Part shown: in pieces, positions 1-64,000 of the stretch
How positions within the stretch are numbered: position 1 is the first letter of the stretch
How the letters are laid out: every line of letters starts with the position of its first letter
Source: a candidate division NC10 bacterium CSP1-5
GTDB lineage: Bacteria; Methylomirabilota; Methylomirabilia; Methylomirabilales; CSP1-5
DNA: 64,000 nt
Reading direction: 5' to 3'
Assembly: GCA_001443495.1 (NCBI GenBank)
Contig: LDXR01000003.1
Coordinates: forward strand, 1,129-65,128
Program-made: the position numbers and the translations under genes
Notes under the pieces: generated by a model
Seen by the model: only the letters and a program-made list of their open reading frames with translations
The model's database searches: none
What the model was told of the DNA's origin: nothing

Positions 1-1814
1 ATCAGCGCCCCCTGATCGGCTGCCACCAAGGTGTAGGTCTTTGCCGTCGCCCCGCTAATCGATGCCCCATTGCGCAACCACCGATACGTCGAGGTCCCTT
101 CCAGATCCCCATCGGCATCGTTATACGTGTAGTTGCCCGTCAACACCTGGCCCACTTGCGCCGTGCCCGCAATGGTCACATTGGTCGCCGTCGGGGGCGT
201 GTTCGCGGGACCGCCTGCAGTTGTAATGACCAGTGCTGGCGGATTGATCTCGGCTTCGCGGGAGCGATAATAGACGCCATTGCTATTATTCGAATCCATG
301 GCAAAGCTATACCTTCCGTTGCCAGAAATGGCCGCGGTGACATCGAATTCGACAATAGCGCCTACCGCCACTGCCCCCAACTTACCCAGGGTCAGCCCAT
401 CAATGACCGGGCGGGTGTTGTAGGTCACGGTAGTCTCACCCCAGCTAATGTCGGACATGGAGTAAAGGGTCCCCCCAAATGTGCCCGCATCGACCACCTC
501 CAGCCTGAGGCGGGCAGACTGCACAGCCCCACTGAGTCCGGTCACGTTGAACCGCAGGTACGCAATCTGGATGGGGGACCCGTCTATCTGAAGCGGCGTG
601 CGAGACCCATAATTAGCATTGGCGCTGTTGCTGTTCACGAATGTATCCGCCTCGGGAGTAAAGGTCACGCCACCACCCACTGGGAGGACGGTCACACCCA
701 CGGTGCCGGTGTCACTTCCGCCGTTCCCATCCCTCACCTTCACGGTGACGGTAAAGGTCTGCTGTCCCGTCATAGCTGCCGGCGGAGTATACGTCACCGT
801 GGCCCCTGTGCCGGTAATCGTCCCTCCCCCAGGCATCACCGTCCAGGTGTACGTCAAGGGGTCTCCGTCCACATCACTGGCCGTCACGCTGAGCTGGGCC
901 GTCTGATCCCCAAAGATCATGTTAGGGGTCGCGGTTGGCCCACTGGTAATCTGGGGCGGCGTGCCTGTACAACCGCTGTTGCCAGCAAGCAATATTTCCA
1001 ATAATTTCCCGTCATTCACTTCGTCACGACCATAATCAGCGATATATACGTGTAAGATATTGGGATCGTCGCCTAAATCACTGCTCGGAGCAAAAGTAAT
1101 CCCCTTCGGGTGGAGCACCCCAAACGGTTGGATATCAATGATGGTGACAAGTTCACCGCTCGTTGTGACCTCAAATATCTTTTTGTCCGGGCCAGAGACG
1201 ACAAACAAATTTCCACTACACCTGTCGAATGCAATACCTTCAGTATCTTGTATTACGCCTGGCAGGAAAAACGAACGTAAAAGGGTTCCAGAGGGTGTGA
1301 CTTCAAAAACAGTACTGGCAACACCATCTGAAATGAATAGGTTCCCCGTAGTAGGATCAAAGGCTATATCCGACGGGTCAGTACTCCCAAAAGCGAGGGT
1401 CGAGAAACTCGAAAGCGCTATTTCTGGGTTCAGAGGGTTAACCTCAAATACCGTTTTCTTATCGTCATCCGGGATAAATAATGTTCCAGTCACGGAATTA
1501 AACGTGACCCCTGTGGGCTCCTTAGAAAACTTTAAAGTACTATACGGTGTGAGGACAGCACCGGAAGGAGTAAGCTCGAACAGATTGAACCCTGTGAAAA
1601 AGGGTGTTTCGTCGACCTCTGAATCAGCGAGCCATATTGAGGCATTCGCAGGGAAAAAACCCAAGCCCGCCGGATCAGAACTGCCAAAAGTTGTCGTATC
1701 AATTGTATTAACCAACGTGGCTTGTTGGGCTTCCAGCGGCCTCGCTGTACCCAGCATTAACCCGATTATCCCTACTCCCACGATCTTCAGTAAGATCTTA
1801 TTTCTGACATACAT
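1..1814 (-). CDS. Secreted NHL-propeller / DNRLRE / Ig-like protein, partial at window edge
   Basis: This reading frame is open from an ATG at 1814 to base 1, so the C-terminus lies outside the window (at least 604 codons). A GAGGAGGA ribosome site precedes the ATG. Residues 1-29 form a signal peptide ending near PLEAQ. Residues of roughly 30-290 carry repeats of the type GITF/DIAF/GIAF followed by LFI/LFV, as in NHL or SMP-30-like propellers. Next are a cadherin/Ig-like segment (DVDGDPLTYTW), a DNRLRE module (EADTFVNS, with AYLRFNV) and the start of another Ig-like repeat. DNRLRE modules occur in large extracellular proteins and some bind polysaccharide. As the last gene after the glycosyltransferases it may act at the cell surface on the exported polymer, which is inference. 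Confidence 0.8.
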   Translation of the reverse strand, partial: MYVRNKILLKIVGVGIIGLMLGTARPLEAQQATLVNTIDTTTFGSSDPAGLGFFPANASIWLADSEVDETPFFTGFNLFELTPSGAVLTPYSTLKFSKEPTGVTFNSVTGTLFIPDDDKKTVFEVNPLNPEIALSSFSTLAFGSTDPSDIAFDPTTGNLFISDGVASTVFEVTPSGTLLRSFFLPGVIQDTEGIAFDRCSGNLFVVSGPDKKIFEVTTSGELVTIIDIQPFGVLHPKGITFAPSSDLGDDPNILHVYIADYGRDEVNDGKLLEILLAGNSGCTGTPPQITSGPTATPNMIFGDQTAQLSVTASDVDGDPLTYTWTVMPGGGTITGTGATVTYTPPAAMTGQQTFTVTVKVRDGNGGSDTGTVGVTVLPVGGGVTFTPEADTFVNSNSANANYGSRTPLQIDGSPIQIAYLRFNVTGLSGAVQSARLRLEVVDAGTFGGTLYSMSDISWGETTVTYNTRPVIDGLTLGKLGAVAVGAIVEFDVTAAISGNGRYSFAMDSNNSNGVYYRSREAEINPPALVITTAGGPANTPPTATNVTIAGTAQVGQVLTGNYTYNDADGDLEGTSTYRWLRNGASISGATAKTYTLVAADQGAL

Positions 1815-1988
1815 GATACTCTTCCTCCTCTATGGTTCGCCCGGCCACTAAGTTCGGCCCGTTTTTGTTCTCCTCTGGCAGAGCGCCTAGGGCAATCGCT
1901 CCTGCAGTGAGGCGGGAAGAAGCTCGAGCCCTCCACCGCCCGGATCCGGAACCCCTTCTGGTGGATTTATTCGGCAGGGCTTCTGTAT

Positions 1989-3404
1989 CTAGCGGCCTTC
2001 GAAACGCAGTACGGTGGCTAATGTCTTGATCAGGATGCTCAATTCGAGGCGAACGGACCTGTTCTTGATATAGTAGAGTTCATACTGCAGTTTTTCTTTG
2101 GCATCGTCAACTGATGACCCATACCTAAAATTAATCTGTGCCCAACCGGTTAGGCCAGGTTCCACGAGATGGCGTGTTTCGTAAAAAGGTATGGTCTCCG
2201 CCAGCTGCTTAACAAATTCTGGCCGCTCGGGCCGGGGTCCTACCAAAGACATCTCGCCCTTCAACACGTTCCATAGCTGCGGCAGCTCATCGATTCTTGT
2301 TTTTCTAAGAACGTGGCCGACAGCCGTGATTCTGGGATCCCCCTCCGCCGACCATTGGACGCCTTCCCTCTCAGCATCCTTGACCATCGTGCGAAACTTG
2401 ATGACATCGAATAAGCGTCCACCTTTGCCCACTCTTTTTTGCCGGAACAGGATTGGGCCGGGATCGTCAAGTTTGATTGCCAAAGCAACTAGTGGAAATA
2501 TCAAAGCAGTAAGTATCCCCAATAGGACTGCTGCGGCTAAATCCAGGACGCGTTTAAAGGTCTCAAAGCCACGTTTATTGAATTCTCGTAGGTTTTCGAC
2601 GAACCATCCCTCGTTGATGGCACAGACGGGTATCTTCCCAGTAAGCTGTTCAGACAAGTGGCTAATCTCCACAACATGAATCCCGGAGCACAGAAGTTCG
2701 TAAAAAAGTCCCCGTACGGATGGCTCTTCGCGTAGTTGCCTCGAAATTGCCAATATATCTATGTGATTCCCGTTAAGGCAATTGAGGATTGTGGAGGCCG
2801 GTGAGACATTCTCACCATTCCACAAAACAAATGAACGCGAAATCTCAAAACCTAGATGGCTACTTTCACTCATGATCCTGTGGAAGTCGTTGATTTCCGT
2901 CTTTTTGCCGCAAAGCAGGATTTGCATCTTGGTGCCGTTACTGCTCCAACGCAAGAACAATACACGCCAAGCAAAAAGAAGGGGTGCGGCCAGTGGTAGA
3001 TCCATAACCAAGATAGTCTCAGGGAGCATGAGAAAAGAAGAAAAGGTGTCAAAAAAGACGATGGTAACCATGCCCGAAATGCCAAGGCCTTGGAGAAGTC
3101 TTCTTCCTATGGTTCCAGGTGTGGCAAAGCGTTCTATGTCATAGAGGCCGACACTATAGAAAAACACAAGCCACGCCCCGAACAGGATATTAGATGCAAT
3201 GAGGTGTCGGGGCACTACCTCAAAGTTGAGTAATGCAAAGTGCCCCATCGTCAACAGAAGGAATAAGGAAAGGTTCAAGAGCAGGAGATCACCTAAACAC
3301 AGGATGCCCTTCCTCAGGGGAAAAGATATGGAAATCCGCCTCTTACCCTTAAGAGCGAAGGGCAAACAAATTGATTCTGCTCTGTTTAGACCGCCTTCAA
3401 TCAT
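1989..3404 (-). CDS. Polyprenyl-phosphate glycosyl-1-phosphate transferase (WbaP/EpsE type)
   Basis: This 471-residue membrane enzyme should start repeat-unit synthesis by moving a sugar-1-phosphate from a UDP-sugar to undecaprenyl phosphate. About four hydrophobic segments lie between residues 30 and 140. A nucleotide-binding-like middle domain follows, then another membrane helix near 285-310. The C-terminal bacterial sugar transferase domain (about 280-471) has the usual marks: DPGPILFRQKRVG, KFRTM, RIDELPQLWNVLKG, SLVGPRPE and PGLTGWAQ. Length and order match the full-length WbaP/EpsE class. It sits after three glycosyltransferases in the same direction. The sugar it transfers cannot be read from sequence. 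Confidence 0.93.
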   Translation of the reverse strand: MIEGGLNRAESICLPFALKGKRRISISFPLRKGILCLGDLLLLNLSLFLLLTMGHFALLNFEVVPRHLIASNILFGAWLVFFYSVGLYDIERFATPGTIGRRLLQGLGISGMVTIVFFDTFSSFLMLPETILVMDLPLAAPLLFAWRVLFLRWSSNGTKMQILLCGKKTEINDFHRIMSESSHLGFEISRSFVLWNGENVSPASTILNCLNGNHIDILAISRQLREEPSVRGLFYELLCSGIHVVEISHLSEQLTGKIPVCAINEGWFVENLREFNKRGFETFKRVLDLAAAVLLGILTALIFPLVALAIKLDDPGPILFRQKRVGKGGRLFDVIKFRTMVKDAEREGVQWSAEGDPRITAVGHVLRKTRIDELPQLWNVLKGEMSLVGPRPERPEFVKQLAETIPFYETRHLVEPGLTGWAQINFRYGSSVDDAKEKLQYELYYIKNRSVRLELSILIKTLATVLRFEGR

Positions 3405-3455
3405 ATCCTGCCTTGTACGTTCATGATTACGGCGATTCTGAGACGGCTCGTTCCC

Positions 3456-4835
3456 TCATTCACGTGTGCAGAAAGAATCGCCGCGTTGCGCAGCGGAATG
3501 TAGTTCTTTGTACAAAGACTCGACTTGCGCAACCATCCTTTGCCTGGAAAAATAGCTAGAACGCTGCTGAGCAACTTGCCCCATCTCACTACACAGAGTT
3601 TCATTATTGAGTAAATACAGAATACGCTCTGCCATTTCCGAAGGTTGGTGTGGAGTCACAAGAAAACCGGTTTCTCCATCAATTACAACATCGCTCGCAC
3701 CATCAACATTGTTGGCAACAATTGGCTTACCAGCACTCATCGACTCAAGAAACGCAATGGGCAAGCCTTCCCAAAGCGAACTCATAGCCGTTATGGTCAG
3801 CATGGATATGATTCTGGGAACGTCATTTCTATAGCCCAATAGGAAGAACTTCTCTTTCAGATTAAGCTCATCGATTAAGCGCTCACATTTAGGGCGCAAT
3901 GAGCCATCACCAACAATCACAAACTGAACCTTTGGGTAACGACTGACTACTATGGCGGCAGCGCGAATGAAATCCAGCGGATTTTTTTGTCCATCTAAAC
4001 GACCAATCATTCCCACAAGCTTACAGTCTGGATCCAGACCCAATTTGTTATGCATCTGTGTATCATTGACAGGTTGGCGAAATCTTTCCAAGTCAATACC
4101 ATTGTAGATCAAGGTATATTTATCTTCTCTGCCGATCCGATGTGCCAGCCCCTTCTGAATGTCGGGCCTAGATACAACGATCATCTGGTTGGTGAATCGC
4201 GCGCATAGGCGCTCCAGGTTCACATAAAACATCTGATGTAGTGTCGACTTTCTTGCATGTAATCCCCAACCATGAACGTGATGTAAAATCACAGGGACGC
4301 CTGCGCTAAATGCTGCGATCCTTCCAATCACCCCGGCCACAGAAGAGTGCGTATGTACGATGTCATAGTTTCCTTGCACCATAATGCGCCGAATATCCGC
4401 AACCCCCTTCAGATTTACAACTGGGTTTATATGATTAATCAAGCTCGGTATAATTCGAGTATTGATGCCCAGTTCATGTGCCAGGTATGTCACATCAGTT
4501 CTGCCTGGGGGGATGGGACCTGTTACAAGGCGTGCATCGAAGTCGGGATGGTTATTGAAATGGCTTGCGAGGTCTAAGACAACGTTTGTGGCCCCGCCTG
4601 AGGCTAACCCGGTGATAACAAACAGCACGCGGATCTTGCGTGGGACCACCCTGTAGGTATCTTCATGATGGACATCCAGAACTAGTTGATTGCATCCGTG
4701 CTCTTTTCTGACAATATGCGTGAGATGAACACCTGTGGATGTTTCCTTAGCAATGGTTCGTCTTTCTCCTAATCTAAAGCGTGGAGATAAATCCCCTTCG
4801 AGTAATTCGTTGCTGTGCTTATGACGTCGAGTCAT
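3456..4835 (-). CDS. Glycosyltransferase family 4 with N-terminal extension
   Basis: This 459-residue protein is a GT-B fold retaining glycosyltransferase. The first Rossmann domain begins near residue 68 (RVLFVITGLASGGA), and the C-terminal domain has the NDP-sugar site LVGMIGRLDGQKNP and the E-x7-E motif in WEGLPIAFLESMSAG. About 65 residues of charged, basic sequence precede the catalytic domain, which is longer than usual for GT4. The upstream start is nevertheless supported by a strong GGAGGAG site seven to eight bases before the ATG. It lies 51 bases before the WbaP-type gene. It probably adds one sugar of the repeat unit on the cytoplasmic membrane face; donor and acceptor are unknown. 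Confidence 0.92.
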   Translation of the reverse strand: MTRRHKHSNELLEGDLSPRFRLGERRTIAKETSTGVHLTHIVRKEHGCNQLVLDVHHEDTYRVVPRKIRVLFVITGLASGGATNVVLDLASHFNNHPDFDARLVTGPIPPGRTDVTYLAHELGINTRIIPSLINHINPVVNLKGVADIRRIMVQGNYDIVHTHSSVAGVIGRIAAFSAGVPVILHHVHGWGLHARKSTLHQMFYVNLERLCARFTNQMIVVSRPDIQKGLAHRIGREDKYTLIYNGIDLERFRQPVNDTQMHNKLGLDPDCKLVGMIGRLDGQKNPLDFIRAAAIVVSRYPKVQFVIVGDGSLRPKCERLIDELNLKEKFFLLGYRNDVPRIISMLTITAMSSLWEGLPIAFLESMSAGKPIVANNVDGASDVVIDGETGFLVTPHQPSEMAERILYLLNNETLCSEMGQVAQQRSSYFSRQRMVAQVESLYKELHSAAQRGDSFCTRE

Positions 4836-4970
4836 AGATATATCTCCTCCGGTGTGGATGGAAGGTAATAGAGATGTTTAGAGGCGTGACAGGATAAGAG
4901 AGCCCAGACGGGATGGATTTTTCCTGACTAATCAGTTAGCCGGAGGTTGGTCAGTAGCGAGAATCTTCCG

Positions 4971-6134
4971 TTATGGTCTGATCCTTTCCAAGGCTGGAGG
5001 GACATGATTGCCTGTTATCTGAGTATAGATTTCCGCGTATCCGGAATGCATAGCGGTCAGGCTAAATCGCTGCTCGACAAGCTCTCTGCATTTATTGCCT
5101 ATCTCTGTTCTCTCGGAAATTGGCATCTCTCTAAACCTCCTGATTTCTCGGGCAAATCCCGCTACGTCATCCGGGTGGATCAAGGGAATAAAGTCTACGC
5201 CTTCCGCTATTTCTCGGTGCGGCGGAATATCGGAAAGTAGAACCGCACAGCGACACGCCATCGCTTCAAGAACCGCAACAGGGAGTCCTTCTCCGTACGA
5301 GGTAGAGATGAATAGATCTGCGCGAAGTAAATGATCAAATACCTTGTCACGCGGAATCAATCCCGTGAACTCTATCTGATTTTCAAGACCGACTTCCCTG
5401 TTTTTTATTATGAGTGAGTTTCGCAACGGCCCATCGCCAATATATACCAGGCGGCTCGTTTGGCTTGTTTGATTAATGCTCTGTTGAAAAGCGCTTATAA
5501 CAGAAAATGGATTCTTTATCTCAACTAATCGGCTGATGGCTATGATTGTAAAATCACTCGTTTGGCGAGGTCGTTGGCGGGTATTCGCTGCAACGTTGTC
5601 AACACGGGCTATATCCAGACCATTTTGAACACAGTCAAACCTATCACCCGCTAGCCGCCTGTAAAGAACAGGGAAGCTATCGTAACTTGCCCGACTACAA
5701 CAGACCACCCTTTGAAAACTGGCAAAGACGGGCAACCACAATATGCGGTTTCGAAGCTTGTAGTTTGGGTAGCTGTCATGTACGGTAACGACTGTAGAGG
5801 GCTTGAATTTCCGGTAGGCGAATCGCGTGGCCGCAAGAAATAGGAAGCCGCAGTGGGGCGAATGGGCATGAATAATATCATATTCTTTTTCGGCCAGGGC
5901 GGCCTTCAAGGCGCGAAAGAAGCCTTTGAAAGAGCCATCCCCCTCAAACAAGGTGATCGTTTTGGGCGGCTTCATGTCTGATTTGAAAAAGGTGCATAAT
6001 GTAATTTCACGCTTGTCCGCCAATGGTAGAGAAAATTGGTTATAAACCTGATCGGTCTCTCCTATCTCAACATTAATATGCAGGATCCTAGTGGGTCTCT
6101 TCGACTTATACAACATACGACTTCTCGTTTTCAC
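4971..6134 (-). CDS. Glycosyltransferase family 4
   Basis: This 387-residue GT-B enzyme has an N-terminal domain with IIHAHSPHCG and a C-terminal GT4 domain with ISRLVEIKNP, VYIGDGPLR and the motif GEGLPVAVLEAMAC. The frame opens with a GTG at 6134, but an ATG at 6116 (MLYKSKRP) is equally possible; neither has a strong ribosome site. It is 32 bases downstream of the previous glycosyltransferase and 135 bases before the next one. The region is less GC-rich than the flanking housekeeping genes, as in many polysaccharide loci. Linkage and donor are not predictable from the sequence. Confidence 0.92.
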   Translation of the reverse strand: MKTRSRMLYKSKRPTRILHINVEIGETDQVYNQFSLPLADKREITLCTFFKSDMKPPKTITLFEGDGSFKGFFRALKAALAEKEYDIIHAHSPHCGFLFLAATRFAYRKFKPSTVVTVHDSYPNYKLRNRILWLPVFASFQRVVCCSRASYDSFPVLYRRLAGDRFDCVQNGLDIARVDNVAANTRQRPRQTSDFTIIAISRLVEIKNPFSVISAFQQSINQTSQTSRLVYIGDGPLRNSLIIKNREVGLENQIEFTGLIPRDKVFDHLLRADLFISTSYGEGLPVAVLEAMACRCAVLLSDIPPHREIAEGVDFIPLIHPDDVAGFAREIRRFREMPISERTEIGNKCRELVEQRFSLTAMHSGYAEIYTQITGNHVPPALERIRP

Positions 6135-6166
6135 TTGGTGGCATAGCCGAAAACAACAATGCGATC

Positions 6167-7279
6167 TTAGGCACGACCATTCAGCAATAGACTGATGTAC
6201 TTATCGACCACAGCTTCGAAAGAATAGGGTTGCCAGCTTTCTTCGGTTGGATGGGGCGTCTTACCCTCCAAACCTGCTTCAATCGCCTGGGCCAAGGCCG
6301 TTACATCCTCAACCGGTACCAATGAGCCGTACAGTCCATCGGCCAGAATCTCCCTGGGGCCACTTGGACAATCGGTCGCAATGATGGGTGAACCACAGCA
6401 TAGCGCTTCGATGAGGACCGTCGGCAATCCCTCCCATCGCGAGGAGAGGACGTACAGGGAGGCCCGGCTCATGTACGCATACGGATTCTCTACAAACCCT
6501 GGCATGGCGACATCAGCTTCCAGGCTAAGTTTATTAACCAGCGCCTCGAGCGCAGGGCGGTCCGGTCCTTCGCCCAAGATCAGCAACCGGGCTGGCCGAG
6601 TCTGGCGTACTTGAGCAAAGGCCTGAATGAGGGTGGGAAAGTCCTTCTGTTTTGTCAAGCGACCGACCGCCAATACAACTGGCGGTTGACCGGCTTCAAA
6701 CCACGGGTGATTCAAGGGCGCCCGCGCCTTCTCCCGCAGCTCGGGCGTCACGACCGGGTTGTAAAGGATCTTGATTCGCTCGCGAGGTAGCCCTGTCACC
6801 TGGCTCAAGTCATCGGCCACCCCCCCAGAGGTAGCGATAACACAATCGGCCCACGGGTAGAAACGCTTGACCAGGTGCGGCACCATTCTTTGGCGCCATT
6901 TGGCCGAATTGCCAGCCGAGCGCGACAGGGTGTTGTGTTCAGTGACCAGCAGTCGGCAGGGAACGCCGGCCAGGCGTCGGGCCCAGAGGGCGACGACGTT
7001 GGCATAGTCCAGCGCAGAAAGCAAAGCTTCGGGCTGCTCACGTCGCAGGTAGCGCGCCAAAGCTGGTAGACTCGTCAATACCCGTGAAGCTTTCAGGTCC
7101 ACGAGCCGGATTCCCTCGTGAACATCGCTCAGATATGGGCCTTTAGCCTGGGCTAACACCAAGTCTACGGCACAGCCACACCCGGCAAGACCGTGAGCCA
7201 GATTGAGCATTACCCGTTCGGCGCCACCTCCATACAAAGAGGGGAGATAGATTGCAAATTGTTTTCGTTGATCGCGCAT
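6167..7279 (-). CDS. Glycosyltransferase family 4
   Basis: This protein of about 370 residues begins MRDQRKQFAIYLPSLYGGGAERV, typical of GT4 enzymes with the glycine-rich acceptor loop. The C-terminal part has AVGRLTKQKDFPTLI, LILGEGPDRPALE and the E-x7-E motif in WEGLPTVLIEALCCGSP. A longer frame starts at 7330 but would overlap the upstream gene, whereas the ATG at 7279 follows a GGAAAG site and leaves a short gap, so I prefer it. It is the first of three consecutive GT4 genes. Each probably adds one residue of the oligosaccharide before flipping. Confidence 0.92.
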   Translation of the reverse strand: MRDQRKQFAIYLPSLYGGGAERVMLNLAHGLAGCGCAVDLVLAQAKGPYLSDVHEGIRLVDLKASRVLTSLPALARYLRREQPEALLSALDYANVVALWARRLAGVPCRLLVTEHNTLSRSAGNSAKWRQRMVPHLVKRFYPWADCVIATSGGVADDLSQVTGLPRERIKILYNPVVTPELREKARAPLNHPWFEAGQPPVVLAVGRLTKQKDFPTLIQAFAQVRQTRPARLLILGEGPDRPALEALVNKLSLEADVAMPGFVENPYAYMSRASLYVLSSRWEGLPTVLIEALCCGSPIIATDCPSGPREILADGLYGSLVPVEDVTALAQAIEAGLEGKTPHPTEESWQPYSFEAVVDKYISLLLNGRA

Positions 7280-7305
7280 GGCACAGCGACTTTCCAACCG
7301 CCAAT

Positions 7306-9801
7306 TTACTGTGGCACTTCTATATCCCATCCCTCATACACGCCACACCACGTGACTACGTATAAATGCTGCGTATTCTTGGGATCAAAGACGACCTGGC
7401 CTTTATGTTTAAATCCTCCCTTAAAAGACATAGGCAAGTAGGGATTTATCTTTTCCCATGTCTCCCCACCGTTTTTCGACCGAAAAAGCCCCGTATCTTC
7501 GTACCGCATATCCCGGGCATACAAGGCTCTGTAAACGATATTTTTGTCCTTCGGATGGACCGTAACAAACTGGGTTTGCTGCTCATCAACTCTTTTCCAT
7601 GTTTTCCCTGCATCCGTACTCTTCCAAAGATGCGAATCAAAGGTCCAGTGCAGCTTCCCCTCACCCTTTGTCGCGACCACATAAATGACGGCAGGATCAC
7701 TTTTTGCCAATGCTAACGATTTTATTGTCCCAAATAATTCCGGGGATACTTTTCTCCAGAGGTCACCTCCATCTGAGGTCTTGTACAGACCTCCGTAGGA
7801 AGCAAGATAGATTTCCAAGTTATTTTGTGGATTCATTGCAAATTTCAAATAATAGTCATCATTGCTAACATCCTTAATATTGTCCAGGCCAAATTGAATT
7901 TGCTCTTTCCATGTCTTAGCGCCATCTTCGGATTTATACACTCCAGTGGAATATGCAACATACATCGTACGCCTGTCTGGGGGCGTGGTTGGATCAATTA
8001 AAATATCCTTCACGCCTAAAGTGGTAAAAGTGTCCTTTTTTCTCTGATATTTCTTCGCATTATTCTTTATAAGCTTATGGGAAGGCACAAAATCAGGGCC
8101 AATACTTTTAAAGGTAACACCCCCATCATCACTCTGGTATAATTTCCATATCTCTTTCTCTCCTAATCTGTCTAATGCAACCTTTCCCATCGTGCCGAGA
8201 AAAAGCCGGTCTCTCACATCAGGATCGTATACAACAACCCTGGTATCCACCCCCTCGCGAGCTAAGATCCCCCAGTACGACCATTCCCACCAATTGCCAC
8301 CATCTCTGGAAATCTGCAGCCCTTCGTCATCATATGATATGGCAATATTATTACTCAATGGATCCAGTGCAACATCCTGTGGAACAATCACCTGGAAGTT
8401 ACTACGTGCCATCCGTTTATGGGTAAAAGTGGAGAGACGTGTCATAGGCCCAAATTGTTTCATCGCAAGATCGTAAGAAGAAGATTTGTCACCATATTCA
8501 AATCCCAGCTCAAACCATGTCTTACCCCCGTTGGTCGTCATAAGCGCTCCAGACTTTCCGGTAATAATTACATGATCAGCACTGCTGGGAGCCATTACAA
8601 TACTGTGAAAACCACCTACAATTCCCCGGTTGGACCAATCCAAATTTCCCTCTCCTGTTTGCAAAAGATGCTCAGCGTATTTCCCGTCGAAATCCGGGAT
8701 GTGATTGTCCCATCGACCCGTTGGATACAATATTTGTCGCCACGACTGTCCCTGATCACGCGATTTGAACGCTTTATTGTCGACAACACAGAATAGAGTA
8801 TTTGCATCAGCAGGCGTGGAGGCTATTTTAATGAATCTTTCTGTCCTCTCTATTCCGATAGCGTTTTCTAGACCATTATTTGTTCCCACCCAGGTTTTCC
8901 CAACGTCATCGGAACGGTAAATCCCCCCATAGATTTTATCTGCTTTTTTGATGGGAAACATGGAGGCAAACAGAATTGTGTTCTGACGGTCAGATACCAG
9001 CGTAAGGTAATTGAATTCCAAGGAATGGGCAGCTCCTATTATGTCTGTATTTACCTTTTTCCAGGTCGAACCATAATCTTCGGAGATGATGAGTCCCGGT
9101 GTTTTAGATTGTGGATGTCTTAGCGCAAATATCCGTTTATGTCCTTTGCCTGCTATAAAAGAACTATTCGGATCAATTAAGATGCGCGCCCACACATTTC
9201 CTCGTTTCTGATCTTCTCCTAACGGATTTATCGTTTTCCAAGATTCGCCACCATCGATTGTTTTGTAGATCACGGTTCCATTTACCCAGTTCTGAAAATA
9301 CCCGGCTCCCGGGTCGCCGCTACCAGCGTACACGATCCTAGGATCCGTTGGGTCCACCTCAATATTGCCAATAAAATACGATGCGTCTCCGCCTAACAGA
9401 AATTCCCAGTTTTCCCCACCGTCACTGCTTTTATATAAACCATGAGTGCCGCCCGCCCATATGATCTCGGGTTTTTTCGGGTCAAAGACGCTTTGATGGG
9501 CACCCCGATAACCAGGATACCCGCCATATCTATATTGTGAGGTGACATATTTTCCCAATATATTCCAGGTTATACCTCCGTCCCTAGTGATAAAATGGAG
9601 TCCCATATCGATACCAATGGAAAAAATGCTTGGATTGGTTGGATGAAAGGCGGGACCACGCATGGTGCCTCTGGTTCCAGGTCCAATTAATCTCCACTGC
9701 ACTGCCTGTGCTTGGATTTGTGAATGGTAACCTAGAGTAAGAGTAGTTGTTGCAAAGATTATTAAAACTCTGACAGTTCTTTTCATTACCTTCGCTTTCA
9801 A
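7306..9801 (-). CDS. Secreted Asp-box (BNR) beta-propeller protein
   Basis: This 831-residue protein has a signal peptide (VRVLIIFATTTLTLGYHSQIQAQA) and about a dozen Asp-box motifs of the S-x-D-x-G-x-T-W type, for example SSDGGENW, TIDGGESW, SEDYGSTW, SDDVGKTW, SRDQGQSW, TTNGGKTW, SDDGGVTF, SEDGAKTW, TSDGGDLW, STDAGKTW and SKNGGETW. The layout suggests one or two seven-bladed propellers, as in VPS10-like and GH74-type proteins. No catalytic acid pair could be assigned with confidence. The start is a TTG at 9801 with an AGGTGA site, or an ATG at 9786. It is markedly richer in A+T than its neighbours. A role in binding or trimming the exported polymer is inferred from position only. Confidence 0.85.
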   Translation of the reverse strand: MKAKVMKRTVRVLIIFATTTLTLGYHSQIQAQAVQWRLIGPGTRGTMRGPAFHPTNPSIFSIGIDMGLHFITRDGGITWNILGKYVTSQYRYGGYPGYRGAHQSVFDPKKPEIIWAGGTHGLYKSSDGGENWEFLLGGDASYFIGNIEVDPTDPRIVYAGSGDPGAGYFQNWVNGTVIYKTIDGGESWKTINPLGEDQKRGNVWARILIDPNSSFIAGKGHKRIFALRHPQSKTPGLIISEDYGSTWKKVNTDIIGAAHSLEFNYLTLVSDRQNTILFASMFPIKKADKIYGGIYRSDDVGKTWVGTNNGLENAIGIERTERFIKIASTPADANTLFCVVDNKAFKSRDQGQSWRQILYPTGRWDNHIPDFDGKYAEHLLQTGEGNLDWSNRGIVGGFHSIVMAPSSADHVIITGKSGALMTTNGGKTWFELGFEYGDKSSSYDLAMKQFGPMTRLSTFTHKRMARSNFQVIVPQDVALDPLSNNIAISYDDEGLQISRDGGNWWEWSYWGILAREGVDTRVVVYDPDVRDRLFLGTMGKVALDRLGEKEIWKLYQSDDGGVTFKSIGPDFVPSHKLIKNNAKKYQRKKDTFTTLGVKDILIDPTTPPDRRTMYVAYSTGVYKSEDGAKTWKEQIQFGLDNIKDVSNDDYYLKFAMNPQNNLEIYLASYGGLYKTSDGGDLWRKVSPELFGTIKSLALAKSDPAVIYVVATKGEGKLHWTFDSHLWKSTDAGKTWKRVDEQQTQFVTVHPKDKNIVYRALYARDMRYEDTGLFRSKNGGETWEKINPYLPMSFKGGFKHKGQVVFDPKNTQHLYVVTWCGVYEGWDIEVPQ

Positions 9802-9891
9802 GTCTTTTCACCTAAGGCTGGACTGGATTTTATCGAGCCAGATTGGTACATCCCCGTCCAGATGGCTCCCCATTCACCCCCTACCATCTTC

Positions 9892-10725
9892 TCATTTTCT
9901 CCAGCAACTCACATCGATTTGCATACACTGTTCGAGTTCATCAAATTCATCCTGATATTGCTGGCTCAGACGTTGTTTCAATTCTTCATCAAGTGGTGGC
10001 AGCGAGTCTCCCTTTGCCAGGATTCGCGGGATGCTGGTTCGCATTACGAAATCGACAACCGGCTCTAAGTGCCACTTACGAAGCTGGCGTCCTGTCATTG
10101 CAACACAACCATAAAGGAATTGGAAAATCGGTACGCTGCTCGGATTAACTTTTCCACTCCCCGCAGATGGTGGAAACTTATCGACGGCAATGGCCAGGAA
10201 ATCTGCTAAGGTTGTTTTAGTTTGCAAGATATCAATAACAGCATCCTCAAATATCAGGGCTAAGATTCGGGTTCTATCAAAATAGCGCAAGTACCGCTTA
10301 AGATAGCGACTATAGAATCCTCTTTCTAGCGCCCTGGGGCGGGCAGCCAGAAAATCCTCAAACGAGCCTCTATAGTTCCTTCTCTGGACATAAAAACCGA
10401 ACTGCGAATGCGCTCGATTAACTGGATGCCTCAACATAACTATCAACTTGCTCTGTGGCAGTGTCTTGAAAATTCGCTCTGGACAGTCGGCGCATTCAAC
10501 ATATTGTGGTGAGATCTCTCCAATGGCTTGATATCTTTCGGCATGCTCCGGTTGAGGGAATAATGTCTCATACCAGCTAAGACCACGTTCGTAATACTGA
10601 TCGAAAAAGTTAATTTCGTCCCGAAGGGTGGGCGTATACACATCCGGATGGCTGGCCAGCAATGTATTCAGCCACGTTGTGCCAGCTCGCGGTGCCCCGA
10701 TCCCTAAAAAGGTAGGTAAGGTCAT
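9892..10725 (-). CDS. PAPS-dependent sulfotransferase (heparan-sulfate NST-like)
   Basis: This 277-residue protein begins with the 5'-phosphosulfate loop GAPRAGTTWL (residues 10-19) followed by SHPDVYTPTLRDEINFF, and has the 3'-phosphate motif VMLRHPVNRAHSQF. Both are characteristic of carbohydrate sulfotransferases that take sulfate from PAPS. The length is normal for a bacterial, soluble member. It is one of three different sulfotransferases in this locus, and PAPS should come from the Sat-CysC protein encoded further upstream. The likely target is a sugar hydroxyl or amino group of the repeat unit. The acceptor position cannot be read from sequence. Confidence 0.88.
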   Translation of the reverse strand: MTLPTFLGIGAPRAGTTWLNTLLASHPDVYTPTLRDEINFFDQYYERGLSWYETLFPQPEHAERYQAIGEISPQYVECADCPERIFKTLPQSKLIVMLRHPVNRAHSQFGFYVQRRNYRGSFEDFLAARPRALERGFYSRYLKRYLRYFDRTRILALIFEDAVIDILQTKTTLADFLAIAVDKFPPSAGSGKVNPSSVPIFQFLYGCVAMTGRQLRKWHLEPVVDFVMRTSIPRILAKGDSLPPLDEELKQRLSQQYQDEFDELEQCMQIDVSCWRK

Positions 10726-10778
10726 CTAGGTGTTCTCTTTAAAAGAGGGGAGATGAATGGTGATTCGTTCATTGACGC

Positions 10779-11987
10779 CTACCGAACGAATTGAGCGAAA
10801 GACTTGTCACGCCGAACAAGCGGTACCATTTCGTCCCGAGTACGGGTCAGGGCCGCGCTGGCGATGACGAAACTCAGAAACAGCCAGGTTGCCTTTTTAT
10901 ACTCGTACGTCAGGGCAGAAGCGCCGATGGCCCAAACCAAGAGAGTCGTAAGCCAGAATCTTGCGTCCCACTTAGGCTGGCCCCACGCGCTGATAACGGC
11001 GAACATCAGTATGGATCCAAATAGGGCGAACCCTATCAGCCCAAGCTCAACCAAGACCGATATAAAGGAGTTGTGAGCTATCTTACCCAGGCTATTCTCA
11101 GAGCTATACATGTCACCACCCACACCTATAAGCGGATGTTCCGAAAAGGTCGCAAGGCCTTCACGCCAATTATTTGTGCGATTATTGAGAGTGCCCTCAG
11201 AGAGTTCAGCATACGTAGTACCTAGCCGCTGAAAAGATCTTAGTGATTGGACATAAGGTAGCAAAATGAAGGCGGCCGATGTTAAAAGCAGCAGAACCGC
11301 AACCCGTGCTGAAAGTCGAAGACGGGTAAGTGCGGCAAGGCCAAACGCCATGCCAGGTACCGCAGCAATCATGGCTGTGCGAGTGCCGGACAGGGCAAGC
11401 CCCACAAAGGCTGCCGGGATGTAGGCGTAGTTTACCAACTTTAACAGGCCGCTCATTCTGGTGGTGTTCGCTGAAGCGGCAAGGTAAAAGGCCACAGGTA
11501 TGCCCAAAACCACGATGAACCCGAATCCGTCAGGGTTACTCTGATCAGAAGGACTGAAGCGTTGATAATGACTATAAAAAACGTTGCCGGAAAAATAGTT
11601 GGCAACCGCAATGCCAATGCCTACATATTCGCCCAGGATGAACGCTTGAAGTCCGGCCAATAGAGCTGCTCGTGTAGTGTAAAGATCCCACAAAATAAAG
11701 ACCATTCCGAGCAATTGAACCCATCTCACCACGTGAACTACCGTCGTCTCGGGATCCGCGCTCCAGAAGACACTCACAGCGTTCCACAACACAAAGAGGC
11801 AGACCATTATGTGAAATGGGCCGGGTTTGCGGACTCGGTCCGTGATAACAACTGTCGCCAGCCAGCAAACTGCCACCGCAAACCCGATGAGTTTGGACGC
11901 GGTACCCAGGCCGGGAAGCTCGATCACGCCTTCCCAAGGAATGAAAAAGATAAAAACCAGCGACAGCGTAAATGCAATAGTACGCAT
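10779..11987 (-). CDS. O-antigen ligase / Wzy-type polymerase
   Basis: This 402-residue integral membrane protein has ten or more hydrophobic segments and a large hydrophilic loop between about residues 255 and 300. In that loop are the family marks GVGGDMYSSEN and AHNSFISVLVELGLIG, typical of the Wzy_C (O-antigen ligase/polymerase) fold. In a locus with Wzx, Wzz and Wza homologues the simplest role is polymerisation of lipid-linked repeat units on the periplasmic side. WaaL and Wzy are hard to separate by sequence, so ligase activity remains possible. It follows the Wzx gene after 31 bases. Confidence 0.88.
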   Translation of the reverse strand: MRTIAFTLSLVFIFFIPWEGVIELPGLGTASKLIGFAVAVCWLATVVITDRVRKPGPFHIMVCLFVLWNAVSVFWSADPETTVVHVVRWVQLLGMVFILWDLYTTRAALLAGLQAFILGEYVGIGIAVANYFSGNVFYSHYQRFSPSDQSNPDGFGFIVVLGIPVAFYLAASANTTRMSGLLKLVNYAYIPAAFVGLALSGTRTAMIAAVPGMAFGLAALTRLRLSARVAVLLLLTSAAFILLPYVQSLRSFQRLGTTYAELSEGTLNNRTNNWREGLATFSEHPLIGVGGDMYSSENSLGKIAHNSFISVLVELGLIGFALFGSILMFAVISAWGQPKWDARFWLTTLLVWAIGASALTYEYKKATWLFLSFVIASAALTRTRDEMVPLVRRDKSFAQFVR

Positions 11988-12018
11988 GGTTAATGTTCCC
12001 CAAGAATGTGGCGCATTT

Positions 12019-13485
12019 TTACGTCTTCTCTAATTTCCAGCTCTGAACAGCGAGGCTAACACGCTCCAGCACCTGCCGGGAAAGTGATCGGGCTGCCACT
12101 CCTATAACCAGTAGATATGTCAGGCCGCCTGCCATTATATAAACAGATAGCTGCAGGTACAGGTTGAACCCCTGGTGCTGAAAGACATTTTTCAATCCCG
12201 CGATAACTAGAACCATAATCAAGGAAGCGGATAGTGGTGCCGCGAACTGCCGAAGGTACGTTCTGAAATCGATTTGGATCAGTCTGCGCACGGCCATATA
12301 GGAAACTGGCGCGAGTAGATAGCCGACAATGACGTATGAGGCAGCGACGGCTACAATGCCCCAGCGCACGGCGAGCACGAAACCGGTCACGCTGCAGACG
12401 GCATGCAGCAGCATAATACCGAATTGCCACGAGGGTTTACCGCAGGCCTTCATAACGCTGCCGTTAAAGGCTATAGCCGACTGCAGGATACCAATCAACG
12501 CCAGAACCTGCATGACGGGAATACTGGGTGCCCATTTCTCGCCGAAAACAGCCGGAACCACTTCTGGGGCCAAGATGGCCAGCCCAATGAAGATGGGAAA
12601 AGCTAGCAGGCTTGTATACTGTGTGACCTCGTAGAAGGCGCGTCGCATCCGTTTCGGTTTGTCTTGAAGGCGAGAGAATGTGGGAAACGCCACGGAGTTG
12701 ATAATACCCGTAGCTACTCTTGTGATGACTAACAGCAACCGGTAGCCTATCGTGTAATAACCCAGCAGAGTCGGCCCCAAGAAATAACCGATGAGAAGAT
12801 CGTCCGAGTGTCGGACCAACACTCTTAAAATGTTGTTTCCCACGACATATACGCCAAAGGTGAAGAGTTCCTTGTAATGCTTCATGGAGAGGCTAAGCCC
12901 TGGCCGCCAATCACTGGCCCGCCACAGAACAATGACCCCAGCCAGGCCCATCGCCAGATTCTGGGCGACCAGACTCCAGACGCCGAACCCGGCGAAAGCG
13001 AGGCTTACACCGACAATACCACCCGCCATTGTGGCCGTGAGTGAGCGGACGGCCAGGCTCTTGAACGCAAGCTCACGCTGGAGAATTGCCATCTGCGAGC
13101 TGCTCAGGGCGCTAAGTATGAAGCTAATTGACAGCCACCTCAAAACGGGCGCCAGGCGCGGCTCTGCAAACAATGCGGCCACCAATCCTGACACCGCTAT
13201 GCCGCCAACTGTCAACAGGATGCCGGTCAATATACTGATCCAGAAAGCCGTGTCGAGATGTTCCCGCTCGAGATCGGCGCGTTGCACGATTGCAGCGCTG
13301 AAACCTTGGTCCAGGAAAATATCGACAAAGGCCGTGAAAACAGAGGCCAGGGCCACCAAACCGAAATCTTCTGGACCCAGGAGGCGCGACAAGGCTACAA
13401 AGGTGACGAACCAGATAGCCGTCCTGCCCCACTTTTGGATGACGGACCAAACAATTCCTTTAGCTGCTTTTTCTCGCAAGCTCAT
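12019..13485 (-). CDS. Lipid-linked oligosaccharide flippase (Wzx, MOP superfamily)
   Basis: This 488-residue protein has 12 or more predicted membrane helices. It opens with KAAKGIVWSVIQKWG and SRLLGPEDFGLVALASVFTAF, the pattern of WzxC/polysaccharide exporters of the MOP superfamily. It should move undecaprenyl-linked repeat units across the inner membrane. Its gene lies directly before the polymerase gene, the usual Wzx-Wzy pairing. The ATG at 13485 is preceded by a GGTGAT site. Substrate specificity is unknown. Confidence 0.92.
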   Translation of the reverse strand: MSLREKAAKGIVWSVIQKWGRTAIWFVTFVALSRLLGPEDFGLVALASVFTAFVDIFLDQGFSAAIVQRADLEREHLDTAFWISILTGILLTVGGIAVSGLVAALFAEPRLAPVLRWLSISFILSALSSSQMAILQRELAFKSLAVRSLTATMAGGIVGVSLAFAGFGVWSLVAQNLAMGLAGVIVLWRASDWRPGLSLSMKHYKELFTFGVYVVGNNILRVLVRHSDDLLIGYFLGPTLLGYYTIGYRLLLVITRVATGIINSVAFPTFSRLQDKPKRMRRAFYEVTQYTSLLAFPIFIGLAILAPEVVPAVFGEKWAPSIPVMQVLALIGILQSAIAFNGSVMKACGKPSWQFGIMLLHAVCSVTGFVLAVRWGIVAVAASYVIVGYLLAPVSYMAVRRLIQIDFRTYLRQFAAPLSASLIMVLVIAGLKNVFQHQGFNLYLQLSVYIMAGGLTYLLVIGVAARSLSRQVLERVSLAVQSWKLEKT

Positions 13486-13607
13486 TTATTACAGATCACC
13501 CCCCTGGGTTTCTTCTTGCTTTCCATTGAAAACTGCTCATCGCCTTATCCTGAGATTTCAGGAACGCATCCTCCTTTTCCGTTTCGCACCCTTGTCCCGT
13601 GATCGAC

Positions 13608-14423
13608 CTAAACAACCGGGACTCCCCTTCGATAGAGATGAAGCAAGGGTGTATAGAGCGTATAGTGTTTCAGGCGGCACAAGGTCAAGTTCCAGTAATT
13701 AAAATTGTTACGCTGTGTCTCCCGGTAACGCGCCACGTCTCCCTCGAGCGAAGGTCCATATTCTCGTTCATAGGTTGGGTATAACTCCTGTCTGACAAAG
13801 TCGTAAAGCTCCACGTCCGCCTTTTGAGCTTCGATGAGCATCTGTCGGGTGCTTTCGGTCGAGAGTAGGCGTTCTTTAATGGTATTCTTACGAGCCACGT
13901 TCACCCGCCTGTACGAGATATTCAAATCATTGGCCACTAGGGCTTTCAACAACACCATTGATTCATCAAAACGCTCAGTTAAGCCCACGAAAATGTTCTT
14001 TTGTTGGATAATCCGGATCGCTTCAGCCACATCGGCTTTACCAGCGATCCACTTCGTTTGGTGGTTTTGCGGCCACTCCTGATGGATCCACTCTTCAAAG
14101 ACCAGGTTTTTCTTCCTGGAGACTTGCACCTTATATTGAAAACGAGATGCGCATAGCTTCAGGGGGTCACGCATGAGAGTGAAATACTTGAACTCGGTGC
14201 CATTGGCCCCCAAATCGACATAGCCGGTGATGCGATGCCCGGCAATGCTTTTCAGGTTAGGGTAAACCCTGTGCAAGCGTTGTAGATCGTGCTTGGAAAA
14301 AGGCGGGCCTGTCGACCGGGCGTGCCAGGGCTCCACCTGACAGTGACGCAGCCCATAAGAACTACGCAGGATGTGGCTCAGTGTGGTGCCTCCAGTTTTG
14401 TGCATATGGATAAATGCAAGCAC
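13608..14423 (-). CDS. Sulfotransferase family 2 protein
   Basis: This 271-residue protein starts FIHMHKTGGTTL, the P-loop form of the family 2 (HNK-1/chondroitin type) sulfotransferases. A second block YFTLMRDPLKLCASRF matches the 3'-phosphate binding site RDP. A GTG at 14423 behind a GGAGAT site is the likely start. It differs clearly from the NST-like protein at 9892, so the two probably modify different positions or sugars. It lies between the Wzx gene and a P-loop kinase gene. Acceptor unknown. Confidence 0.87.
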   Translation of the reverse strand: MLAFIHMHKTGGTTLSHILRSSYGLRHCQVEPWHARSTGPPFSKHDLQRLHRVYPNLKSIAGHRITGYVDLGANGTEFKYFTLMRDPLKLCASRFQYKVQVSRKKNLVFEEWIHQEWPQNHQTKWIAGKADVAEAIRIIQQKNIFVGLTERFDESMVLLKALVANDLNISYRRVNVARKNTIKERLLSTESTRQMLIEAQKADVELYDFVRQELYPTYEREYGPSLEGDVARYRETQRNNFNYWNLTLCRLKHYTLYTPLLHLYRRGVPVV

Positions 14424-14441
14424 CAGCTATCTCCAAAAAAA

Positions 14442-15149
14442 TCACAGTCCCCGGACACCATCAAATGTGGCCAGAACTTCACCTACAATCTGCTCTGCCG
14501 ATTTTTTACTTGTGTCAAAACGGAGCAACGCTACTTGATGATCAGTCACAGATCGGACGATTAACCGCTCCATGGCTGTTCGGTACCGAGTCAAGAATTC
14601 GTATGCCTCCCTTTCACATTTCTCCTTGATTACATGCCAGTGGTCACGGCAGCGAATGCGGTCCAGCAGGATCACATTCGGCGCATCAAGCCAGATGATC
14701 ATATCCAGAGTAGCAGCCCACTGACTAAACAGATTGGCCCACCATCTCGCGTACAGTTGACTTGTGGTCAATTCGGGGCCAAACTCACGGAGCGTAGCCA
14801 GCCTGTAAATTGGTCCATGATCCAAGACGGTCACCACATCATTATTCAACGCCTCTTGCCGAAAAACATGAAGCCCTGCCTTTAGATATACCATTGATCT
14901 GGTTTCTCTCCAGTTAAACCACCTGCTGTGTCGGTAATGGCGAAGATACGTCGGCAGCATAGAAAAGGTATTGCTTATGAAGAATGGAATTTGCCTTGTC
15001 TTGGGGAGAGGAATACCCGGCTGGATTGTTTTATCCCGTCGGCTCAGGGCTCGCACAAGTGTAGTCTTTCCCGCGCCTGCGGGCCCCATGATTTCCACTA
15101 CGAGGGGTGGTTTTTCTACAATTGTGTTACTGGTGGCCCCGTTATTCAT
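14442..15149 (-). CDS. Thymidylate kinase-like P-loop kinase
   Basis: This protein of about 235 residues has Walker A GPAGAGKTT near its start (residues 22-30), a DHGP block that may be the Walker B or base region, and MIIWLDAPNVILLDRIRCRD, which resembles the LID region of nucleoside or thymidylate kinases. A longer frame opens at 15305, but the ATG at 15149 overlaps the stop of the upstream sulfotransferase by eight bases, which suggests translational coupling. Genes of this type recur in sulfated or phosphorylated glycan loci, but the substrate is not known. I do not assign it a nucleotide metabolism role. Confidence 0.78.
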   Translation of the reverse strand: MNNGATSNTIVEKPPLVVEIMGPAGAGKTTLVRALSRRDKTIQPGIPLPKTRQIPFFISNTFSMLPTYLRHYRHSRWFNWRETRSMVYLKAGLHVFRQEALNNDVVTVLDHGPIYRLATLREFGPELTTSQLYARWWANLFSQWAATLDMIIWLDAPNVILLDRIRCRDHWHVIKEKCEREAYEFLTRYRTAMERLIVRSVTDHQVALLRFDTSKKSAEQIVGEVLATFDGVRGL

Positions 15150-16092
15150 ACTGCGTCCTAGCGTAATCCGCGTCGAGCCGTGCCTTGAGGGCGTTGCAAA
15201 CATCTTGGATGGTGGGATCAATGCCCGGCCGTGGGTGCTTGCCCACCGAGCTTGCGAAAATGCCATCGATAATCGCGGGATCAAAGGGGAAGCCCAGGAA
15301 GCCAAAAATCCTCCGAAATGCTTTCTCCGTGTTCAGGACGGTATCCTCGTACTGCACGATTAACACACGCGGGTCCACGTGGAGGTTGAGGTCGAAGTAA
15401 AGCTGGTTGCGCATGTACCAGTAGAGAGAGGCAACGTCCTCGTTGGAGAGATCCTCACGAAAAAGCTGGCCGAAGAGCCGCACCGTGTCGGCGCTTATCC
15501 GCTTACCACGTGAGCCGAGCTTCTCGAGCTCGCCACAAGCGACCCAACGCGCAAGATTCTTTTGGTGCTCTCCCCACCCTCTGCGGACGCAGGAGTTCGC
15601 GACATCCTCGTAGCAGCGGTAGACCCAAATCGCCCTCGCACCCTCGAACCGTGAGAGCAGGTCGTCAGTGAATTGGGAGTCGAGGATGCTGCCAAAGCTA
15701 ATGATTGGGGCTGGCATGCGACGGATCAACCACTCGATGATCCAGTCCGCGCGGAGGTAATACGCATTGAACGCGAGGCTGAACTCGCTCTCCTGGTAGG
15801 CCCAACCATGAGGCGACTGACCGATGGCGTTGCACACCATATTTGTCCCGGAACGATTGCAGCCAACGATAAAGACTGGGAGCTTCTCTGTGGTCGGGTG
15901 TGGCGTTCGGCGCATCTGTCGCCACTTGCGTCTTCGTTCTAGTACACGGCTTATCGCCCTCTCGACGTCGATGTTCCGAAGCCGGTTGATGACCCGTTTC
16001 CGCCGCATATCGCGCCCGTCGTAAGGACGGGTCTCGATCGCACGCCCCAAGCCCCAGGAACGGCGGAGGCTATCGGGAGACTTTCTGGTCAT
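15142..16092 (-). CDS. Sulfotransferase family protein
   Basis: This 316-residue protein has an arginine-rich N-terminal region of about 70 residues, then the PAPS loop VGCNRSGTN (residues 76-84) and a possible 3'-phosphate site in AIWVYRCYEDVANSCVRRG. It resembles the broad Sulfotransfer_3 group. A GGAGAG site precedes the ATG at 16092 by about eight bases. It is the third sulfotransferase of the locus and is only distantly related to the other two. The RCYED block replaces the usual R-D-P spacing, so the 3' site assignment is tentative. Confidence 0.83.
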   Translation of the reverse strand: MTRKSPDSLRRSWGLGRAIETRPYDGRDMRRKRVINRLRNIDVERAISRVLERRRKWRQMRRTPHPTTEKLPVFIVGCNRSGTNMVCNAIGQSPHGWAYQESEFSLAFNAYYLRADWIIEWLIRRMPAPIISFGSILDSQFTDDLLSRFEGARAIWVYRCYEDVANSCVRRGWGEHQKNLARWVACGELEKLGSRGKRISADTVRLFGQLFREDLSNEDVASLYWYMRNQLYFDLNLHVDPRVLIVQYEDTVLNTEKAFRRIFGFLGFPFDPAIIDGIFASSVGKHPRPGIDPTIQDVCNALKARLDADYARTQYE

Positions 16093-16117
16093 CTGGCACT
16101 CTCCTATTTGCCATCCT

Positions 16118-17719
16118 TTACAACTGTGACCAAATGACAGCCTTTAAGTCAGTTAGGATGTCTCTCTTCGATTTGCTGCCATCAATAACGTGGGCGTCCG
16201 TGCGAGCCCAGTTCAGCTCCCATATCTCAGTATTTCGCTCCCGCACGAAGGCCGCATCCTCATCGGTCTTACGTTGAACGGCGATCTCTGGGTCAACTCG
16301 GAGTACGACTAACACCTCCGGCAACACTGTTTGGCGGTAGTAACTTTCCTCTCGCTTTACCAAACTCCTGGCGAATCGACTGGCTCGATGCGGGCTCATG
16401 AATTGGTCAGCTAGCGGTCCATTTTCTAGTTGGCTCAGGAATCGTCCGCCTTGAGGCCCATCCATGAGCGTGATTTGAGGCAGAGGAAACCTGTCAAGGA
16501 TTGCCAAGCCACCATTGGCGGCAAAACGTCGAGCCTTAATATAGGTCCAGTAGCGATCACGGGCTCTACACACCTCTCGCAGCAGCCACGGATATCCCGG
16601 AGATAGAAGAGATTTCTGATTAAGCGTCTCTCGAAAGGATGAATCCACCGGATATAAGCCCAATAAGTTGCCAATCTTTAGGATTCCTCTAATAGTCAAC
16701 GTCGTCCACGACCAGGAGGGTCTTCCCAGGTGTACCCTGGCCGTTGCAAAATTCTTCGAAAGCCAAGCGTAGAGCCCATCGATCGCTGTTGACTTGCCGG
16801 CGCCGTCCCCGCCGACGATGGCGATCATGGCCCCCCCATTCTCCAAGCGACATTTGGGTGAGGATTTGAAGATACGGCGGCGCATGGCCAAAGTCGCTCG
16901 ACGCCACAGCTTCAAATAGATATCGATAGGCACCGGGCGACGGGCGTTTGCCCGAAGTTTGGTCTGCAGTTGTTGCCCAGTTTTCACCCGCGTCCAAGTG
17001 GAGCAACCTGGTTGCAGCGCTTGCAGGCAGTTGTTGAACAACTCAATACTTATATAGGGCAGATGCCGCTTTAAGATGTTATCCACACGATCCTGGTTAA
17101 TCCGGGCCTCTAGGTAGGCTAGCTCTCGTCGCTCGGCGGCTCTCAATGTCCCCTCGCCACCAAGAATAACGTCCCACGTCGAATGTTTTAATACCATCCG
17201 AATGACGAAAACGATGAATTCAAACTCGGCTGCGGGAACTTTGAACAGATCGTCCTGAACGGCCGACTCAAGATAGGGCCGCTCGATCGGAAGGCGATAA
17301 TTTTTTGTCATATCATGGCCCAGAATGAGTTGATAATGGGCATGAACATGGATCAATCTATCCGCCGCTTCATCATAACCGTAGTAGTCCAGAACACCGG
17401 GTACCTGTTTTTCTGCCGGAGCCTTTCCTTGCTTAAATCCTAATCGACACAAGATTCTGGTAAATCGTGGTACGTCAGCCCGGCTCACCAGGAGATCAAG
17501 ATCGTTCTCCCCGCTGGCCGAACGGTCGAGCGCGTTGTTACTTTTCCAATGACAATAGGTTATTCCTTCTGCCTCTAACGCTTGGCACAGTCTATGGATG
17601 AGATCCAGTGTTGACGGCTTATCGGTGATGCTCTTTTCGAGCAGGCGATCCAAATTGTCCGAGCTGTTGGTGTTACGATAGCTCTGTTGGGTCGTGGCTA
17701 TATGTTGGTAATGATTCAT
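16118..17719 (-). CDS. Nucleotidyltransferase-fold / thymidylate kinase-like fusion protein
   Basis: This 533-residue protein joins two domains. Residues of about 35-260 contain CHWKSNNALDRSASGENDLDLLV, the signature of the uncharacterised nucleotidyltransferase family (NTP_transf_5 type) with a D-x-D pair at 73 and 75. From about 297 onward is a kinase domain with Walker A GGDGAGKS (303-310), AILDRFPLP and a C-terminal VVLRVDPEIAVQRKTDED, as in thymidylate kinases. Its ATG overlaps the stop of the pyruvate kinase-Sat gene by four bases (ATGA), so the two are probably translated together. The reaction is unknown; modification of a sugar, lipid or nucleotide in this pathway is possible. Confidence 0.82.
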   Translation of the reverse strand: MNHYQHIATTQQSYRNTNSSDNLDRLLEKSITDKPSTLDLIHRLCQALEAEGITYCHWKSNNALDRSASGENDLDLLVSRADVPRFTRILCRLGFKQGKAPAEKQVPGVLDYYGYDEAADRLIHVHAHYQLILGHDMTKNYRLPIERPYLESAVQDDLFKVPAAEFEFIVFVIRMVLKHSTWDVILGGEGTLRAAERRELAYLEARINQDRVDNILKRHLPYISIELFNNCLQALQPGCSTWTRVKTGQQLQTKLRANARRPVPIDIYLKLWRRATLAMRRRIFKSSPKCRLENGGAMIAIVGGDGAGKSTAIDGLYAWLSKNFATARVHLGRPSWSWTTLTIRGILKIGNLLGLYPVDSSFRETLNQKSLLSPGYPWLLREVCRARDRYWTYIKARRFAANGGLAILDRFPLPQITLMDGPQGGRFLSQLENGPLADQFMSPHRASRFARSLVKREESYYRQTVLPEVLVVLRVDPEIAVQRKTDEDAAFVRERNTEIWELNWARTDAHVIDGSKSKRDILTDLKAVIWSQL

Positions 17720-20016
17720 AACTCTTCCCTTTTTTCAAAAACGTCTTCACCGTTCTTTACCGCATCAAGAGCTATATTTGAGATTTCCGGTCGCATAAAC
17801 CAGCTAGGGGGCCTCTCTCCTCTCAACAACATTGCTCTAGCGTGTGAGCCACTTATTATGCGTAGCTTATCGCTTTCCTCATGATGAGCGAATTTACCGT
17901 TTTCCTCTACATATCTATTCAATTTTCTTGAATAGAAAATCTCATTGAATTTAACTATCTCAATTCCCAAATCGGGAAAGTTATCGAATATTCTGTGGGA
18001 GGCATACGGGTCATAATAATCGGCAACGCCTGTATGGTCCCGGCCAATAATGAAGTGACTGCATCCAAAATTCTTTCGACACAGGGCGGTAAATACAGCT
18101 TCTCTGGGGCCCGCATACCTTGAGAATGTCGCAAACGCAGCGAGTACAACCTTTTCTTTCGGGTAAAAACGTTCTATTATTTTCTCATAGCTTTTGATAA
18201 TGTACTCAGGCTTGAAATCTCCGGGTTTCTTCTTGCCGACTAGCGGCTGCACAAGAAGGCCATCGCAATGTTTGTCTGCCAGTGCTTTTAACTGCATAAA
18301 TTCATGGCCCCTATGCGGCACATTTCGCGTATGGAAACCAAGCACCTTGGACCAGCCTCTGTCTTCAAACAGTCTCCGTAGTTGTTTTGGGGTTAGTTCA
18401 TATGCCCTTGTTTCTGATCTTCTACCTTTGATTAGATCTATTTGCCCGGCCAACAGAACTGGTTGCATCTCATGGACCATCCTTACTCCAGGATGGTCGC
18501 GGCAGTCAGTACCATACATCTGTTTTACCGTACCTTCCCTATCAATACGGTATTTGTCTTCTAGATGAAGGAGGGCCATCACTTCACCCTGGTCGTCCGT
18601 TAATCCCACGACTTCGCCAATTGATAATTTGTCTGCAATCTCCTCAGAGACATCCAAAACGATAGGGACCGGCCACACGATGCCATTGGCTAACCGCATG
18701 GCGCCTAAAACAGAGAGGAAATCTTCCTGGCCCATAAATCCTGCTAGCGGGCTGTAGGTACCGACAGAAATTTGTTCAACATCCATTTGCTTATTCTGGT
18801 CCAATTGTATTTTTGGGAGTAAGCCCAGGTAGCTTTTGTCCGGTGGATTGGCCAGGACACGATTTACCAACTTGCCGCCGTGGGGTCGAACTAGAGACGA
18901 CGATACATTTTCTAGGAGATAGTTTGAAGTTTCTAAGGATTCAATAAGACCATTTTCTCGGTGTTTAGGGTCAATCCCGTTGACGACTAATTCAGCGTGG
19001 TGAATTAACTTGTTTAGCATGTTAATACACTCAATCGGGTATTTTCCGATGGCGGTTTCAGCCGCCAACGTCAGTCCCAACGCACCATCAACAATGGTGT
19101 TTACAACATCGTGCACCTCTGCGCGCGTTGGTTTTTTTCTCTGAACCATTGTTTCTAATAGGTTGGTTGCAACAAAAACGCCCGTATTGTACCGGCGCGC
19201 CTTGTGCATAATTACTTTTTGGGTAAACGGTATCTTCTCCATTGGGATCTCTTTGCTTAGGTCACCCCGGTCGATCAGAATGAAATCTGATTTGTGAACA
19301 ATCTCATCGATATTCTCCAAGGCTTCCACACACTCTACCTTTGAAATGATTTTCATCTTACCTTGGGTGACCCTCCTAACCTCATCAATGGAGGCCCCAG
19401 ACCGGACGAAGGAGACGGCTATGTGGTCTATCCCCGCCTTTAAACCCAATTCAATGGCGTGGTAGTCTTTTGGCGATAAGGGGGGGAGTTGAAACTTCTT
19501 TTCAAAAACAGGATCGATCACGACTGCCTTATTTCTGCCAATTCGCCCACCGCTTATTGTCTTTGCGGTAACGTATCCCTTTGACGCGCTCGAAACGTCT
19601 GTAACGCGTAATATCAGCGTGTCAAAATCGACATAGATCAGATCTCCGACTTCCAGTTGTTCGACCACGTATCCCGGTCTTAGACAGAGTTTTCTTCTAT
19701 TGCCAGGGATATCTTCAGCATAAATGTCAACTACGTCGTTTGCTCTAAAATGAATGAGCTCCCTCTCTAAACTACCTGTCCTTACCTGAGATCCTTCGGT
19801 GTCGATAATGAAAGAGATGCCAACCCTTTTGGATAAACTCATGAAGTATTCCAGATCTTTTAGGCTTGAATGCGACATATTAACCCTGACAAAATCGACA
19901 TCTTTATCCTTCATTTTCCTCAAGTCTTGTTCAGTGTTCGTGGCCGGACCGAGGGTAACGATTATTTTTGTATGTCTTTTAGTCATAATGTGTGTTCCCA
20001 CGTCAATTATCTTCAT
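17716..20016 (-). CDS. Pyruvate kinase-ATP sulfurylase fusion protein
   Basis: This 766-residue protein joins two enzymes. Residues 12-345 are a pyruvate kinase A+B unit: RVNMSH (44-49), DTEG (72-75), RTG (79-81), SKVE (225-228, catalytic Lys226), DRGD (249-252), VATNLLETM (282-290) and PTRAE (296-300). The pyruvate kinase C domain is missing. Residues of about 375-750 are a complete ATP sulfurylase with GRDHTGVADYY (658-668) and ISGSHARAML (721-730). Its sulfate-site motif reads HTRNVPHRGH (562-571), with His where the family usually has Gln. Both halves therefore look active. One idea is that PEP-driven ATP regeneration is tied to sulfate activation, which is inference. A second, conventional Sat-CysC lies upstream. 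The gene is A+T-richer than its neighbours and starts an ATGA-coupled series. Confidence 0.9.
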   Translation of the reverse strand: MKIIDVGTHIMTKRHTKIIVTLGPATNTEQDLRKMKDKDVDFVRVNMSHSSLKDLEYFMSLSKRVGISFIIDTEGSQVRTGSLERELIHFRANDVVDIYAEDIPGNRRKLCLRPGYVVEQLEVGDLIYVDFDTLILRVTDVSSASKGYVTAKTISGGRIGRNKAVVIDPVFEKKFQLPPLSPKDYHAIELGLKAGIDHIAVSFVRSGASIDEVRRVTQGKMKIISKVECVEALENIDEIVHKSDFILIDRGDLSKEIPMEKIPFTQKVIMHKARRYNTGVFVATNLLETMVQRKKPTRAEVHDVVNTIVDGALGLTLAAETAIGKYPIECINMLNKLIHHAELVVNGIDPKHRENGLIESLETSNYLLENVSSSLVRPHGGKLVNRVLANPPDKSYLGLLPKIQLDQNKQMDVEQISVGTYSPLAGFMGQEDFLSVLGAMRLANGIVWPVPIVLDVSEEIADKLSIGEVVGLTDDQGEVMALLHLEDKYRIDREGTVKQMYGTDCRDHPGVRMVHEMQPVLLAGQIDLIKGRRSETRAYELTPKQLRRLFEDRGWSKVLGFHTRNVPHRGHEFMQLKALADKHCDGLLVQPLVGKKKPGDFKPEYIIKSYEKIIERFYPKEKVVLAAFATFSRYAGPREAVFTALCRKNFGCSHFIIGRDHTGVADYYDPYASHRIFDNFPDLGIEIVKFNEIFYSRKLNRYVEENGKFAHHEESDKLRIISGSHARAMLLRGERPPSWFMRPEISNIALDAVKNGEDVFEKREEL

Positions 20017-20044
20017 TTCTCTTTAGCCTTATGCGAGCAACCTC

Positions 20045-20082
20045 CTCCTCGATGCAATTGCGAGGAGAGCAGCATTCTCCTC
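20045..20082 (-). promoter_or_regulatory. Leader with two mutually exclusive hairpins before the PK-Sat gene
   Basis: Just upstream of the fusion gene the transcript contains GAGGAG, then CTCCTCG, then CGAGGAG. The middle arm can pair with either neighbour: with the first across a nine-base loop (20062-20067 with 20077-20082), or with the last across a nine-base loop (20045-20051 with 20061-20067). The two pairings exclude each other. The last arm is purine-rich and SD-like but lies about 29 bases or more before the ATG. A regulatory switch is possible; nothing in the sequence names a ligand. Confidence 0.35.
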
Positions 20083-20227
20083 TCGGCTATAATTGACGGT
20101 ATCTAAGGTGATTTCAGGACGATGACCGGTCTGCTCAATCGTGGAGGTACAAGGAGGGAAGGTATCCGAAATGTGCTTAGTTCTGCGCGCTTATCAGCAA
20201 TAGTTTATGATCACACTATGTAGCCAA

Positions 20228-21508
20228 TCACTCCTGGTCAGCAATTTTATATACGACTCTATCCCCATTTCTTGAGTCCTCAATCGAAAAATACAATTCA
20301 TCTGTGGTTTCATTCGACGAGCTTAGTAACGACACCTTATGAGTGGTTCCATTATACTCAATGATTTTGCTCCAGTTTCTTCCACCATTGACTGTATACA
20401 TTAGGAGAGACTTTGTATTAGCTGTGGAGAAAGGTAAATGCGCCCATATTTCATTAGCTTTTTTCGACTTCCTTTGGATCATATTATTTATCGGGCTTCT
20501 TCGATAAGGGTCAGGCACAATTCTTTCGGCAAAGTGCTTGCCATCTGTCGTTTCTACAATAAAATTGGTCCCGCCTTGATAATCTGTCCCAAACAATAGT
20601 TTGTCATCAGTTTCAACAATCGATGTATACCCTCCCATTTGGATATGAAACCTATTCACAGGTGTCATCTTAAGGTCTTTCACATCAACCGAGTTCACCG
20701 AATCGCTCATCCATAGCTTCTTTTTGTTATCACCGTCTGCGACAAATATCCTATTTAGCAATTTACTGTACTTGACGAGGTGAACGTGCTTGTTGATTCC
20801 TTGTTGAATCAAAAAGTCCGATTTATCCCACCTTTCTCCGTTATCAGAACTGTAATATAGGTATGCCAGTTTCCTCCAGCCCCTTTTGTCCCACACATTA
20901 CCATATTCCCCTATTATTAACGTCCTGTGCGGTGTTTCTGTCATTCCATTATTGTACCTGAACCAACTTTCCGACGAAGCCAACTCTAACGCTTTGGTGA
21001 ATGAGCCACCATTATCTGAACTTTTATAAACAGCTCCTCGTGCGCATACAAAGATTGTGTTGTGGGCGGAAATAAATATAGACTTGATCCGCTCGGGGAA
21101 TCGCGTCACAAGAATTATATGGTTTCCATTGTCGACGCTCTTATAGAGGTTTTTATCATCTGGATATAAACATCCAAAGATCTCTTTATTGCCCGTGATA
21201 AATAGAAGTTTCCAATTGTGCTCGGACCTAATAACGCTTAGGTCTCTGGTTGTGAGAAAATGATGTATTCTTGTGTTGAAATCGGGACCGGTCAATTTGT
21301 CATTGTCTAATGTGAATACGTCGCCATGATTGAATTGCAGATATTTCGATTTCGGGAACAATCTGAATCTGTGAAAGAACTCCCAAACCATAAATGAAAC
21401 GATTTCGCGAAACTTGCCATACCTATATATGTCGTGAGCAAATAAAAGTGGATTAATCACTTTCTTTTCAAATAGCGAAGAATGGCGTTTTGTTAATTCA
21501 CGCCCCAT
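20228..21508 (-). CDS. Asp-box / sialidase-like propeller protein without signal peptide
   Basis: This 426-residue protein has several degenerate Asp-box motifs (KSSDNGGSF, YSSDNGERW, ETTDGKHF, TVNGGRNW) and so is probably a beta-propeller of the BNR/sialidase-like type. No signal peptide is visible; the N-terminus is basic with a short hydrophobic patch (IVSFMVWEFFHRF). An AAAGGA site precedes the ATG at 21508. It is the most A+T-rich gene of the window, which points to recent acquisition. It sits between wza and the PK-Sat gene. Catalytic residues of true sialidases were not recognised. Its location and substrate are unknown. Confidence 0.75.
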   Translation of the reverse strand: MGRELTKRHSSLFEKKVINPLLFAHDIYRYGKFREIVSFMVWEFFHRFRLFPKSKYLQFNHGDVFTLDNDKLTGPDFNTRIHHFLTTRDLSVIRSEHNWKLLFITGNKEIFGCLYPDDKNLYKSVDNGNHIILVTRFPERIKSIFISAHNTIFVCARGAVYKSSDNGGSFTKALELASSESWFRYNNGMTETPHRTLIIGEYGNVWDKRGWRKLAYLYYSSDNGERWDKSDFLIQQGINKHVHLVKYSKLLNRIFVADGDNKKKLWMSDSVNSVDVKDLKMTPVNRFHIQMGGYTSIVETDDKLLFGTDYQGGTNFIVETTDGKHFAERIVPDPYRRSPINNMIQRKSKKANEIWAHLPFSTANTKSLLMYTVNGGRNWSKIIEYNGTTHKVSLLSSSNETTDELYFSIEDSRNGDRVVYKIADQE

Positions 21509-21723
21509 GACTATGGTCCTTTATTTGTGGCTGAATACTCTTCATTTGCTCCATCCAGCCATTCAGGGAATTCGTGCGCGGCCACTTATGACGCTGTACA
21601 AGGACCCGGGCTATCACGTAGTCCAGAATGACGCCGGGTATTATGCAATCACAACAGGTTAGTCTTTCTACCTATACAAGCACGGACTCCTTGTTATAGC
21701 CTGAACGGGAAAGCAGCAGCCAA

Positions 21724-22473
21724 TTATCTCCTCGTGTCCGGATTAATCTGATAGCCAAATCCTAGACTTATTCCCCGGTATAGGATCAGATCCTGAATAT
21801 ATTGTTTCACAAACAGGTTGGCCTGAGCGATCCAGGTCCTGGGTACGTAAACGATGTCCTGAGGCTGAAGCGGAAAGTCTCCTTCGGCACTTTCGGTGTC
21901 AAGCGCCTGGTCGAGGTCCACCCGGACCGGAATAGGACGGTTGTCCGGCCCTTTTCTGATGACTATCACGGCACCGGGTCTTGCTGTATCTTTAAATCCT
22001 CCTGCATTGATCACAGCTTGGAGGGCAGTCATGCCGAGCCCCAGATTTATGAGCCCAGGATTTCCAACCTCGCCGCCCACGTAAACCTGCCGACCTGTGA
22101 ATGTTCTGACGATGACGGTCACGGCAGGCTTTCTAAGCTCTTGGGCGTACCGCCGGGTGAGTTCCTCGTCCAACTGTGTTGCTGTCAATCCGGCTGCCTG
22201 AACGTCGTCAATCAACTGCAAAGAGATCTTTCCGTCCGGTCGCACCAAGACCGTTTCATTGAGCTCAGGATTGAAAAAGAATTTGATATCCATTTGATCC
22301 CCCGGATGGATACGATATTCGGCGGGATTCTTAGTCTCGGTGGATTCTAGGGCGGCCGTAGCCTGCTGGTTGAGCATAGCTCCCCGCGCAGCGCAGCCCA
22401 CGAGAAGAGGGGCCATCACTCCGAGAAAAGTTGTTGCCATAACGAAAACGTAAATCCTCTCTCGCCTTTTCAT
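21724..22473 (-). CDS. Polysaccharide export outer-membrane lipoprotein (Wza family)
   Basis: This protein of about 249 residues has a lipoprotein signal ending LLVGC, so the mature chain is probably lipid-anchored. The polysaccharide export domain starts at EYRIHPGDQMDIKFF, followed by a SLBB domain around RQVYVGGEVGNPGLINL and ALQAVINAGGF. It should form the outer-membrane exit channel with the Wzz-like protein. The frame opens at 22491, but GGAAGGAGAG lies between that codon and the ATG at 22473, so the later ATG is the better start. It is shorter than E. coli Wza (about 380), as in many PEP-CTERM-type and epsE-like clusters. Confidence 0.92.
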   Translation of the reverse strand: MKRRERIYVFVMATTFLGVMAPLLVGCAARGAMLNQQATAALESTETKNPAEYRIHPGDQMDIKFFFNPELNETVLVRPDGKISLQLIDDVQAAGLTATQLDEELTRRYAQELRKPAVTVIVRTFTGRQVYVGGEVGNPGLINLGLGMTALQAVINAGGFKDTARPGAVIVIRKGPDNRPIPVRVDLDQALDTESAEGDFPLQPQDIVYVPRTWIAQANLFVKQYIQDLILYRGISLGFGYQINPDTRR

Positions 22474-22628
22474 CGCCATCTCTCCTTCCATCCCCTTAAG
22501 GCCTCTTCACATTCTCTTGCTCGGTCCCATCATTCGCCTGGGCCGCAGGGGGTCTCGGCCTAGAAGGCAAGGACCAAGCGCGAGTGTCGCTCGGCTAACG
22601 ATCCGAAGACGAAAAGGGTTGACACCGC

Positions 22629-24461
22629 TCATTCCACGGTCACGCTTTTGGCAAGATTTCGGGGTTGATCGATGTCACAACCCTTATGTGCGGCGATGTA
22701 ATACGCGAGCAGATGGAGCGGCAGGGCCACCAGTAGCGGTTGAAGCCAGTGCAGCGCAGGAGGGATCGAGAGGATGACATCCGCCTGAGCGGCGATCTCG
22801 GTGTCTCCCGCCGTGGCCACGGCAACGACTATCCCGTCTCTGGCCTTAACCTCCTCGATGTTGGCAGACATCTTCTCATACGTTGGCCCTCTCGGCGTGA
22901 TCGCGACCACCGGCATCCGTTCATCGATCAAGGCTATAGGCCCGTGCTTCATCTCGCCCGCCGGGTATCCCTCGGCGTGAATGTAGGAGATTTCCTTGAG
23001 TTTCAGGGCCCCTTCGAGCGCCAGAGGGTAGTGAACCCCGCGTCCGAGATAGAGGAAGTCCCTAGCCGCGGCAAATCTGGTCGCCACTCGCTTGATCGCC
23101 TCGTGATGCTCAAGCATGCTCGCCATGAGATCGGGGATATCAGCCAGCGCCTTGAGAACGTTTCGCACCAGAGCCCGATCCGTGAAGCCTCGTGCCAGCC
23201 CGAGTTTCAGCGCCAGCAAGATGAGCGCGGTAAGCTGGGCAGTGAAGGCTTTCGTGGAGGCAACGCCGATCTCGAGGCCCGCACGAGTATAGAGGACCCC
23301 GTCCGCCTCCCGTGCGATGGAGCTTCCCACCACATTACAGATGGCAATACTGCGTGCCCCTTGGTCTTTCACCTCGCGGAGAGCCGCGAGAGTATCGGCC
23401 GTCTCGCCGGACTGGGAGATAGGGACGGCCAGGACTCGACCATCCAGAACGGGCTGCCGGTAACGGAACTCGGAAGCAACATCCACCTCGACCGGCAGCC
23501 GGGCGAAGGCCTCGACCAGATATTTGCCCACCATGGCGGCGTGGAGGGAGGTGCCGCAGGCAACAAAGCAGAGCCGATTCAGCCCCACGAGGTCCCGGTC
23601 CGGGATACCCAGCTCCGGAATCCGGATCTCTCCTGTCTCCAAGTCCGCCCGGTCCCGCATGCTGTTTCGGACGGCCTCTGGCTGCTCAAAGATCTCCTTG
23701 AGCATGAAATGGGCGAAGCCCCCCTTCTCAGCCGCCTCTCGGCCCCACGGGATGAAACACGAGGACCGTCGGACCGGAAGACCATCAAGGGCCTCTATGG
23801 TGACCGCCTCACGAGTCAGGACCGCAAGCTCTCCCTCCTCCAAGACCAGGATCTCCCGCGTCTCCCCGAGCAGCGCCGGGATGTCCGAGGCGAGGAAGAC
23901 CTCGCCATCGCCGATCCCGATAATCAGTGGAGAACTACCGCGTCGGACCGCCACCACCATCTCCGGGGTCTCCCCCGCAATGCAGGCGATGGCATAAGCG
24001 CCATGGAGTTCACGGGCAGCCAGCCGCACCGCCTCGGGTAGTCCGTCCTTCCGGTGCCGCTCGATCAAATGGGCGATCACCTCGGTGTCCGTCTCTGAAC
24101 GGAACCGATGCCCCTCCCGCCCGAGATCCTTGCGTAGCTCCCGATAGTTTTCGATGATGCCGTTATGGACGACGGCCAAGCTGGACCTGCAATCGACATG
24201 AGGGTGGGCGTTGGCGTCGGAGGGACGCCCATGGGTCGCCCAGCGCGTATGGGCGATTCCTACGTAACCGCGGGGGGAATCTTGCTGCAACACGGCCTCG
24301 AGCCGGCCGATCTTGCCCACCCTCTTTCGCACATCGAGGGCGGCGCCGTCGATCGTGGCGATGCCGGCAGAATCGTAGCCCCGGTACTCGAGACGACGCA
24401 GGGCGGGCAAGAGGACACCAACTGCCTGCCTAGGGCCAATGTAGCCAACGATACCGCACAT
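22629..24461 (-). CDS. glmS: Glutamine-fructose-6-phosphate aminotransferase (isomerizing)
   Basis: This 610-residue protein makes glucosamine-6-phosphate from fructose-6-phosphate and glutamine. The N-terminal glutaminase domain begins MCGIVGYIG with the catalytic Cys2 and LEYRGYDSAGIA. Two SIS domains follow (CGTSLHAAM, SQSGETADTL, STKAFTAQL), and the chain ends in DQPRNLAKSVTVE, the conserved C-terminal tail. Length is normal. It follows glmU on the same strand, so the pair supplies UDP-GlcNAc for the polymer and for cell wall and lipid A. A GAGAGG site lies 11 bases before the ATG. Confidence 0.98.
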   Translation of the reverse strand: MCGIVGYIGPRQAVGVLLPALRRLEYRGYDSAGIATIDGAALDVRKRVGKIGRLEAVLQQDSPRGYVGIAHTRWATHGRPSDANAHPHVDCRSSLAVVHNGIIENYRELRKDLGREGHRFRSETDTEVIAHLIERHRKDGLPEAVRLAARELHGAYAIACIAGETPEMVVAVRRGSSPLIIGIGDGEVFLASDIPALLGETREILVLEEGELAVLTREAVTIEALDGLPVRRSSCFIPWGREAAEKGGFAHFMLKEIFEQPEAVRNSMRDRADLETGEIRIPELGIPDRDLVGLNRLCFVACGTSLHAAMVGKYLVEAFARLPVEVDVASEFRYRQPVLDGRVLAVPISQSGETADTLAALREVKDQGARSIAICNVVGSSIAREADGVLYTRAGLEIGVASTKAFTAQLTALILLALKLGLARGFTDRALVRNVLKALADIPDLMASMLEHHEAIKRVATRFAAARDFLYLGRGVHYPLALEGALKLKEISYIHAEGYPAGEMKHGPIALIDERMPVVAITPRGPTYEKMSANIEEVKARDGIVVAVATAGDTEIAAQADVILSIPPALHWLQPLLVALPLHLLAYYIAAHKGCDIDQPRNLAKSVTVE

Positions 24462-24480
24462 CTGACTGGTATCCTCTCGT

Positions 24481-24515
24481 GATTGGTGATTGGTTAACGG
24501 TCAATGGTCAATGGT
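24481..24515. repeat. Five tandem heptamers between glmU and glmS
   Basis: The short gap between glmU and glmS consists of five consecutive seven-base units on the plus strand: GATTGGT, GATTGGT, TAACGGT, CAATGGT, CAATGGT. All end in GGT, and the outer pairs are identical. No function is evident; such short heptamer arrays can change length by slippage and may affect the glmS leader. Confidence 0.6.
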
Positions 24516-24517
24516 GA

Positions 24518-25990
24518 CTAGTCTTCGTCCGCCTTCGGCGGGGCCATGGCCTGCCGCTTCTGCCGGGTCGCGGTCGCCCGCCCCTCCTTGGTCACCTGGG
24601 GGGCGCGGCCAAATGCGACGGCATCGGGGGGGACCCGGTCGGTGATGGTGGAACCGGCGGCGATGATGGCCCCCTTTCCCACGTTGACCGGGGCGACGAG
24701 GTTGGTGTTGCTGCCGACAAAGACGTCATCCTCGATGAGGGTCTGGTGCTTGGCGAAGCCGTCGAAATTGCAGGTGATGGTCCCCGCTCCGATGTTGACC
24801 TTCGCCCCAAGGGTGGCATCTCCGATGTACGACAGATGCGGCACCTTGGACCCCTCCCCGATCACGGCCTTCTTCACCTCACAGAAATTCCCCACCTTCG
24901 CCTTCCTCTGCAACCGACTACCAGGCCGCAGATGGGCATACGGACCGATGATGCAGTCCGCGGCGACATCACTCTGGAGAATCACGGAACCGTCTAACAC
25001 CGTGACCCCGTCGCCGAGCTGGCTGTCCCGGAGCCGGCAGTGAGGGTAGAGGATGCAGCCGCTCCCGATTGTGGTCGTCCCCTCGAGAGTCACCCCCGGG
25101 TAGATCACGGTGTCGGAACCCACCTGGACAGTTGCATCGATGTACGTTGTGGTCGGATCCAGCAATGTCACGCCATTGGACATAAGGCGCTCATGGATCC
25201 GTTGCCTCAGGATGGCGGTGGCCTGGGCCAGCTCCGCTGGCGTGTTAATGCCCATCACCTCGATCGGATCGGCGACCGCAACGGCGTGGACCGGCATTCC
25301 CCACTTGGTGAAGACTTCGACCAACTGGCGGAGGGAAAACTCCTCCCTGCCGGGGGAGCGTGCGATCTCCCTCAGCGCTCCGAACAGGAGGGGGCGCGCA
25401 ATGCAGTAGCATCCCGTATTGACCTCGGTGATCTGTCGCTCGCGTGGCGTGGCCTCGATCTCATCCACAATGCACGTAGAGGGTCCGACCATGTCCCGCA
25501 GGATCCTGACGCGGCCGTTGGGTTCCGGAAGCGGGGCGGTGACGACCGTGGCAACCGCCCCCACCGTGTGATGAGTGTCGAGGAGCGCACGAATGGTCTT
25601 CTCCCTGAGCGGGGGGGTATCTCCCGAGAAAATTAGGACCGTCCCCCCAACATCCGTGACCATCGCTTCCGCCTGGAGCACCGCATGGACCATTCCGTTG
25701 GGGCCCCCGTGCTCCAAAAACTGGACGGCCTGCCCCGCTAGGGCCTCCTTCACCGCCACCGCCTCGAGTTCGGTGCCCGCCACCACGAAGACCCCGTGCG
25801 CTCCTAGCCGGAGGCACAGATTCACCGGGTAATAGATCATCGGCCGGCCCAGGACGGGGTGCAAGAGCTTGGAGTGCTCCGCCCCCATCCTTATCCCCTC
25901 CCCGGCGGCTAACACAATGGCGCAGAAGTTTGTCATCGGGTTTCGAACCTGCACTGAGGATGTGTTTCTTCCCAGGTACGATTTGGTCAT
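24518..25990 (-). CDS. glmU: Bifunctional GlmU: GlcN-1-P acetyltransferase / GlcNAc-1-P uridylyltransferase
   Basis: This protein of about 490 residues makes UDP-GlcNAc. The N-terminal pyrophosphorylase domain has LAAGEGIRMG and SKLLHPVLGRPMIYYP; the usual G-T-R-M reads G-I-R-M here. The C-terminal left-handed beta-helix has hexapeptide repeats and the acetyltransferase blocks LRPGS, VGNFCEVKKA, HLSYIGDA and NIGAGTITCNFDG. The frame opens at 26035, but this would overlap the upstream gene; the ATG at 25990 follows AAGGGGGGACG and is preferred. It lies between sat-cysC and glmS, consistent with nucleotide-sugar supply for an amino-sugar polymer. Confidence 0.96.
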   Translation of the reverse strand: MTKSYLGRNTSSVQVRNPMTNFCAIVLAAGEGIRMGAEHSKLLHPVLGRPMIYYPVNLCLRLGAHGVFVVAGTELEAVAVKEALAGQAVQFLEHGGPNGMVHAVLQAEAMVTDVGGTVLIFSGDTPPLREKTIRALLDTHHTVGAVATVVTAPLPEPNGRVRILRDMVGPSTCIVDEIEATPRERQITEVNTGCYCIARPLLFGALREIARSPGREEFSLRQLVEVFTKWGMPVHAVAVADPIEVMGINTPAELAQATAILRQRIHERLMSNGVTLLDPTTTYIDATVQVGSDTVIYPGVTLEGTTTIGSGCILYPHCRLRDSQLGDGVTVLDGSVILQSDVAADCIIGPYAHLRPGSRLQRKAKVGNFCEVKKAVIGEGSKVPHLSYIGDATLGAKVNIGAGTITCNFDGFAKHQTLIEDDVFVGSNTNLVAPVNVGKGAIIAAGSTITDRVPPDAVAFGRAPQVTKEGRATATRQKRQAMAPPKADED

Positions 25991-26012
25991 CGTCCCCCCT
26001 TCGGGTCTCATC

Positions 26013-27755
26013 TCAGTGGTTTCCGTACAAGTCACTCCTCACGAACCCCTTTTCAACCAAATACCTCATGATCTTCCGCGCATTCTCTTCTGGGGGACAA
26101 TCTGTCGTGGTCAACGTGACCTCGGCAGCAATTGGTTCCTCGTAGGGATCATCAATGCCGGTAAAGTCTGTGATTTCCCGCCGCCGCGCCTTGGAGTACA
26201 TGCCCTTAGCGTCGCGCTGCTCGCATACCTCGAGCGGGGTGTCTACGAACACTTCCACGAAACGGTCTTTGCCGACCATGTTGCGCACCTCATCCCGCGT
26301 CGCCCGGTATGGACTTACCGCCGCGCATATCACAGTTCCACCATGGCGCACAGTCTCCGCTGCGACAAAACCGATGCGCCGGATGTTGGTGTCCCGATCT
26401 TCCTTGCTAAACCCTAGGCCCTTCGAGAGATGCGTGCGCACCACATCGCCGTCCAGCACCGTGACCTGCCGACCGTACTCCAGCAAAAGGACGGTTAGGA
26501 TTTCAGCCGTAGTGGACTTGCCGGAGCCACTCAGCCCGGTAAACCAGATGCACACCCCCTGGCGGTGCCGTGGCGGGTGGGCCCCGGACAGAATCGTGGC
26601 TACTTCCGGCCGTGTAAACCACTTCGGCAACCGCTTGCCATTGTCGAGGTACTCCTCACGAACTTGGGTCCCAGAGATGGTCGCAGTGCGCGCGTGGGCT
26701 GGTATTTTGGAGATCTCCTCATAGCGGTCTTCTTCGGGCAGATACACCAACTCGCCGAAAGGTACCATCTTGACCCCCAACTCATCGCTGAAGCTCGCCA
26801 CCAGCTCCTGCGCATCGTAGGGTCCGTAGAAGGGCTTCCCCGTTGAGTCGACGCCGGGACTGGCATGATCAGGTCCCACGATCAGGTGATTGGCGCCATG
26901 GTTGCGGCGAATAAGCGCGTGCCACACCGCCTCCCTGGGACCGGCCAAACGCATCGCGAGGGGCAGCAACGCCAGCAGGATCCGGTCGGGGCCGTAGTAA
27001 CGTTCGGTAAGCGCTTTGTACGTCCGCACGCGGGTATACTGGTCCACATCTCCTGGCTTGGTCATGCCGACCACTGGGTGCAGCAATAACACTCCATCAA
27101 CCTCCTGCGCGGCCCGCTTGGTCAGCTCCTCGTGGACCCGATGCAATGGATTACGAGTCTGGAAGGCCACAACGTTCTGATAGCCGAACGATCCAAGCCT
27201 CGCCCGCGTCTGGGCCGGCGTCAGGCGGAGTTCCTGGAAATCGTAATGGCGCGGCAACCGTAGGACCTGCAGGCGACCGGAAATATTCAGGGGGCCCCAC
27301 CGGTGCATCTCTGCTACTAACGGATGGCGCAGATCTTGTGTCCCAAAGACTTTCTCGCTTTCTTCGACACGATCCCTCTCGTAAATCTCTTCAATTACCA
27401 TCAATGCCAGGAGTTCGTTCTTGGCATCCCGTAAGGCGATCTCCTGGTCCAGGCGGATCGCAGGGCCAGGATCCACTGGGAGCGTCACCGGGATCGGGAA
27501 GACACATCCGCCCGCTACCCGCATTTCGTCCAACACGCGCTGGTAATCCTCTAGACCCATAAAGTGCTCGAGCGGAGAAAATGCGCCCGTCGCCAACAGT
27601 TCGAGGTCACAGCAGGAACGTGCGGAGAGTTGGATAGACGGAAGGCCCTTTGCCTTCCTTAAAGGTTCGTCACGTTCTTCACCCGAGACGACCACATTAA
27701 CGAGCGTACCCCCGCACGGCGGAATGAGCAACGAGCGCTCGGTAGCAGTGTTCAT
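26013..27755 (-). CDS. sat-cysC: Bifunctional sulfate adenylyltransferase / APS kinase (Sat-CysC)
   Basis: This protein of about 580 residues converts sulfate and two ATP to PAPS, the donor for the sulfotransferases of the locus. Residues 1 to about 380 are an ATP sulfurylase with the canonical FQTRNPLHRVHE, VGPDHASPGVDS and GTQVREEYLDNGK. The APS kinase domain follows with Walker A GLSGSGKST, DGDVVRTHLSKGLGFSKEDRD and the LID region around AKGMYSKARR. A longer frame opens at 27803, but GGGAG eight bases before the ATG at 27755 supports the later start. It lies between the UDP-sugar dehydrogenase gene and glmU, so sulfate activation is built into the polysaccharide operon. Confidence 0.97.
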   Translation of the reverse strand: MNTATERSLLIPPCGGTLVNVVVSGEERDEPLRKAKGLPSIQLSARSCCDLELLATGAFSPLEHFMGLEDYQRVLDEMRVAGGCVFPIPVTLPVDPGPAIRLDQEIALRDAKNELLALMVIEEIYERDRVEESEKVFGTQDLRHPLVAEMHRWGPLNISGRLQVLRLPRHYDFQELRLTPAQTRARLGSFGYQNVVAFQTRNPLHRVHEELTKRAAQEVDGVLLLHPVVGMTKPGDVDQYTRVRTYKALTERYYGPDRILLALLPLAMRLAGPREAVWHALIRRNHGANHLIVGPDHASPGVDSTGKPFYGPYDAQELVASFSDELGVKMVPFGELVYLPEEDRYEEISKIPAHARTATISGTQVREEYLDNGKRLPKWFTRPEVATILSGAHPPRHRQGVCIWFTGLSGSGKSTTAEILTVLLLEYGRQVTVLDGDVVRTHLSKGLGFSKEDRDTNIRRIGFVAAETVRHGGTVICAAVSPYRATRDEVRNMVGKDRFVEVFVDTPLEVCEQRDAKGMYSKARRREITDFTGIDDPYEEPIAAEVTLTTTDCPPEENARKIMRYLVEKGFVRSDLYGNH

Positions 27756-27843
27756 CTCGGCGACTCCCATCCGAATCTGCCTCGAAGTGCCTCTGCGCTG
27801 CACGGGAGGAAAGGGACCTGGTGGGTCTTTTTAAGATTAGATA

Positions 27844-29160
27844 CTAAGCGAAGTCTAGCCTGCGCCTGCCAACCGCCACATAGGTAAATCCGAGATCTTC
27901 CATGACATCCGGTTCGTAGATGTTCCGCAAATCCAGGATGATAGGGCTTTTCAGCGCCGCCCTTATTTTTCCCATGTCGAGCTTCCTGAACTGGTTCCAC
28001 TCGGTCAAGAACACCAAGGCATCACTTCCTTCAGCGACCTCGCAGGGCCCCGCACAGAACTGCACATCCGTTAGAATCTTCCGCGCATTGTCCATGGCCG
28101 CCGGATCGTAGGCCTTGATCTTCGCTCCCTCCGCCTGGAGGCTACGGATAATCGTCACAGATTGGGCCTCCCGCATATCGTCCGTATTCGGCTTAAAGGA
28201 CAGTCCCAGAATACCGATGGTTTTCCCATTCAGATCGCCGAGGGTCTTCCGAATCTTCTCCACCATGCGCACCTTTTGATACTCGTTCGCCTCGAGCACT
28301 GCGCTGACGATCCGCAAATAGCACTCATGTTCCCTGGCGGTTGACAGGAGCGCGGCGACGTCTTTTGGAAGGCACGATCCCCCGAACCCTGGCCCCGGGT
28401 GGAGAAATTTGGGCCCGATCCGCTGATCGAGGCCGAGTCCCTTAACGACGAGGTGGACATCGGCTCCAACGGCCTCGCACAGGTTCGCGATCTCATTGAT
28501 AAAGGTGATCTTTGTGGCTAGGAAGGCATTGGTGGCATATTTAATCATCTCGGCGGTCTCGAGATTAGTGAATACGATCGGTGTCTCGATCAGATGCAGA
28601 GGACTGTACAAATCCTTCATAATCGCCTTGGCCTGCGGTGTCTCGACGCCGATGATGACCCGATTGGGCCGCGTGAAGTCCTCAATGGCCGATCCCTCCC
28701 GCAGGAACTCTGGGTTTGCCACGAGATCGATAGAGAGGTGCGGGGGCAGATTGTCTGAGATGAGTGCTTTCAGCTTCCGGGTCGTGCCGACCGGAACTGT
28801 ACTTTTCGTTACGACGACCTTGTAGTCGGTGATGAATTTCGTGACCCTACTCGTCGCGTCAAAGATCTGAGAGAGGTTGGCAGAGCCGTCCCCGTTCGGA
28901 GGCGTGCCCACAGCGAGGAAGATGACGAGGCTGCTGCGAACCGCTCTTTCTATTTCGCAGGTAAATTCCAGTTTTCCTTGGCGAAGATTGGATTCCACGA
29001 GCGATTGAAGTCCCGGTTCATAAAATGGCACCTGGGCCTTCTGGAGCAGATGGATCCGCTCCTCGTCCGCATCCGCGCAGATGACGTGGAGGCCGAACTC
29101 GGAGAAACATGCCCCGGTGACAAGGCCCACGTATCCTGCACCGATGATGGATATGTTCAC
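27844..29160 (-). CDS. ugd: UDP-glucose/GDP-mannose dehydrogenase family (probable UDP-glucose 6-dehydrogenase)
   Basis: This protein of about 438 residues oxidises a UDP-hexose to the UDP-uronate with two NAD+. It has the NAD+ fold ISIIGAGYVGLVTGACF at the start, TKSTVPVGTT, NPEFLREGSAIEDF and the catalytic cysteine in GGSCLPKD. A longer frame opens at 29199, but the GTG at 29160 follows AGAGGGGGTAGC and directly starts the Rossmann domain, so I choose it. UDP-glucose is the usual substrate for this length and motif set; UDP-GlcNAc or GDP-mannose are less likely alternatives. It implies an acidic sugar in the polymer. Confidence 0.95.
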   Translation of the reverse strand: MNISIIGAGYVGLVTGACFSEFGLHVICADADEERIHLLQKAQVPFYEPGLQSLVESNLRQGKLEFTCEIERAVRSSLVIFLAVGTPPNGDGSANLSQIFDATSRVTKFITDYKVVVTKSTVPVGTTRKLKALISDNLPPHLSIDLVANPEFLREGSAIEDFTRPNRVIIGVETPQAKAIMKDLYSPLHLIETPIVFTNLETAEMIKYATNAFLATKITFINEIANLCEAVGADVHLVVKGLGLDQRIGPKFLHPGPGFGGSCLPKDVAALLSTAREHECYLRIVSAVLEANEYQKVRMVEKIRKTLGDLNGKTIGILGLSFKPNTDDMREAQSVTIIRSLQAEGAKIKAYDPAAMDNARKILTDVQFCAGPCEVAEGSDALVFLTEWNQFRKLDMGKIRAALKSPIILDLRNIYEPDVMEDLGFTYVAVGRRRLDFA

Positions 29161-29191
29161 GCTACCCCCTCTGCCCCGTGATCCCGTGAGT

Positions 29192-29728
29192 TCATCCAAC
29201 CGCCCTCACGTCGGCGGCATCGAGTTCCACCGAGGTGGCCTGCTGAATGAGGTGGATGGCCATGACGACCCGCGCGCGGCTCCCTTTGCGGACGAGAAGC
29301 CCGCGGAGTCCCGCGAGGGGACCTCGAATGACCTCGACCTCCATTCCTTCTTTCAGGTATGGATGGGGATCAAATGGCAGGGTGCTCGTCACCAGCTGGC
29401 GGACCGCTTGGATTTCATACTCTGGGATGGGGGTCGGGTGTCCATTGATACCCAGGATCTGGACGACACCGACGGCCGTGAAGATGGTGGGGCGATCCTG
29501 AGAAGCAAACCGGGCGAAACAATAACCTGGAAACAGCGGAAAGCTCACCATCTTCCACCGATCCTTCCATCGCCGGCGTCGCTCTACGGTAGGCAGAAAT
29601 GTTTCGACATTGCGGCAGGATAGCTGCTGATGAACCAGCTTTTCATGCCTGGACCGAGTCCGAATGGCATACCACGCGGGTTTGCCATTGCCTCCGTTGC
29701 TGACTGCTCCCGGTGGAACATTCGACAT
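29192..29728 (-). CDS. UpxY-like NusG-paralogue transcription antiterminator
   Basis: This 178-residue protein is a specialised NusG paralogue. The NGN domain runs from PAWYAIRTRSRHEKLVHQQL through FPLFPGYCFARF, and the C-terminal KOW domain has GPLAGLRGLLVRK. Proteins of this kind load on RNA polymerase at the start of long polysaccharide operons and suppress termination. Its position directly before ugd, sat-cysC and the export genes fits that role. A complex inverted-repeat element lies 61 bases upstream of its ATG. Housekeeping NusG would be expected near ribosomal protein genes, not here. Confidence 0.92.
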   Translation of the reverse strand: MSNVPPGAVSNGGNGKPAWYAIRTRSRHEKLVHQQLSCRNVETFLPTVERRRRWKDRWKMVSFPLFPGYCFARFASQDRPTIFTAVGVVQILGINGHPTPIPEYEIQAVRQLVTSTLPFDPHPYLKEGMEVEVIRGPLAGLRGLLVRKGSRARVVMAIHLIQQATSVELDAADVRAVG

Positions 29729-29788
29729 AGCTTCGCCGTCTCAGTTACAGGTTCGCTCCGTCACCGGTGCGCGAGGCCTTGCGTCGTC

Positions 29789-29830
29789 GGTTCCTGGCCG
29801 CTCATCCGCTATCGTAGGAACCTAGCGGCC
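29789..29830 (-). promoter_or_regulatory. Leader element with crossing complementarities before the UpxY gene
   Basis: In the 255-base gap before the antiterminator gene, GGTTCCT (29789-29795) is complementary to 29816-29822, GGCCGCT (29796-29802) to 29824-29830, and CCGCTA (29806-29811) to 29823-29828. The first two pairings cross each other and the third competes with the second. This may be a pseudoknot-like or switching RNA leader, a recruitment site for the antiterminator, or a DNA-binding element. No convincing promoter was found in the rest of the gap (29831-29983). Confidence 0.45.
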
Positions 29831-29983
29831 TACCCAGGAGGTAGATCAAATCTTTCCGGTTCGCGCCTGAGTTCGTGAGCTGTCGTTTCTCAAAGCCAAC
29901 CTGCACACTTATACTCGGATGGCGACCACCCTGACGGCCCGAATTTCGATGGCCTGCAAGGCCCTGTCTGTCACCGTCCCGTC

Positions 29984-30988
29984 CTACTGCGTCGGAACCG
30001 CCGCCATCCTGGGCTTGCGCGTATGATCAGAATCTACCTTGAACCAGTCCCAGGTCTTTCTGAAGCCTTCTTCCAACCCCACGCGAGGTTCCCATCCCAT
30101 AGTCTGCTTTGCGTACGATGGATTAATGACGCTTCGACGCTGTTCGCCCGGCTTTGCAGGACCGTAAAGAGACGTGGGCGGACTCGGCAGAAACTCGCTC
30201 AGCAGGGCGAACAACCTGTTTACCGACACTTCCTCCCCTGTTCCGATGTTCACCACAAGTGGGTCGGCCTCTCCTGACCCATCCAACAGGTAGTCAAGGG
30301 CAACGAGATTTGCCTGCACTACGTCGTCAACAAACACGAAATCTCTTGTTTGATCCCCATCCCCGTTAATGATGGGGCGGTCCCCCGCTAAGAGCCGTTT
30401 GATGAAAATGGCCACGACCCCCGCTTCACCAAACGGATCCTGGCGGGGACCATAAACATTGGCGTATCGGAGGACCACCGAACGCAAGCCGTGAACCGAC
30501 CGGTAGTAATATAGGTAGTGCTCGATTGCTAACTTGGCCACGCCATAGGGGCTTTGCGGGTGCGCAGCCTCCGACTCGGGAGTAGGATAGATCGCTTGAT
30601 CCCCGTAGATCGCCCCGCCAGTCGAGGCGAGGATAACGGATTGGACTCCGTGCCGGCGCGCACATTCGAGGAGATTGAGCGTTCCCACGATATTTACCTC
30701 GGCATCGTGCGCGGGATCTGCTACCGATCGTCGAAGGTCGATTTGCGCCGCGTGATGATTGACGACATCAAATTGACCGTGTTGAAAGACGGCATCCATG
30801 GAGGGATCGCGGATATCGGCGCAGACGAATTGCGCTCGGCTGTTGACATTGTCGCGGCGTCCCGTCGTTAGATTGTCAACCACGGCCACATGGTGCCCAG
30901 CCTGCACATACGCGTCGACGATGTGCGATCCAATAAATCCCGCACCGCCCGTCACGAGGACGCGGAGGTTCACTCCCGTTGAAGTCAT
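29984..30988 (-). CDS. NAD-dependent nucleotide-sugar epimerase/dehydratase (GalE-like)
   Basis: This 334-residue extended short-chain dehydrogenase has the NAD+ loop VTGGAGFIGSHIVDAY, the strand ending VDNLTTG, the ASTGGAIYGD block and the catalytic Y-x3-K in SPYGVAKLAIEHY. These features fit UDP-glucose/UDP-GlcNAc 4-epimerases. The first residue of the usual SSA triad reads AST, which is within family variation. A GGGAG site precedes the ATG. It lies between the CpsD-like gene and the antiterminator leader, so it probably supplies a UDP-galactose-type precursor. Exact substrate uncertain. Confidence 0.92.
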   Translation of the reverse strand: MTSTGVNLRVLVTGGAGFIGSHIVDAYVQAGHHVAVVDNLTTGRRDNVNSRAQFVCADIRDPSMDAVFQHGQFDVVNHHAAQIDLRRSVADPAHDAEVNIVGTLNLLECARRHGVQSVILASTGGAIYGDQAIYPTPESEAAHPQSPYGVAKLAIEHYLYYYRSVHGLRSVVLRYANVYGPRQDPFGEAGVVAIFIKRLLAGDRPIINGDGDQTRDFVFVDDVVQANLVALDYLLDGSGEADPLVVNIGTGEEVSVNRLFALLSEFLPSPPTSLYGPAKPGEQRRSVINPSYAKQTMGWEPRVGLEEGFRKTWDWFKVDSDHTRKPRMAAVPTQ

Positions 30989-31038
30989 CGTGGAACTCCC
31001 AACCCGGGCATCTTCATGGTCTCAGACTCAGTTCTTGC

Positions 31039-31779
31039 CTAAAGCCTTCTGTAGATAAACTCTGGAATGTAAAATTTCCTCTTGTTGAGCACCACGCCGA
31101 GGATCTTTCCCCCGGCTTCTTCCAACTGCCTTTTGGCACTGAGGGCGGCCTGTTGGCGCGTCTTCCCTGCCTCCATCACCAGAACCACGCCATCGACCTT
31201 GCCGCACAGGGCGCGGGAGTCGGGAAAGCCGTGAATGGGTGGCGCATCCAAGACGATGAAGTCGTAGCTTTCCCGCACCCGTTTGAGAAACTTGTCAAAC
31301 CCTTTCGATCCGAAGAGGCTGACAGGATCGGATTGAATTCGCCCAGATGGAATGACGTCGAGGTTCTCGGATCCCACTCTGCAGGGCAGGAGCCCGCTCC
31401 CGTCCGCTACAAAGTCCGACAACCCGTTCAGGTAATCGATTTTGAAGACGTCGTGGAGCTTCGGAGTCCTCAGGTCTGCATCGACTAACAGGACCCTGGA
31501 CTGGCCATTTCTGGCCAGGGTGATTGCAAAGTTCACAGCCGTCGTGGAGGCTCCCATACCGTGGGAAACGCTCGTGAACAGAATGGTCTTCATCGATCCC
31601 AGGGGATAGCGGGCCAATAGATTGGCCTTGAGGTCTTCATAAGGTTTCAAGGTCGTGGCGGTACGGGCCTGCCTGGGTATGGTCGACTTTCGGACGGCAA
31701 GAGGTTGCGGCAATGTCTCTAGCCGATAGCCTTCGTACTCTTTTTCAGCCCACTGAAGGGCCTCGTACGTTCTTCCCAT
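31039..31779 (-). CDS. CpsD/CapB-like tyrosine kinase homologue lacking Walker A lysine
   Basis: This 246-residue cytoplasmic protein has the bacterial tyrosine kinase fold: Walker A' VLLVDADLRTP (96-106) and Walker B FIVLDAP (174-180). In its Walker A loop, SHGMGAST (72-79), alanine (77) replaces the lysine that normally contacts ATP phosphates. A C-terminal tyrosine cluster is also absent; only FYIPEFIYRRL remains. It may be inactive as a kinase and act as a partner of the Wzz-like protein, whose gene is two upstream. A GGAGGAC site supports the start. Family membership is clear, activity is doubtful. Confidence 0.87.
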   Translation of the reverse strand: MGRTYEALQWAEKEYEGYRLETLPQPLAVRKSTIPRQARTATTLKPYEDLKANLLARYPLGSMKTILFTSVSHGMGASTTAVNFAITLARNGQSRVLLVDADLRTPKLHDVFKIDYLNGLSDFVADGSGLLPCRVGSENLDVIPSGRIQSDPVSLFGSKGFDKFLKRVRESYDFIVLDAPPIHGFPDSRALCGKVDGVVLVMEAGKTRQQAALSAKRQLEEAGGKILGVVLNKRKFYIPEFIYRRL

Positions 31780-31793
31780 GACGTCCTCCAGCC

Positions 31794-33101
31794 CTACTTC
31801 TTTTTTTCGGGCAGCTTGACGACCTGTCCCACCTGGATTACGTCCGGATCCTGGATCTCGGAATTCTTCTGCAGCACGGAATTGAGCAACGAAGTGTCGA
31901 AGCGTCCATAGGTGCGCGTGATAATTCCGGTCAGATGATCTCCCTTCTTCACGATGACCGCCTTCGATACCTTTGCTTCGCTGGCCAGCGGTTCATTTAT
32001 CCCCACCGGTGAGGGGGAGGTTCCCAGGAAAGGGCCCGCCAATTGGGAGCTTCCCAGGAAAAGGCCCGCGAAGAAGATCCCACCGGCGGCGAGCACTACA
32101 CTGGCAGCCACGGCCACTCGCGAAGGCGTAATCTTCCTTTGTGTTGCTCTACTCACCTGAATCGGTGAAGCGGCCACCGGCACAGGCACCGGGACTCTGA
32201 TCTCGGCCGATAGCACCGGAGCCTCTCGTGGCGTGACCTCGGGCTCAGCTTCCACCGCCGGGACATCGTCGGTACTGACAAAAAGGCTCACGGTGAGATC
32301 TCGAATGGCTTCCTCAATCATGGTCGCTTCGATAGTCTTCTGCTGCAAGCCATACCCGATCAGGAGGGCATTGTCACAGAGGATGTTGATCTTTCGGGGT
32401 ACCCCCTTTGAGTATTCCCAGATCAACTCCTGGCCTGGGGTATCAAAAAGAGTAGGGCCGCTGTACCCTGCTATGGTCAGGCGGTGTTGGATATAGTCAT
32501 ACGTTTCTTTTTCGCGGAGCGGGATGATATACCGCTTCAGACTGATTCGTTGGTTGAGCTGCCGCAGCCCAGGCTTGCTCAACTTGATATCCAGTTCGGG
32601 CTGCCCGGAGAGAACGATCTGGATCAGCTTGGTTCGGTACGTCTCGAGATTCGAGAGGAGTCTGAGGTTTTCCATGGCAGTAGCGTCCAGGTTCTGGGCT
32701 TCGTCCACCATGAGAACGACATTGCCCCCCCTGGAGAGCTGCCGGATCGCAAACTCGTTCAGCCGATGCAACAGGTTAGCCTTGGACAAGCGCTCTCCGG
32801 GCTTGGCGATTTTCAGATCGACGAGCGCCATGGCCAGCATGCTGTTGAAGTCGAGGTCGGTATTGAAGATGACGCCCACGCGGAGCTCGACCTCTTTTTC
32901 GATCTGACGCAACACGCTGTTCAGCAGGGTCGTTTTCCCCGTCCCAACCTCCCCTACGATGGCGATGAACCCCCTTCGTTCGTGGATACCGTAAATGAGG
33001 GAGGCGAGTGCCTCCCGATGGCTCGGGGTTAGGAAGAGGAACCGGGGATCAGGCGTCACATCGAAGGGTTTTTCGTTGAATCCAAAAAAGTCGCAGTACA
33101 T
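31794..33101 (-). CDS. ExeA-like AAA ATPase with C-terminal LysM domain
   Basis: This 435-residue protein begins MYCDFFGFNEKPFDVTPDP, the typical start of ExeA/GspA-like ATPases found in exopolysaccharide and exosortase loci. Walker A is GEVGTGKTT (50-58) and Walker B VVLMVDEAQNL. A proline/valine-rich linker leads to one membrane helix (VAVAASVVLAAGGIFFAGLF), placing the last 80 residues in the periplasm. These form a LysM domain (VKKGDHLTGII to IQVGQVVKLPE) that should bind peptidoglycan. It may couple ATP hydrolysis to placing the export machinery in the wall. No exosortase is present in the window. Confidence 0.92.
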   Translation of the reverse strand: MYCDFFGFNEKPFDVTPDPRFLFLTPSHREALASLIYGIHERRGFIAIVGEVGTGKTTLLNSVLRQIEKEVELRVGVIFNTDLDFNSMLAMALVDLKIAKPGERLSKANLLHRLNEFAIRQLSRGGNVVLMVDEAQNLDATAMENLRLLSNLETYRTKLIQIVLSGQPELDIKLSKPGLRQLNQRISLKRYIIPLREKETYDYIQHRLTIAGYSGPTLFDTPGQELIWEYSKGVPRKINILCDNALLIGYGLQQKTIEATMIEEAIRDLTVSLFVSTDDVPAVEAEPEVTPREAPVLSAEIRVPVPVPVAASPIQVSRATQRKITPSRVAVAASVVLAAGGIFFAGLFLGSSQLAGPFLGTSPSPVGINEPLASEAKVSKAVIVKKGDHLTGIITRTYGRFDTSLLNSVLQKNSEIQDPDVIQVGQVVKLPEKKK

Positions 33102-33125
33102 GACCTCAACCCCGCCTGTGAGAGG

Positions 33126-34376
33126 TTATCCGTCTCGTGGCAGCTTGATCTGTGGAATCGAAGCAAGGACCGGCAGCCGGAGATGCTCCTCCACGTCTTC
33201 GGCCCCTTCTAGATTGTCCGCCATATACTCAGAAAGGAAGGCCAACCCGAAGGCCCCGACTCCTCCAAGAAAAACAGCGAGGATCATACTCAGAACAATG
33301 TTGGGGCTCACAGGCTTGAGGGGGGCCTGAGCCGGCTCAATCACGCTAACGTTCGACATTTTTCCTGGGTCCATGGAGCTTAAGATGCGAGACTCTTTGA
33401 ATTTTGTAAGATAGAGCCGGTAGTTTTCGCGATCGACCTCGACCTCCTGCTGAAGCCGGTTGAACTCCCGCTCAATCTGATTGAGTTTCGTCTGCCTGCG
33501 CTCCAACTCGACCAGCTTATCGCGGACCAATCCGATCTCGTCCCGGACGCCCTGGACTAGGCGGCTCTGGTCGGTGTATTTTGTGAGAAGCTCACGCTCC
33601 TTAAGCTCCAGCTCAACTACCTTCGTGCGAAGGTCGGCCTGCTGTTTGAGAAGAACGGTCCTCTCTTCCTGAAGGGAAGTTAGGTCATGTTCCTTCTTGA
33701 ATGTATTCAGACTTTCTGCCGACCGTCTTAGTTCGTTGTCCAAAATCTGGGATTGATCGCGCAAAAATGTGTAGGAGTCAGGGTTCTTATGGACATGGAG
33801 ACGGCGATCGAGATAGAGGTCCACTAATGTGTTGACCACTTTGGCCGCCACCTGGGGGTCCGTATGCCTGAAACTGACATTAATGACGTCAGAACTCTTG
33901 ACCGCGCCAATCGTGGTGTTTTTCTGGAGGTTCGTTACTGCTTGCTCAATAATACTGTCTCCATTGCTCTGCGTGGGAGACTGGTCGGCTTCGGTCGCAC
34001 GAAAAAGATTGCTCAGAAATCCTCCGCCGCTGTTGTCCAAATCTTTGTAAATGACCTCGGGTCGCAGGGACTCCACCACCTTCTGCGCTAGAAACCGACT
34101 TCTGAGAATTTCGATTTCTGAATTAATTTGCTGCTGACGGTCGACCCTGACAATTTGTTCCGTGTCTCGCGTAGGAAGAGTCGGCGTGTAGACAGCTTCC
34201 ATTCCGACCTTCACGAGGATTTGGGCGGTGGCCTCGTATGTGGGCGTAGCCACGACTGACGCGATGGCAACGGTGCAAACGGTGACGCCAAAGAAAATCA
34301 GGATGGTGTTTTGTCGCTTAAAAATGACCCTGAGAGATCCTCTGAGCGACATCCCAGATCTTGCTTCGTTTTCCAT
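33126..34376 (-). CDS. Wzz/GumC-like chain-length and export co-polymerase
   Basis: This 416-residue inner-membrane protein has a transmembrane helix near residues 24-44, a periplasmic domain starting TPTYEATAQILVKVG, a long coiled-coil region (about 220-330, with ERTVLLKQQADLRTKV and VRDKLVELERRQTKL) and a second helix near 360-385 preceded by the proline-rich P-K-P-V-S-P-N. This is the polysaccharide co-polymerase layout. No kinase domain is fused; the CpsD-like protein is separate. It should regulate chain length and contact the Wza channel. The gene follows the LuxR-type gene after about 70 bases. Confidence 0.92.
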   Translation of the reverse strand: MENEARSGMSLRGSLRVIFKRQNTILIFFGVTVCTVAIASVVATPTYEATAQILVKVGMEAVYTPTLPTRDTEQIVRVDRQQQINSEIEILRSRFLAQKVVESLRPEVIYKDLDNSGGGFLSNLFRATEADQSPTQSNGDSIIEQAVTNLQKNTTIGAVKSSDVINVSFRHTDPQVAAKVVNTLVDLYLDRRLHVHKNPDSYTFLRDQSQILDNELRRSAESLNTFKKEHDLTSLQEERTVLLKQQADLRTKVVELELKERELLTKYTDQSRLVQGVRDEIGLVRDKLVELERRQTKLNQIEREFNRLQQEVEVDRENYRLYLTKFKESRILSSMDPGKMSNVSVIEPAQAPLKPVSPNIVLSMILAVFLGGVGAFGLAFLSEYMADNLEGAEDVEEHLRLPVLASIPQIKLPRDG

Positions 34377-34447
34377 TTTCGATCCCCAAATTATGTGCGG
34401 TCTAAGGATTCGCCCCAGCTCCGGGAGGATGTTAGTCCGTAAGAACT

Positions 34448-34765
34448 CTACTTCAACCCGCGGTCAGCCGCATAGAGAATGGCCTGGACGCGCCGGGTGA
34501 CCTGCAGCTTCCGAAATACGCTGTTCAAATGGCACTTAACCGTCTTCTCGCTGATGCAAAGGGCCTTCGCGATATCCTTATTCGTCCCTCCCGACGAAAG
34601 GGATCGAAGGATATCGGTTTCCCTCTTCGTCAGCGCTGGCCCAGCTCCGTGCTGGTCCGGTCCGGTGACGTCGGCCAGGGCCCCTCTCTCAACCCCTGTG
34701 AGAGCGGTGCTTTCTTCCTGGCGGTCCGTGGCAATCACAATCCGGATAGGTACTTGCGGCTTCAC
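34448..34765 (-). CDS. Small LuxR-type HTH regulator
   Basis: This 105-residue protein starts with GTG behind GGGAAGG and has only a short N-terminal stretch before a LuxR C-terminal helix-turn-helix (ALTKRETDILRSLSSGGTNKDIAKALCISEKTVKCHLNSV...; the recognition helix is ISEKTVKCHL). There is no receiver domain, so it resembles GerE-like stand-alone regulators. It is the first gene of the polysaccharide structural operon and is preceded by a leader with a terminator. It may control this operon or others. Alternatively it is the remnant of a longer response regulator. Confidence 0.85.
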   Translation of the reverse strand: MKPQVPIRIVIATDRQEESTALTGVERGALADVTGPDQHGAGPALTKRETDILRSLSSGGTNKDIAKALCISEKTVKCHLNSVFRKLQVTRRVQAILYAADRGLK

Positions 34766-34816
34766 TCTTCCCTTCCCGCTCTATCAATCACCGTTCAACG
34801 TTGGGCTTTGGCCGCC

Positions 34817-34863
34817 AAAAATAAAGACGCCTCGCGGAGGAACCTTCTCCTCCTTGAGGCGTC
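34817..34863 (-). terminator. Intrinsic terminator in the leader of the polysaccharide operon
   Basis: On the minus strand GACGCCTC, AA, GGAGGA, a six-base loop GAAGGT, TCCTCC, GC and GAGGCGTC form a 14-base-pair hairpin with one 2x2 internal loop, directly followed by TTTATTTTT. This is a strong Rho-independent terminator. It lies about 50 bases before the LuxR-type start codon and downstream of a promoter-like sequence, so it can act as an attenuator rather than only as the end of the response-regulator transcript. Confidence 0.85.
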
Positions 34864-34873
34864 ATGGCCTTGG

Positions 34874-34902
34874 CCGAGGTGCTCGTCCAGGGAGCCCCTC
34901 GG
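34874..34902 (-). promoter_or_regulatory. Upstream leader hairpin
   Basis: On the minus strand CCGAGG, G, GCTC, a seven-base loop, GAGC, A and CCTCGG form a ten-base-pair hairpin with one mismatch, 10 bases before the terminator stem. Two successive hairpins, the second a terminator, is the arrangement that ANTAR antiterminators act on. The apical loops do not show the full A1/G4 hexaloop pattern. Confidence 0.6.
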
Positions 34903-34925
34903 CGCTTGTACCGCTTCAGGCTACA

Positions 34926-34954
34926 CTGTTAACAAAGGCTTCTCCCCTTGTCAA
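34926..34954 (-). promoter_or_regulatory. Sigma-70-like promoter before the LuxR-type gene
   Basis: A perfect TTGACA (34949-34954) and a weak TAACAG (34926-34931) are separated by 17 bases on the minus strand. The -35 box overlaps the stop codon of the ANTAR gene. Transcription would start near 34919 and run through the two leader hairpins. Confidence 0.5.
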
Positions 34955-35580
34955 GTACTTTCTTCGAGCCCGGAGAAAATTCCTTCCGCGCCCAAGATTG
35001 TCGAGGCGATCTCCTTGAGGGTCATCCTGTTGCTCCGGCTCTTTTGCTGCATCCGGCGGAAAGCCTCCGCCTCGGAAAGCTGCATCCGCCTCATCAGGAT
35101 CCCCTTGGCCTGCTCGACCAGTTTCCTGGTCTCCAGCGCCTCCTTGAGGTCGGTCACCTCGCGGCGCAGGGCATCCAGGTCCTTGAAACGGGCCAGGGCC
35201 ACCCCGATCGTTGACCGGAGGCGCGCTCCGTCCACCGGCTTCAACAGGTAGGCTATGGCACCGGCCTCCCCCGCCCGCCGGAAAAGATCTTCATCCGCGT
35301 ATGCGGTCAGGAAGATGATGGGGATGGGTTCCCGGGTGAGGATAGCGCGGGCGGCCTCGATGCCGTCCACCCCCGGGATCCGGATGTCCATGATGATGAG
35401 GTCGGGATGGAGGTCGCACGCGAGCCTGACCGCCTGCTGGCCGTCCCTTGCCAAAGCTACCACTTCGTGGCCGCTCTCTTCCAGTTGGCCTTTAAGGCCC
35501 GCCGCCACCAGTCCTTCATCCTCGACGACGAGAATTCTGAGCCGTTGCCTTGTTCGCTTAGCAATCATTCCAAGCCCCAT
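34951..35580 (-). CDS. Response regulator with ANTAR RNA-binding output domain
   Basis: This 209-residue protein has a receiver domain (ILVVEDEGLVA, phospho-acceptor Asp in LIIMDIRIPG, FLTAYAD, LLKPVDG) followed by a helix and an ANTAR domain (VEQAKGILMRRMQLSEAEAFRRMQQKS). ANTAR regulators such as AmiR, NasR and EutV bind hairpin RNA and prevent intrinsic termination when active. The gene follows a HisKA_2-type kinase gene, the usual partner. A promoter, a hairpin and a terminator lie between it and the next gene, so that leader is its most likely target. Confidence 0.95.
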   Translation of the reverse strand: MGLGMIAKRTRQRLRILVVEDEGLVAAGLKGQLEESGHEVVALARDGQQAVRLACDLHPDLIIMDIRIPGVDGIEAARAILTREPIPIIFLTAYADEDLFRRAGEAGAIAYLLKPVDGARLRSTIGVALARFKDLDALRREVTDLKEALETRKLVEQAKGILMRRMQLSEAEAFRRMQQKSRSNRMTLKEIASTILGAEGIFSGLEEST

Positions 35581-35668
35581 GGCGATGTACCCGATCTTCC
35601 TTCACCGGGCCGTCCACCGTCACCCTTCCTCACGGAGGACCCACTGGATTAGGATCGCGGTATCAATC

Positions 35669-37918
35669 CTAGATTTGGGGACCCTTGGACATGGGAAACC
35701 GGATCGTTGCCACCGTTCCATTGTCTTCTCGAAGTTCAAATTGCCCCTGAAGGTCAGTCTCGACCAACGAGGTGACGATACCCAGCCCTACCCCTTTCCT
35801 CCCGCCTGTCTTCCTGCTGGTCGTCGAGATCCCCGCACCGTTGTCTCGGATCTCCAGCCGGATCTCCTCTCCCTCTTCTGTGACGCGAACCTGGATGAGT
35901 CCGGCGTCGGAGGTCCGGAACGCGTGTTTCAGAGCATTCGTGATCAGTTCGTTGGTGGCCAACGCTAATGAGGCTAGCCGATTGGGCGGAAGCCTCAGGG
36001 GAGGGGCGTCGGCGGTGATTTTCACTTTCTTGTCCCAACCTAACCCCCTGACTGCAGCCTGGGCCACGTCTTCGACCAGCCTCTTGAGATCCAGTTCCCT
36101 GAACTCGGCCTGAGCCAGAGTATTGTGAATGGCGGCCAGGCTCTGCACCCGCTCGATGGAGGCCTTAAGAGCCTTCTCGGCTGAGTGACGTTTCTTCCGA
36201 GCCATCTCCATCGAGAGCAGGCCCACTATCGTTGCCAAGTTGTTTCGGACCCTGTGGTTCAATTCCCGGACCAGGAGTGACTTGGCCTCAGCGTCTTTTT
36301 TCGTCTGGGCGTAGAGGCGGGCGTTGTCGATGGCAGTCGCGACCACCGAGGCCGCCGATGACAGGAAGGGAACGTCCTGCTCCGTAAACCGACCAAGCTT
36401 GGCGCTGGCGAGGGTGAGATGGCCAATGACCGTCCCCTTCGCTTTCAGGGGGACGCAGACCAGAGATTCGACGCCGCCCAGGGCGGCTGCCAACGAGGAT
36501 AGCTGATCCCCGTTCGAGAGGCTATCCAACAGTATCGGGTGCCAGCTCTCTGCTGCCTGCCCAGAAATCCAGTGTCTCAGCTCGGTTTGGACTATGGCTT
36601 CGATCTGCTCGCGAGGCAACTGAGGATCGGTACGGAGGATGAGCCCACCAGAGCTCTTATCGAGGATTGAAAGGACGGCCACGTCGACTCCGACTACCCC
36701 TTTGACTTTCACGAGTGCCAACTCGATCACATCGTCCAATTCTAGCGTGGAGTCGAGCTGGCGGCTCAGTCCGTGGAGCGCCTCAAGTTCCGACTCGGCC
36801 CGCTTGCGCTCACTGATTTCTCTCTGCAGCATTTTGTTGATCTGCGCCAGCTGTGCGGTCTCTCCCAAAATCCATACCTCTACCTCTTCATGGGCCTCTA
36901 TCATCTCTTTTGCTCGGCTGCGTTCAGCGAGTTCTCTCTGCAGTACTTCGTTGGCCTGTGCCAGCTCCCGGCTACGTGCTTCCTCCCTCTGGAGCAGTTG
37001 ACTTGTGCCGATCACCAAACCGACAAATCCATCGACTTCTCTCTGCGCCCCATCGTTGGGGCACGCGAGTTCTTGGGCCTCCTCCTTCAGGACATGACTC
37101 ATGCTGATCACCAGGCCCACAAGCACAAAGAAGTAGCTGACATTCTTGAGCAGGTGCCCGGCATGGAACATCCCGTCAAAAAATCCTCCCGAGAATGACA
37201 TGAACATGGCCTGGCTGACGAAACTGATGATGAGCGCAAGGAGCAACCAATGTTCAAAAATGTCGTCTTTCCAGAGGCCCTTGCGCACATAGCCGATAAA
37301 GGCCAGCAAAAAGAAGACCGCGGGAATCAACTCCTCGAGCCCGTATGCCGTGATCTCCGGATAATACTTCCGGGGCATGGTGAAGAACGCCAAGATAAGA
37401 ACAATCAGCGAGATGAAAGATCCGACGGCCAAGTACTTCAAGCGCCAGCTGATCTTCTCCGGCTGCCGCGTCCTCGGTTCTCTCCTCCAAGCCTGAACGC
37501 TGAGCCACAAGGAGACAGACAAAAAAAAGCGGGAGGCCAGCCCACTCCACGACATGAGCGATGGAAGCCCCGAAAGCAAGAGATCGGCAAACCACGGAGC
37601 AGATAAGAGTGCATGATATCCGTCCAGCAATCCGGCGCCCAGGAAGCCGATGCCGATCAGCGGGTAGAGATCGGCTTTCTTTCCCCGGAACAGCATGAGA
37701 GTCACAATGCCGATAAACAACGCCAGGATGGAGGCGCTTGCCTCCATCAGCGCATGCAGCTCGGTGCCGCCCTGCCAGGTGAAATCCCGCAGCAGAAGAC
37801 GAACCGTCACCAGGCTGATAAAACACCCAATATAGGTCGCTTTCCTGCTGATCGTAATTTTATCCGGCGTCATGGTGTGGGCGACCGTCCTGTCTTCTTG
37901 CGACGGAGAAAGGACCAC
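35669..37918 (-). CDS. Membrane sensor histidine kinase (MASE3-like, GAF, HisKA_2)
   Basis: This 749-residue kinase has an N-terminal membrane sensor of seven or eight helices (to about residue 285) similar to MASE3 domains. Two related coiled-coil repeats follow (EEARSRELAQANEVLQRELAER; compare ETAQLAQINKMLQREISER), then a GAF domain (about 385-545). The HisKA_2 box is RELNHRVRNNLATIVGLLSME, with the phospho-accepting His in LNHRV. The ATPase domain has NELITNALKHAF and DNGAGIS. The start is a GTG at 37918 or the ATG at 37873. It should phosphorylate the ANTAR regulator encoded next, in response to an unknown membrane or redox signal. Confidence 0.92.
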   Translation of the reverse strand: MVLSPSQEDRTVAHTMTPDKITISRKATYIGCFISLVTVRLLLRDFTWQGGTELHALMEASASILALFIGIVTLMLFRGKKADLYPLIGIGFLGAGLLDGYHALLSAPWFADLLLSGLPSLMSWSGLASRFFLSVSLWLSVQAWRREPRTRQPEKISWRLKYLAVGSFISLIVLILAFFTMPRKYYPEITAYGLEELIPAVFFLLAFIGYVRKGLWKDDIFEHWLLLALIISFVSQAMFMSFSGGFFDGMFHAGHLLKNVSYFFVLVGLVISMSHVLKEEAQELACPNDGAQREVDGFVGLVIGTSQLLQREEARSRELAQANEVLQRELAERSRAKEMIEAHEEVEVWILGETAQLAQINKMLQREISERKRAESELEALHGLSRQLDSTLELDDVIELALVKVKGVVGVDVAVLSILDKSSGGLILRTDPQLPREQIEAIVQTELRHWISGQAAESWHPILLDSLSNGDQLSSLAAALGGVESLVCVPLKAKGTVIGHLTLASAKLGRFTEQDVPFLSSAASVVATAIDNARLYAQTKKDAEAKSLLVRELNHRVRNNLATIVGLLSMEMARKKRHSAEKALKASIERVQSLAAIHNTLAQAEFRELDLKRLVEDVAQAAVRGLGWDKKVKITADAPPLRLPPNRLASLALATNELITNALKHAFRTSDAGLIQVRVTEEGEEIRLEIRDNGAGISTTSRKTGGRKGVGLGIVTSLVETDLQGQFELREDNGTVATIRFPMSKGPQI

Positions 37919-37978
37919 GAAATGCCATGCTCTTTCCTGAGGGCTCTCCCCCCTCGCCGACTACAATAGCGTGACATA

Positions 37979-38009
37979 TCTATAAGGCCATTGCCATCTG
38001 CACTGTCAA
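37979..38009 (-). promoter_or_regulatory. Promoter candidate for the histidine kinase gene
   Basis: TTGACA (38004-38009) and TATAGA (37979-37984) are read on the minus strand with a 19-base spacer, slightly longer than ideal. It points toward the kinase gene and lies in the divergent gap with the lipoprotein gene. Confidence 0.45.
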
Positions 38010-38102
38010 GCACAAAAATTCCGAAAGGGACGAAGCAGTGCTCAAAAAGGGCCGGATCACGACCCCATCTCACGGTCATCTGCGGCCGGTTACAAATGGG
38101 GC

Positions 38103-38130
38103 TTGACATCCGCCTCGATTTGGAAATGAT
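38103..38130 (+). promoter_or_regulatory. Promoter candidate for the lipoprotein gene
   Basis: TTGACA (38103-38108) and AATGAT (38125-38130) have a 16-base spacer on the plus strand. The predicted start point falls on or next to the first ATG at 38137, and no ribosome site is seen, so the transcript could be leaderless. Confidence 0.45.
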
Positions 38131-38136
38131 AGCTGC

Positions 38137-38838
38137 ATGATGATGACCTCGCGTAATTGTGTCCACACCGCCCTGAAGGCGGCCTCCTTTGGCGTCACCG
38201 CCTTTTTGCTCGTGTCGTGCGCCGGGCGGGAGGTCGCTCCACCAGCGTCGGCCCCGCCTCCCCTCACCCGTGTCGACTCCCCACCCGAGTGGCGTCCCGG
38301 TGACCGATGGGTCTATGACTGGACGAGTGGAAACAACACCGGTACCAAGACGGTGGAGGTCCTCGAGATCAGAGAAGTGAACACCATTCGGTACTACGTG
38401 GTGAGGATTGGGGAGATCGATCACTACTACACCTTCGAACTGCAATGGTCTGGCAGCCTGCGGGATGGGCGCGTCGAGGCCCGCATGGTTCCTCCGCATC
38501 CATGGCTGGTCTGGCCCCTTGAAGTCGGCAAGCGCTGGGTCCACCGGGGGTCTTACGAGGAGCGCGATACGAAGAGCCAGCAAGACGACACCTTTGCGGT
38601 GGTCACCGCTGAGGTTGTCGCGGTCCCCGCGGGGCGGTTCCACGCATTCAAGGTGGTCCGCGAGGGGAGTCGCCGTGACTCCGACCAGTATTGGTACGCC
38701 CCCGAGGCCCGCTGGTATGTGCGATGGATCGGCCGACGCGGCGACGTCGAGTTTGAGGAGCGGCTTCGCATGCACGACACGGCCCCGAGGCTGATCCCCA
38801 AATCCACTCCTGAAACCCCAGCATCCAAGACGCAGTAG
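38137..38838 (+). CDS. Lipoprotein of unknown function
   Basis: This 233-residue protein, the only accepted plus-strand gene, has a lipoprotein signal ending FLLVSC, so it should be exported and lipid-anchored. The mature part starts with a proline-rich linker, then a beta-rich domain with PEWRPGDRWVYDW and VEVLEIREVNTIRYYVVRIG. Three ATGs in a row start the frame; which is used is unclear. WRPGDRWVY-like starts occur in other secreted proteins of unknown role. An even longer frame on the opposite strand has no recognisable domain and was rejected. I cannot assign a function. Confidence 0.85.
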   Translation: MMMTSRNCVHTALKAASFGVTAFLLVSCAGREVAPPASAPPPLTRVDSPPEWRPGDRWVYDWTSGNNTGTKTVEVLEIREVNTIRYYVVRIGEIDHYYTFELQWSGSLRDGRVEARMVPPHPWLVWPLEVGKRWVHRGSYEERDTKSQQDDTFAVVTAEVVAVPAGRFHAFKVVREGSRRDSDQYWYAPEARWYVRWIGRRGDVEFEERLRMHDTAPRLIPKSTPETPASKTQ

Positions 38839-38980
38839 CATCAGCCACCCTCATCAGCGCTCAAGGTCCAGCCTTCACCATTGCTCCAAGGCTCGGTGGA
38901 AACCTCCGCAGAATCAGGAGCAGCACCCGGGCTCCCCTCCGGAACGCAGGTGTCATGCCGGACACGGTGCGGTTCCAGCT

Positions 38981-41569
38981 TCATGGGAAATGCTTCTTAC
39001 GCTCCGTCCAAGTGATGCCCTCCGGAAACCGGAACTTTGTCAACGCATCCGCGCTCTCACTTCGGCCGCTGAACCACTCGTCCTGCTCCCAGAACACGCC
39101 CTGGGGGAAAAGCAACTTCGCCAGGACCCACTCTCCTGCTCCCTTCAGCGAGAGCGGCCTGAGCTCCCGTGCCTCCAAATGGTCGGCCTTGGGGAGGTAA
39201 ACGATCGCCCGGACATCGCCCGCCAAGTCGGCCTCGGCGCGGAGCATGAAAGTGTACACGCCAGGCTTCAAACGAACGGAGAAGACCTCGGGAGGGGTGC
39301 CTCGCTCGGAGGCTCGGAAGATGTCCAGCAGCACTGTGTGAATTGGGGCGTCGAGACGTTCGGGGCGAGCGCGCCAGGTGGCTTTCACCTTCACCTGATG
39401 AGCGGCAACCCCGTCCGGCCACTCCAAGACCAGAAGGCCGTAGCCCGCGCTCCGTGGCGGGGCGTGAACTGTCACGGGCCGGCTCCGCTGTGGCGCCCCA
39501 CCGTTCGACGGGATCTCAGCCCGCAGATTGAGGACTCGATCGAGGACAGGGAGGGCCTTCTGGAAGCGCCCGTTGCGCGCACGCACGACGATCCGTCGAT
39601 CATTGACCACGAGCGAGACCGTGGAGATGTTCCGGTTCTCGAGCTCTCCCTCGATGAGGATAACCGGCGGCGAGTCTGGAGGTAGGATGTGTCCGTCCCG
39701 CGGGCTCGCGATCGCGATCCCGTCAGGCACTCGGGGGCGGACGTACTCGAGCGTAATGGTGTCTTCAGCCCTCACGCCCCGCCGGTCTTCGGCCACCGCA
39801 CGGATATGGTTTAGGCCCGAGTCCAGGAGAATCGGAACCCGGAAGGATCCATCGTGGACGGTCACTTCCTTGGCGGTATCGTTCACATAGAGGAGGAGCC
39901 GAACCGGGATCCCCCCTTCGACCTTTCCCGAAATGATCTCCTCCTCCCGGGTCGCAACCCGCTTTCGGTCTCCTCCGAGGCGAACCTCAAACCGGCCGAA
40001 CCTGCGACCCGAAGAGGGTGCAGGCGGGGTTCCTGTGGACGCGATGACTCGTGCCTCCACCAAGGTCCCTGGCGGTGGGAAAAGGGGGGGACCCGCGGAC
40101 GAATGGAATTGGACCGGCGCAGCGTGATCCACTGGCGGCGCACTGCCCGAGGATGGCTCTCGCCGCCCGGACTCGATGAACGGGACGCTTCGGTGAACCT
40201 CCGTAGGTGCAACCTCTGGAACGCGTGGCTCGTCCCGGTCCGCCGGCAAGGATGTCGCAGCGTGCGCCTCCGTAGCGCGGTGCTCGTGCACCTCCTTCGG
40301 GGTCGAGGGGGAGAGCTGTCCCACCACTGCTTCCTCCACCAACGACGGCGATGATTGATAAGAATCCCGCTTGGGCATCGGGGACGCCGCTCGCTCGTGG
40401 GAGACCGGGGCTTTTTCGGCCCCATGCAGACCCGCATCGGCGGAGGCCACAGATTTTGGAGTGGCCTCCCCCTCGGACCTCGGGGCAGAGGGCTGCGCCA
40501 CAACAAGAGGCGTCTTCGGCGCAGGGAGGGTCGCAGAGCCTCTCTCTGGCGTCCTGGACTCGATCATCCTGTCGGCGACCCGAGGGAATGGACGCTGGTC
40601 TGTTCCTAATCCCAGTCCCATCTGTGTCCCGGGCGGAGGAAAGAGGAACACACTCACGTCGAGAGACCGATTCGCCACACCGGGACCACTAGGGGTGGGC
40701 TGCGCCAGCGGCTTCACCACTGCAGACCGGGGCGGAGATTCTTCAGGGACCGACCTCCCGCCCTCACCAGCCGGCATGAGTCCCTGGAATGCCTCCGGTG
40801 TCTCTATCTTTGCCGATTCGGTTCCGTGGGGGACTGCCGTGGTCTCGTGTGCCGGGGCAGGAACCACGGCGACCTCTTGAAGCCCATCATCGAGCCGCCC
40901 GCCTCCGACAGTGGTCTCCTCTACGGTGGACGGTGCTGAATAGTACGGTGGATAAGGAGACTCCTCTGGGGAAGGGGCCGCCTGGAGAGGAGCTGCTGTA
41001 ACCTGACTCGTCGGTTGGAGGGAAGATGAAGGTGTCGATATCGACGCCAAAGGTTCAGCAAGGTGGCCCAGGGGCAACGCGGGAGAGACGACTGCCGCGC
41101 GCTCGGGTAATTTCAAAGGCTCCGTGGAAGCCTCGGAACGGAGGGGCGGCGCCGTAGGACGCTCCGGCTTCGCCATCTTCACCGGAGGCTGCAGCACCCC
41201 AGCAAGATTTCCTTTCACCTGCCTGTCTGTCCGTGAGGCAGTTCCGGCCGAGGAGTTGACAACCATCCCTTGACGGGAGACTTTCGGCTGCTCGGCCGAT
41301 TGAGACCGCCTCGGGCGCTTTCGCTTTTTCGGCAGCGAGGCGAGAAAAACCTGAAAGGTGTCGCGGGTAACCTGTGGGGCCGGCCCAACAAAGGGGTGCG
41401 CCGTCGGGGGAAGGTCACCGACGAGGAACAGAGCGCCGGCCACGGCTACGTGCAGGACGAGCGAAAACCCGACGGGAAGGGCAAAGCCATTCCCCCCGAG
41501 CCGCTCTTCGGCGGCAGGCGAATCAGTCTCCGGGTGCTCACGGGAGAAGTCCAGTGCAAACCAGTCCAT
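38981..41569 (-). CDS. Large TonB-like, proline-rich periplasmic protein with Ig-like domains
   Basis: This protein of about 862 residues ends the Tad operon. A single hydrophobic helix near the N-terminus (LPVGFSLVLHVAVAGALFLVG) resembles the TonB anchor. About 450 residues of proline/serine/alanine-rich, low-complexity sequence follow, enough to span the periplasm. Two Ig-like domains (about 540-700; each has a VNDxx segment) and a unique C-terminal domain complete it. The frame opens at GTG 41608, but GGAGAAGGGGG before the ATG at 41569 favours the latter. It might connect the inner membrane with the pilus secretin. No family was recognised, so this is inference. Confidence 0.8.
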   Translation of the reverse strand: MDWFALDFSREHPETDSPAAEERLGGNGFALPVGFSLVLHVAVAGALFLVGDLPPTAHPFVGPAPQVTRDTFQVFLASLPKKRKRPRRSQSAEQPKVSRQGMVVNSSAGTASRTDRQVKGNLAGVLQPPVKMAKPERPTAPPLRSEASTEPLKLPERAAVVSPALPLGHLAEPLASISTPSSSLQPTSQVTAAPLQAAPSPEESPYPPYYSAPSTVEETTVGGGRLDDGLQEVAVVPAPAHETTAVPHGTESAKIETPEAFQGLMPAGEGGRSVPEESPPRSAVVKPLAQPTPSGPGVANRSLDVSVFLFPPPGTQMGLGLGTDQRPFPRVADRMIESRTPERGSATLPAPKTPLVVAQPSAPRSEGEATPKSVASADAGLHGAEKAPVSHERAASPMPKRDSYQSSPSLVEEAVVGQLSPSTPKEVHEHRATEAHAATSLPADRDEPRVPEVAPTEVHRSVPFIESGRREPSSGSAPPVDHAAPVQFHSSAGPPLFPPPGTLVEARVIASTGTPPAPSSGRRFGRFEVRLGGDRKRVATREEEIISGKVEGGIPVRLLLYVNDTAKEVTVHDGSFRVPILLDSGLNHIRAVAEDRRGVRAEDTITLEYVRPRVPDGIAIASPRDGHILPPDSPPVILIEGELENRNISTVSLVVNDRRIVVRARNGRFQKALPVLDRVLNLRAEIPSNGGAPQRSRPVTVHAPPRSAGYGLLVLEWPDGVAAHQVKVKATWRARPERLDAPIHTVLLDIFRASERGTPPEVFSVRLKPGVYTFMLRAEADLAGDVRAIVYLPKADHLEARELRPLSLKGAGEWVLAKLLFPQGVFWEQDEWFSGRSESADALTKFRFPEGITWTERKKHFP

Positions 41570-41626
41570 GCACTCATGACCCCCTTCTCCCCCATTGCGC
41601 CTTGTCACTCACGCGTGCCCTGCCTG

Positions 41627-42790
41627 CTATTGCACGAGCCGCATTCTTCTCGCGAGGGCCGATCGGGGGCCCGGACCCTGATCGGGGAGAGAATCAATGT
41701 ACGTGCAGCGGAAATACCCAGTGAGGCCCCGCAGGGCTGGATTTCCCGCGTTCGGGCACACCGTCGCGAGCCGGGGATCGTACGGGTTGTTCACCGCACA
41801 CTTCCCTTTGTTGATCACTTGTGTCATGACGAACTCTGTCCACCCCACGATCTCACGCGGCCCGCTGAACGCTTGGGTGGGACATGCGGTGGCGACAACG
41901 GGGACGAGCACCTTCCATCCGGGACCATCATAGGTAGTCGCACCGGTACTGTCGGTGGCCTGATGAAAATCGCCGGTGTTGTACTGCTGAATGAACGTCT
42001 GTTCCAGGAGGTCGTAGACGCTCTGCTGCATGCCGTTACTGGTCCCGACGTCCGTTCCGCTTCTGGGAGTACAAGAGTTACAGTCTTGGTCGGGATCGGC
42101 GGCCGCCCGAATCATTGCCCTCGTCTCGGGGACAGTCGGCGTTGAGGTGCCGCAGGGATTGGCCCACGCAGCGGTGTTGGTACCTAGCGGCGGGCTCCCA
42201 CTCCCCCCGCTACTGGTTATGAAGCTAACAAATTCGCCACAGCCGGTGGAAGAGCGCGGATCAAAACCGCAATTGTTGAGGGCGAGGGGAAACAGGCAGG
42301 ATTGCGGGGGCACGGTCTGCGGCGGGTTGGAGACCGCGGTGGATTGGGCCGAGACGGCGAGAGTATTCAGCCCCAACAGCCGAAGAAACGACGTCGAAAT
42401 CTGGGTCGCATACTGGCAGCGGACGGCATTGACCCGGGTGCCGTCCAGGGACGGGGTAAAGGTTGCCCGGTCCCAGATCCCCAGGACGATGTCTCCGTTG
42501 GTACCGTTCCCGGAATTCAGGCCTAAGTTGATGGTGCCCACCCGGTAGGGGTTCAGGTTGGCAAACCGCCATGCCTGTGATCGCACTGTAGAGAAGACCG
42601 TGCCGTCGAAGCCCAGATTTCCGGCGCCGGCCAGGGCGGCCGCATCCATACTGCGCTGAAGCTCGGCCCTGGCAGCACTAAAGTAAGCAAGGTCGATGGC
42701 AATCCCACCCATGATCAGGATGAACGTCAGGCTCATGGTGGTAAAGAGCAAGATGCTACCCCGCTGACCCTTCAGGGCATCGCCCTTCAT
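41627..42790 (-). CDS. tadG: TadG-like pilus assembly protein
   Basis: This protein of about 387 residues has GQRGSILLFTTMSLTFILIMGGIAIDLAYF at its start, the membrane segment of TadG/TadE-like proteins, followed by AELQRSMDAAALAGAG, a block typical of TadG. The rest is a cysteine-containing extracytoplasmic domain (SCLFPLALNNCGFD). A frame opening at 42961 contains 57 residues of arginine-rich sequence with no support; the ATG at 42790 with an AGGGGAG site is preferred. It lacks the Glu+5 of true pseudopilins, as is usual in TadG. It probably acts in pilus biogenesis or adhesion. Confidence 0.88.
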   Translation of the reverse strand: MKGDALKGQRGSILLFTTMSLTFILIMGGIAIDLAYFSAARAELQRSMDAAALAGAGNLGFDGTVFSTVRSQAWRFANLNPYRVGTINLGLNSGNGTNGDIVLGIWDRATFTPSLDGTRVNAVRCQYATQISTSFLRLLGLNTLAVSAQSTAVSNPPQTVPPQSCLFPLALNNCGFDPRSSTGCGEFVSFITSSGGSGSPPLGTNTAAWANPCGTSTPTVPETRAMIRAAADPDQDCNSCTPRSGTDVGTSNGMQQSVYDLLEQTFIQQYNTGDFHQATDSTGATTYDGPGWKVLVPVVATACPTQAFSGPREIVGWTEFVMTQVINKGKCAVNNPYDPRLATVCPNAGNPALRGLTGYFRCTYIDSLPDQGPGPRSALARRMRLVQ

Positions 42791-42872
42791 GGCTTCTCGC
42801 TCCCCTGTTGGGAAAAGGGCTGGTCTAACACGACCTCGGCATCGTCGAGCAGGACAGATGCGTTCTCCGCCT

Positions 42873-43511
42873 TCACGGCCTCTGTGCCTCCGCAGCCTCG
42901 GGAACGGTCGGCGGAGCTGCGCCCCGGCCCTCGGAGGTCTTGGGGCTCTCAGCGGGCTCAAAATGGATATCCCCGATCTCTTGCCACGGGATGTCCACCC
43001 GCCCCTGGGGAGTCATGCCCCGTAGCACCGCCGTGCCCAGGTTCACATAGTCCCCTTCGACCCGAGAGCCATCCAAAAGCACCGCAGCGGCCGAGTGACG
43101 GAAGTGGGTGACCGCTAGGTAGGGCCGTAAGGCACTATCTTCGACGGGCTGCCGAAAGAATTGGATGCTGCGAATGCTGGCAAGCGGGATCTCGGTTTCG
43201 ACCCCTCTGCGGGAAAGAATCACCAGCGCCACCTGGCCATGCCCCTGCTTCGCCCGCGGCTCCTCCCCGAAGAGAGTGCCGAGCCCCTGGATCGAACCAG
43301 TCATGCTCACATCCGGAGCCTTTGAACCCCGAGGAACGGCACCCTCCTCGGGCTTCGACATGATGGTGTAAAACACCTCGAAGTGGGGTTGAGTCAGCCG
43401 CCAGGACTTCCCATCCCAAGTCCGCACTTCGGCGGTCACCTCCTGCGCGACCGCGGGGAGGGCCGCATTCACGAGCCCCGCCAGAATCGCCAAGCCGACT
43501 ATGACTCTCAT
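42873..43511 (-). CDS. Secreted protein of unknown function in the Tad operon
   Basis: This 212-residue protein has a signal peptide (VIVGLAILAGLVNAALPAVAQ) and a GGAGGGAGAG ribosome site. The mature part contains segments such as LVILSRRGVETEIPLASIRSI and AAVLLDGSRVEGDYVNLGTAVLRG, which look like repeated SH3-like strands. These resemble domains that read R-x-G-V-E-x-E-I-P and D-G-x-x-V-x-G-D, but I recognise no named family. It lies between tadC and tadG and is probably periplasmic. A role in pilus assembly is inferred from position alone. Confidence 0.8.
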   Translation of the reverse strand: MRVIVGLAILAGLVNAALPAVAQEVTAEVRTWDGKSWRLTQPHFEVFYTIMSKPEEGAVPRGSKAPDVSMTGSIQGLGTLFGEEPRAKQGHGQVALVILSRRGVETEIPLASIRSIQFFRQPVEDSALRPYLAVTHFRHSAAAVLLDGSRVEGDYVNLGTAVLRGMTPQGRVDIPWQEIGDIHFEPAESPKTSEGRGAAPPTVPEAAEAQRP

Positions 43512-43522
43512 CTCTCCCTCCG

Positions 43523-44467
43523 CTATCTCCCAATCTTCTGCCAGGCCTCTAAGAGCCTCAGGAGTGCCGGGACCACGGCGACGATAAAGAAAACCGGCAA
43601 GAGAAAGAGCACGGTGGGGAAGACCATCTTCAGGGGGGCCAGGTACGCTCGCTCCTCTGCGCGGCGTCGCCGCTTCAGGCGTGCCGATTCGGCGTGGACA
43701 CGGAGTGTTTTGCCCAGGCTGGTGCCCAGCCGGTCCGTCTGGATGAAGGCGCCCACGACCGCCTTCAGGTCCTCTACCCCCGTCCGCTCCCCGAGTGCGT
43801 GGAATGCCTCCTCACGGCGCCGCCCGGCCCGTATTTCAAGGTGCATGCGCAGCATCTCTTGGTGGAGGGGGCTCCGGTGGGCCTCGGGATGTTGGGTGAC
43901 CCGTCCAACGGCGGCGTCAAAACCCATGCCAGCCTCGACGCACACCATCAAGAGGTCCAGGACCTCGGGGAGGGCGTGCTGGATTTCCCGCTGGCGAGCC
44001 TGGGTGCGATTGCGCAGCCAGAGTTCGGGGAGGAAGGACCCCACCAGCGCCAGAGCAAGCGACAACAGCAGGAGGTGCGGCAGGGCCCGTTGGACGGCCA
44101 GGCCGTAAAGGGTATAGGCGTAGCCGCACAGGATCGCAGAGCCAACCTTCGCGCCGATGAATAACCCGACGGCGCGGGGATTGTTATAGCCCGCCCACGT
44201 CAGCCGCTGCCGCAGCTGTGATAGCCTGACGCTATCCCGCGGGCCAAAGACCCGACCCACACGCTCGAGGATCCGCTGCCACCCTACCCTGGTCCGCTCC
44301 TCCCATCGGAGAATGGATGCTGGCCCAGCCTCGGGCACAGAGGCTTGAAAGCGCTGGGGCTGCACCAGAGACCAACGTCGGAGTAGAAAGGCTCCCGCGA
44401 GACAGACGACCCCTCCAACCAGGGCGAAGGCAAGGATCGCATAACTAATGGCGGCCATCTCCCTCAC
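43523..44467 (-). CDS. tadC: TadC inner-membrane platform protein (T2SSF family)
   Basis: This 314-residue protein has four predicted membrane helices: one at the N-terminus, two near 100-150 and one or two at the C-terminus. It has the GspF-type core DLLMVCVEAGMGFDAAVGRVT and FVQTDRLGTSLGKTLRVHAE-like text (here AFIQTDRLGTSLGKTLRVHAE). Its ATG overlaps the end of tadB by four bases. With TadB it should form the membrane platform for Flp pilus assembly, driven by TadA. Confidence 0.95.
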   Translation of the reverse strand: MREMAAISYAILAFALVGGVVCLAGAFLLRRWSLVQPQRFQASVPEAGPASILRWEERTRVGWQRILERVGRVFGPRDSVRLSQLRQRLTWAGYNNPRAVGLFIGAKVGSAILCGYAYTLYGLAVQRALPHLLLLSLALALVGSFLPELWLRNRTQARQREIQHALPEVLDLLMVCVEAGMGFDAAVGRVTQHPEAHRSPLHQEMLRMHLEIRAGRRREEAFHALGERTGVEDLKAVVGAFIQTDRLGTSLGKTLRVHAESARLKRRRRAEERAYLAPLKMVFPTVLFLLPVFFIVAVVPALLRLLEAWQKIGR

Positions 44468-45402
44468 ACCCTGATCTGCGCGATGCGCCAGATCATAAAC
44501 AAACCGATCCCCTCGAGGATGATGCCTGCCCAGATGAGACGCGACGCGAGGGGGGAGTTAAGCAGCGGCTCGAAGTACCCAGGGCTGACCAATTCGAACA
44601 TGATTGCCAAGACGATCGGGAACACACCCACGCAGATCGCGCTCCACCGATGCTGCACCGAGAGCACTCGCGCGTGGCTCAAGACCTTGAATCGCTCGCG
44701 AATGACCTCGCTCAAGGAATCCAGGATCTCGGCCAGGTTGCCGCCGGCGCTCCGCTGGATCGTAATGGCGGTGCAGAAGAAAGCCGTATCCCCCGTGGGA
44801 ATGCGGCGTTGAAGCCTGAAGAGGGCCTCCCCAGGGTCCATTCCCAGCCGGGTCTCTTCAGAGACCCTTCGGAACTCCTCGGCCGCCGGGTCCGGCATCT
44901 CCTCTCCCACCACTTGAATGGCCGCGCCCAAAGCGTGACCGGCGCGGATGGAGCGGGTCATCATATCGAGGGCATCAGGAAACTGTCTCTCAAAGCGTTG
45001 CAGACGCTGGTGCCGTTTGTATGCGAGGTGGAGGATCGGCAAGGAGCCTGCGACGAGGGCCGCGACCACCCCCCACACCGGCTGACCCGTCCGCAGCCAC
45101 CCGGCGCCTCCCCCGACGACGGCACAGGTACCCATGAGGACGAGGATGCGGCTGCGGTCCCTCATGTCAAGGCCTGCCTGCTCGGCCAGGGCGATGAGCG
45201 GGCTCCTCAGCCTCGCCCATGTCGAGTCCACCTCTCGGGAATCGGCCCGCACGATTCGCGGGTCCGTTTTTGGATGGATCCAGAAACGGGTGCCGAGCCG
45301 CCGACGGATCATCCGGCCGGTCTCCGCGAACCACCAGAACCCTACAATGAGCGTCACGACCACCAGGAACGCCAATCCCGCGATGGCGGCCACCAGGTTC
45401 AT
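44464..45402 (-). CDS. tadB: TadB inner-membrane platform protein (T2SSF family)
   Basis: This 312-residue protein has an N-terminal helix, two central helices and a C-terminal pair, with the T2SSF core [24 protein letters not shown] and [28 protein letters not shown]. It overlaps tadA and tadC by four bases on each side, indicating tight translational coupling. It is the partner of TadC in the pilus platform. Confidence 0.95.
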
Positions 45403-46769
45403 CGGCGCCCCTCCTGTCGCGGCGCAGGATCGAAGATCTCAGGTCGCAGGGTAATCCCCGCACGAACCAGCCGTTCGGTGAACTTCGGCCGCACTCCGGT
45501 GGCGTGGTGGAAGCCGAGCACGCGACCATCTTCGTCGATCCCCGCCTGCTCATACACAAAGATGTCCTGCGTGGAGATGACCGATTCCTCCATGCCGCTG
45601 ACTTCCGTGACCCGAACGATCTTCCGGCTCCCGTCGCTGAAGCGCGCCATGTGGATGCCCAGCTCAAGGGCGGAGCAAATGTACTCCCGCATAGCGCGGA
45701 CGGGAACCGAGAGGCCGGCCATCAGGATCATCGTCTCGAGGCGCGCCAGGGCCTCCCGCGTCGAATTGGCGTGCACGGTGCAGAGCGACCCGTCGTGACC
45801 CGTGTTCATCGCCTGGAGCATGTCCAGAACCTCGGGGCCCCGCACCTCACCAACGATGATGCGGTCCGGGCGCATCCGGAGGGCGTTTCGCACCAGGTCC
45901 CGCTGGCTGACCATTCCTTGTCCTTCGATGTTCGGGGGGCGCGTCTCCAACCGGACCACATGTTCCTGCTGGAGCTGCAGCTCGGCCGAGTCCTCGATGG
46001 TGATGATCCGCTCCGTGTGGGGGATGGCGGTTGAGAGGACGTTGAGCAGGGTCGTCTTGCCGCTCCCGGTGCCGCCCGAGATGAGCATGTTGAGGCGCGC
46101 CCGTACCGCGGCAGCGAGGAACTCGGCGAGGACCGGGGTGAGCGTGCCGAATCCGAGGAGGTCCGGCATCTTGAACGGCTCAACCGCAAAGCGGCGAATG
46201 GAGAGCATCGGCCCGTCGATGGCAAGGGGGGGGATAATGGCGTTGACTCGCGAGCCGTCGTGCAAGCGCGCATCCACCATCGGAGAGGATTCGTCCACCC
46301 GACGGCCCACCTGCGAAACGATTCGCTCGATGATCTGGAGCAGGTGGGCACTGTCCCGAAAAATGATGTCCGCACGCTCGATCTTGCCCCGCCGCTCCAC
46401 ATAGACATTATAGGGCCCGTTCACGAGGATATCCGACACCGTCGGATCCATCATGAGCGGTTCGATGGGCCCGAGCCCAAAGGTCTCGTGCTGTACATCG
46501 ATGACGAGCTGCTCCCGCTCCTGGCGGCTGAGCGGCGTCTCCTCCCCCGCGAGGAGATCCTCGAGGAGACGGCGGATCTGTTGTTGCACCGACTCCGGTG
46601 GGAGACTGTCGAGCTTGGAGAGGTCGATCCGTTCGATCAGCTGGCGATGGATTCGGCTCTTCAACTCGAAGCCGCTGCCGTCTCCTTTATTATTATTCTG
46701 TTCTGTGCCAGGCGGAGAGGCGACAGCGGGCTCTGATGCGTTCTCGGTCCGGCTGCGGACCCGTCTCAT
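45399..46769 (-). CDS. tadA: TadA/CpaF pilus assembly ATPase
   Basis: This 456-residue secretion ATPase has the N-terminal domain with [21 protein letters not shown], Walker [14 protein letters not shown], the Asp box [15 protein letters not shown], Walker [13 protein letters not shown] and the His box [13 protein letters not shown]. All are conserved as in TadA/CpaF hexamers that energise Flp pilus extension (and in some species retraction). It directly follows tadZ, stop and start being adjacent. Confidence 0.97.
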
Positions 46770-47984
46770 CTACTTGCCTCCTGGCCAGCGAGAGGGAATC
46801 CGCACCAGGCGGAGGAGCGAGGTCCCGCGCGGTGGTGGTTCCGTCACGTGCCCGTTAATCAGCATCTCGCTCAGCTGCCGCAGGTTCTTGGCGATCTTTG
46901 AGCGCGGCGAGGCTATGACCACGGGCTCGCCGTTGTTGATGGCGGTCACGACGGTCGGGTAGTCGCTCGGCGTCTTCCAGTACACGGGGAGCTCGAGCGT
47001 TTCCCGAACGTGCTTGAGGGTCACGTCCTCTCCGGTTCCCTCGCGCATCACGACGATGCGCACTTTCCGGAGGTCGAGGCCCAGATGGCGAAAGGCCGCA
47101 AGGCCGGCCGCCCCCGAGCGGAGAGCGGACACATTCAGGCTGACGAGAAACAGGATCTCGTCAGAGGTCTCCAGTGCTGCGATGGTTCCAGGGTCCATGT
47201 CGTGGGGGAGGTCGAGGACGACATGGTCGAAATGCGATCGAAGGACTTCGAGGCCCGTCTGGACCTGCTCGACAGAATGCTTGCCACGTTCGATCCGCGC
47301 CGGGCCCGGAAGGACACAGAGACCGGTCGGGTGGTGAGACAGGAGACCCTGCAGGAACGATTGGTCCATCCGCGAGACGTTCTCAAACGCGTCAAGGACA
47401 GAGTAGGGGTGTCGGAGGTTCAGGAACGTGGCCACGTCGGATTGTCGCATGTCCAGGTCCATGAGCAGCACCCGCCCAGGGGCGCCCTCGGCGAAGCAGA
47501 CGGCCAGGTTGGTGGCGACCGTGGTCACCCCGAGGCCGCCCTTGGTGGAGAAGACCGACGTGACGCGCCCATGCCGACGCTCCGGGGCGACCGCGCGGCG
47601 AGAGCGGATCACCTTGTCGAGGGCCGCAAGCAGCTCGTCGCTCTTGACCGGGCGGCTCAGAAAGTCGAGGGCCCCCGCGCGGATGACCTGGATGACGAGA
47701 TCGGCCGATGAGCTGAGCCCGGTGGCGAGGATCGCGGTCTCTGGCACGGCCTGGGCCAGTTGTTCGAAGGCGGCAGGCCCTTTCCCGTCGTCTTTTCCCT
47801 CCGATTCGGAAGGGATCTCGACAACCAGCACATCCGGCCGGCACGCGGGGGCCTCGCGGAACGCCTCACCGATGCTGGAAAACTCGCCCACGACGACCGA
47901 CGCGGTGGCCCCCACGATCCGGCGCAGGTTGGCGCGGGAGTCCTGGTCAGAATCGACGATGACCGTTCGCAGCACCGTTGCCAT
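46770..47984 (-). CDS. tadZ: TadZ/CpaE pilus localisation ATPase-like protein
   Basis: This protein of about 404 residues has an N-terminal receiver-like domain (TVIVDSDQDSRANLRRI, with FLSRPVKSDELL) and a ParA/MinD-like domain starting VFSTKGGLGVTTVATNLAV. The signature lysine of the deviant Walker A (Lys148) is present, but the second lysine is replaced by Val153, a variation common in the TadZ/CpaE group. The receiver domain lacks a clear phospho-acceptor Asp. A frame opening at 48047 is not supported; the ATG at 47984 follows AAGGGGCGG. It should place the pilus machine at a cell pole. Confidence 0.92.
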   Translation of the reverse strand: MATVLRTVIVDSDQDSRANLRRIVGATASVVVGEFSSIGEAFREAPACRPDVLVVEIPSESEGKDDGKGPAAFEQLAQAVPETAILATGLSSSADLVIQVIRAGALDFLSRPVKSDELLAALDKVIRSRRAVAPERRHGRVTSVFSTKGGLGVTTVATNLAVCFAEGAPGRVLLMDLDMRQSDVATFLNLRHPYSVLDAFENVSRMDQSFLQGLLSHHPTGLCVLPGPARIERGKHSVEQVQTGLEVLRSHFDHVVLDLPHDMDPGTIAALETSDEILFLVSLNVSALRSGAAGLAAFRHLGLDLRKVRIVVMREGTGEDVTLKHVRETLELPVYWKTPSDYPTVVTAINNGEPVVIASPRSKIAKNLRQLSEMLINGHVTEPPPRGTSLLRLVRIPSRWPGGK

Positions 47985-47997
47985 GGGGCACCGCCCC

Positions 47998-49398
47998 TTA
48001 TTTTCCGCGGAGGGTACTCTGACCCAACGGACGGTCCACTTCCGCACCGACGCCGGGAATCCCCGGCACGAGCGTAAACTCCGACTTCTCCGCTTCGGTG
48101 ACCTCCAGGAGCTTGGAGGGATCGGGGACCGTCGGTGAACCGGGCGGAGTCGCCTGGACCAGTTTTACGCTGACGATGAAGAGCAGCTCCGTTTCGCTAT
48201 TCTGGAACGACGTGCTACGGAAAAGGGCGCCCAGGATCGGAATATCTCCGAGGATGGGAATTTTGGCCACTGACTGCCGGACCTCATTATTGATGAGCCC
48301 GGCGATGGCAAAGCTTTCGCCGTCTCTGAGGTTCACGGTGGTGGAAGCATTATTCTTCCTGAGCACGGGGACGACGAAGCCGGAAAACTGCAGGCCGCTG
48401 CTGAAGTCGAGGGTCGAGACCTCGGGCTCCACGCTCAAGTTGATCCTGCTCCCGTCCTCCACCACCGGGAGGAAAATGAGGCGGATGCCGAACGGCTTGA
48501 ATTCGATGGTGATGGTGGTGGTCCCTGCGGCGGCGGTCTGTGGGACCGGAAAGGGAAACTCGCCGCCTGAGAGGAAACTGGCTCGCTTGCCGCTTTCCGT
48601 GACGAGGTTGGGCTTGGCCAGCGTCCGGAGCAGACCCCGCTCGGCCAGGGCCCGGGCAACCCCGGAGAAGTCGCGGTTGGGGGAGGAGAAGAAAAAGCTC
48701 GCGAGGGTACTAAAAGCGAGGTCGGGTGCATTGGGGTCGCTGATCAGCCCAAGCGGTGGGAAGAAGGGGGCACCGGGGAACGCCCCTCCCTGGAAGGTGG
48801 CACCGAGGAAGCGGTAGCTGAAGCCGAGTTCCTTGAGGGCCGTGCGCTGCACCTCCGCCACCTGGACCTGAATCAGGACTTCCTGGGGCTTGACGCCCCT
48901 CACGGTGAGGAGGTTGACGACCTTTCCCTTCGGGGCGAATACCGCGGCGACCTCGGCGGCGGCGGTGACCATCTCCTCGCTGGAGACCGTGCCTTGAAGG
49001 ATGATGGCCTCTTGTGCCGGACGCACCTCGACCGTGTCGTGGGGGGCCATCTGCTTCAACCGTTCTCGCAGGAGCTCGAGATCGGTCTGCACCACCAGGT
49101 CAAAGAACTGGGTCTTCTGGGCGTAAAAGACGACCAGCGAGGTGACGCCGAGGGCCTTGCCATTGATCAGGATCTGGTTGGGCTTGATGACAAAAACATC
49201 AGCGATGTTCGGGTCCGTAACCGACACCCGGTCGAAGGGTTCCTTGACCTCGACGACGTGCGACTTGCCGATGGTCACCTCGATCCGGACCAGTCCTGGC
49301 CCCTGGGCCGTCGCGGGCAGGCGAAGGACCACCAAAAGCGCAGCGAACACCAACCCCAGGAGGACGCGGCAGGCTACAGCAGGACGTTGTGCTCGCAT
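47998..49398 (-). CDS. rcpA: RcpA/CpaC outer-membrane secretin of the Tad system
   Basis: This protein of about 466 residues has a signal peptide (VLLGLVFAALLVVLRLPATAQ), the N-terminal pilus-assembly domain (VTDPNIADVFVIKPNQILINGKALG), a BON-like segment (VEVRPAQEAIILQGTVSS) and the C-terminal secretin domain with the signature VPVLRKNNASTTVNLRDGES and IPILGDIPILGALFRS. It forms the outer-membrane pore. The ATG at 49398 behind AGAGGAG is better than the frame start at 49461. It confirms a diderm envelope. Confidence 0.95.
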   Translation of the reverse strand: MRAQRPAVACRVLLGLVFAALLVVLRLPATAQGPGLVRIEVTIGKSHVVEVKEPFDRVSVTDPNIADVFVIKPNQILINGKALGVTSLVVFYAQKTQFFDLVVQTDLELLRERLKQMAPHDTVEVRPAQEAIILQGTVSSEEMVTAAAEVAAVFAPKGKVVNLLTVRGVKPQEVLIQVQVAEVQRTALKELGFSYRFLGATFQGGAFPGAPFFPPLGLISDPNAPDLAFSTLASFFFSSPNRDFSGVARALAERGLLRTLAKPNLVTESGKRASFLSGGEFPFPVPQTAAAGTTTITIEFKPFGIRLIFLPVVEDGSRINLSVEPEVSTLDFSSGLQFSGFVVPVLRKNNASTTVNLRDGESFAIAGLINNEVRQSVAKIPILGDIPILGALFRSTSFQNSETELLFIVSVKLVQATPPGSPTVPDPSKLLEVTEAEKSEFTLVPGIPGVGAEVDRPLGQSTLRGK

Positions 49399-49414
49399 CG
49401 CAGCTCCTCTCACC

Positions 49415-50299
49415 TCATCGGGTGTTGACCGGAGCCCACAGACCGCCGGCGTCGCGGACAAAGGTCAGTTCACTGGCCTGGCCCGCCCGGACGACGGAGA
49501 CCGTGTGGGTTTCGCCCTTGGAGACGGACCGTTCCGCGCCATCGCTCCCCTGGGCCTGGAGGCTGGTGGCCTTCTTTGGCTGCTCCGAGCCGAGGAGTCG
49601 CGCCTTGGTCACCCCGGCTGTGGCGACGATCCGGTCATCCCGAAGATTCCGTGTCGCGAGGATCACCTTCCCCCTCGTCTCCGTCTGCGCCAGCGCCAGG
49701 CGCTCGACCTGCTCGGGCGTCAGCGCGAGGGTGACCGTGGTGACTTTGACCGGGCTGTTGTCACGCATCTCGACGGTCTGCCCCGCCGCCAGCACCGGAA
49801 CGTTCTGCAGGATCACCTTGCCCACATGGTCGATTTGACTGCCCTCGGACCGCATGCTCGCGATGAGGTCCACGCGGCTGTGGGGCAGAATGAACCCCGT
49901 CTCCTGGACCGCCTCGTCGACCTTGATCGTCACCCCCCGGAGACCCTCCGGGACGAGCATCGGGAGCAGTCCTCCGCGCGCAGCGGATGCGGCGTCAATG
50001 AGCTTTGTCTTAAGCAGGGGCTCGCCGGCCACGATGGAACTGCGGGCTACCTGCCCCTCGGCTTCGGCAAGGCTCCGCAGGGCGCCACCGGGGACGGCCT
50101 GGTTCGGCCAGGAAGAGAGTCTGACATGTTGAGGCGTGATGGCTTCTCCGACCGGCACGTTGACTTGGGCCACGACGATCTGCTCGACCGGCTGGCCATA
50201 CACAGCCACCCGTTGGATGATGGTCTGGTAGACGAGGAAAGCGGTCGCCAAGCCAATCACCGCGGCGAGCGTTACCACTATCAATAGTCGTCGACGCAC
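49415..50299 (-). CDS. cpaB: CpaB/RcpC Flp pilus assembly protein
   Basis: This 294-residue protein has an N-terminal membrane helix (LLIVVTLAAVIGLATAFLVYQ), an SAF domain (VAQVNVPVGEAITPQHVRL) and the RcpC/CpaB domain with GLRGVTIKVDEAVQETGFILPHSRVDLIAS. It is a periplasmic partner of the secretin. It sits between tadE and rcpA with short gaps, the common order in Tad loci. Confidence 0.94.
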   Translation of the reverse strand: MRRRLLIVVTLAAVIGLATAFLVYQTIIQRVAVYGQPVEQIVVAQVNVPVGEAITPQHVRLSSWPNQAVPGGALRSLAEAEGQVARSSIVAGEPLLKTKLIDAASAARGGLLPMLVPEGLRGVTIKVDEAVQETGFILPHSRVDLIASMRSEGSQIDHVGKVILQNVPVLAAGQTVEMRDNSPVKVTTVTLALTPEQVERLALAQTETRGKVILATRNLRDDRIVATAGVTKARLLGSEQPKKATSLQAQGSDGAERSVSKGETHTVSVVRAGQASELTFVRDAGGLWAPVNTR

Positions 50300-50309
50300 G
50301 GCAGTCCTC

Positions 50310-50708
50310 CTACTCGTACCGCATGCTGGCGCTCTGCTGCATCGGCAGCGACGTCAGCATCGGCAGCATGATGGGAAAGAGTGTCGAGAACGTCAATGTC
50401 ACGTCTGCCCGGACCACAGAGCCAGGCTGACAGGGGACCACACAGATGACGGACACGCTGGTGGGGGTCATGTTGGCCGCGGTGAGAATGCTGCTGATCC
50501 GGGCGGTCGCTGGGGCAGGATCGAACGGATTGGTCACCACCCCCACCCGTGCCCCCTCGCGCACGGCAGTTGTCGCAATATCAAACGTTAGCCACATCCG
50601 GCTGAGCTCGACAATGGTGAAGAGAATGAAGACCAGCGTCGGAAGCACCAGGATAAACTCGATCGTCGAGGTGCCGCGTTTATTCCGGTGTTGTCGAGCG
50701 TGGGTCAT
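50310..50708 (-). CDS. tadE: TadE-like pseudopilin
   Basis: This protein of about 132 residues has a prepilin-like N-terminus, KRGTSTIEFILVLPTLVFILFTIVELSRM, with Gly before the cleavage point and Glu at +5. The rest is a small domain with two cysteines (VICVVPCQPG). A longer frame from 50897 is not supported, since the ATG at 50708 has a TTGGAG site and directly begins the basic leader. It should be processed by a prepilin peptidase encoded elsewhere. Confidence 0.9.
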   Translation of the reverse strand: MTHARQHRNKRGTSTIEFILVLPTLVFILFTIVELSRMWLTFDIATTAVREGARVGVVTNPFDPAPATARISSILTAANMTPTSVSVICVVPCQPGSVVRADVTLTFSTLFPIMLPMLTSLPMQQSASMRYE

Positions 50709-50776
50709 GGTTTTCTCCAATCTCGTGATCGCCCAGGGAGGCTCCCGAAGGAGCCGCCCTGGACCAGAGACCGCCT

Positions 50777-50971
50777 CTACTTGATAGCAGTGATTTTGCC
50801 GGAGATGAAGGCGATCGCCTTCTGCAGGGCCGGTTGCAGCTCCCCCGGGTACACCACGACGGCCATGGCCACAATGAGCGCCGCGATCAGGAGCCATTCC
50901 ACGGTCTCAATCCCGCGCTGGTCACGGAGGTAACGACTTGTTTGGTATGCATGGCGAATCATCACTATCAT
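50777..50971 (-). CDS. flp: Flp/Fap-type major pilin
   Basis: This 64-residue protein is the Flp pilin. The leader ends DQRG, followed by IETVEWLLIAALIVAMAVVVY, with Glu at +5 and Trp where most Flp pilins have Tyr at +6. The frame opens at 51004, but the GAGGGAGG site eight bases before the ATG at 50971 sets the start. It is the first structural gene of the Tad operon. No tadV/cpaA peptidase gene was found in the window. Confidence 0.95.
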   Translation of the reverse strand: MIVMIRHAYQTSRYLRDQRGIETVEWLLIAALIVAMAVVVYPGELQPALQKAIAFISGKITAIK

Positions 50972-51078
50972 TTTCTTGCCTCCCTCCTCACGATCTTGTT
51001 GCATTGTTGCCTGTCAGCCTTCCCCCTTTCCCCTTGCCTTCTCTCGGCCGATCCAACATCCTCCCCGAGCATGAGTGC

Positions 51079-51414
51079 TCATGCGCTAGAGGAGGCGTCC
51101 GTCGCGCTGCTTCCCGACAAGAAATGCGGGTTATCTCGTTCGAGGAGTTTGGCGATTTCTGTTTGCTTTGCCGGGTTCATGCGATAGCAGGGTGCCTTCA
51201 GCCGCTGTCGGGAAGCGAGGATGAGGCCGCGGTTCAAGAGCATCTCCACAGAATCCCTTACCTCGTTGATCGTGAGTTCGATGCGCCGACGCTCCAACCA
51301 CCATCTCGCGATCCCCTCCAGGGTATCCTCAGCATCGGGGTTACTCGCCAAATAATGAAGGATCTCCCGGGCAGCCTCGTCTTGCTTGCGGCCATCATCG
51401 TTTCGACTCTTCAC
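51079..51414 (-). CDS. Small winged-helix protein
   Basis: This 111-residue protein starts with GTG behind GGGGAGGAGG. The core (AREILHYLASNPDAEDTLEGIARWWL, then VRDSVEMLLNRGLILASRQ and YRMN) has the helix-helix-helix-wing order of a winged HTH domain. It has no sensor domain. It lies just before flp and may regulate the Tad operon or be transcribed with it. The C-terminal tail is serine-rich and looks disordered. I know no named family for it. Confidence 0.7.
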   Translation of the reverse strand: MKSRNDDGRKQDEAAREILHYLASNPDAEDTLEGIARWWLERRRIELTINEVRDSVEMLLNRGLILASRQRLKAPCYRMNPAKQTEIAKLLERDNPHFLSGSSATDASSSA

Positions 51415-51471
51415 AGCCTCCTCCCCTTCCGGATGCGGTCCAGATCCCTACGGTTCCGCGCAAGAAGAGGA

Positions 51472-51487
51472 TGCACGCGTGATGCCA
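51472..51487 (-). promoter_or_regulatory. Possible sigma-54 (-24/-12) promoter before the winged-helix gene
   Basis: On the minus strand TGGCATCACGCGTGCA has GG and GC separated by ten bases, as needed for sigma-54, with T-G-G-C-A and T-G-C-A conserved. Transcription would begin near 51461, 47 bases before the GTG. It is weaker than the ppsA promoter. Confidence 0.4.
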
Positions 51488-51560
51488 GGCGTTCTGCACC
51501 GAGGAAAGCGCTTAATTTCAAAAGGACGTGGAAGGAAAGCCCGTCGCTTGCCTGGCGCAA

Positions 51561-51579
51561 GAGGGGATAGTGTCCCCTC
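51561..51579. repeat. Inverted repeat, possible activator site
   Basis: GAGGGGA and TCCCCTC flank five bases. It lies about 100-118 bases upstream of the predicted sigma-54 start point, in the range for an enhancer-binding protein site. Confidence 0.5.
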
Positions 51580-51652
51580 AGCCAAAAGGTGGAGATTGTG
51601 CGCAACGTGTGGATACCATGAGGGATGCGAGGCTGAGGGCAGGCAGCCCCAC

Positions 51653-51674
51653 GGTGGGGTCAATTTACCCCACC
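51653..51674. repeat. Inverted repeat, possible activator site
   Basis: GGTGGGGT and ACCCCACC are perfect eight-base arms around six bases. No T-run follows on either strand, so it is not an intrinsic terminator. It lies about 190-213 bases upstream of the predicted sigma-54 start point. Confidence 0.5.
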
Positions 51675-51870
51675 CTGGCTTCTTCTCCGTCCGTTCGGCA
51701 ATCGAAGGAGCGATTTCGCGAGAATTTCGGACGAAAGACGAATCCTGCATCGTGACACCACGCTGATGAAGTTCCGTAAGTGGTGTTGTCGAATAGAGGA
51801 GTGAGGCTAGGCCTGGGCTGGTGTGAGGATCATGCGCAGCGGAAAGGACAAACGCGAGGTGAGCGCGTGC

Positions 51871-53310
51871 TTATCTCGTCCCTGCCCAAACGGAGGGGTC
51901 CAGCCGGTGTTTCTGAATGAGCCGGCGGAATGTGCGACGGTCCTGTCGGGCCGCGTGGGCGGCCCGGGAGATGTTTCCGCGGTAGGCCTGGAGGAGTGTT
52001 GCCAGATATTTGTGCTCGAACTCGGCGATGGCCCGGGCCTTCGTTGTGCGGAAGGACTCGGTGGAGTCACCGTCGATCGGTTGGAGCGGTCGGGTCGGCC
52101 ACGGCAGATCGGCAGCGCGGATCAGCCGAGGCGAGCTCATGTGGACGAGCTGACATACCACATTTTCAAGCTCGCGCACGTTGCCAGGCCACCGGTACTT
52201 GCTTAGGGCTTGCACCGCATCTGGCGCAAAGCGCCAACGGTCGTCAGCCGGGGCATGCCGGTCCAGGAAGTAGTCCGCCAGCAGCCCGATATCACCGATC
52301 CGCTCACGCAGGGGCGGAAGCAGGAGCGTAACCACATGGAGCCTGTAGAAGAGGTCTTGGCGAAACTTGCCTTCCCGAAGTTTCGCGCTGAGGTCTGTGT
52401 TGGTGGCCGCCACCACGCGGACGTTGGCCTGTACACTACGGGGAGAACCCAGGGGCCGGAAGGTGCGGTGCTCAAGGAAGCGGAGAAGCTTGACCTGCGC
52501 TCCGGGTGCCAGCGAGTCAATCTCGTCCAGGAAGAGGGTACCTCCCTCTGCCTCGGCGATGAGCCCCGGTTGGTCGGACCGAGCGTCAGTGAAGGCCCCG
52601 CGGTGGTGGCCGAATAACTCGTTCTCGAACAACTCGGGTGGAAGAGCGCCGCACTCTACAGGCACGAAGGGTTTGCTGGCCCGGCCGCTCACGTAGTGAA
52701 TCGCCTGGGCTGTAAGTTCCTTACCGGTACCGGTCTCGCCCGTCACCAGCACCATCACGTCCGTTTTGGCGATCCGCAGGATCTGCTGCTTGACTGCCTG
52801 GAAGGCCGGGTCCGCCCCACGGAGCCGGTCCAGCGCCATGGATTCGTGCAGGCGTTCCCGGACACCTTCAATCTCTTCCGTGACGCTACCCGGCAGGAGG
52901 CGTCGGACCCTCGCCAACAGCTCGCGCCCCCGCACCGGACTCACGAGAAAGTCCGTGACCCCGGGAGGCGGCCGGTCGAATCCGTCGGAGAGATGCTTTT
53001 TGTGGAGAATCGGTAGCAGCTGCGCCCCTGGCATCGAGATGCGAAGCTCGGTTAGGACGGTCCGAGGGTCAAGACGTGGGGTCAGGATCGGAATGATGAG
53101 GTCGACCAGGCCATTTTCTCCCTCTTCCAGCGACACCGCAAAGCCACCAGCATTCGACAGGATATCTCGTACCTGAGCTCCTACTTCGGGAGACTGCAGG
53201 CCCAGGACAAGAATGCGGGGCCAAGAAGAACAATTGTTTCGGGGACTCACTGTGGCACCCACGAAGCCTCCGTACCGGCTCTCAGGTTCTCGAGCGGGAA
53301 CCCCGGTCAA
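51871..53310 (-). CDS. Sigma-54 enhancer-binding protein with degenerate receiver
   Basis: This 479-residue NtrC-family activator has a receiver-like domain (about 32-140), an AAA+ domain (about 165-400) and a Fis-type HTH at the end (GNISRAAHAARQDRRTFRRLIQKH). The receiver lacks the phospho-acceptor Asp (LIIPIL) and the conserved Lys (FLVSPV), so it is probably not phosphorylated. Walker A is GETGTGKE (191-198) and Walker B LFLDEID. The sigma-54 contact loop reads GAFTDA (238-243) instead of GAFTGA. The start is a TTG at 53310 or a GTG at 53262 or 53250. Likely targets are the sigma-54 promoters before ppsA and the winged-helix gene, which is inference. Confidence 0.93.
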   Translation of the reverse strand: MTGVPAREPESRYGGFVGATVSPRNNCSSWPRILVLGLQSPEVGAQVRDILSNAGGFAVSLEEGENGLVDLIIPILTPRLDPRTVLTELRISMPGAQLLPILHKKHLSDGFDRPPPGVTDFLVSPVRGRELLARVRRLLPGSVTEEIEGVRERLHESMALDRLRGADPAFQAVKQQILRIAKTDVMVLVTGETGTGKELTAQAIHYVSGRASKPFVPVECGALPPELFENELFGHHRGAFTDARSDQPGLIAEAEGGTLFLDEIDSLAPGAQVKLLRFLEHRTFRPLGSPRSVQANVRVVAATNTDLSAKLREGKFRQDLFYRLHVVTLLLPPLRERIGDIGLLADYFLDRHAPADDRWRFAPDAVQALSKYRWPGNVRELENVVCQLVHMSSPRLIRAADLPWPTRPLQPIDGDSTESFRTTKARAIAEFEHKYLATLLQAYRGNISRAAHAARQDRRTFRRLIQKHRLDPSVWAGTR

Positions 53311-53378
53311 CCATGAAAGAATAGATTCGAATCACACCGGGCACACAAACGTGCGAATGTTTGGATACCGCCTTCCGA

Positions 53379-53505
53379 CCCATCTATCAGTCAGTTTGGG
53401 AGGGCTCGGGCTTTGTGGGGCAGCCACGATCCTGCTGACAGATGGGCGCTACACGTTCTCGCCCCTCCGGTCTGGAGTGTGTTTCCTCCAGGGGAGCGTC
53501 GTGGC
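53379..53505 (-). promoter_or_regulatory. Structured leader RNA with possible pseudoknot
   Basis: The transcript can form GCCACGA (53499-53505) with TCGTGGC (53423-53429). Inside it, 53493-53498 pairs with 53460-53465, and CTGGAG (53486-53491) pairs with CTCCAG (53472-53477) over an eight-base loop. In addition CCCATCT (53440-53446) can pair with AGATGGG (53379-53385), which crosses the outer stem. I recognise no known riboswitch class. Confidence 0.4.
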
Positions 53506-53561
53506 TCCGATTGTTCACTTACCCCACGCCGTCATGGGGGGGGTTCTCTGGGGAGGTTAGG

Positions 53562-53591
53562 AATGTACTCTATCGGCCGATTGCTTGTCAA
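53562..53591 (-). promoter_or_regulatory. Sigma-70-like promoter for the enhancer-binding protein gene
   Basis: TTGACA (53586-53591) and TACATT (53562-53567) are 18 bases apart on the minus strand. The transcript would start near 53555 and have a leader of about 245 bases. Confidence 0.5.
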
Positions 53592-53731
53592 GAAGAAACT
53601 GGGGTCTACACAACTGAAATCTGATCCGTCGGAGTCTGTCGCCGGGCCTCCGTGGTCGGGAGTCTGAAGTGACTGATATTCCTGGAGGCGGCGGTCAGGG
53701 GTGGACCGATGCGCCACTCGCCTGGGTGCCC

Positions 53732-55852
53732 CTAAGAGATGAAGATGCGAGCGTCGACGACCGCAGCGCCCTTCCCCTGTTCAAAAACGATCAAGGGGTT
53801 CATGTCGAGCTCGTGAAGCTCCGGGAAGTCCAGGGCGAGCTGCGAGAGTCGCTCGAGGCAGTCCGCAATCGCGTCGATGTCCGAGGGAGGCGCCCCCCGG
53901 TAGCCCGAGAGGATCGGCGAGCTTTTGAGCTGCTCGATCATCTGATGGGCCTCGAGGGTGGTGATCGGGGCGATCCTGACGACGACATCCTTGAATATCT
54001 CTACGTAAGTCCCACCCAGGCCGCAGAGCAGCAGGGGACCGAACTGCGGGTCCCGCTTCATCCCCAGGATCGTCTCCTTCCCCCCTGAGACCATCCGCTG
54101 CACCAACACCCCCTGGAGCCTGGCCGTGGGACGGGCGGCCTGGACGGCGGCGATCAGCGTCTTGTACGCCTGTCGCACCTCACCCTCGCTCGTGAGGTTC
54201 AACCTGACACCTCCGACATCGACCTTATGGATGATGTCCGGCGAGACGATCTTGATCACGACGGGATACCCGATCCCCTCCGCCGCCCGGACCACCTCGT
54301 CCTCGCCCTGAACGCACCGGAACGGGAACACCGGGAAGCCGTACGCCTGCAGGACCTCGTAGGCCTCATGCTCCGGCAGGAAGTGCCGCCCCTCCTGCCG
54401 CGCTCGGGTGAGCACGCGCGTTACCGCGTCTCGATCGACGTCGGTGAACACCTTGACTGCTGAGCGGGGGCGGTGAACCCCCTGCGCATAGCGCGCCATG
54501 GCCGCCAGCGCCCTGGCCGCATCCTCGGGGAACTGGTAATGGGGCAGGCGCGCCGCGGTCAACGTGGCCAGCACGCCCGTCATCACTTCTCCCGTCGCCA
54601 TGAGACACAGCAGCGTGGGCTTGCGATGCCGAGGCGCGATGGTCGCGGCCGCCGCCGCGATGGATCGCAAATCCGTCATGAGCTGGGGGGTGGAGATGAC
54701 AATGACGCCTTCTACCTCTGGATCGTCGAGGACGGCTTCGAGGGCGACGGCGTAGCGATCGGACCCGGCGTCCCCCATGACGTCCACAGGATTGTCGATC
54801 GGGGCGGCGGGCGGGAGCTTCTCGCGGAGCTTTGCCCGTGTCGCCTCTGACAAGGGGGCCAGGGTCAGGCCGTGGCGGATCGCAGTATCTGTGGCCATGA
54901 TCGCGGGACCCCCCGCGTTCGTCACGATGGCCACCCGGTTTCCTGTCGGCAGGGGCTGCATGGCAAAGGCGACAGCGTAGTCGAATAGCTCCTCCAACGA
55001 TTCGACCCGCAGGACCCCGCACTGGGCAAAGAGGGAGTCGTAGGCCTCGTCGGAGCCGGCCAGGGCCCCCGTATGCGAGGAGGCGGCCCTGGCCCCCTCC
55101 AGCGTCCGCCCCGATTTGACGGCGAGGATCGGCTTGATCCTCGAGATCTCCTGGGCCAGTTGGATGAACCCCTTTGGATCGGTCAAGTCTTCGAGGTAGA
55201 GGAGGATGACGTCCGTCTGGGGATCATCCTTGAGATACGCGAGCATGTCGTTCTCGTTAACGTCCGCCTTGTTACCGACGGAGACGAACTTGGAGAGGCC
55301 GATCCGCTCGGCCTGGGCGTACTCCAGGGCGGCGACGCCCACCGCTCCGCTTTGGGAGATGAGGGCGATGTTGCCGTGCTGGGGCATGGTGCGGGCGAAG
55401 CTGGCGTTCAGCGCGACCTGGGGATCGCAATTGATGATCCCGAGGCAGTTGGGCCCGATGAGCCGGATCCCGAGTCTCCGAGCCGCCTGCAGGACGATCT
55501 CCTCCCTTTTGGCCCCCTCGACCCCGAGCTCTTTGAAGCCGGCCGAGATGACCACTGCCCCCTTCGTCCCCTTCCACCCACACTCCTCTAACACCTGCGG
55601 GATGCTCGCGCTGGGAACGACGATCACGGCGAGGTCGAGCTCGTCCGGGATCTCGAGGACGGAGGCGTACGCCTTCACGGCGAGGATGCTGGTGGCCTTC
55701 GGATTCACGGGGTAGACGACGCCGGTGTAGCCGTGGAGCAGGATGTTGGCGAAGACCGCCCTTCCCACGCTTTCGGGGCGGGTCGAGGCCCCGACGACCG
55801 CCACCGATCGCGGCGCGAAGAGCGCCCGGAGGGTCTGATGTCGATCACCCAT
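53732..55852 (-). CDS. ADP-forming acetate/acyl-CoA synthetase (fused alpha-beta subunits)
   Basis: This 706-residue protein has the CoA-binding domain (residues 10-130, PRSVAVVGASTRPES), succinyl-CoA ligase-like domains with GPNCLGI and SQSGAVGVAALEYA, the region with the probable phospho-histidine SSHTGALAGSDEAYD, and a C-terminal ATP-grasp domain (GYPVVIKIVSPDIIHKVDVGG). It interconverts acyl-CoA plus ADP and phosphate with the free acid, CoA and ATP. Acetate is the common substrate but others are possible. It starts five bases after ppsA, so both are co-transcribed and may link acetate, acetyl-CoA and PEP metabolism. Confidence 0.93.
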   Translation of the reverse strand: MGDRHQTLRALFAPRSVAVVGASTRPESVGRAVFANILLHGYTGVVYPVNPKATSILAVKAYASVLEIPDELDLAVIVVPSASIPQVLEECGWKGTKGAVVISAGFKELGVEGAKREEIVLQAARRLGIRLIGPNCLGIINCDPQVALNASFARTMPQHGNIALISQSGAVGVAALEYAQAERIGLSKFVSVGNKADVNENDMLAYLKDDPQTDVILLYLEDLTDPKGFIQLAQEISRIKPILAVKSGRTLEGARAASSHTGALAGSDEAYDSLFAQCGVLRVESLEELFDYAVAFAMQPLPTGNRVAIVTNAGGPAIMATDTAIRHGLTLAPLSEATRAKLREKLPPAAPIDNPVDVMGDAGSDRYAVALEAVLDDPEVEGVIVISTPQLMTDLRSIAAAAATIAPRHRKPTLLCLMATGEVMTGVLATLTAARLPHYQFPEDAARALAAMARYAQGVHRPRSAVKVFTDVDRDAVTRVLTRARQEGRHFLPEHEAYEVLQAYGFPVFPFRCVQGEDEVVRAAEGIGYPVVIKIVSPDIIHKVDVGGVRLNLTSEGEVRQAYKTLIAAVQAARPTARLQGVLVQRMVSGGKETILGMKRDPQFGPLLLCGLGGTYVEIFKDVVVRIAPITTLEAHQMIEQLKSSPILSGYRGAPPSDIDAIADCLERLSQLALDFPELHELDMNPLIVFEQGKGAAVVDARIFIS

Positions 55853-55857
55853 AGGCT

Positions 55858-58275
55858 CTACCGGTCCAGCGTCTTCTCCATCTCCAAAACCGCCAGGGTG
55901 GTCTTGAGGACCGCATCCGGATTGAGCGACATGCTGTCGATGCCCTGTTCGACCAGGAATTGGGCAAACTCTGGATAGTCGCTGGGGGCCTGCCCGCAGA
56001 TCCCGATCTTCCGCCCCCTGGCCTTGGCCACCTTGATCACATTCGCGACCATAGTTTTCACCGCGGGGTGGCGTTCATCGAAGATATGAGCGACGATTTC
56101 GGAGTCGCGGTCCACCCCCAGCGTGAGCTGCGTGAGGTCGTTGGAGCCGATCGAGAATCCATCGAAGACTTCCGCAAAGGCGTCGGCCAGGATCACGTTG
56201 CTCGGGATCTCGCACATCACGTACAGCTCGACCCCCTTCTCACCCCGCCGCAGCCCGTGTTGCGCCATCTCGGCCTGGACACGCCGCGCCTCCTCCACGG
56301 TGCGACAGAACGGGATCATGATCTTCACGTTGCGAAGTCCCATCTCCTCCCGCACCTTCTGCATCGCGCGGCACTCCAGCGCGAAGGCGGCGCGATAGCG
56401 CGGATGGTAGTAGCGGGAGGCGCCTCGGAACCCGAGCATCGGGTTCTCCTCGGCCGGCTCGTAGCGCCGTCCGCCGATCAGGTTGGCGTACTCGTTGCTC
56501 TTGAAGTCGCTCAGCCGGACGATGACGTCCTTGGGATAGAAGGCCGCGGCGATCATGCCGACGCCCTGGGCTAATTTGTCCACAAAGAACTGGGGCTTGT
56601 CAACGTATCCGGCGGTGAGGGCATCGATCTCGGCCTTGACGGCCGGATCCTCGAGACGGTCGTAGTCCAGCAAGGCCAGCGGGTGGACCCGGATATACGT
56701 GTTGATGATGAACTCCTCCCGCGCCAGGCCCACGCCATCGTTCGGGATGAAGGAGAGCCGGAAGGCCTCCTCCGGATTCCCCACGTTCATCATGATCTTG
56801 GTCCGGGGACGGGGCAGGCCCTTGACCTCGACGCGCTCGACCTCGAAATCGAGCTGCCCATCGTAGACGACGCCGGTGTCGCCTTCGGCGCAGGAGACCG
56901 TGACTTGCTGGCTGTCCTTCAGGACCTCCGTCGCGTTCTCGGTGCCCACGATAGCCGGCAGCCCCAGCTCGCGGCTGACGATGGCCGCGTGGCAAGTCCG
57001 GCCCCCGCGGTTGGTGACGATCGCCGCCGCCTTCTTCATGATCGGCTCCCAGTCCGGATCAGTCTTATCGGTCACCAGAATTTCCCCGCGGTTGAATTCG
57101 TGCAGATGCCGCACACTCTGGATCACCCGCACCGGCCCTGGGACGATCTTCGCACCCACGCTCCGACCGCGCACCAGCACCGGACCTCGCTGTTTCAGAT
57201 GATAAGTCTCGAGCGTGTCCAGGGTCTTGAGGGATTGCACCGTCTCTGGGCGGGCCTGGACGATCCAGAGCTCTCCCGTCAGGCCGTCCTTCGCCCACTC
57301 GATGTCCATCGGACTTGGGCGGCCGCGCTTGGCAGTGTAGTGCTCTTCGATGGCGCAGGCCCACCGGCCCAGCATCAAGATCTCCTCATCCGTAATGGCG
57401 AACCGCGCCCGATCCTCGGCCGGGACCGGCACGTTCTGCACCATCCGGTCGCTGCCGGGGTCGAAGATCAGCTTGAACTCCTTGCTGCCGAGCCGCTTCT
57501 GCAAGATGGGGCGGAAGCCCTGTGCGAGCGTCGGCTTGAAGACGGTGTATTCGTCCGGGTTCACCGATCCCTGGACCACGTTCTCCCCCAGACCGTAGGC
57601 GGCATTAATCAGGACCGCATCGCGGAACCCGGTCTCGGTGTCGATGGAGAACATGACCCCCGCCGCGGCGAGATCCGACCGAACCATCCGCTGTACCCCG
57701 ATTGACAAGGCAACCTGGAAATGGTCGAAGCCCTTGTCGGATCGATACGAGATGGCCCGATCGGTGAAGAGCGAGGCGAAGGACCGCTTGCACGCCGCGA
57801 GGAGCGCCCGGTGGCCCTGGACGTTGAGAAACGTCTCCTGCTGGCCGGCGAAGCTTGCATCCGGCAGGTCCTCTGCGGTCGCGCTGCTCCGGACCGCCAC
57901 GCTGGTCGGTTGAGGGGTGTCTGCGCTCAAGCGGTCGTAGGCCTCGGTGATGGCCTTCTCGAGGTCTGCCGGGAGGCTCACTCCGAGGATAGCCTCGCGC
58001 ACCTGGCGTCCCCGCTGCCTGAGATTCTCGAGATCGTGCGTATCCAGATCCTTCAGGATGTCATGAATGCGCCTGTCGAGTTCAGATTGGTGAAGGAAAT
58101 CCCGGTAGGCCTCGGCCGTGACGGCGAACCCGTTCGGCACCCTGATCCCGGGTGCGGCCAACTCCCGGTACATCTCGCCGAGGGAGGCGTTCTTGCCTCC
58201 CACCCGGGGAATATCCTTGATACCGATCTCCTCGAACCAGAGGATCTGGGGAGCGACTCGGACACTGTGCGCCAT
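55858..58275 (-). CDS. ppsA: Phosphoenolpyruvate synthase
   Basis: This protein of about 805 residues makes PEP from pyruvate and ATP. It has the N-terminal ATP-binding domain (RVGGKNASLGEMYREL, SVAVRSSATAEDLPDASFAGQ), the phospho-histidine domain with GGRTCHAAIVSRELG and the C-terminal barrel with IGSNDLTQLTLGVDRDS and CGQAPSDYP. The frame opens at 58356, but that codon falls inside a sigma-54 promoter. The ATG at 58275, seven bases behind AGGAG, is the likely start; an ATG at 58281 is also possible. Length is normal (E. coli about 790). Together with the synthetase it points to gluconeogenic growth. Confidence 0.96.
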   Translation of the reverse strand: MAHSVRVAPQILWFEEIGIKDIPRVGGKNASLGEMYRELAAPGIRVPNGFAVTAEAYRDFLHQSELDRRIHDILKDLDTHDLENLRQRGRQVREAILGVSLPADLEKAITEAYDRLSADTPQPTSVAVRSSATAEDLPDASFAGQQETFLNVQGHRALLAACKRSFASLFTDRAISYRSDKGFDHFQVALSIGVQRMVRSDLAAAGVMFSIDTETGFRDAVLINAAYGLGENVVQGSVNPDEYTVFKPTLAQGFRPILQKRLGSKEFKLIFDPGSDRMVQNVPVPAEDRARFAITDEEILMLGRWACAIEEHYTAKRGRPSPMDIEWAKDGLTGELWIVQARPETVQSLKTLDTLETYHLKQRGPVLVRGRSVGAKIVPGPVRVIQSVRHLHEFNRGEILVTDKTDPDWEPIMKKAAAIVTNRGGRTCHAAIVSRELGLPAIVGTENATEVLKDSQQVTVSCAEGDTGVVYDGQLDFEVERVEVKGLPRPRTKIMMNVGNPEEAFRLSFIPNDGVGLAREEFIINTYIRVHPLALLDYDRLEDPAVKAEIDALTAGYVDKPQFFVDKLAQGVGMIAAAFYPKDVIVRLSDFKSNEYANLIGGRRYEPAEENPMLGFRGASRYYHPRYRAAFALECRAMQKVREEMGLRNVKIMIPFCRTVEEARRVQAEMAQHGLRRGEKGVELYVMCEIPSNVILADAFAEVFDGFSIGSNDLTQLTLGVDRDSEIVAHIFDERHPAVKTMVANVIKVAKARGRKIGICGQAPSDYPEFAQFLVEQGIDSMSLNPDAVLKTTLAVLEMEKTLDR

Positions 58276-58351
58276 GACCATACTCCTCTGCAACGGCGCG
58301 TCTTCAAACCGGGGCAACACAGGGAGCGACGGAAGAACCAACACCATATGG

Positions 58352-58367
58352 AGCAAGGGGGGTGCCA
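58352..58367 (-). promoter_or_regulatory. Consensus sigma-54 (-24/-12) promoter of ppsA
   Basis: On the minus strand TGGCAC, five C residues and TTGCT match the sigma-54 consensus in every conserved position, with GG and GC ten bases apart. The start point is predicted near 58341, giving a 66-base leader to the ATG at 58275. An enhancer-binding protein is encoded two genes downstream. Confidence 0.85.
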
Positions 58368-58682
58368 GCGAGTGATGGGTATATACGCAAAGCGCTAACC
58401 CATGAATTCTACACTATAAAACCCCCGAAACCATCCTGCGCACGGCTAGCAGCTCAGGCAATGTACCGAGGCAAGACTGCCCCAGGGGCCCAAGCCACAA
58501 GCGGGGCGTACGTCGCCAAGATCCCAGGAAGAGGGCGCCCCGAGGGAATGGGACAGCGCTGTCCCATGACATCGGACTGTCTCCAGGACCTGGGCACGTC
58601 GTTTCCCTCGACGAAAGACGTCCCTGTCATGTCGAGTCCCGCTCGGTTCCTCGCCTGGCACGTCATGTCCGATGCCAGCAGA
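58368..58682. other. Intergenic region between the K+ channel gene and the ppsA promoter
   Basis: This stretch of 315 bases holds no supported gene. It contains the 20-bp palindrome at 58548-58567 and, next to the channel gene stop, CTGGCA (58655-58660) with TGCCAG (58673-58678) as a weak hairpin without T-run. CATCGGAC and GTCCGATG (58570-58577 and 58667-58674) are further complementary arms about 90 bases apart. Nothing else was seen. Confidence 0.6.
58548..58567. promoter_or_regulatory. Perfect 20-bp palindrome, candidate upstream activator site
   Basis: ATGGGACAGCGCTGTCCCAT is identical on both strands. It lies about 216 bases upstream of the predicted ppsA start point, a normal distance for a sigma-54 enhancer site. 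A dimeric Fis-type HTH, such as that of the activator encoded at 51871-53310, would bind such a site. The link is inference. Confidence 0.6.
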
Positions 58683-59669
58683 TCATCCCACCCGTCGTTC
58701 CAGCTCTCTCAGTCGGGGCGGGTCACCCAACACGACCAGTCGATCACCAGCCCCAATACTTTCATCCGGGGCCGGGTTGAAAATCATTCTGCCTGAAGGG
58801 CGCTTGATCGCCACCACGATTACGTCCAGCGGCTCGCACAGCCCCGCCTGCCGCAGCGTGACCCCATCACACGGGGAGCGAGGAGCGATCCCGACTTCTT
58901 CGAGCTGCAGTTCGACGCTTTGGTGATGCGTGGCCAGCTCGATGATCTCGACGACCGCCGGGCGCAAGACGGCCTGAGCCATGCGGTGACCGCCCATCGA
59001 GTAGGGGGAGATTACGGCGTCCGCCCCGGCACGCTTCAGTCTCGCTGCGGTCTGTTCGCTCTCAGCCCGGGCCACCACAAAGAGAGACGAGTTGAGCTCC
59101 TTAGCGGTGAGCGTCACAAAGACGTTATCCGCGTCAGTCGGAAGAGCGGCAAAGAGACCTTTCCCTTTCGCGACGCCGCATGCCACGAGGACTTTCTCGT
59201 CAGCGGCATCCCCCTGGAGGACGAAGTAGTCGGCTTCTTCAGCCTTGCGGACCCGCCCCAACTCCTGCTCAATGACCACGAAGGGCACGGGCTTCGACGC
59301 CAGCTCGCGCGAGATCACCTCGCCGATGCGCCCAAAGCCGCAGACGAGATAGTGCTCGGAGAGGGAGTCAATCTTCTTCGCCATGCGTCTCCTCCCAAAG
59401 AACTGCTGAAACTCTCCCGCCACCACCTTCTCCGCCACGGCCACCGCAGTGTAGAAGACCACGCCGACGCCCCCCACCAGAAGCGCGATCGTGAATATCC
59501 TTCCGGTGGCGCTGAGGGGTCTCACCTCTTGAAACCCGACAGTCGAGAGGGTGATGACCGTCATGTAGAGTGATTCAAGCCACGTGTACCCCTCCAAGAC
59601 GTGGTACCCGACCACCCCGGTGATGACCATGGCCATAATGAACAGGACAGCGACCCGTAGCCGATCCAT
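58683..59669 (-). CDS. Two-helix potassium channel with TrkA/RCK regulatory domains
   Basis: This 328-residue protein has two membrane helices (about 5-25 and 60-85) around a pore loop with the filter TVGF (LSTVGFQEV), then an RCK/TrkA-N domain starting HYLVCGFGRIGEVI and a TrkA-C domain (IELATHHQSVELQLEEVGI to GDRLVVLGDP). This is the MthK/Kch-like arrangement of ligand-gated K+ channels. The usual filter GYG is GFQ here, which occurs in some prokaryotic channels. A GGTGAGGG site supports the ATG. It precedes ppsA but is separated by a promoter. Confidence 0.94.
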   Translation of the reverse strand: MDRLRVAVLFIMAMVITGVVGYHVLEGYTWLESLYMTVITLSTVGFQEVRPLSATGRIFTIALLVGGVGVVFYTAVAVAEKVVAGEFQQFFGRRRMAKKIDSLSEHYLVCGFGRIGEVISRELASKPVPFVVIEQELGRVRKAEEADYFVLQGDAADEKVLVACGVAKGKGLFAALPTDADNVFVTLTAKELNSSLFVVARAESEQTAARLKRAGADAVISPYSMGGHRMAQAVLRPAVVEIIELATHHQSVELQLEEVGIAPRSPCDGVTLRQAGLCEPLDVIVVAIKRPSGRMIFNPAPDESIGAGDRLVVLGDPPRLRELERRVG

Positions 59670-59704
59670 CGTCCCTCACCAGATCCCCATCGGCCTACCG
59701 CCAC

Positions 59705-60217
59705 CTACTCCGCGACCCACAGGGCGAGTCCCTGAGCCTTTTGAATCAGCTCGTCTGCCACATGGACGTGACGCCGGAAGAGTCCCCGGAGGCCGGCATA
59801 CGTCTCTCGACCAACAACGATAGTACCGCACTGGCTCGTCCGCGCCGCTTCCAAAATAATGGTCGCCAGGTCTTGATCGGTGCTCAAGGTAACGAGCTCC
59901 GTTCCCAGCGCATGGGCGGGGATGCGGGCCTTGCGAAGGATTGCCTTCGCCCGGGCAAAGACGGCCTGCGCCGCCTTCTCACTTTGCGCGACCCAGGCGG
60001 CACGGACATCTTTGGCCCCCGCCTCCCGCCTCCAGGTGGACCCGGGATCTTCGCCGACTGGGAAGTCCACCAACCGTGGGGGCAGCGGCGCCAGCACATG
60101 AAACAGCCGAATGCGGAAGCCTTTCCGTCCTCCCATCATCCGCGCCACATAGGCGACCGCGCGTCTCGAGCCCTCCGAATCATCGATGGCGATCAGAATT
60201 CCCTTGGTACGATCCAT
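59705..60217 (-). CDS. Universal stress protein family
   Basis: This 170-residue protein has the UspA fold: GILIAIDDSEGSRRAVAYVAR at the start and TIILEAARTSQCGTIVVGRETYAGLRGLF near the end. The ATP-binding pattern G-x2-G-x9-G-S/T is not intact (RRHVHVADEL in place of the glycine-serine turn), so it may be a non-ATP-binding member. The gene lies between the K+ channel and the P-type ATPase genes, fitting a role in ion stress. Confidence 0.88.
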   Translation of the reverse strand: MDRTKGILIAIDDSEGSRRAVAYVARMMGGRKGFRIRLFHVLAPLPPRLVDFPVGEDPGSTWRREAGAKDVRAAWVAQSEKAAQAVFARAKAILRKARIPAHALGTELVTLSTDQDLATIILEAARTSQCGTIVVGRETYAGLRGLFRRHVHVADELIQKAQGLALWVAE

Positions 60218-60248
60218 CGGGGGCAGCCCTCACGCACCGCAGCGGCAA

Positions 60249-63200
60249 TCACGCCATCCCCTGTGCAACGCTGGCCTTTCCGGAACCACCCCCGCTCGTC
60301 TCGCCAAGCCGCCTGACGAGGGCCTTCCGTCCCTCCTCCGCCAAAAAGAGCAGGCATGGGAAGATGAGCAGCACTGCCCATCCGTAGGGATGAATAGGGC
60401 TCACCCCAAAGACCTTTTGGAGGAGCGGGGTCTGTATGAACAGAACGAGCAGGGTCAGCTCGACGACGATGCCGACGAGCACCAGCCGGTTACTGAGGAG
60501 GCCAACCCTTACAGTCGATTCGCGCTCGGTCCGGCAGGCGAACACATTCCCAACCTGGGCAAAAACGATCGACGCCAGCGTCATGGTGGTCGCTTCGATG
60601 TACAGCGGCCCCGAGGCGGCCAGCGGTATCCCGGGCCGCCATCCCTGGATCAGGTAAACGGAAAAGAAGCCAGCCATGCACGCGACGGCTTCGAGAGCGC
60701 CGAGGAACCCGTAGGCACGGAGCAGGAGACGCCGGTCGAGGAGGCGCTTGTCGCGCGGACGGGGTGGGCGGTCCATAATCCCGGGTTCGGGGGGTTCGGC
60801 CCCTAACCCGAGCGCCGGGACGAGATCCGTGCCGAGGTCCACGGCGAGGATCTGCATCACGGTGAGCGGCAGGGGGATCCGGAAAAGGACAAAGGCCAGG
60901 AAGGGGATGATCTCCGGGACATTGCTGGCAAAGATGTACGTGACGAACTTCTTGATGTTGGCATAGACAGCCCGCCCCTCCTCGACCGCCGCTACGATGC
61001 TGGCGAAGTTATCGTCGAGCAGCACCATGTCCGCCGCCTCCCGGGCGACATCGGTCCCCCGGCGCCCCATGGCGATGCCGATGTCCGCCTTCCGGAGTGC
61101 CGGGGCGTCGTTGACGCCATCCCCTGTGACGGCGACGACTTCCCCTCGTCCTTGGAGCACCGTGACGATCCGCAGTTTCTGCTCGGGCGTCATCCTGGAA
61201 AAGACGACCTGCTCCTCGCTCAGGATGGTGCGAAGGTCATCATCGGACATCTGCTGGAGCTCTGCTCCTTCGATGGCCTTGGCCGTCCCATCCCTGATCA
61301 GCCCGATTCGCCTGCCCACGGCCAGGGCGGTCACCCCGTAATCTCCGGTAATCATGATGACCCGGATTCCCGCGCACCGGCAGAGTTCGACCGCGTGGGG
61401 GACCTCCGGCCGCGGCGGGTCCATCATGCCGGCCAGCCCCAGAAATGTCAGGTCCCGCTCGACCTCATCGATGGCGTATTCCTGCAACACCGGAAGCTCC
61501 CGCTCGGCCACGGCCAGGACCCGCAGCCCTTCCGCTGCAAGCTGATCCAAGGCGAGTGTGATGCTCCTGCGGAGGTCCGGCGCAAGCATCTGGACCGCGC
61601 CATCGAACCGCGCCGTGCGGCACAGGCCGAGGAGCTCACGGGGAGCCCCCTTGGTAAAGGCCATCACCTTTCCATCCGGTGCGCGATGGATGGTCGTCAT
61701 GCGCTTCCGGATCGGCTCAAAGGGAAGCTCGAACACCCTGGGATACTTCATAGACGCCTTCTCCACATCGAAGCCCGATTGGGCGGAGAAGACGAGCAGA
61801 GCACCTTCGGTGGGATCGCCCAGAAAACCGAATCCCCCTGTTCCGCTGGCAGGAACTAATTTGGCATCGTTACAGAGGGAGGCGGCTGTCAAGAGCCGAT
61901 CCAAAGGATGGGATCGCCCAGCGGAAGCCAGAGCGAGGGGAACCTCGCCCTCTGGAACCTCGAGGATTTCTCCGCTTGCCCAGAGCTTGACGACCTTCAT
62001 CTCATTCAGGGTAAGGGTCCCCGTCTTATCAGTACAGATCACGGTGGCACAGCCGAGCGTCTCAACCGCCGAAAGCCGCTTGATCAGCGCGTTTCGTTTC
62101 GCCATGCGCTGCACCCCCATTGCGAGCGCAAGCGAGAGCGTCGGCAACAGCCCCTCCGGGATGTTGGCCACGATGATGCCGATGGCAAAGAGGAAACTCT
62201 CCAGGGGGGTCAGCCGGGCCACCAAGTTTCCCACGACGAAGAACGCGAGACCCATGGCGACCGCCAACAGGGCGACAACTCGTGTGACATGGCGCATCTC
62301 GTGCTGGATCGGGCTCACTTCCGGCTGAAGCACCTGCGTCAGCTGTGCGATCCTGCCGATCTCCGTTTCCATCCCGGTGGCGATGACGACGGCCTTCCCC
62401 CTGCCAGCCACCACCGTCGTCCCCGCGAACACCACGTTGGGGATCTCGACCCACAGAAACCGTCGCCAGACGGGGACCGGCTCGGCCATTTTATGGACAG
62501 GTTTCGACTCACCCGTGAGCGGGCTATTGTCGATCCGGAGGTTGGACGCCTCGATCAACCGCGCGTCGGCCGAAATCCGATCTCCCGCCTCGATCAGGAT
62601 GAGATCCCCCGGAACGAGGAGCGAGGCCAGGAGTCTCTGCTCCTGTCCCTCCCGGATGACGCGCGCGGAGGACGGGATGAGTTGCCTGAGGGCTTCAACG
62701 GCCCGCTCTGCTTTGTATTCCTGCCAAAAACTGAATACGGCATTGACCAGGATCACGCCGAAGATGGCGATGCCGAGCTCGGGCATCCGAGCGACGAACG
62801 CCAAGGCCCCGCCGATCCAGAGGAGGATTGCGAAGAGATTGACGAGATTTTTCAAGAACAGACTGACAACAGGCGTCCTCCCGATCTTCTTCAGGTCATT
62901 GGAGCCACACTCTGTGAGGCGCTTTCTGGCCTCCTCCTCCGAGAGTCCATGCGCGCTCGTCCTCAGCTCCTGGAGAACCTCGCGCTCATCGAGGACCACG
63001 TAGCTCTCCTCCTCCCCTGCCTCTTCTCGTTCAAAGACCTGGATTACCGCCTCCGGGGTGCAAGCGCTTCGGAGCGCCTCACGAAAGGCTCGCTCTTGCA
63101 GCATCCCTTCTAGCTTGGACACTACCTGGAAGTGGGTCCCGCTCTCCTTGAGGGGGGAGAGGACCAGGATGGTGATGGCCTGGAAGGACGTTCCCGAGAT

Positions 63201-63431
63201 GGCGATGGCGATCGCCATCCGGTCGAACTCATCCAAGAGCGCATGCCCGAGCGAGACGTCCTCGATCCGATTCTCGACGAGGTCCTTCGACACTTCCGCC
63301 AGGAAGTCGTCCCTCTGCGGCACTTCCCTCGCCGCCACAATCCGCTCGGCCAGGGGGTGAAGGAACTCCCCCGAACCCTGCTCCGCGTCCAGGAGGATCA
63401 AGTCCGCTTCGAGGTGGGGGGCAAGTTTCAC
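60249..63431 (-). CDS. P-type cation ATPase with N-terminal PTS EIIA domain
   Basis: This protein of about 1060 residues starts at a GTG that overlaps the upstream stop by four bases (GTGA). Residues 1-135 match a type 2 EIIA domain (MKLAPHLEADLILLDAE, SLGHAL with His63 at the phosphorylation position, VLSPLKESGTHFQVVSKL). From about 145 on it is a P2-type ATPase: cation ATPase N domain, LTGES (304-308), IPEGLLPTLSLAL (423-435), DKTGT with Asp467, and TGDGVNDAPAL. The IPEGLL and DLGTDLVPALGLGAE blocks resemble Na+,K+-ATPase-like pumps more than SERCA. The transported ion is uncertain. Fusion to EIIA suggests control by phosphotransfer. Confidence 0.92.
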   Translation of the reverse strand: MKLAPHLEADLILLDAEQGSGEFLHPLAERIVAAREVPQRDDFLAEVSKDLVENRIEDVSLGHALLDEFDRMAIAIAISGTSFQAITILVLSPLKESGTHFQVVSKLEGMLQERAFREALRSACTPEAVIQVFEREEAGEEESYVVLDEREVLQELRTSAHGLSEEEARKRLTECGSNDLKKIGRTPVVSLFLKNLVNLFAILLWIGGALAFVARMPELGIAIFGVILVNAVFSFWQEYKAERAVEALRQLIPSSARVIREGQEQRLLASLLVPGDLILIEAGDRISADARLIEASNLRIDNSPLTGESKPVHKMAEPVPVWRRFLWVEIPNVVFAGTTVVAGRGKAVVIATGMETEIGRIAQLTQVLQPEVSPIQHEMRHVTRVVALLAVAMGLAFFVVGNLVARLTPLESFLFAIGIIVANIPEGLLPTLSLALAMGVQRMAKRNALIKRLSAVETLGCATVICTDKTGTLTLNEMKVVKLWASGEILEVPEGEVPLALASAGRSHPLDRLLTAASLCNDAKLVPASGTGGFGFLGDPTEGALLVFSAQSGFDVEKASMKYPRVFELPFEPIRKRMTTIHRAPDGKVMAFTKGAPRELLGLCRTARFDGAVQMLAPDLRRSITLALDQLAAEGLRVLAVAERELPVLQEYAIDEVERDLTFLGLAGMMDPPRPEVPHAVELCRCAGIRVIMITGDYGVTALAVGRRIGLIRDGTAKAIEGAELQQMSDDDLRTILSEEQVVFSRMTPEQKLRIVTVLQGRGEVVAVTGDGVNDAPALRKADIGIAMGRRGTDVAREAADMVLLDDNFASIVAAVEEGRAVYANIKKFVTYIFASNVPEIIPFLAFVLFRIPLPLTVMQILAVDLGTDLVPALGLGAEPPEPGIMDRPPRPRDKRLLDRRLLLRAYGFLGALEAVACMAGFFSVYLIQGWRPGIPLAASGPLYIEATTMTLASIVFAQVGNVFACRTERESTVRVGLLSNRLVLVGIVVELTLLVLFIQTPLLQKVFGVSPIHPYGWAVLLIFPCLLFLAEEGRKALVRRLGETSGGGSGKASVAQGMA

Positions 63432-64000
63432 GATGCCGACCCGTAGTAGTGGGTCACCAGATGCTGCATCGCCTCCCGAAGGTTCGGGATCTCCCCACGC
63501 ATCCATCGGCTCTCGAGTTTCCGGACCGCCCTGCCCAGGTCTTGGTCATTGAAAACACCCATGATCCAGCGGGAGAAATCCTTCCGCGTGGCGTGATGGG
63601 CCAGCACGCGCTCCTCAGTGGTGGCCAGCGCCTGCACGAACTCGTTGAGGCTCCCCGCCACCGCCACGACCTTCCCTTCAGGAGCGAGGAGATAGAAACG
63701 TTGGTCCGGCGGGAGGAGCGCGTCGGCATACTTCTTCCGATGGCGGACGTGGGCCGTCTCGCGCGGCATCGGGACGAAGGTCACGGCTCTCGACGGCTCC
63801 GTCTCCTCCGCGTGAAGCAGGAGGAATTCCCCCGCCGGCAGATGGGGGAGCACCGAGATCACGTCCGCGTCCTCCCCGAAGGCCTCGGTCAGGAAGGCGC
63901 GGAGGGACGCCACCTCCTCCGGGAACGTGGTGCGCGCTGCGATCAGAACGTCGATCGCCTTCCGCACCGATGCACGGAGCCAGCTCAGCCGGTAGGTGAT
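63428..64000 (-). CDS. C-terminal part of an uncharacterised protein, cut by window edge
   Basis: The frame is open to the right edge, so the start may lie outside the window; a GTG at 63967 is a less likely start. At least 190 codons are visible. Blocks such as VRHRKKYADALLPPDQRFYLLAPEGK and DFSRWIMGVFNDQDLGRAVRKLE look like the C-terminal extension found after HAD-type phosphatase or related domains, but I cannot name it firmly. The stop overlaps the start of the EIIA-ATPase by four bases, so the two are co-translated. It may be a regulatory or enzyme partner of the pump. Confidence 0.6.
   Translation of the reverse strand: MTYRLSWLRASVRKAIDVLIAARTTFPEEVASLRAFLTEAFGEDADVISVLPHLPAGEFLLLHAEETEPSRAVTFVPMPRETAHVRHRKKYADALLPPDQRFYLLAPEGKVVAVAGSLNEFVQALATTEERVLAHHATRKDFSRWIMGVFNDQDLGRAVRKLESRWMRGEIPNLREAMQHLVTHYYGSAS

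Follow-up and report, generated by a model that had tools for sequence, protein, structure and literature searches.

A widespread family of pyruvate kinase-ATP sulfurylase fusions tied to APS kinase and sulfotransferases, possibly a PEP-driven PAPS-making module for glycan sulfation

In this study, we show that a pyruvate kinase (PK) fused to ATP sulfurylase (Sat) belongs to a widespread, monophyletic family in which the architecture recurs, the core residues of the PK half are conserved and both halves are under purifying selection, and that this family is tied to APS kinase (CysC) and to sulfotransferases. The family is real and apparently undescribed: no earlier description of it was found in the open-access papers searched, in agreement with an earlier note on this DNA, which did not know the domain pair as a described enzyme. 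On balance, we think it probable, if only just, that the fusion is a PAPS-making module for glycan sulfation, in which the PK half would use PEP to turn the ADP of CysC into ATP.

The fusion lies in the window, that is, the whole stretch of 64,000 nucleotides that was analysed, from candidate division NC10 bacterium CSP1-5 (contig LDXR01000003.1). The gene and its parts, in window positions, are the following.

17716..20016, minus strand: PK-Sat fusion gene, a single open frame of 766 aa with an ATG start and no internal stop
19024..19977, minus strand: pyruvate kinase barrel domain, residues 14-331 (PF00224, E 1.8e-66), with the signature DTEGSQVR, VDF, IDRGDLS, ATNLLE
18427..18888, minus strand: PUA_2, the N-terminal domain of ATP sulfurylase, residues 377-530 (PF14306, E 4.7e-47)
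17773..18405, minus strand: ATP sulfurylase catalytic domain, residues 538-748 (PF01747, E 8.1e-75; PRK04149 and TIGR00339 above cut-off)
18331..18333, minus strand: codon of His562, which replaces the sulfate-site Gln (family comparison of Sat halves)

The domain order in Pfam is thus PK barrel, PUA_2 and ATP sulfurylase; the Sat part comes right after the barrel, and the window fusion gave no Pfam match to the PK C-domain, to an APS kinase domain or to an inorganic pyrophosphatase domain. The PK half scores 225 bits against PF00224 (cut-off 30), and the chain passes both PRK04149 (420 bits, cut-off 387) and TIGR00339 (349 bits, cut-off 323) and fails the NCBI pyruvate kinase equivalog TIGR01064 (281 bits against a cut-off of 306.4). 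In the AlphaFold2 model of the fusion (pLDDT 90, pTM 0.83), the PK half matches solved pyruvate kinases (E about 1e-35) and the Sat half solved ATP sulfurylases (8a8d, E 7e-44). The true start is probably Met11 (window position 19986), as the first ten residues show no conservation and are disordered in the model. The earlier note had read the frame as a PK fused to ATP sulfurylase that lacks the PK C domain and keeps the main catalytic motifs of both halves; the open reading frame, the Pfam domains and the structure model bear out the fusion, the domain search agrees on the missing C domain, and the core motifs are intact.

The window genome is assembled in 40 contigs, and among 95 genomes of the host phylum Methylomirabilota (one class) it alone has the fusion, as might be expected of an assembly, binning or frame artefact. 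We give almost no credence to that reading, which is refuted by the dozens of independent genomes that carry the fusion. The same cassette is present in a Chloroflexi contig, the PK, PUA_2 and Sat architecture is found on complete Sinorhizobium/Ensifer plasmids, and the fusion is also encoded on two chromosomes, one from Mesorhizobium (complete) and one from Omnitrophota (a single contig of 1.43 Mb). Its presence on such replicons excludes an assembly or frame error, which had been named beforehand as fatal to the claim. Moreover, purifying selection acts on both the PK and the Sat halves (dN/dS = 0.03-0.15 wherever computable).

The survey of genomes for the same architecture that had been proposed in the earlier note was run with an alignment of PK halves as query for relatives in genome contigs, and 154 relatives turned up among the 84,980 species genomes scanned; the window protein alone, as query of genome contigs and viral contigs, found none. 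The 80 loci read among these relatives span over ten phyla; the family occurs in bacteria (CPR lineages included), in archaea (DPANN among them) and in a single phage. A PK with a full-length Sat is present in 75 of 84 family members, seven of the 84 are PK-Sat-CysC tri-fusions, one of which lies at 9983-12790 of L054, and three members are stand-alone family PKs with CysC directly after them and Sat elsewhere. Locus L163 has an operon with the gene order Sat, PK-like protein, CysC.

The PK halves group together as a single clade (SH-aLRT 100), and their active site is altered. Four changes (K68E, E71Q, A243D and Q279N, in E. coli PykF numbering) are invariant in 84/84 members, and the lid residue Asp127 is Phe in 78/84, as compared with Asp in 32/32 control PKs; the signature was not found in the control PKs, whose residue counts come from frames chosen by profile search. 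Because these active-site substitutions run through the whole family, the PK half, judged from its residues, is not an ordinary PK. Residues R32, N34, S36, D66, K220, E222, D246 and T278 are kept in 83-84/84 PK halves, as are the nucleotide-phosphate residues H37, R73 and K156; the K+-site residues, the acid/base Lys220, the metal ligands E222 and D246, and T278 are invariant, and conservation is stricter here than in the Sat half. Family-wide active-site substitutions, in the PK half as in the linked CysCs, had been overlooked in the earlier note. The loss of the PK C-domain and the several changed active-site positions might indicate a non-catalytic PEP/nucleotide sensor or scaffold that regulates Sat or CysC, and there is precedent in fungi, where Sat halves carry regulatory domains (PMC2275785) and the APS-kinase-like domain of ATP sulfurylase regulates without catalysis. 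We consider this improbable in view of the invariant catalytic residues, of the stand-alone PKs without Sat and of the persistence of the PK where Sat is ruined.

The window Sat has the HxxH, RN, GPREA and GRDH motifs (FHTRNVPHRGHE, RYAGPREA, GRDHTGV), and the Gln of the QxRN sulfate site is replaced by His562, as had been noticed from the single sequence. The same position is His in 70/75 fusion Sats and Gln in 20/20 unfused Sats, and His562 is therefore a family trait. Five members combine an intact PK with a Sat site that is ruined or strongly altered. Because the PK outlives a ruined Sat site, a simple supply of ATP to Sat does not suffice as an explanation. It is accordingly very improbable that the fusion combines an ordinary PK, acting in glycolysis or making ATP for its own Sat, with an ordinary ATP sulfurylase and no special tie to APS kinase. 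The fusion is the only PF00224 match in 17 of 40 genomes, as that reading would have it, but the other 23 have a further PF00224 match, control PKs lack the signature, and the loci serve glycan sulfation rather than central metabolism.

The genes around the window fusion are the following.

9892..10725, minus strand: sulfotransferase (PF13469, E 2.9e-16)
10779..11987, minus strand: polysaccharide polymerase/ligase-like membrane protein, named by inspection only (64% in L051)
12019..13485, minus strand: polysaccharide flippase-like protein, named from sequence inspection only (72% in L051)
13608..14423, minus strand: sulfotransferase of the Gal-3-O type (PF06990, E 8.4e-9; 71% in L051)
14442..15305, minus strand: P-loop kinase-like protein; the called ORF overlaps the sulfotransferase and its 5' end is uncertain
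15142..16092, minus strand: sulfotransferase (PF13469, E 1.2e-11; 65% in L051)
16118..17719, minus strand: NTP_transf_5-like and P-loop kinase-like protein (sub-threshold Pfam matches; 67% identical in L051), the next gene of the operon, whose start overlaps the fusion stop (ATGA)
20228..21508, minus strand: BNR/sortilin-like repeat protein, upstream of the fusion (62% in L051)
26013..27803, minus strand: canonical Sat-CysC, the likely APS kinase source for the window locus, 6 kb from the fusion

The earlier description of a sulfated-glycan locus holds for the window. Across the family, sulfotransferases are the commonest neighbours of the fusion after CysC (25 of 135 other neighbours), as against 0/50 neighbours of unfused Sats, a comparison that is indicative only, the control loci being short (about 4-kb) and from related genomes.

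Judged by gene linkage, the most telling partner of the PK is APS kinase. CysC is fused or adjacent in 43/84 members (7 fused, 36 immediately adjacent), and in the fused and the non-rhizobial adjacent copies its APS-site motif is changed from DR..NIRR to DI..NN. No CysC was seen in 36/84 loci, some of which are cut by contig ends. A PF01583 match is absent from three fusion-bearing Pacearchaeota genomes and only marginal in a fourth; the genomes that have the fusion but lack CysC are small drafts. Five Pacearchaeota genomes and the single-contig Omnitrophota chromosome gave no PAPS-reductase-family match, and therefore PAPS in those genomes would not serve assimilation. The presence of a normal Sat-CysC nearby had been taken to argue for a distinct job of the fusion; this arrangement does recur in L052 and L059, but the Sat-CysC may simply supply APS kinase.

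The activity of the PK half with PEP and ADP, the formation of APS by the Sat half and the coupling of the steps are inferred. Sat would convert ATP and sulfate to APS; an APS kinase, from Sat-CysC in the window locus and from a fused or directly adjoining copy in many relatives, would convert APS to PAPS with release of ADP; and the PK half would turn PEP and ADP into ATP on the spot, for a net reaction of sulfate, ATP and PEP to PAPS, PPi and pyruvate. Removal of ADP by the PK would relieve inhibition by the APS-ADP dead-end complex (reviewed in PMC3734648), and the neighbouring sulfotransferases would use the PAPS to sulfate a polysaccharide that is exported. In vitro, PAPS builds up with PAPSS1 thanks to PK/PEP (PMC9885120). 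Survival of the PK beside a ruined Sat is expected here, because the PK would serve APS kinase. The suggestion that PEP-driven ATP regeneration is tied to sulfate activation thus stands as the best reading, with CysC rather than Sat as the key partner. Counting against ATP regeneration are the unexplained PK signature, the Sat His, the altered CysC motif, the loci without CysC, Thauera, which lacks a good Sat site as well as a nearby CysC, and the four Pacearchaeota genomes without a convincing APS kinase.

Several of these same observations would suit a PK half that passes the PEP phosphoryl group to an acceptor other than ADP (APS, PAP or another 3'-phosphonucleotide), Sat and CysC having been altered in step, so that the module would make or recycle activated sulfate by a new route and may replace APS kinase in some genomes. 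The invariant signature, the altered CysC motif and the Pacearchaeota genomes speak for it, as does the phage locus L029, in which the family PK adjoins a nucleotidyltransferase whose usual partner elsewhere is an APS-kinase-like protein, the PK taking the place of the latter. We hold this to be possible but unlikely, given that APS kinase is usually retained, that the PEP-site, metal and nucleotide-phosphate residues of the PK are kept and that the genomes without CysC are drafts. The more specific proposal, a second PEP-driven route in which the PK-fold enzyme phosphorylates a sulfate-activation nucleotide instead of ADP and works with co-altered Sat and CysC, seems to us more doubtful still. 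The PK as a general replacement of APS kinase was not adopted, since half of the loci have a fused or adjacent CysC. Separately, the phage nucleotidyltransferase was considered as a mini-Sat. This was not established: Pfam assigns the protein to no family, and its model matches the folds of NadM, PPAT and Sat to about the same weak degree.

The proposed PAPS-making module can be set beside known systems. Bifunctional PAPS synthases or Sat-CysC proteins (Aquifex 2gks, human PAPSS1) likewise join Sat and APS kinase for PAPS; our family adds an N-terminal PK, as a single chain with both in the seven tri-fusions, and differs in the sulfate-site His and the CysC motif, the window copy having no CysC domain. 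With pyruvate kinase it shares the barrel fold and the catalytic, PEP, metal and K+ residues, whereas the missing C-domain, the score below the equivalog cut-off, the separate clade and the substitutions at E. coli positions 68, 71, 243, 279 and mostly 127 set it apart. Prokaryotic ATP sulfurylases (Methanothermococcus 8a8d, Thermus 1v47) are the closest solved structures to the Sat half and have the HxxH and RN motifs in common with it, but do not sit behind a PK or have the Gln to His change. ATP sulfurylase-pyrophosphatase fusions of diatoms, oomycetes and haptophytes (PMC2275785) also pull an unfavourable pathway by removing a co-product, in their case PPi, whereas in PK-Sat it would be ADP, consumed by the PK with PEP. 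Hand-built PAPS cascades with PK/PEP regeneration of ATP (PMC9885120) use the same activities (ATP sulfurylase, APS kinase, PK and sulfotransferase); chemists combine separate enzymes, whereas the PK-Sat family apparently evolved as fusions and operons.

The invariant substitutions raise the question of substrate choice in pyruvate kinases, and in uncultured lineages the PK signature can mark sulfated-polysaccharide loci at the sequence level. If the proposed module is true, nature would have evolved a PK-driven PAPS cascade, and the single-chain PK-Sat-CysC proteins could serve as ready-made PAPS generators. It would also mean that bacteria, CPR lineages and DPANN archaea have a widespread, unannotated PAPS route for sulfated glycans, in which a high-energy glycolytic metabolite would be coupled directly to sulfation.

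The gene at 17716-20016 on the minus strand of the window encodes an uninterrupted protein of 766 amino acids, in which Pfam recognises the following domains and no pyruvate kinase (PK) C-domain:

residues 14-331, PK barrel
residues 377-530, PUA-like N-terminal domain of ATP sulfurylase (Sat)
residues 538-748, Sat catalytic domain

The Sat half lies above the NCBI ATP sulfurylase cut-offs and the PK half below the NCBI pyruvate kinase equivalog cut-off. The AlphaFold2 model, for which the input was a 42-sequence family alignment (pLDDT 90, pTM 0.83), has solved ATP sulfurylases and pyruvate kinases as its Foldseek matches. Because the first ten residues are disordered in the model and unconserved, Met11 is a likelier start than Met1. 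No description of PK fused to ATP sulfurylase or sulfate adenylyltransferase was found in the open-access papers searched.

That the fusion is an artefact is ruled out by homologues on megaplasmids and in many other genomes. Sinorhizobium chiapasense and Ensifer adhaerens carry full-length homologues (38-39% identity) on megaplasmids, and searching 84,980 species genomes with aligned PK halves gave 154 relatives. We read the loci of 80 of these, from Chloroflexota, CPR, DPANN archaea, Omnitrophota, Elusimicrobiota, Planctomycetota, Bacteroidota, Proteobacteria, Actinomycetota and others; together with the window, the two plasmids and one phage they make up the family of 84 members considered here. 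A full-length Sat follows the PK in 75 of the 84, several of the others being cut by contig ends, and dN/dS, where computable, is 0.03-0.15 in both halves alike. Three Sats are encoded in the window's own genome (2.77 Mb in 40 contigs), and no second genome with the fusion was found among 95 examined from the host phylum.

In the window, the stop codon of the fusion and the start codon of the following gene overlap (ATGA), and the downstream order is as follows:

nucleotidyltransferase/P-loop protein, sulfotransferase, P-loop kinase, sulfotransferase, flippase-like, polymerase-like, sulfotransferase

Most of this cassette is found on a Chloroflexi contig (L051) at 53-76% protein identity, and the fusion gene has 45% G+C vs 57% for the window; the simplest reading is a shared, laterally moved sulfated-polysaccharide cassette. 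The genes at 14442-15305 (P-loop kinase-like) and 16118-17719 (NTP_transf_5/P-loop) have counterparts close to the fusion in many further genomes. BNR/sortilin-like repeat proteins are encoded at 7306-9801 and 20228-21508 in the polysaccharide locus; the latter gene accompanies the fusion in L051, on the opposite side of it relative to the window. A bifunctional Sat-CysC (CysC, APS kinase), found in the window at 26013-27803 on the minus strand, also adjoins or lies near the fusion in two other loci (L052, L059).

Across the family, CysC is fused C-terminally in 7 members, lies within 100 bases in 36 (once as a Sat-CysC) and further off in 5, and was not seen in 36; overlaps between family genes and neighbours such as the adjacent CysC are frequent. 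In three Gammaproteobacteria the PK (320 aa) stands alone, CysC is the very next gene, and a separate Sat lies elsewhere. Sulfotransferases account for 25 of 135 other neighbour proteins, followed by methyltransferases and glycosyltransferases, vs 0 of 50 beside unfused Sats, where PAPS reductase is commonest (Fisher p 0.0004, the control loci being short and from other lineages). PF01583 matches were found in 37 of 40 genomes, and 23 of the 40 have more than one PF00224 match; no PAPS-reductase-family match was found in five Pacearchaeota genomes and a single-contig Omnitrophota chromosome. Four Pacearchaeota loci with the fusion (L079, L090, L094, L117) have a sulfotransferase gene nearby in three cases, and their genomes gave no convincing APS kinase (PF01583: three zero, one marginal partial match).

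The PK half may use PEP to recycle the ADP of APS kinase, which would explain both the tie to CysC and the PK without Sat beside CysC. A dead-end enzyme-APS-ADP complex limits APS kinase (PMC3734648), and PAPS build-up in vitro depends on added PK/PEP (PMC9885120).

Less well explained by plain ADP recycling is the active-site signature of the family PKs, all 84 of which are split off by a single branch (SH-aLRT 100) from 12 control PKs and E. coli PykF, and likewise from 32 control PKs in a second tree. In PykF numbering, R32, N34, S36, H37, D66, T67, R73, K156, S192, K220, E222, D246 and T278 are kept in 83-84 of the 84; Glu68, Gln71, Asp243 and Asn279 are invariant, and Phe127 is present in 78. 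Of the 32 control PKs, 20 come from relatives' genomes that carry the fusion too; all 32 have Lys71, Asp127 and Ala243, and most have Gln279, with Asn in one. In published surveys the position of Gln71 is Glu or Lys, rarely Ser or Arg, with Gln in some Crenarchaeota (PMC4374775). This signature keeps alive the reading that the PK hands the PEP phosphoryl to an acceptor other than ADP, such as APS, PAP or another 3'-phosphonucleotide.

The partners are altered as well. The sulfate-site Gln, present in 20/20 unfused Sats, is His in 70/75 fusion Sats. The CysC motif DR..NIRR, the Arg of which contacts APS in the human and Penicillium enzymes, is DI..NN or near it in PK-fused CysCs and those adjoining non-rhizobial members, except in one truncated copy (L067); Ile replaces Arg in, for example, L074:12172-12702 and the C-terminus of the PK-Sat-CysC chain L054:9983-12790. 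Rhizobial linked CysCs retain the Arg and have lost the Asn, and the motif is normal in canonical Sat-CysCs of the same loci and in stand-alone controls. PK, Sat and CysC thus each have shared substitutions at their active sites. The linked CysCs look as though they had changed in step with PK and Sat, which plain ADP recycling again explains less well.

Four members (two Thauera, one Gammaproteobacterium, one Planctomycetota) have a destroyed Sat site (e.g. FQARGPATRLDEH where FHTRNVPHRGHEF is expected), and one Rhodospirillales member has several deviant Sat motifs (FYTHN, GSDYAGV). All five keep an intact or almost intact PK core, so the PK half has some role for which its own Sat is not needed; the Thauera case, with no CysC nearby, is likewise less well explained by ADP recycling and leaves room for another acceptor.

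On the viral contig L029 a family PK with the full signature stands alone, accompanied by a sulfotransferase gene and by an overlapping gene for a nucleotidyltransferase-like protein of 123 aa, for which assignment as Sat is not supported. In 20 other viral loci with that nucleotidyltransferase, an APS-kinase-like P-loop protein is fused or adjacent in nearly all that are readable far enough, and one adjoins a sulfotransferase. On these contigs (L031-L050) the P-loop protein and the small HxGH nucleotidyltransferase often lie between uvsX-like and replicative-helicase-like genes (named by inspection). Another locus (L163, G131:C38:1-3000) has the order Sat, PK-like, CysC; its divergent 438-aa PK-like protein, a second kind, has a C-terminal extension and DRGDLS, lacks DTEGxQ, and forms a very long branch on the control-PK side of the tree. 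In six related genomes (G037, G039, G046, G048, G051 and G057; locus L018 is one) Sat is encoded within an open frame of 960-1030 aa, which may mark another Sat fusion or be no more than a long GC-rich frame.

The simplest consistent account of the family is a PAPS-making module with such recycling of ADP by PK and PEP, for which ATP sulfurylase-pyrophosphatase fusions offer a precedent, in that there too a fused partner removes a co-product (PMC2275785).
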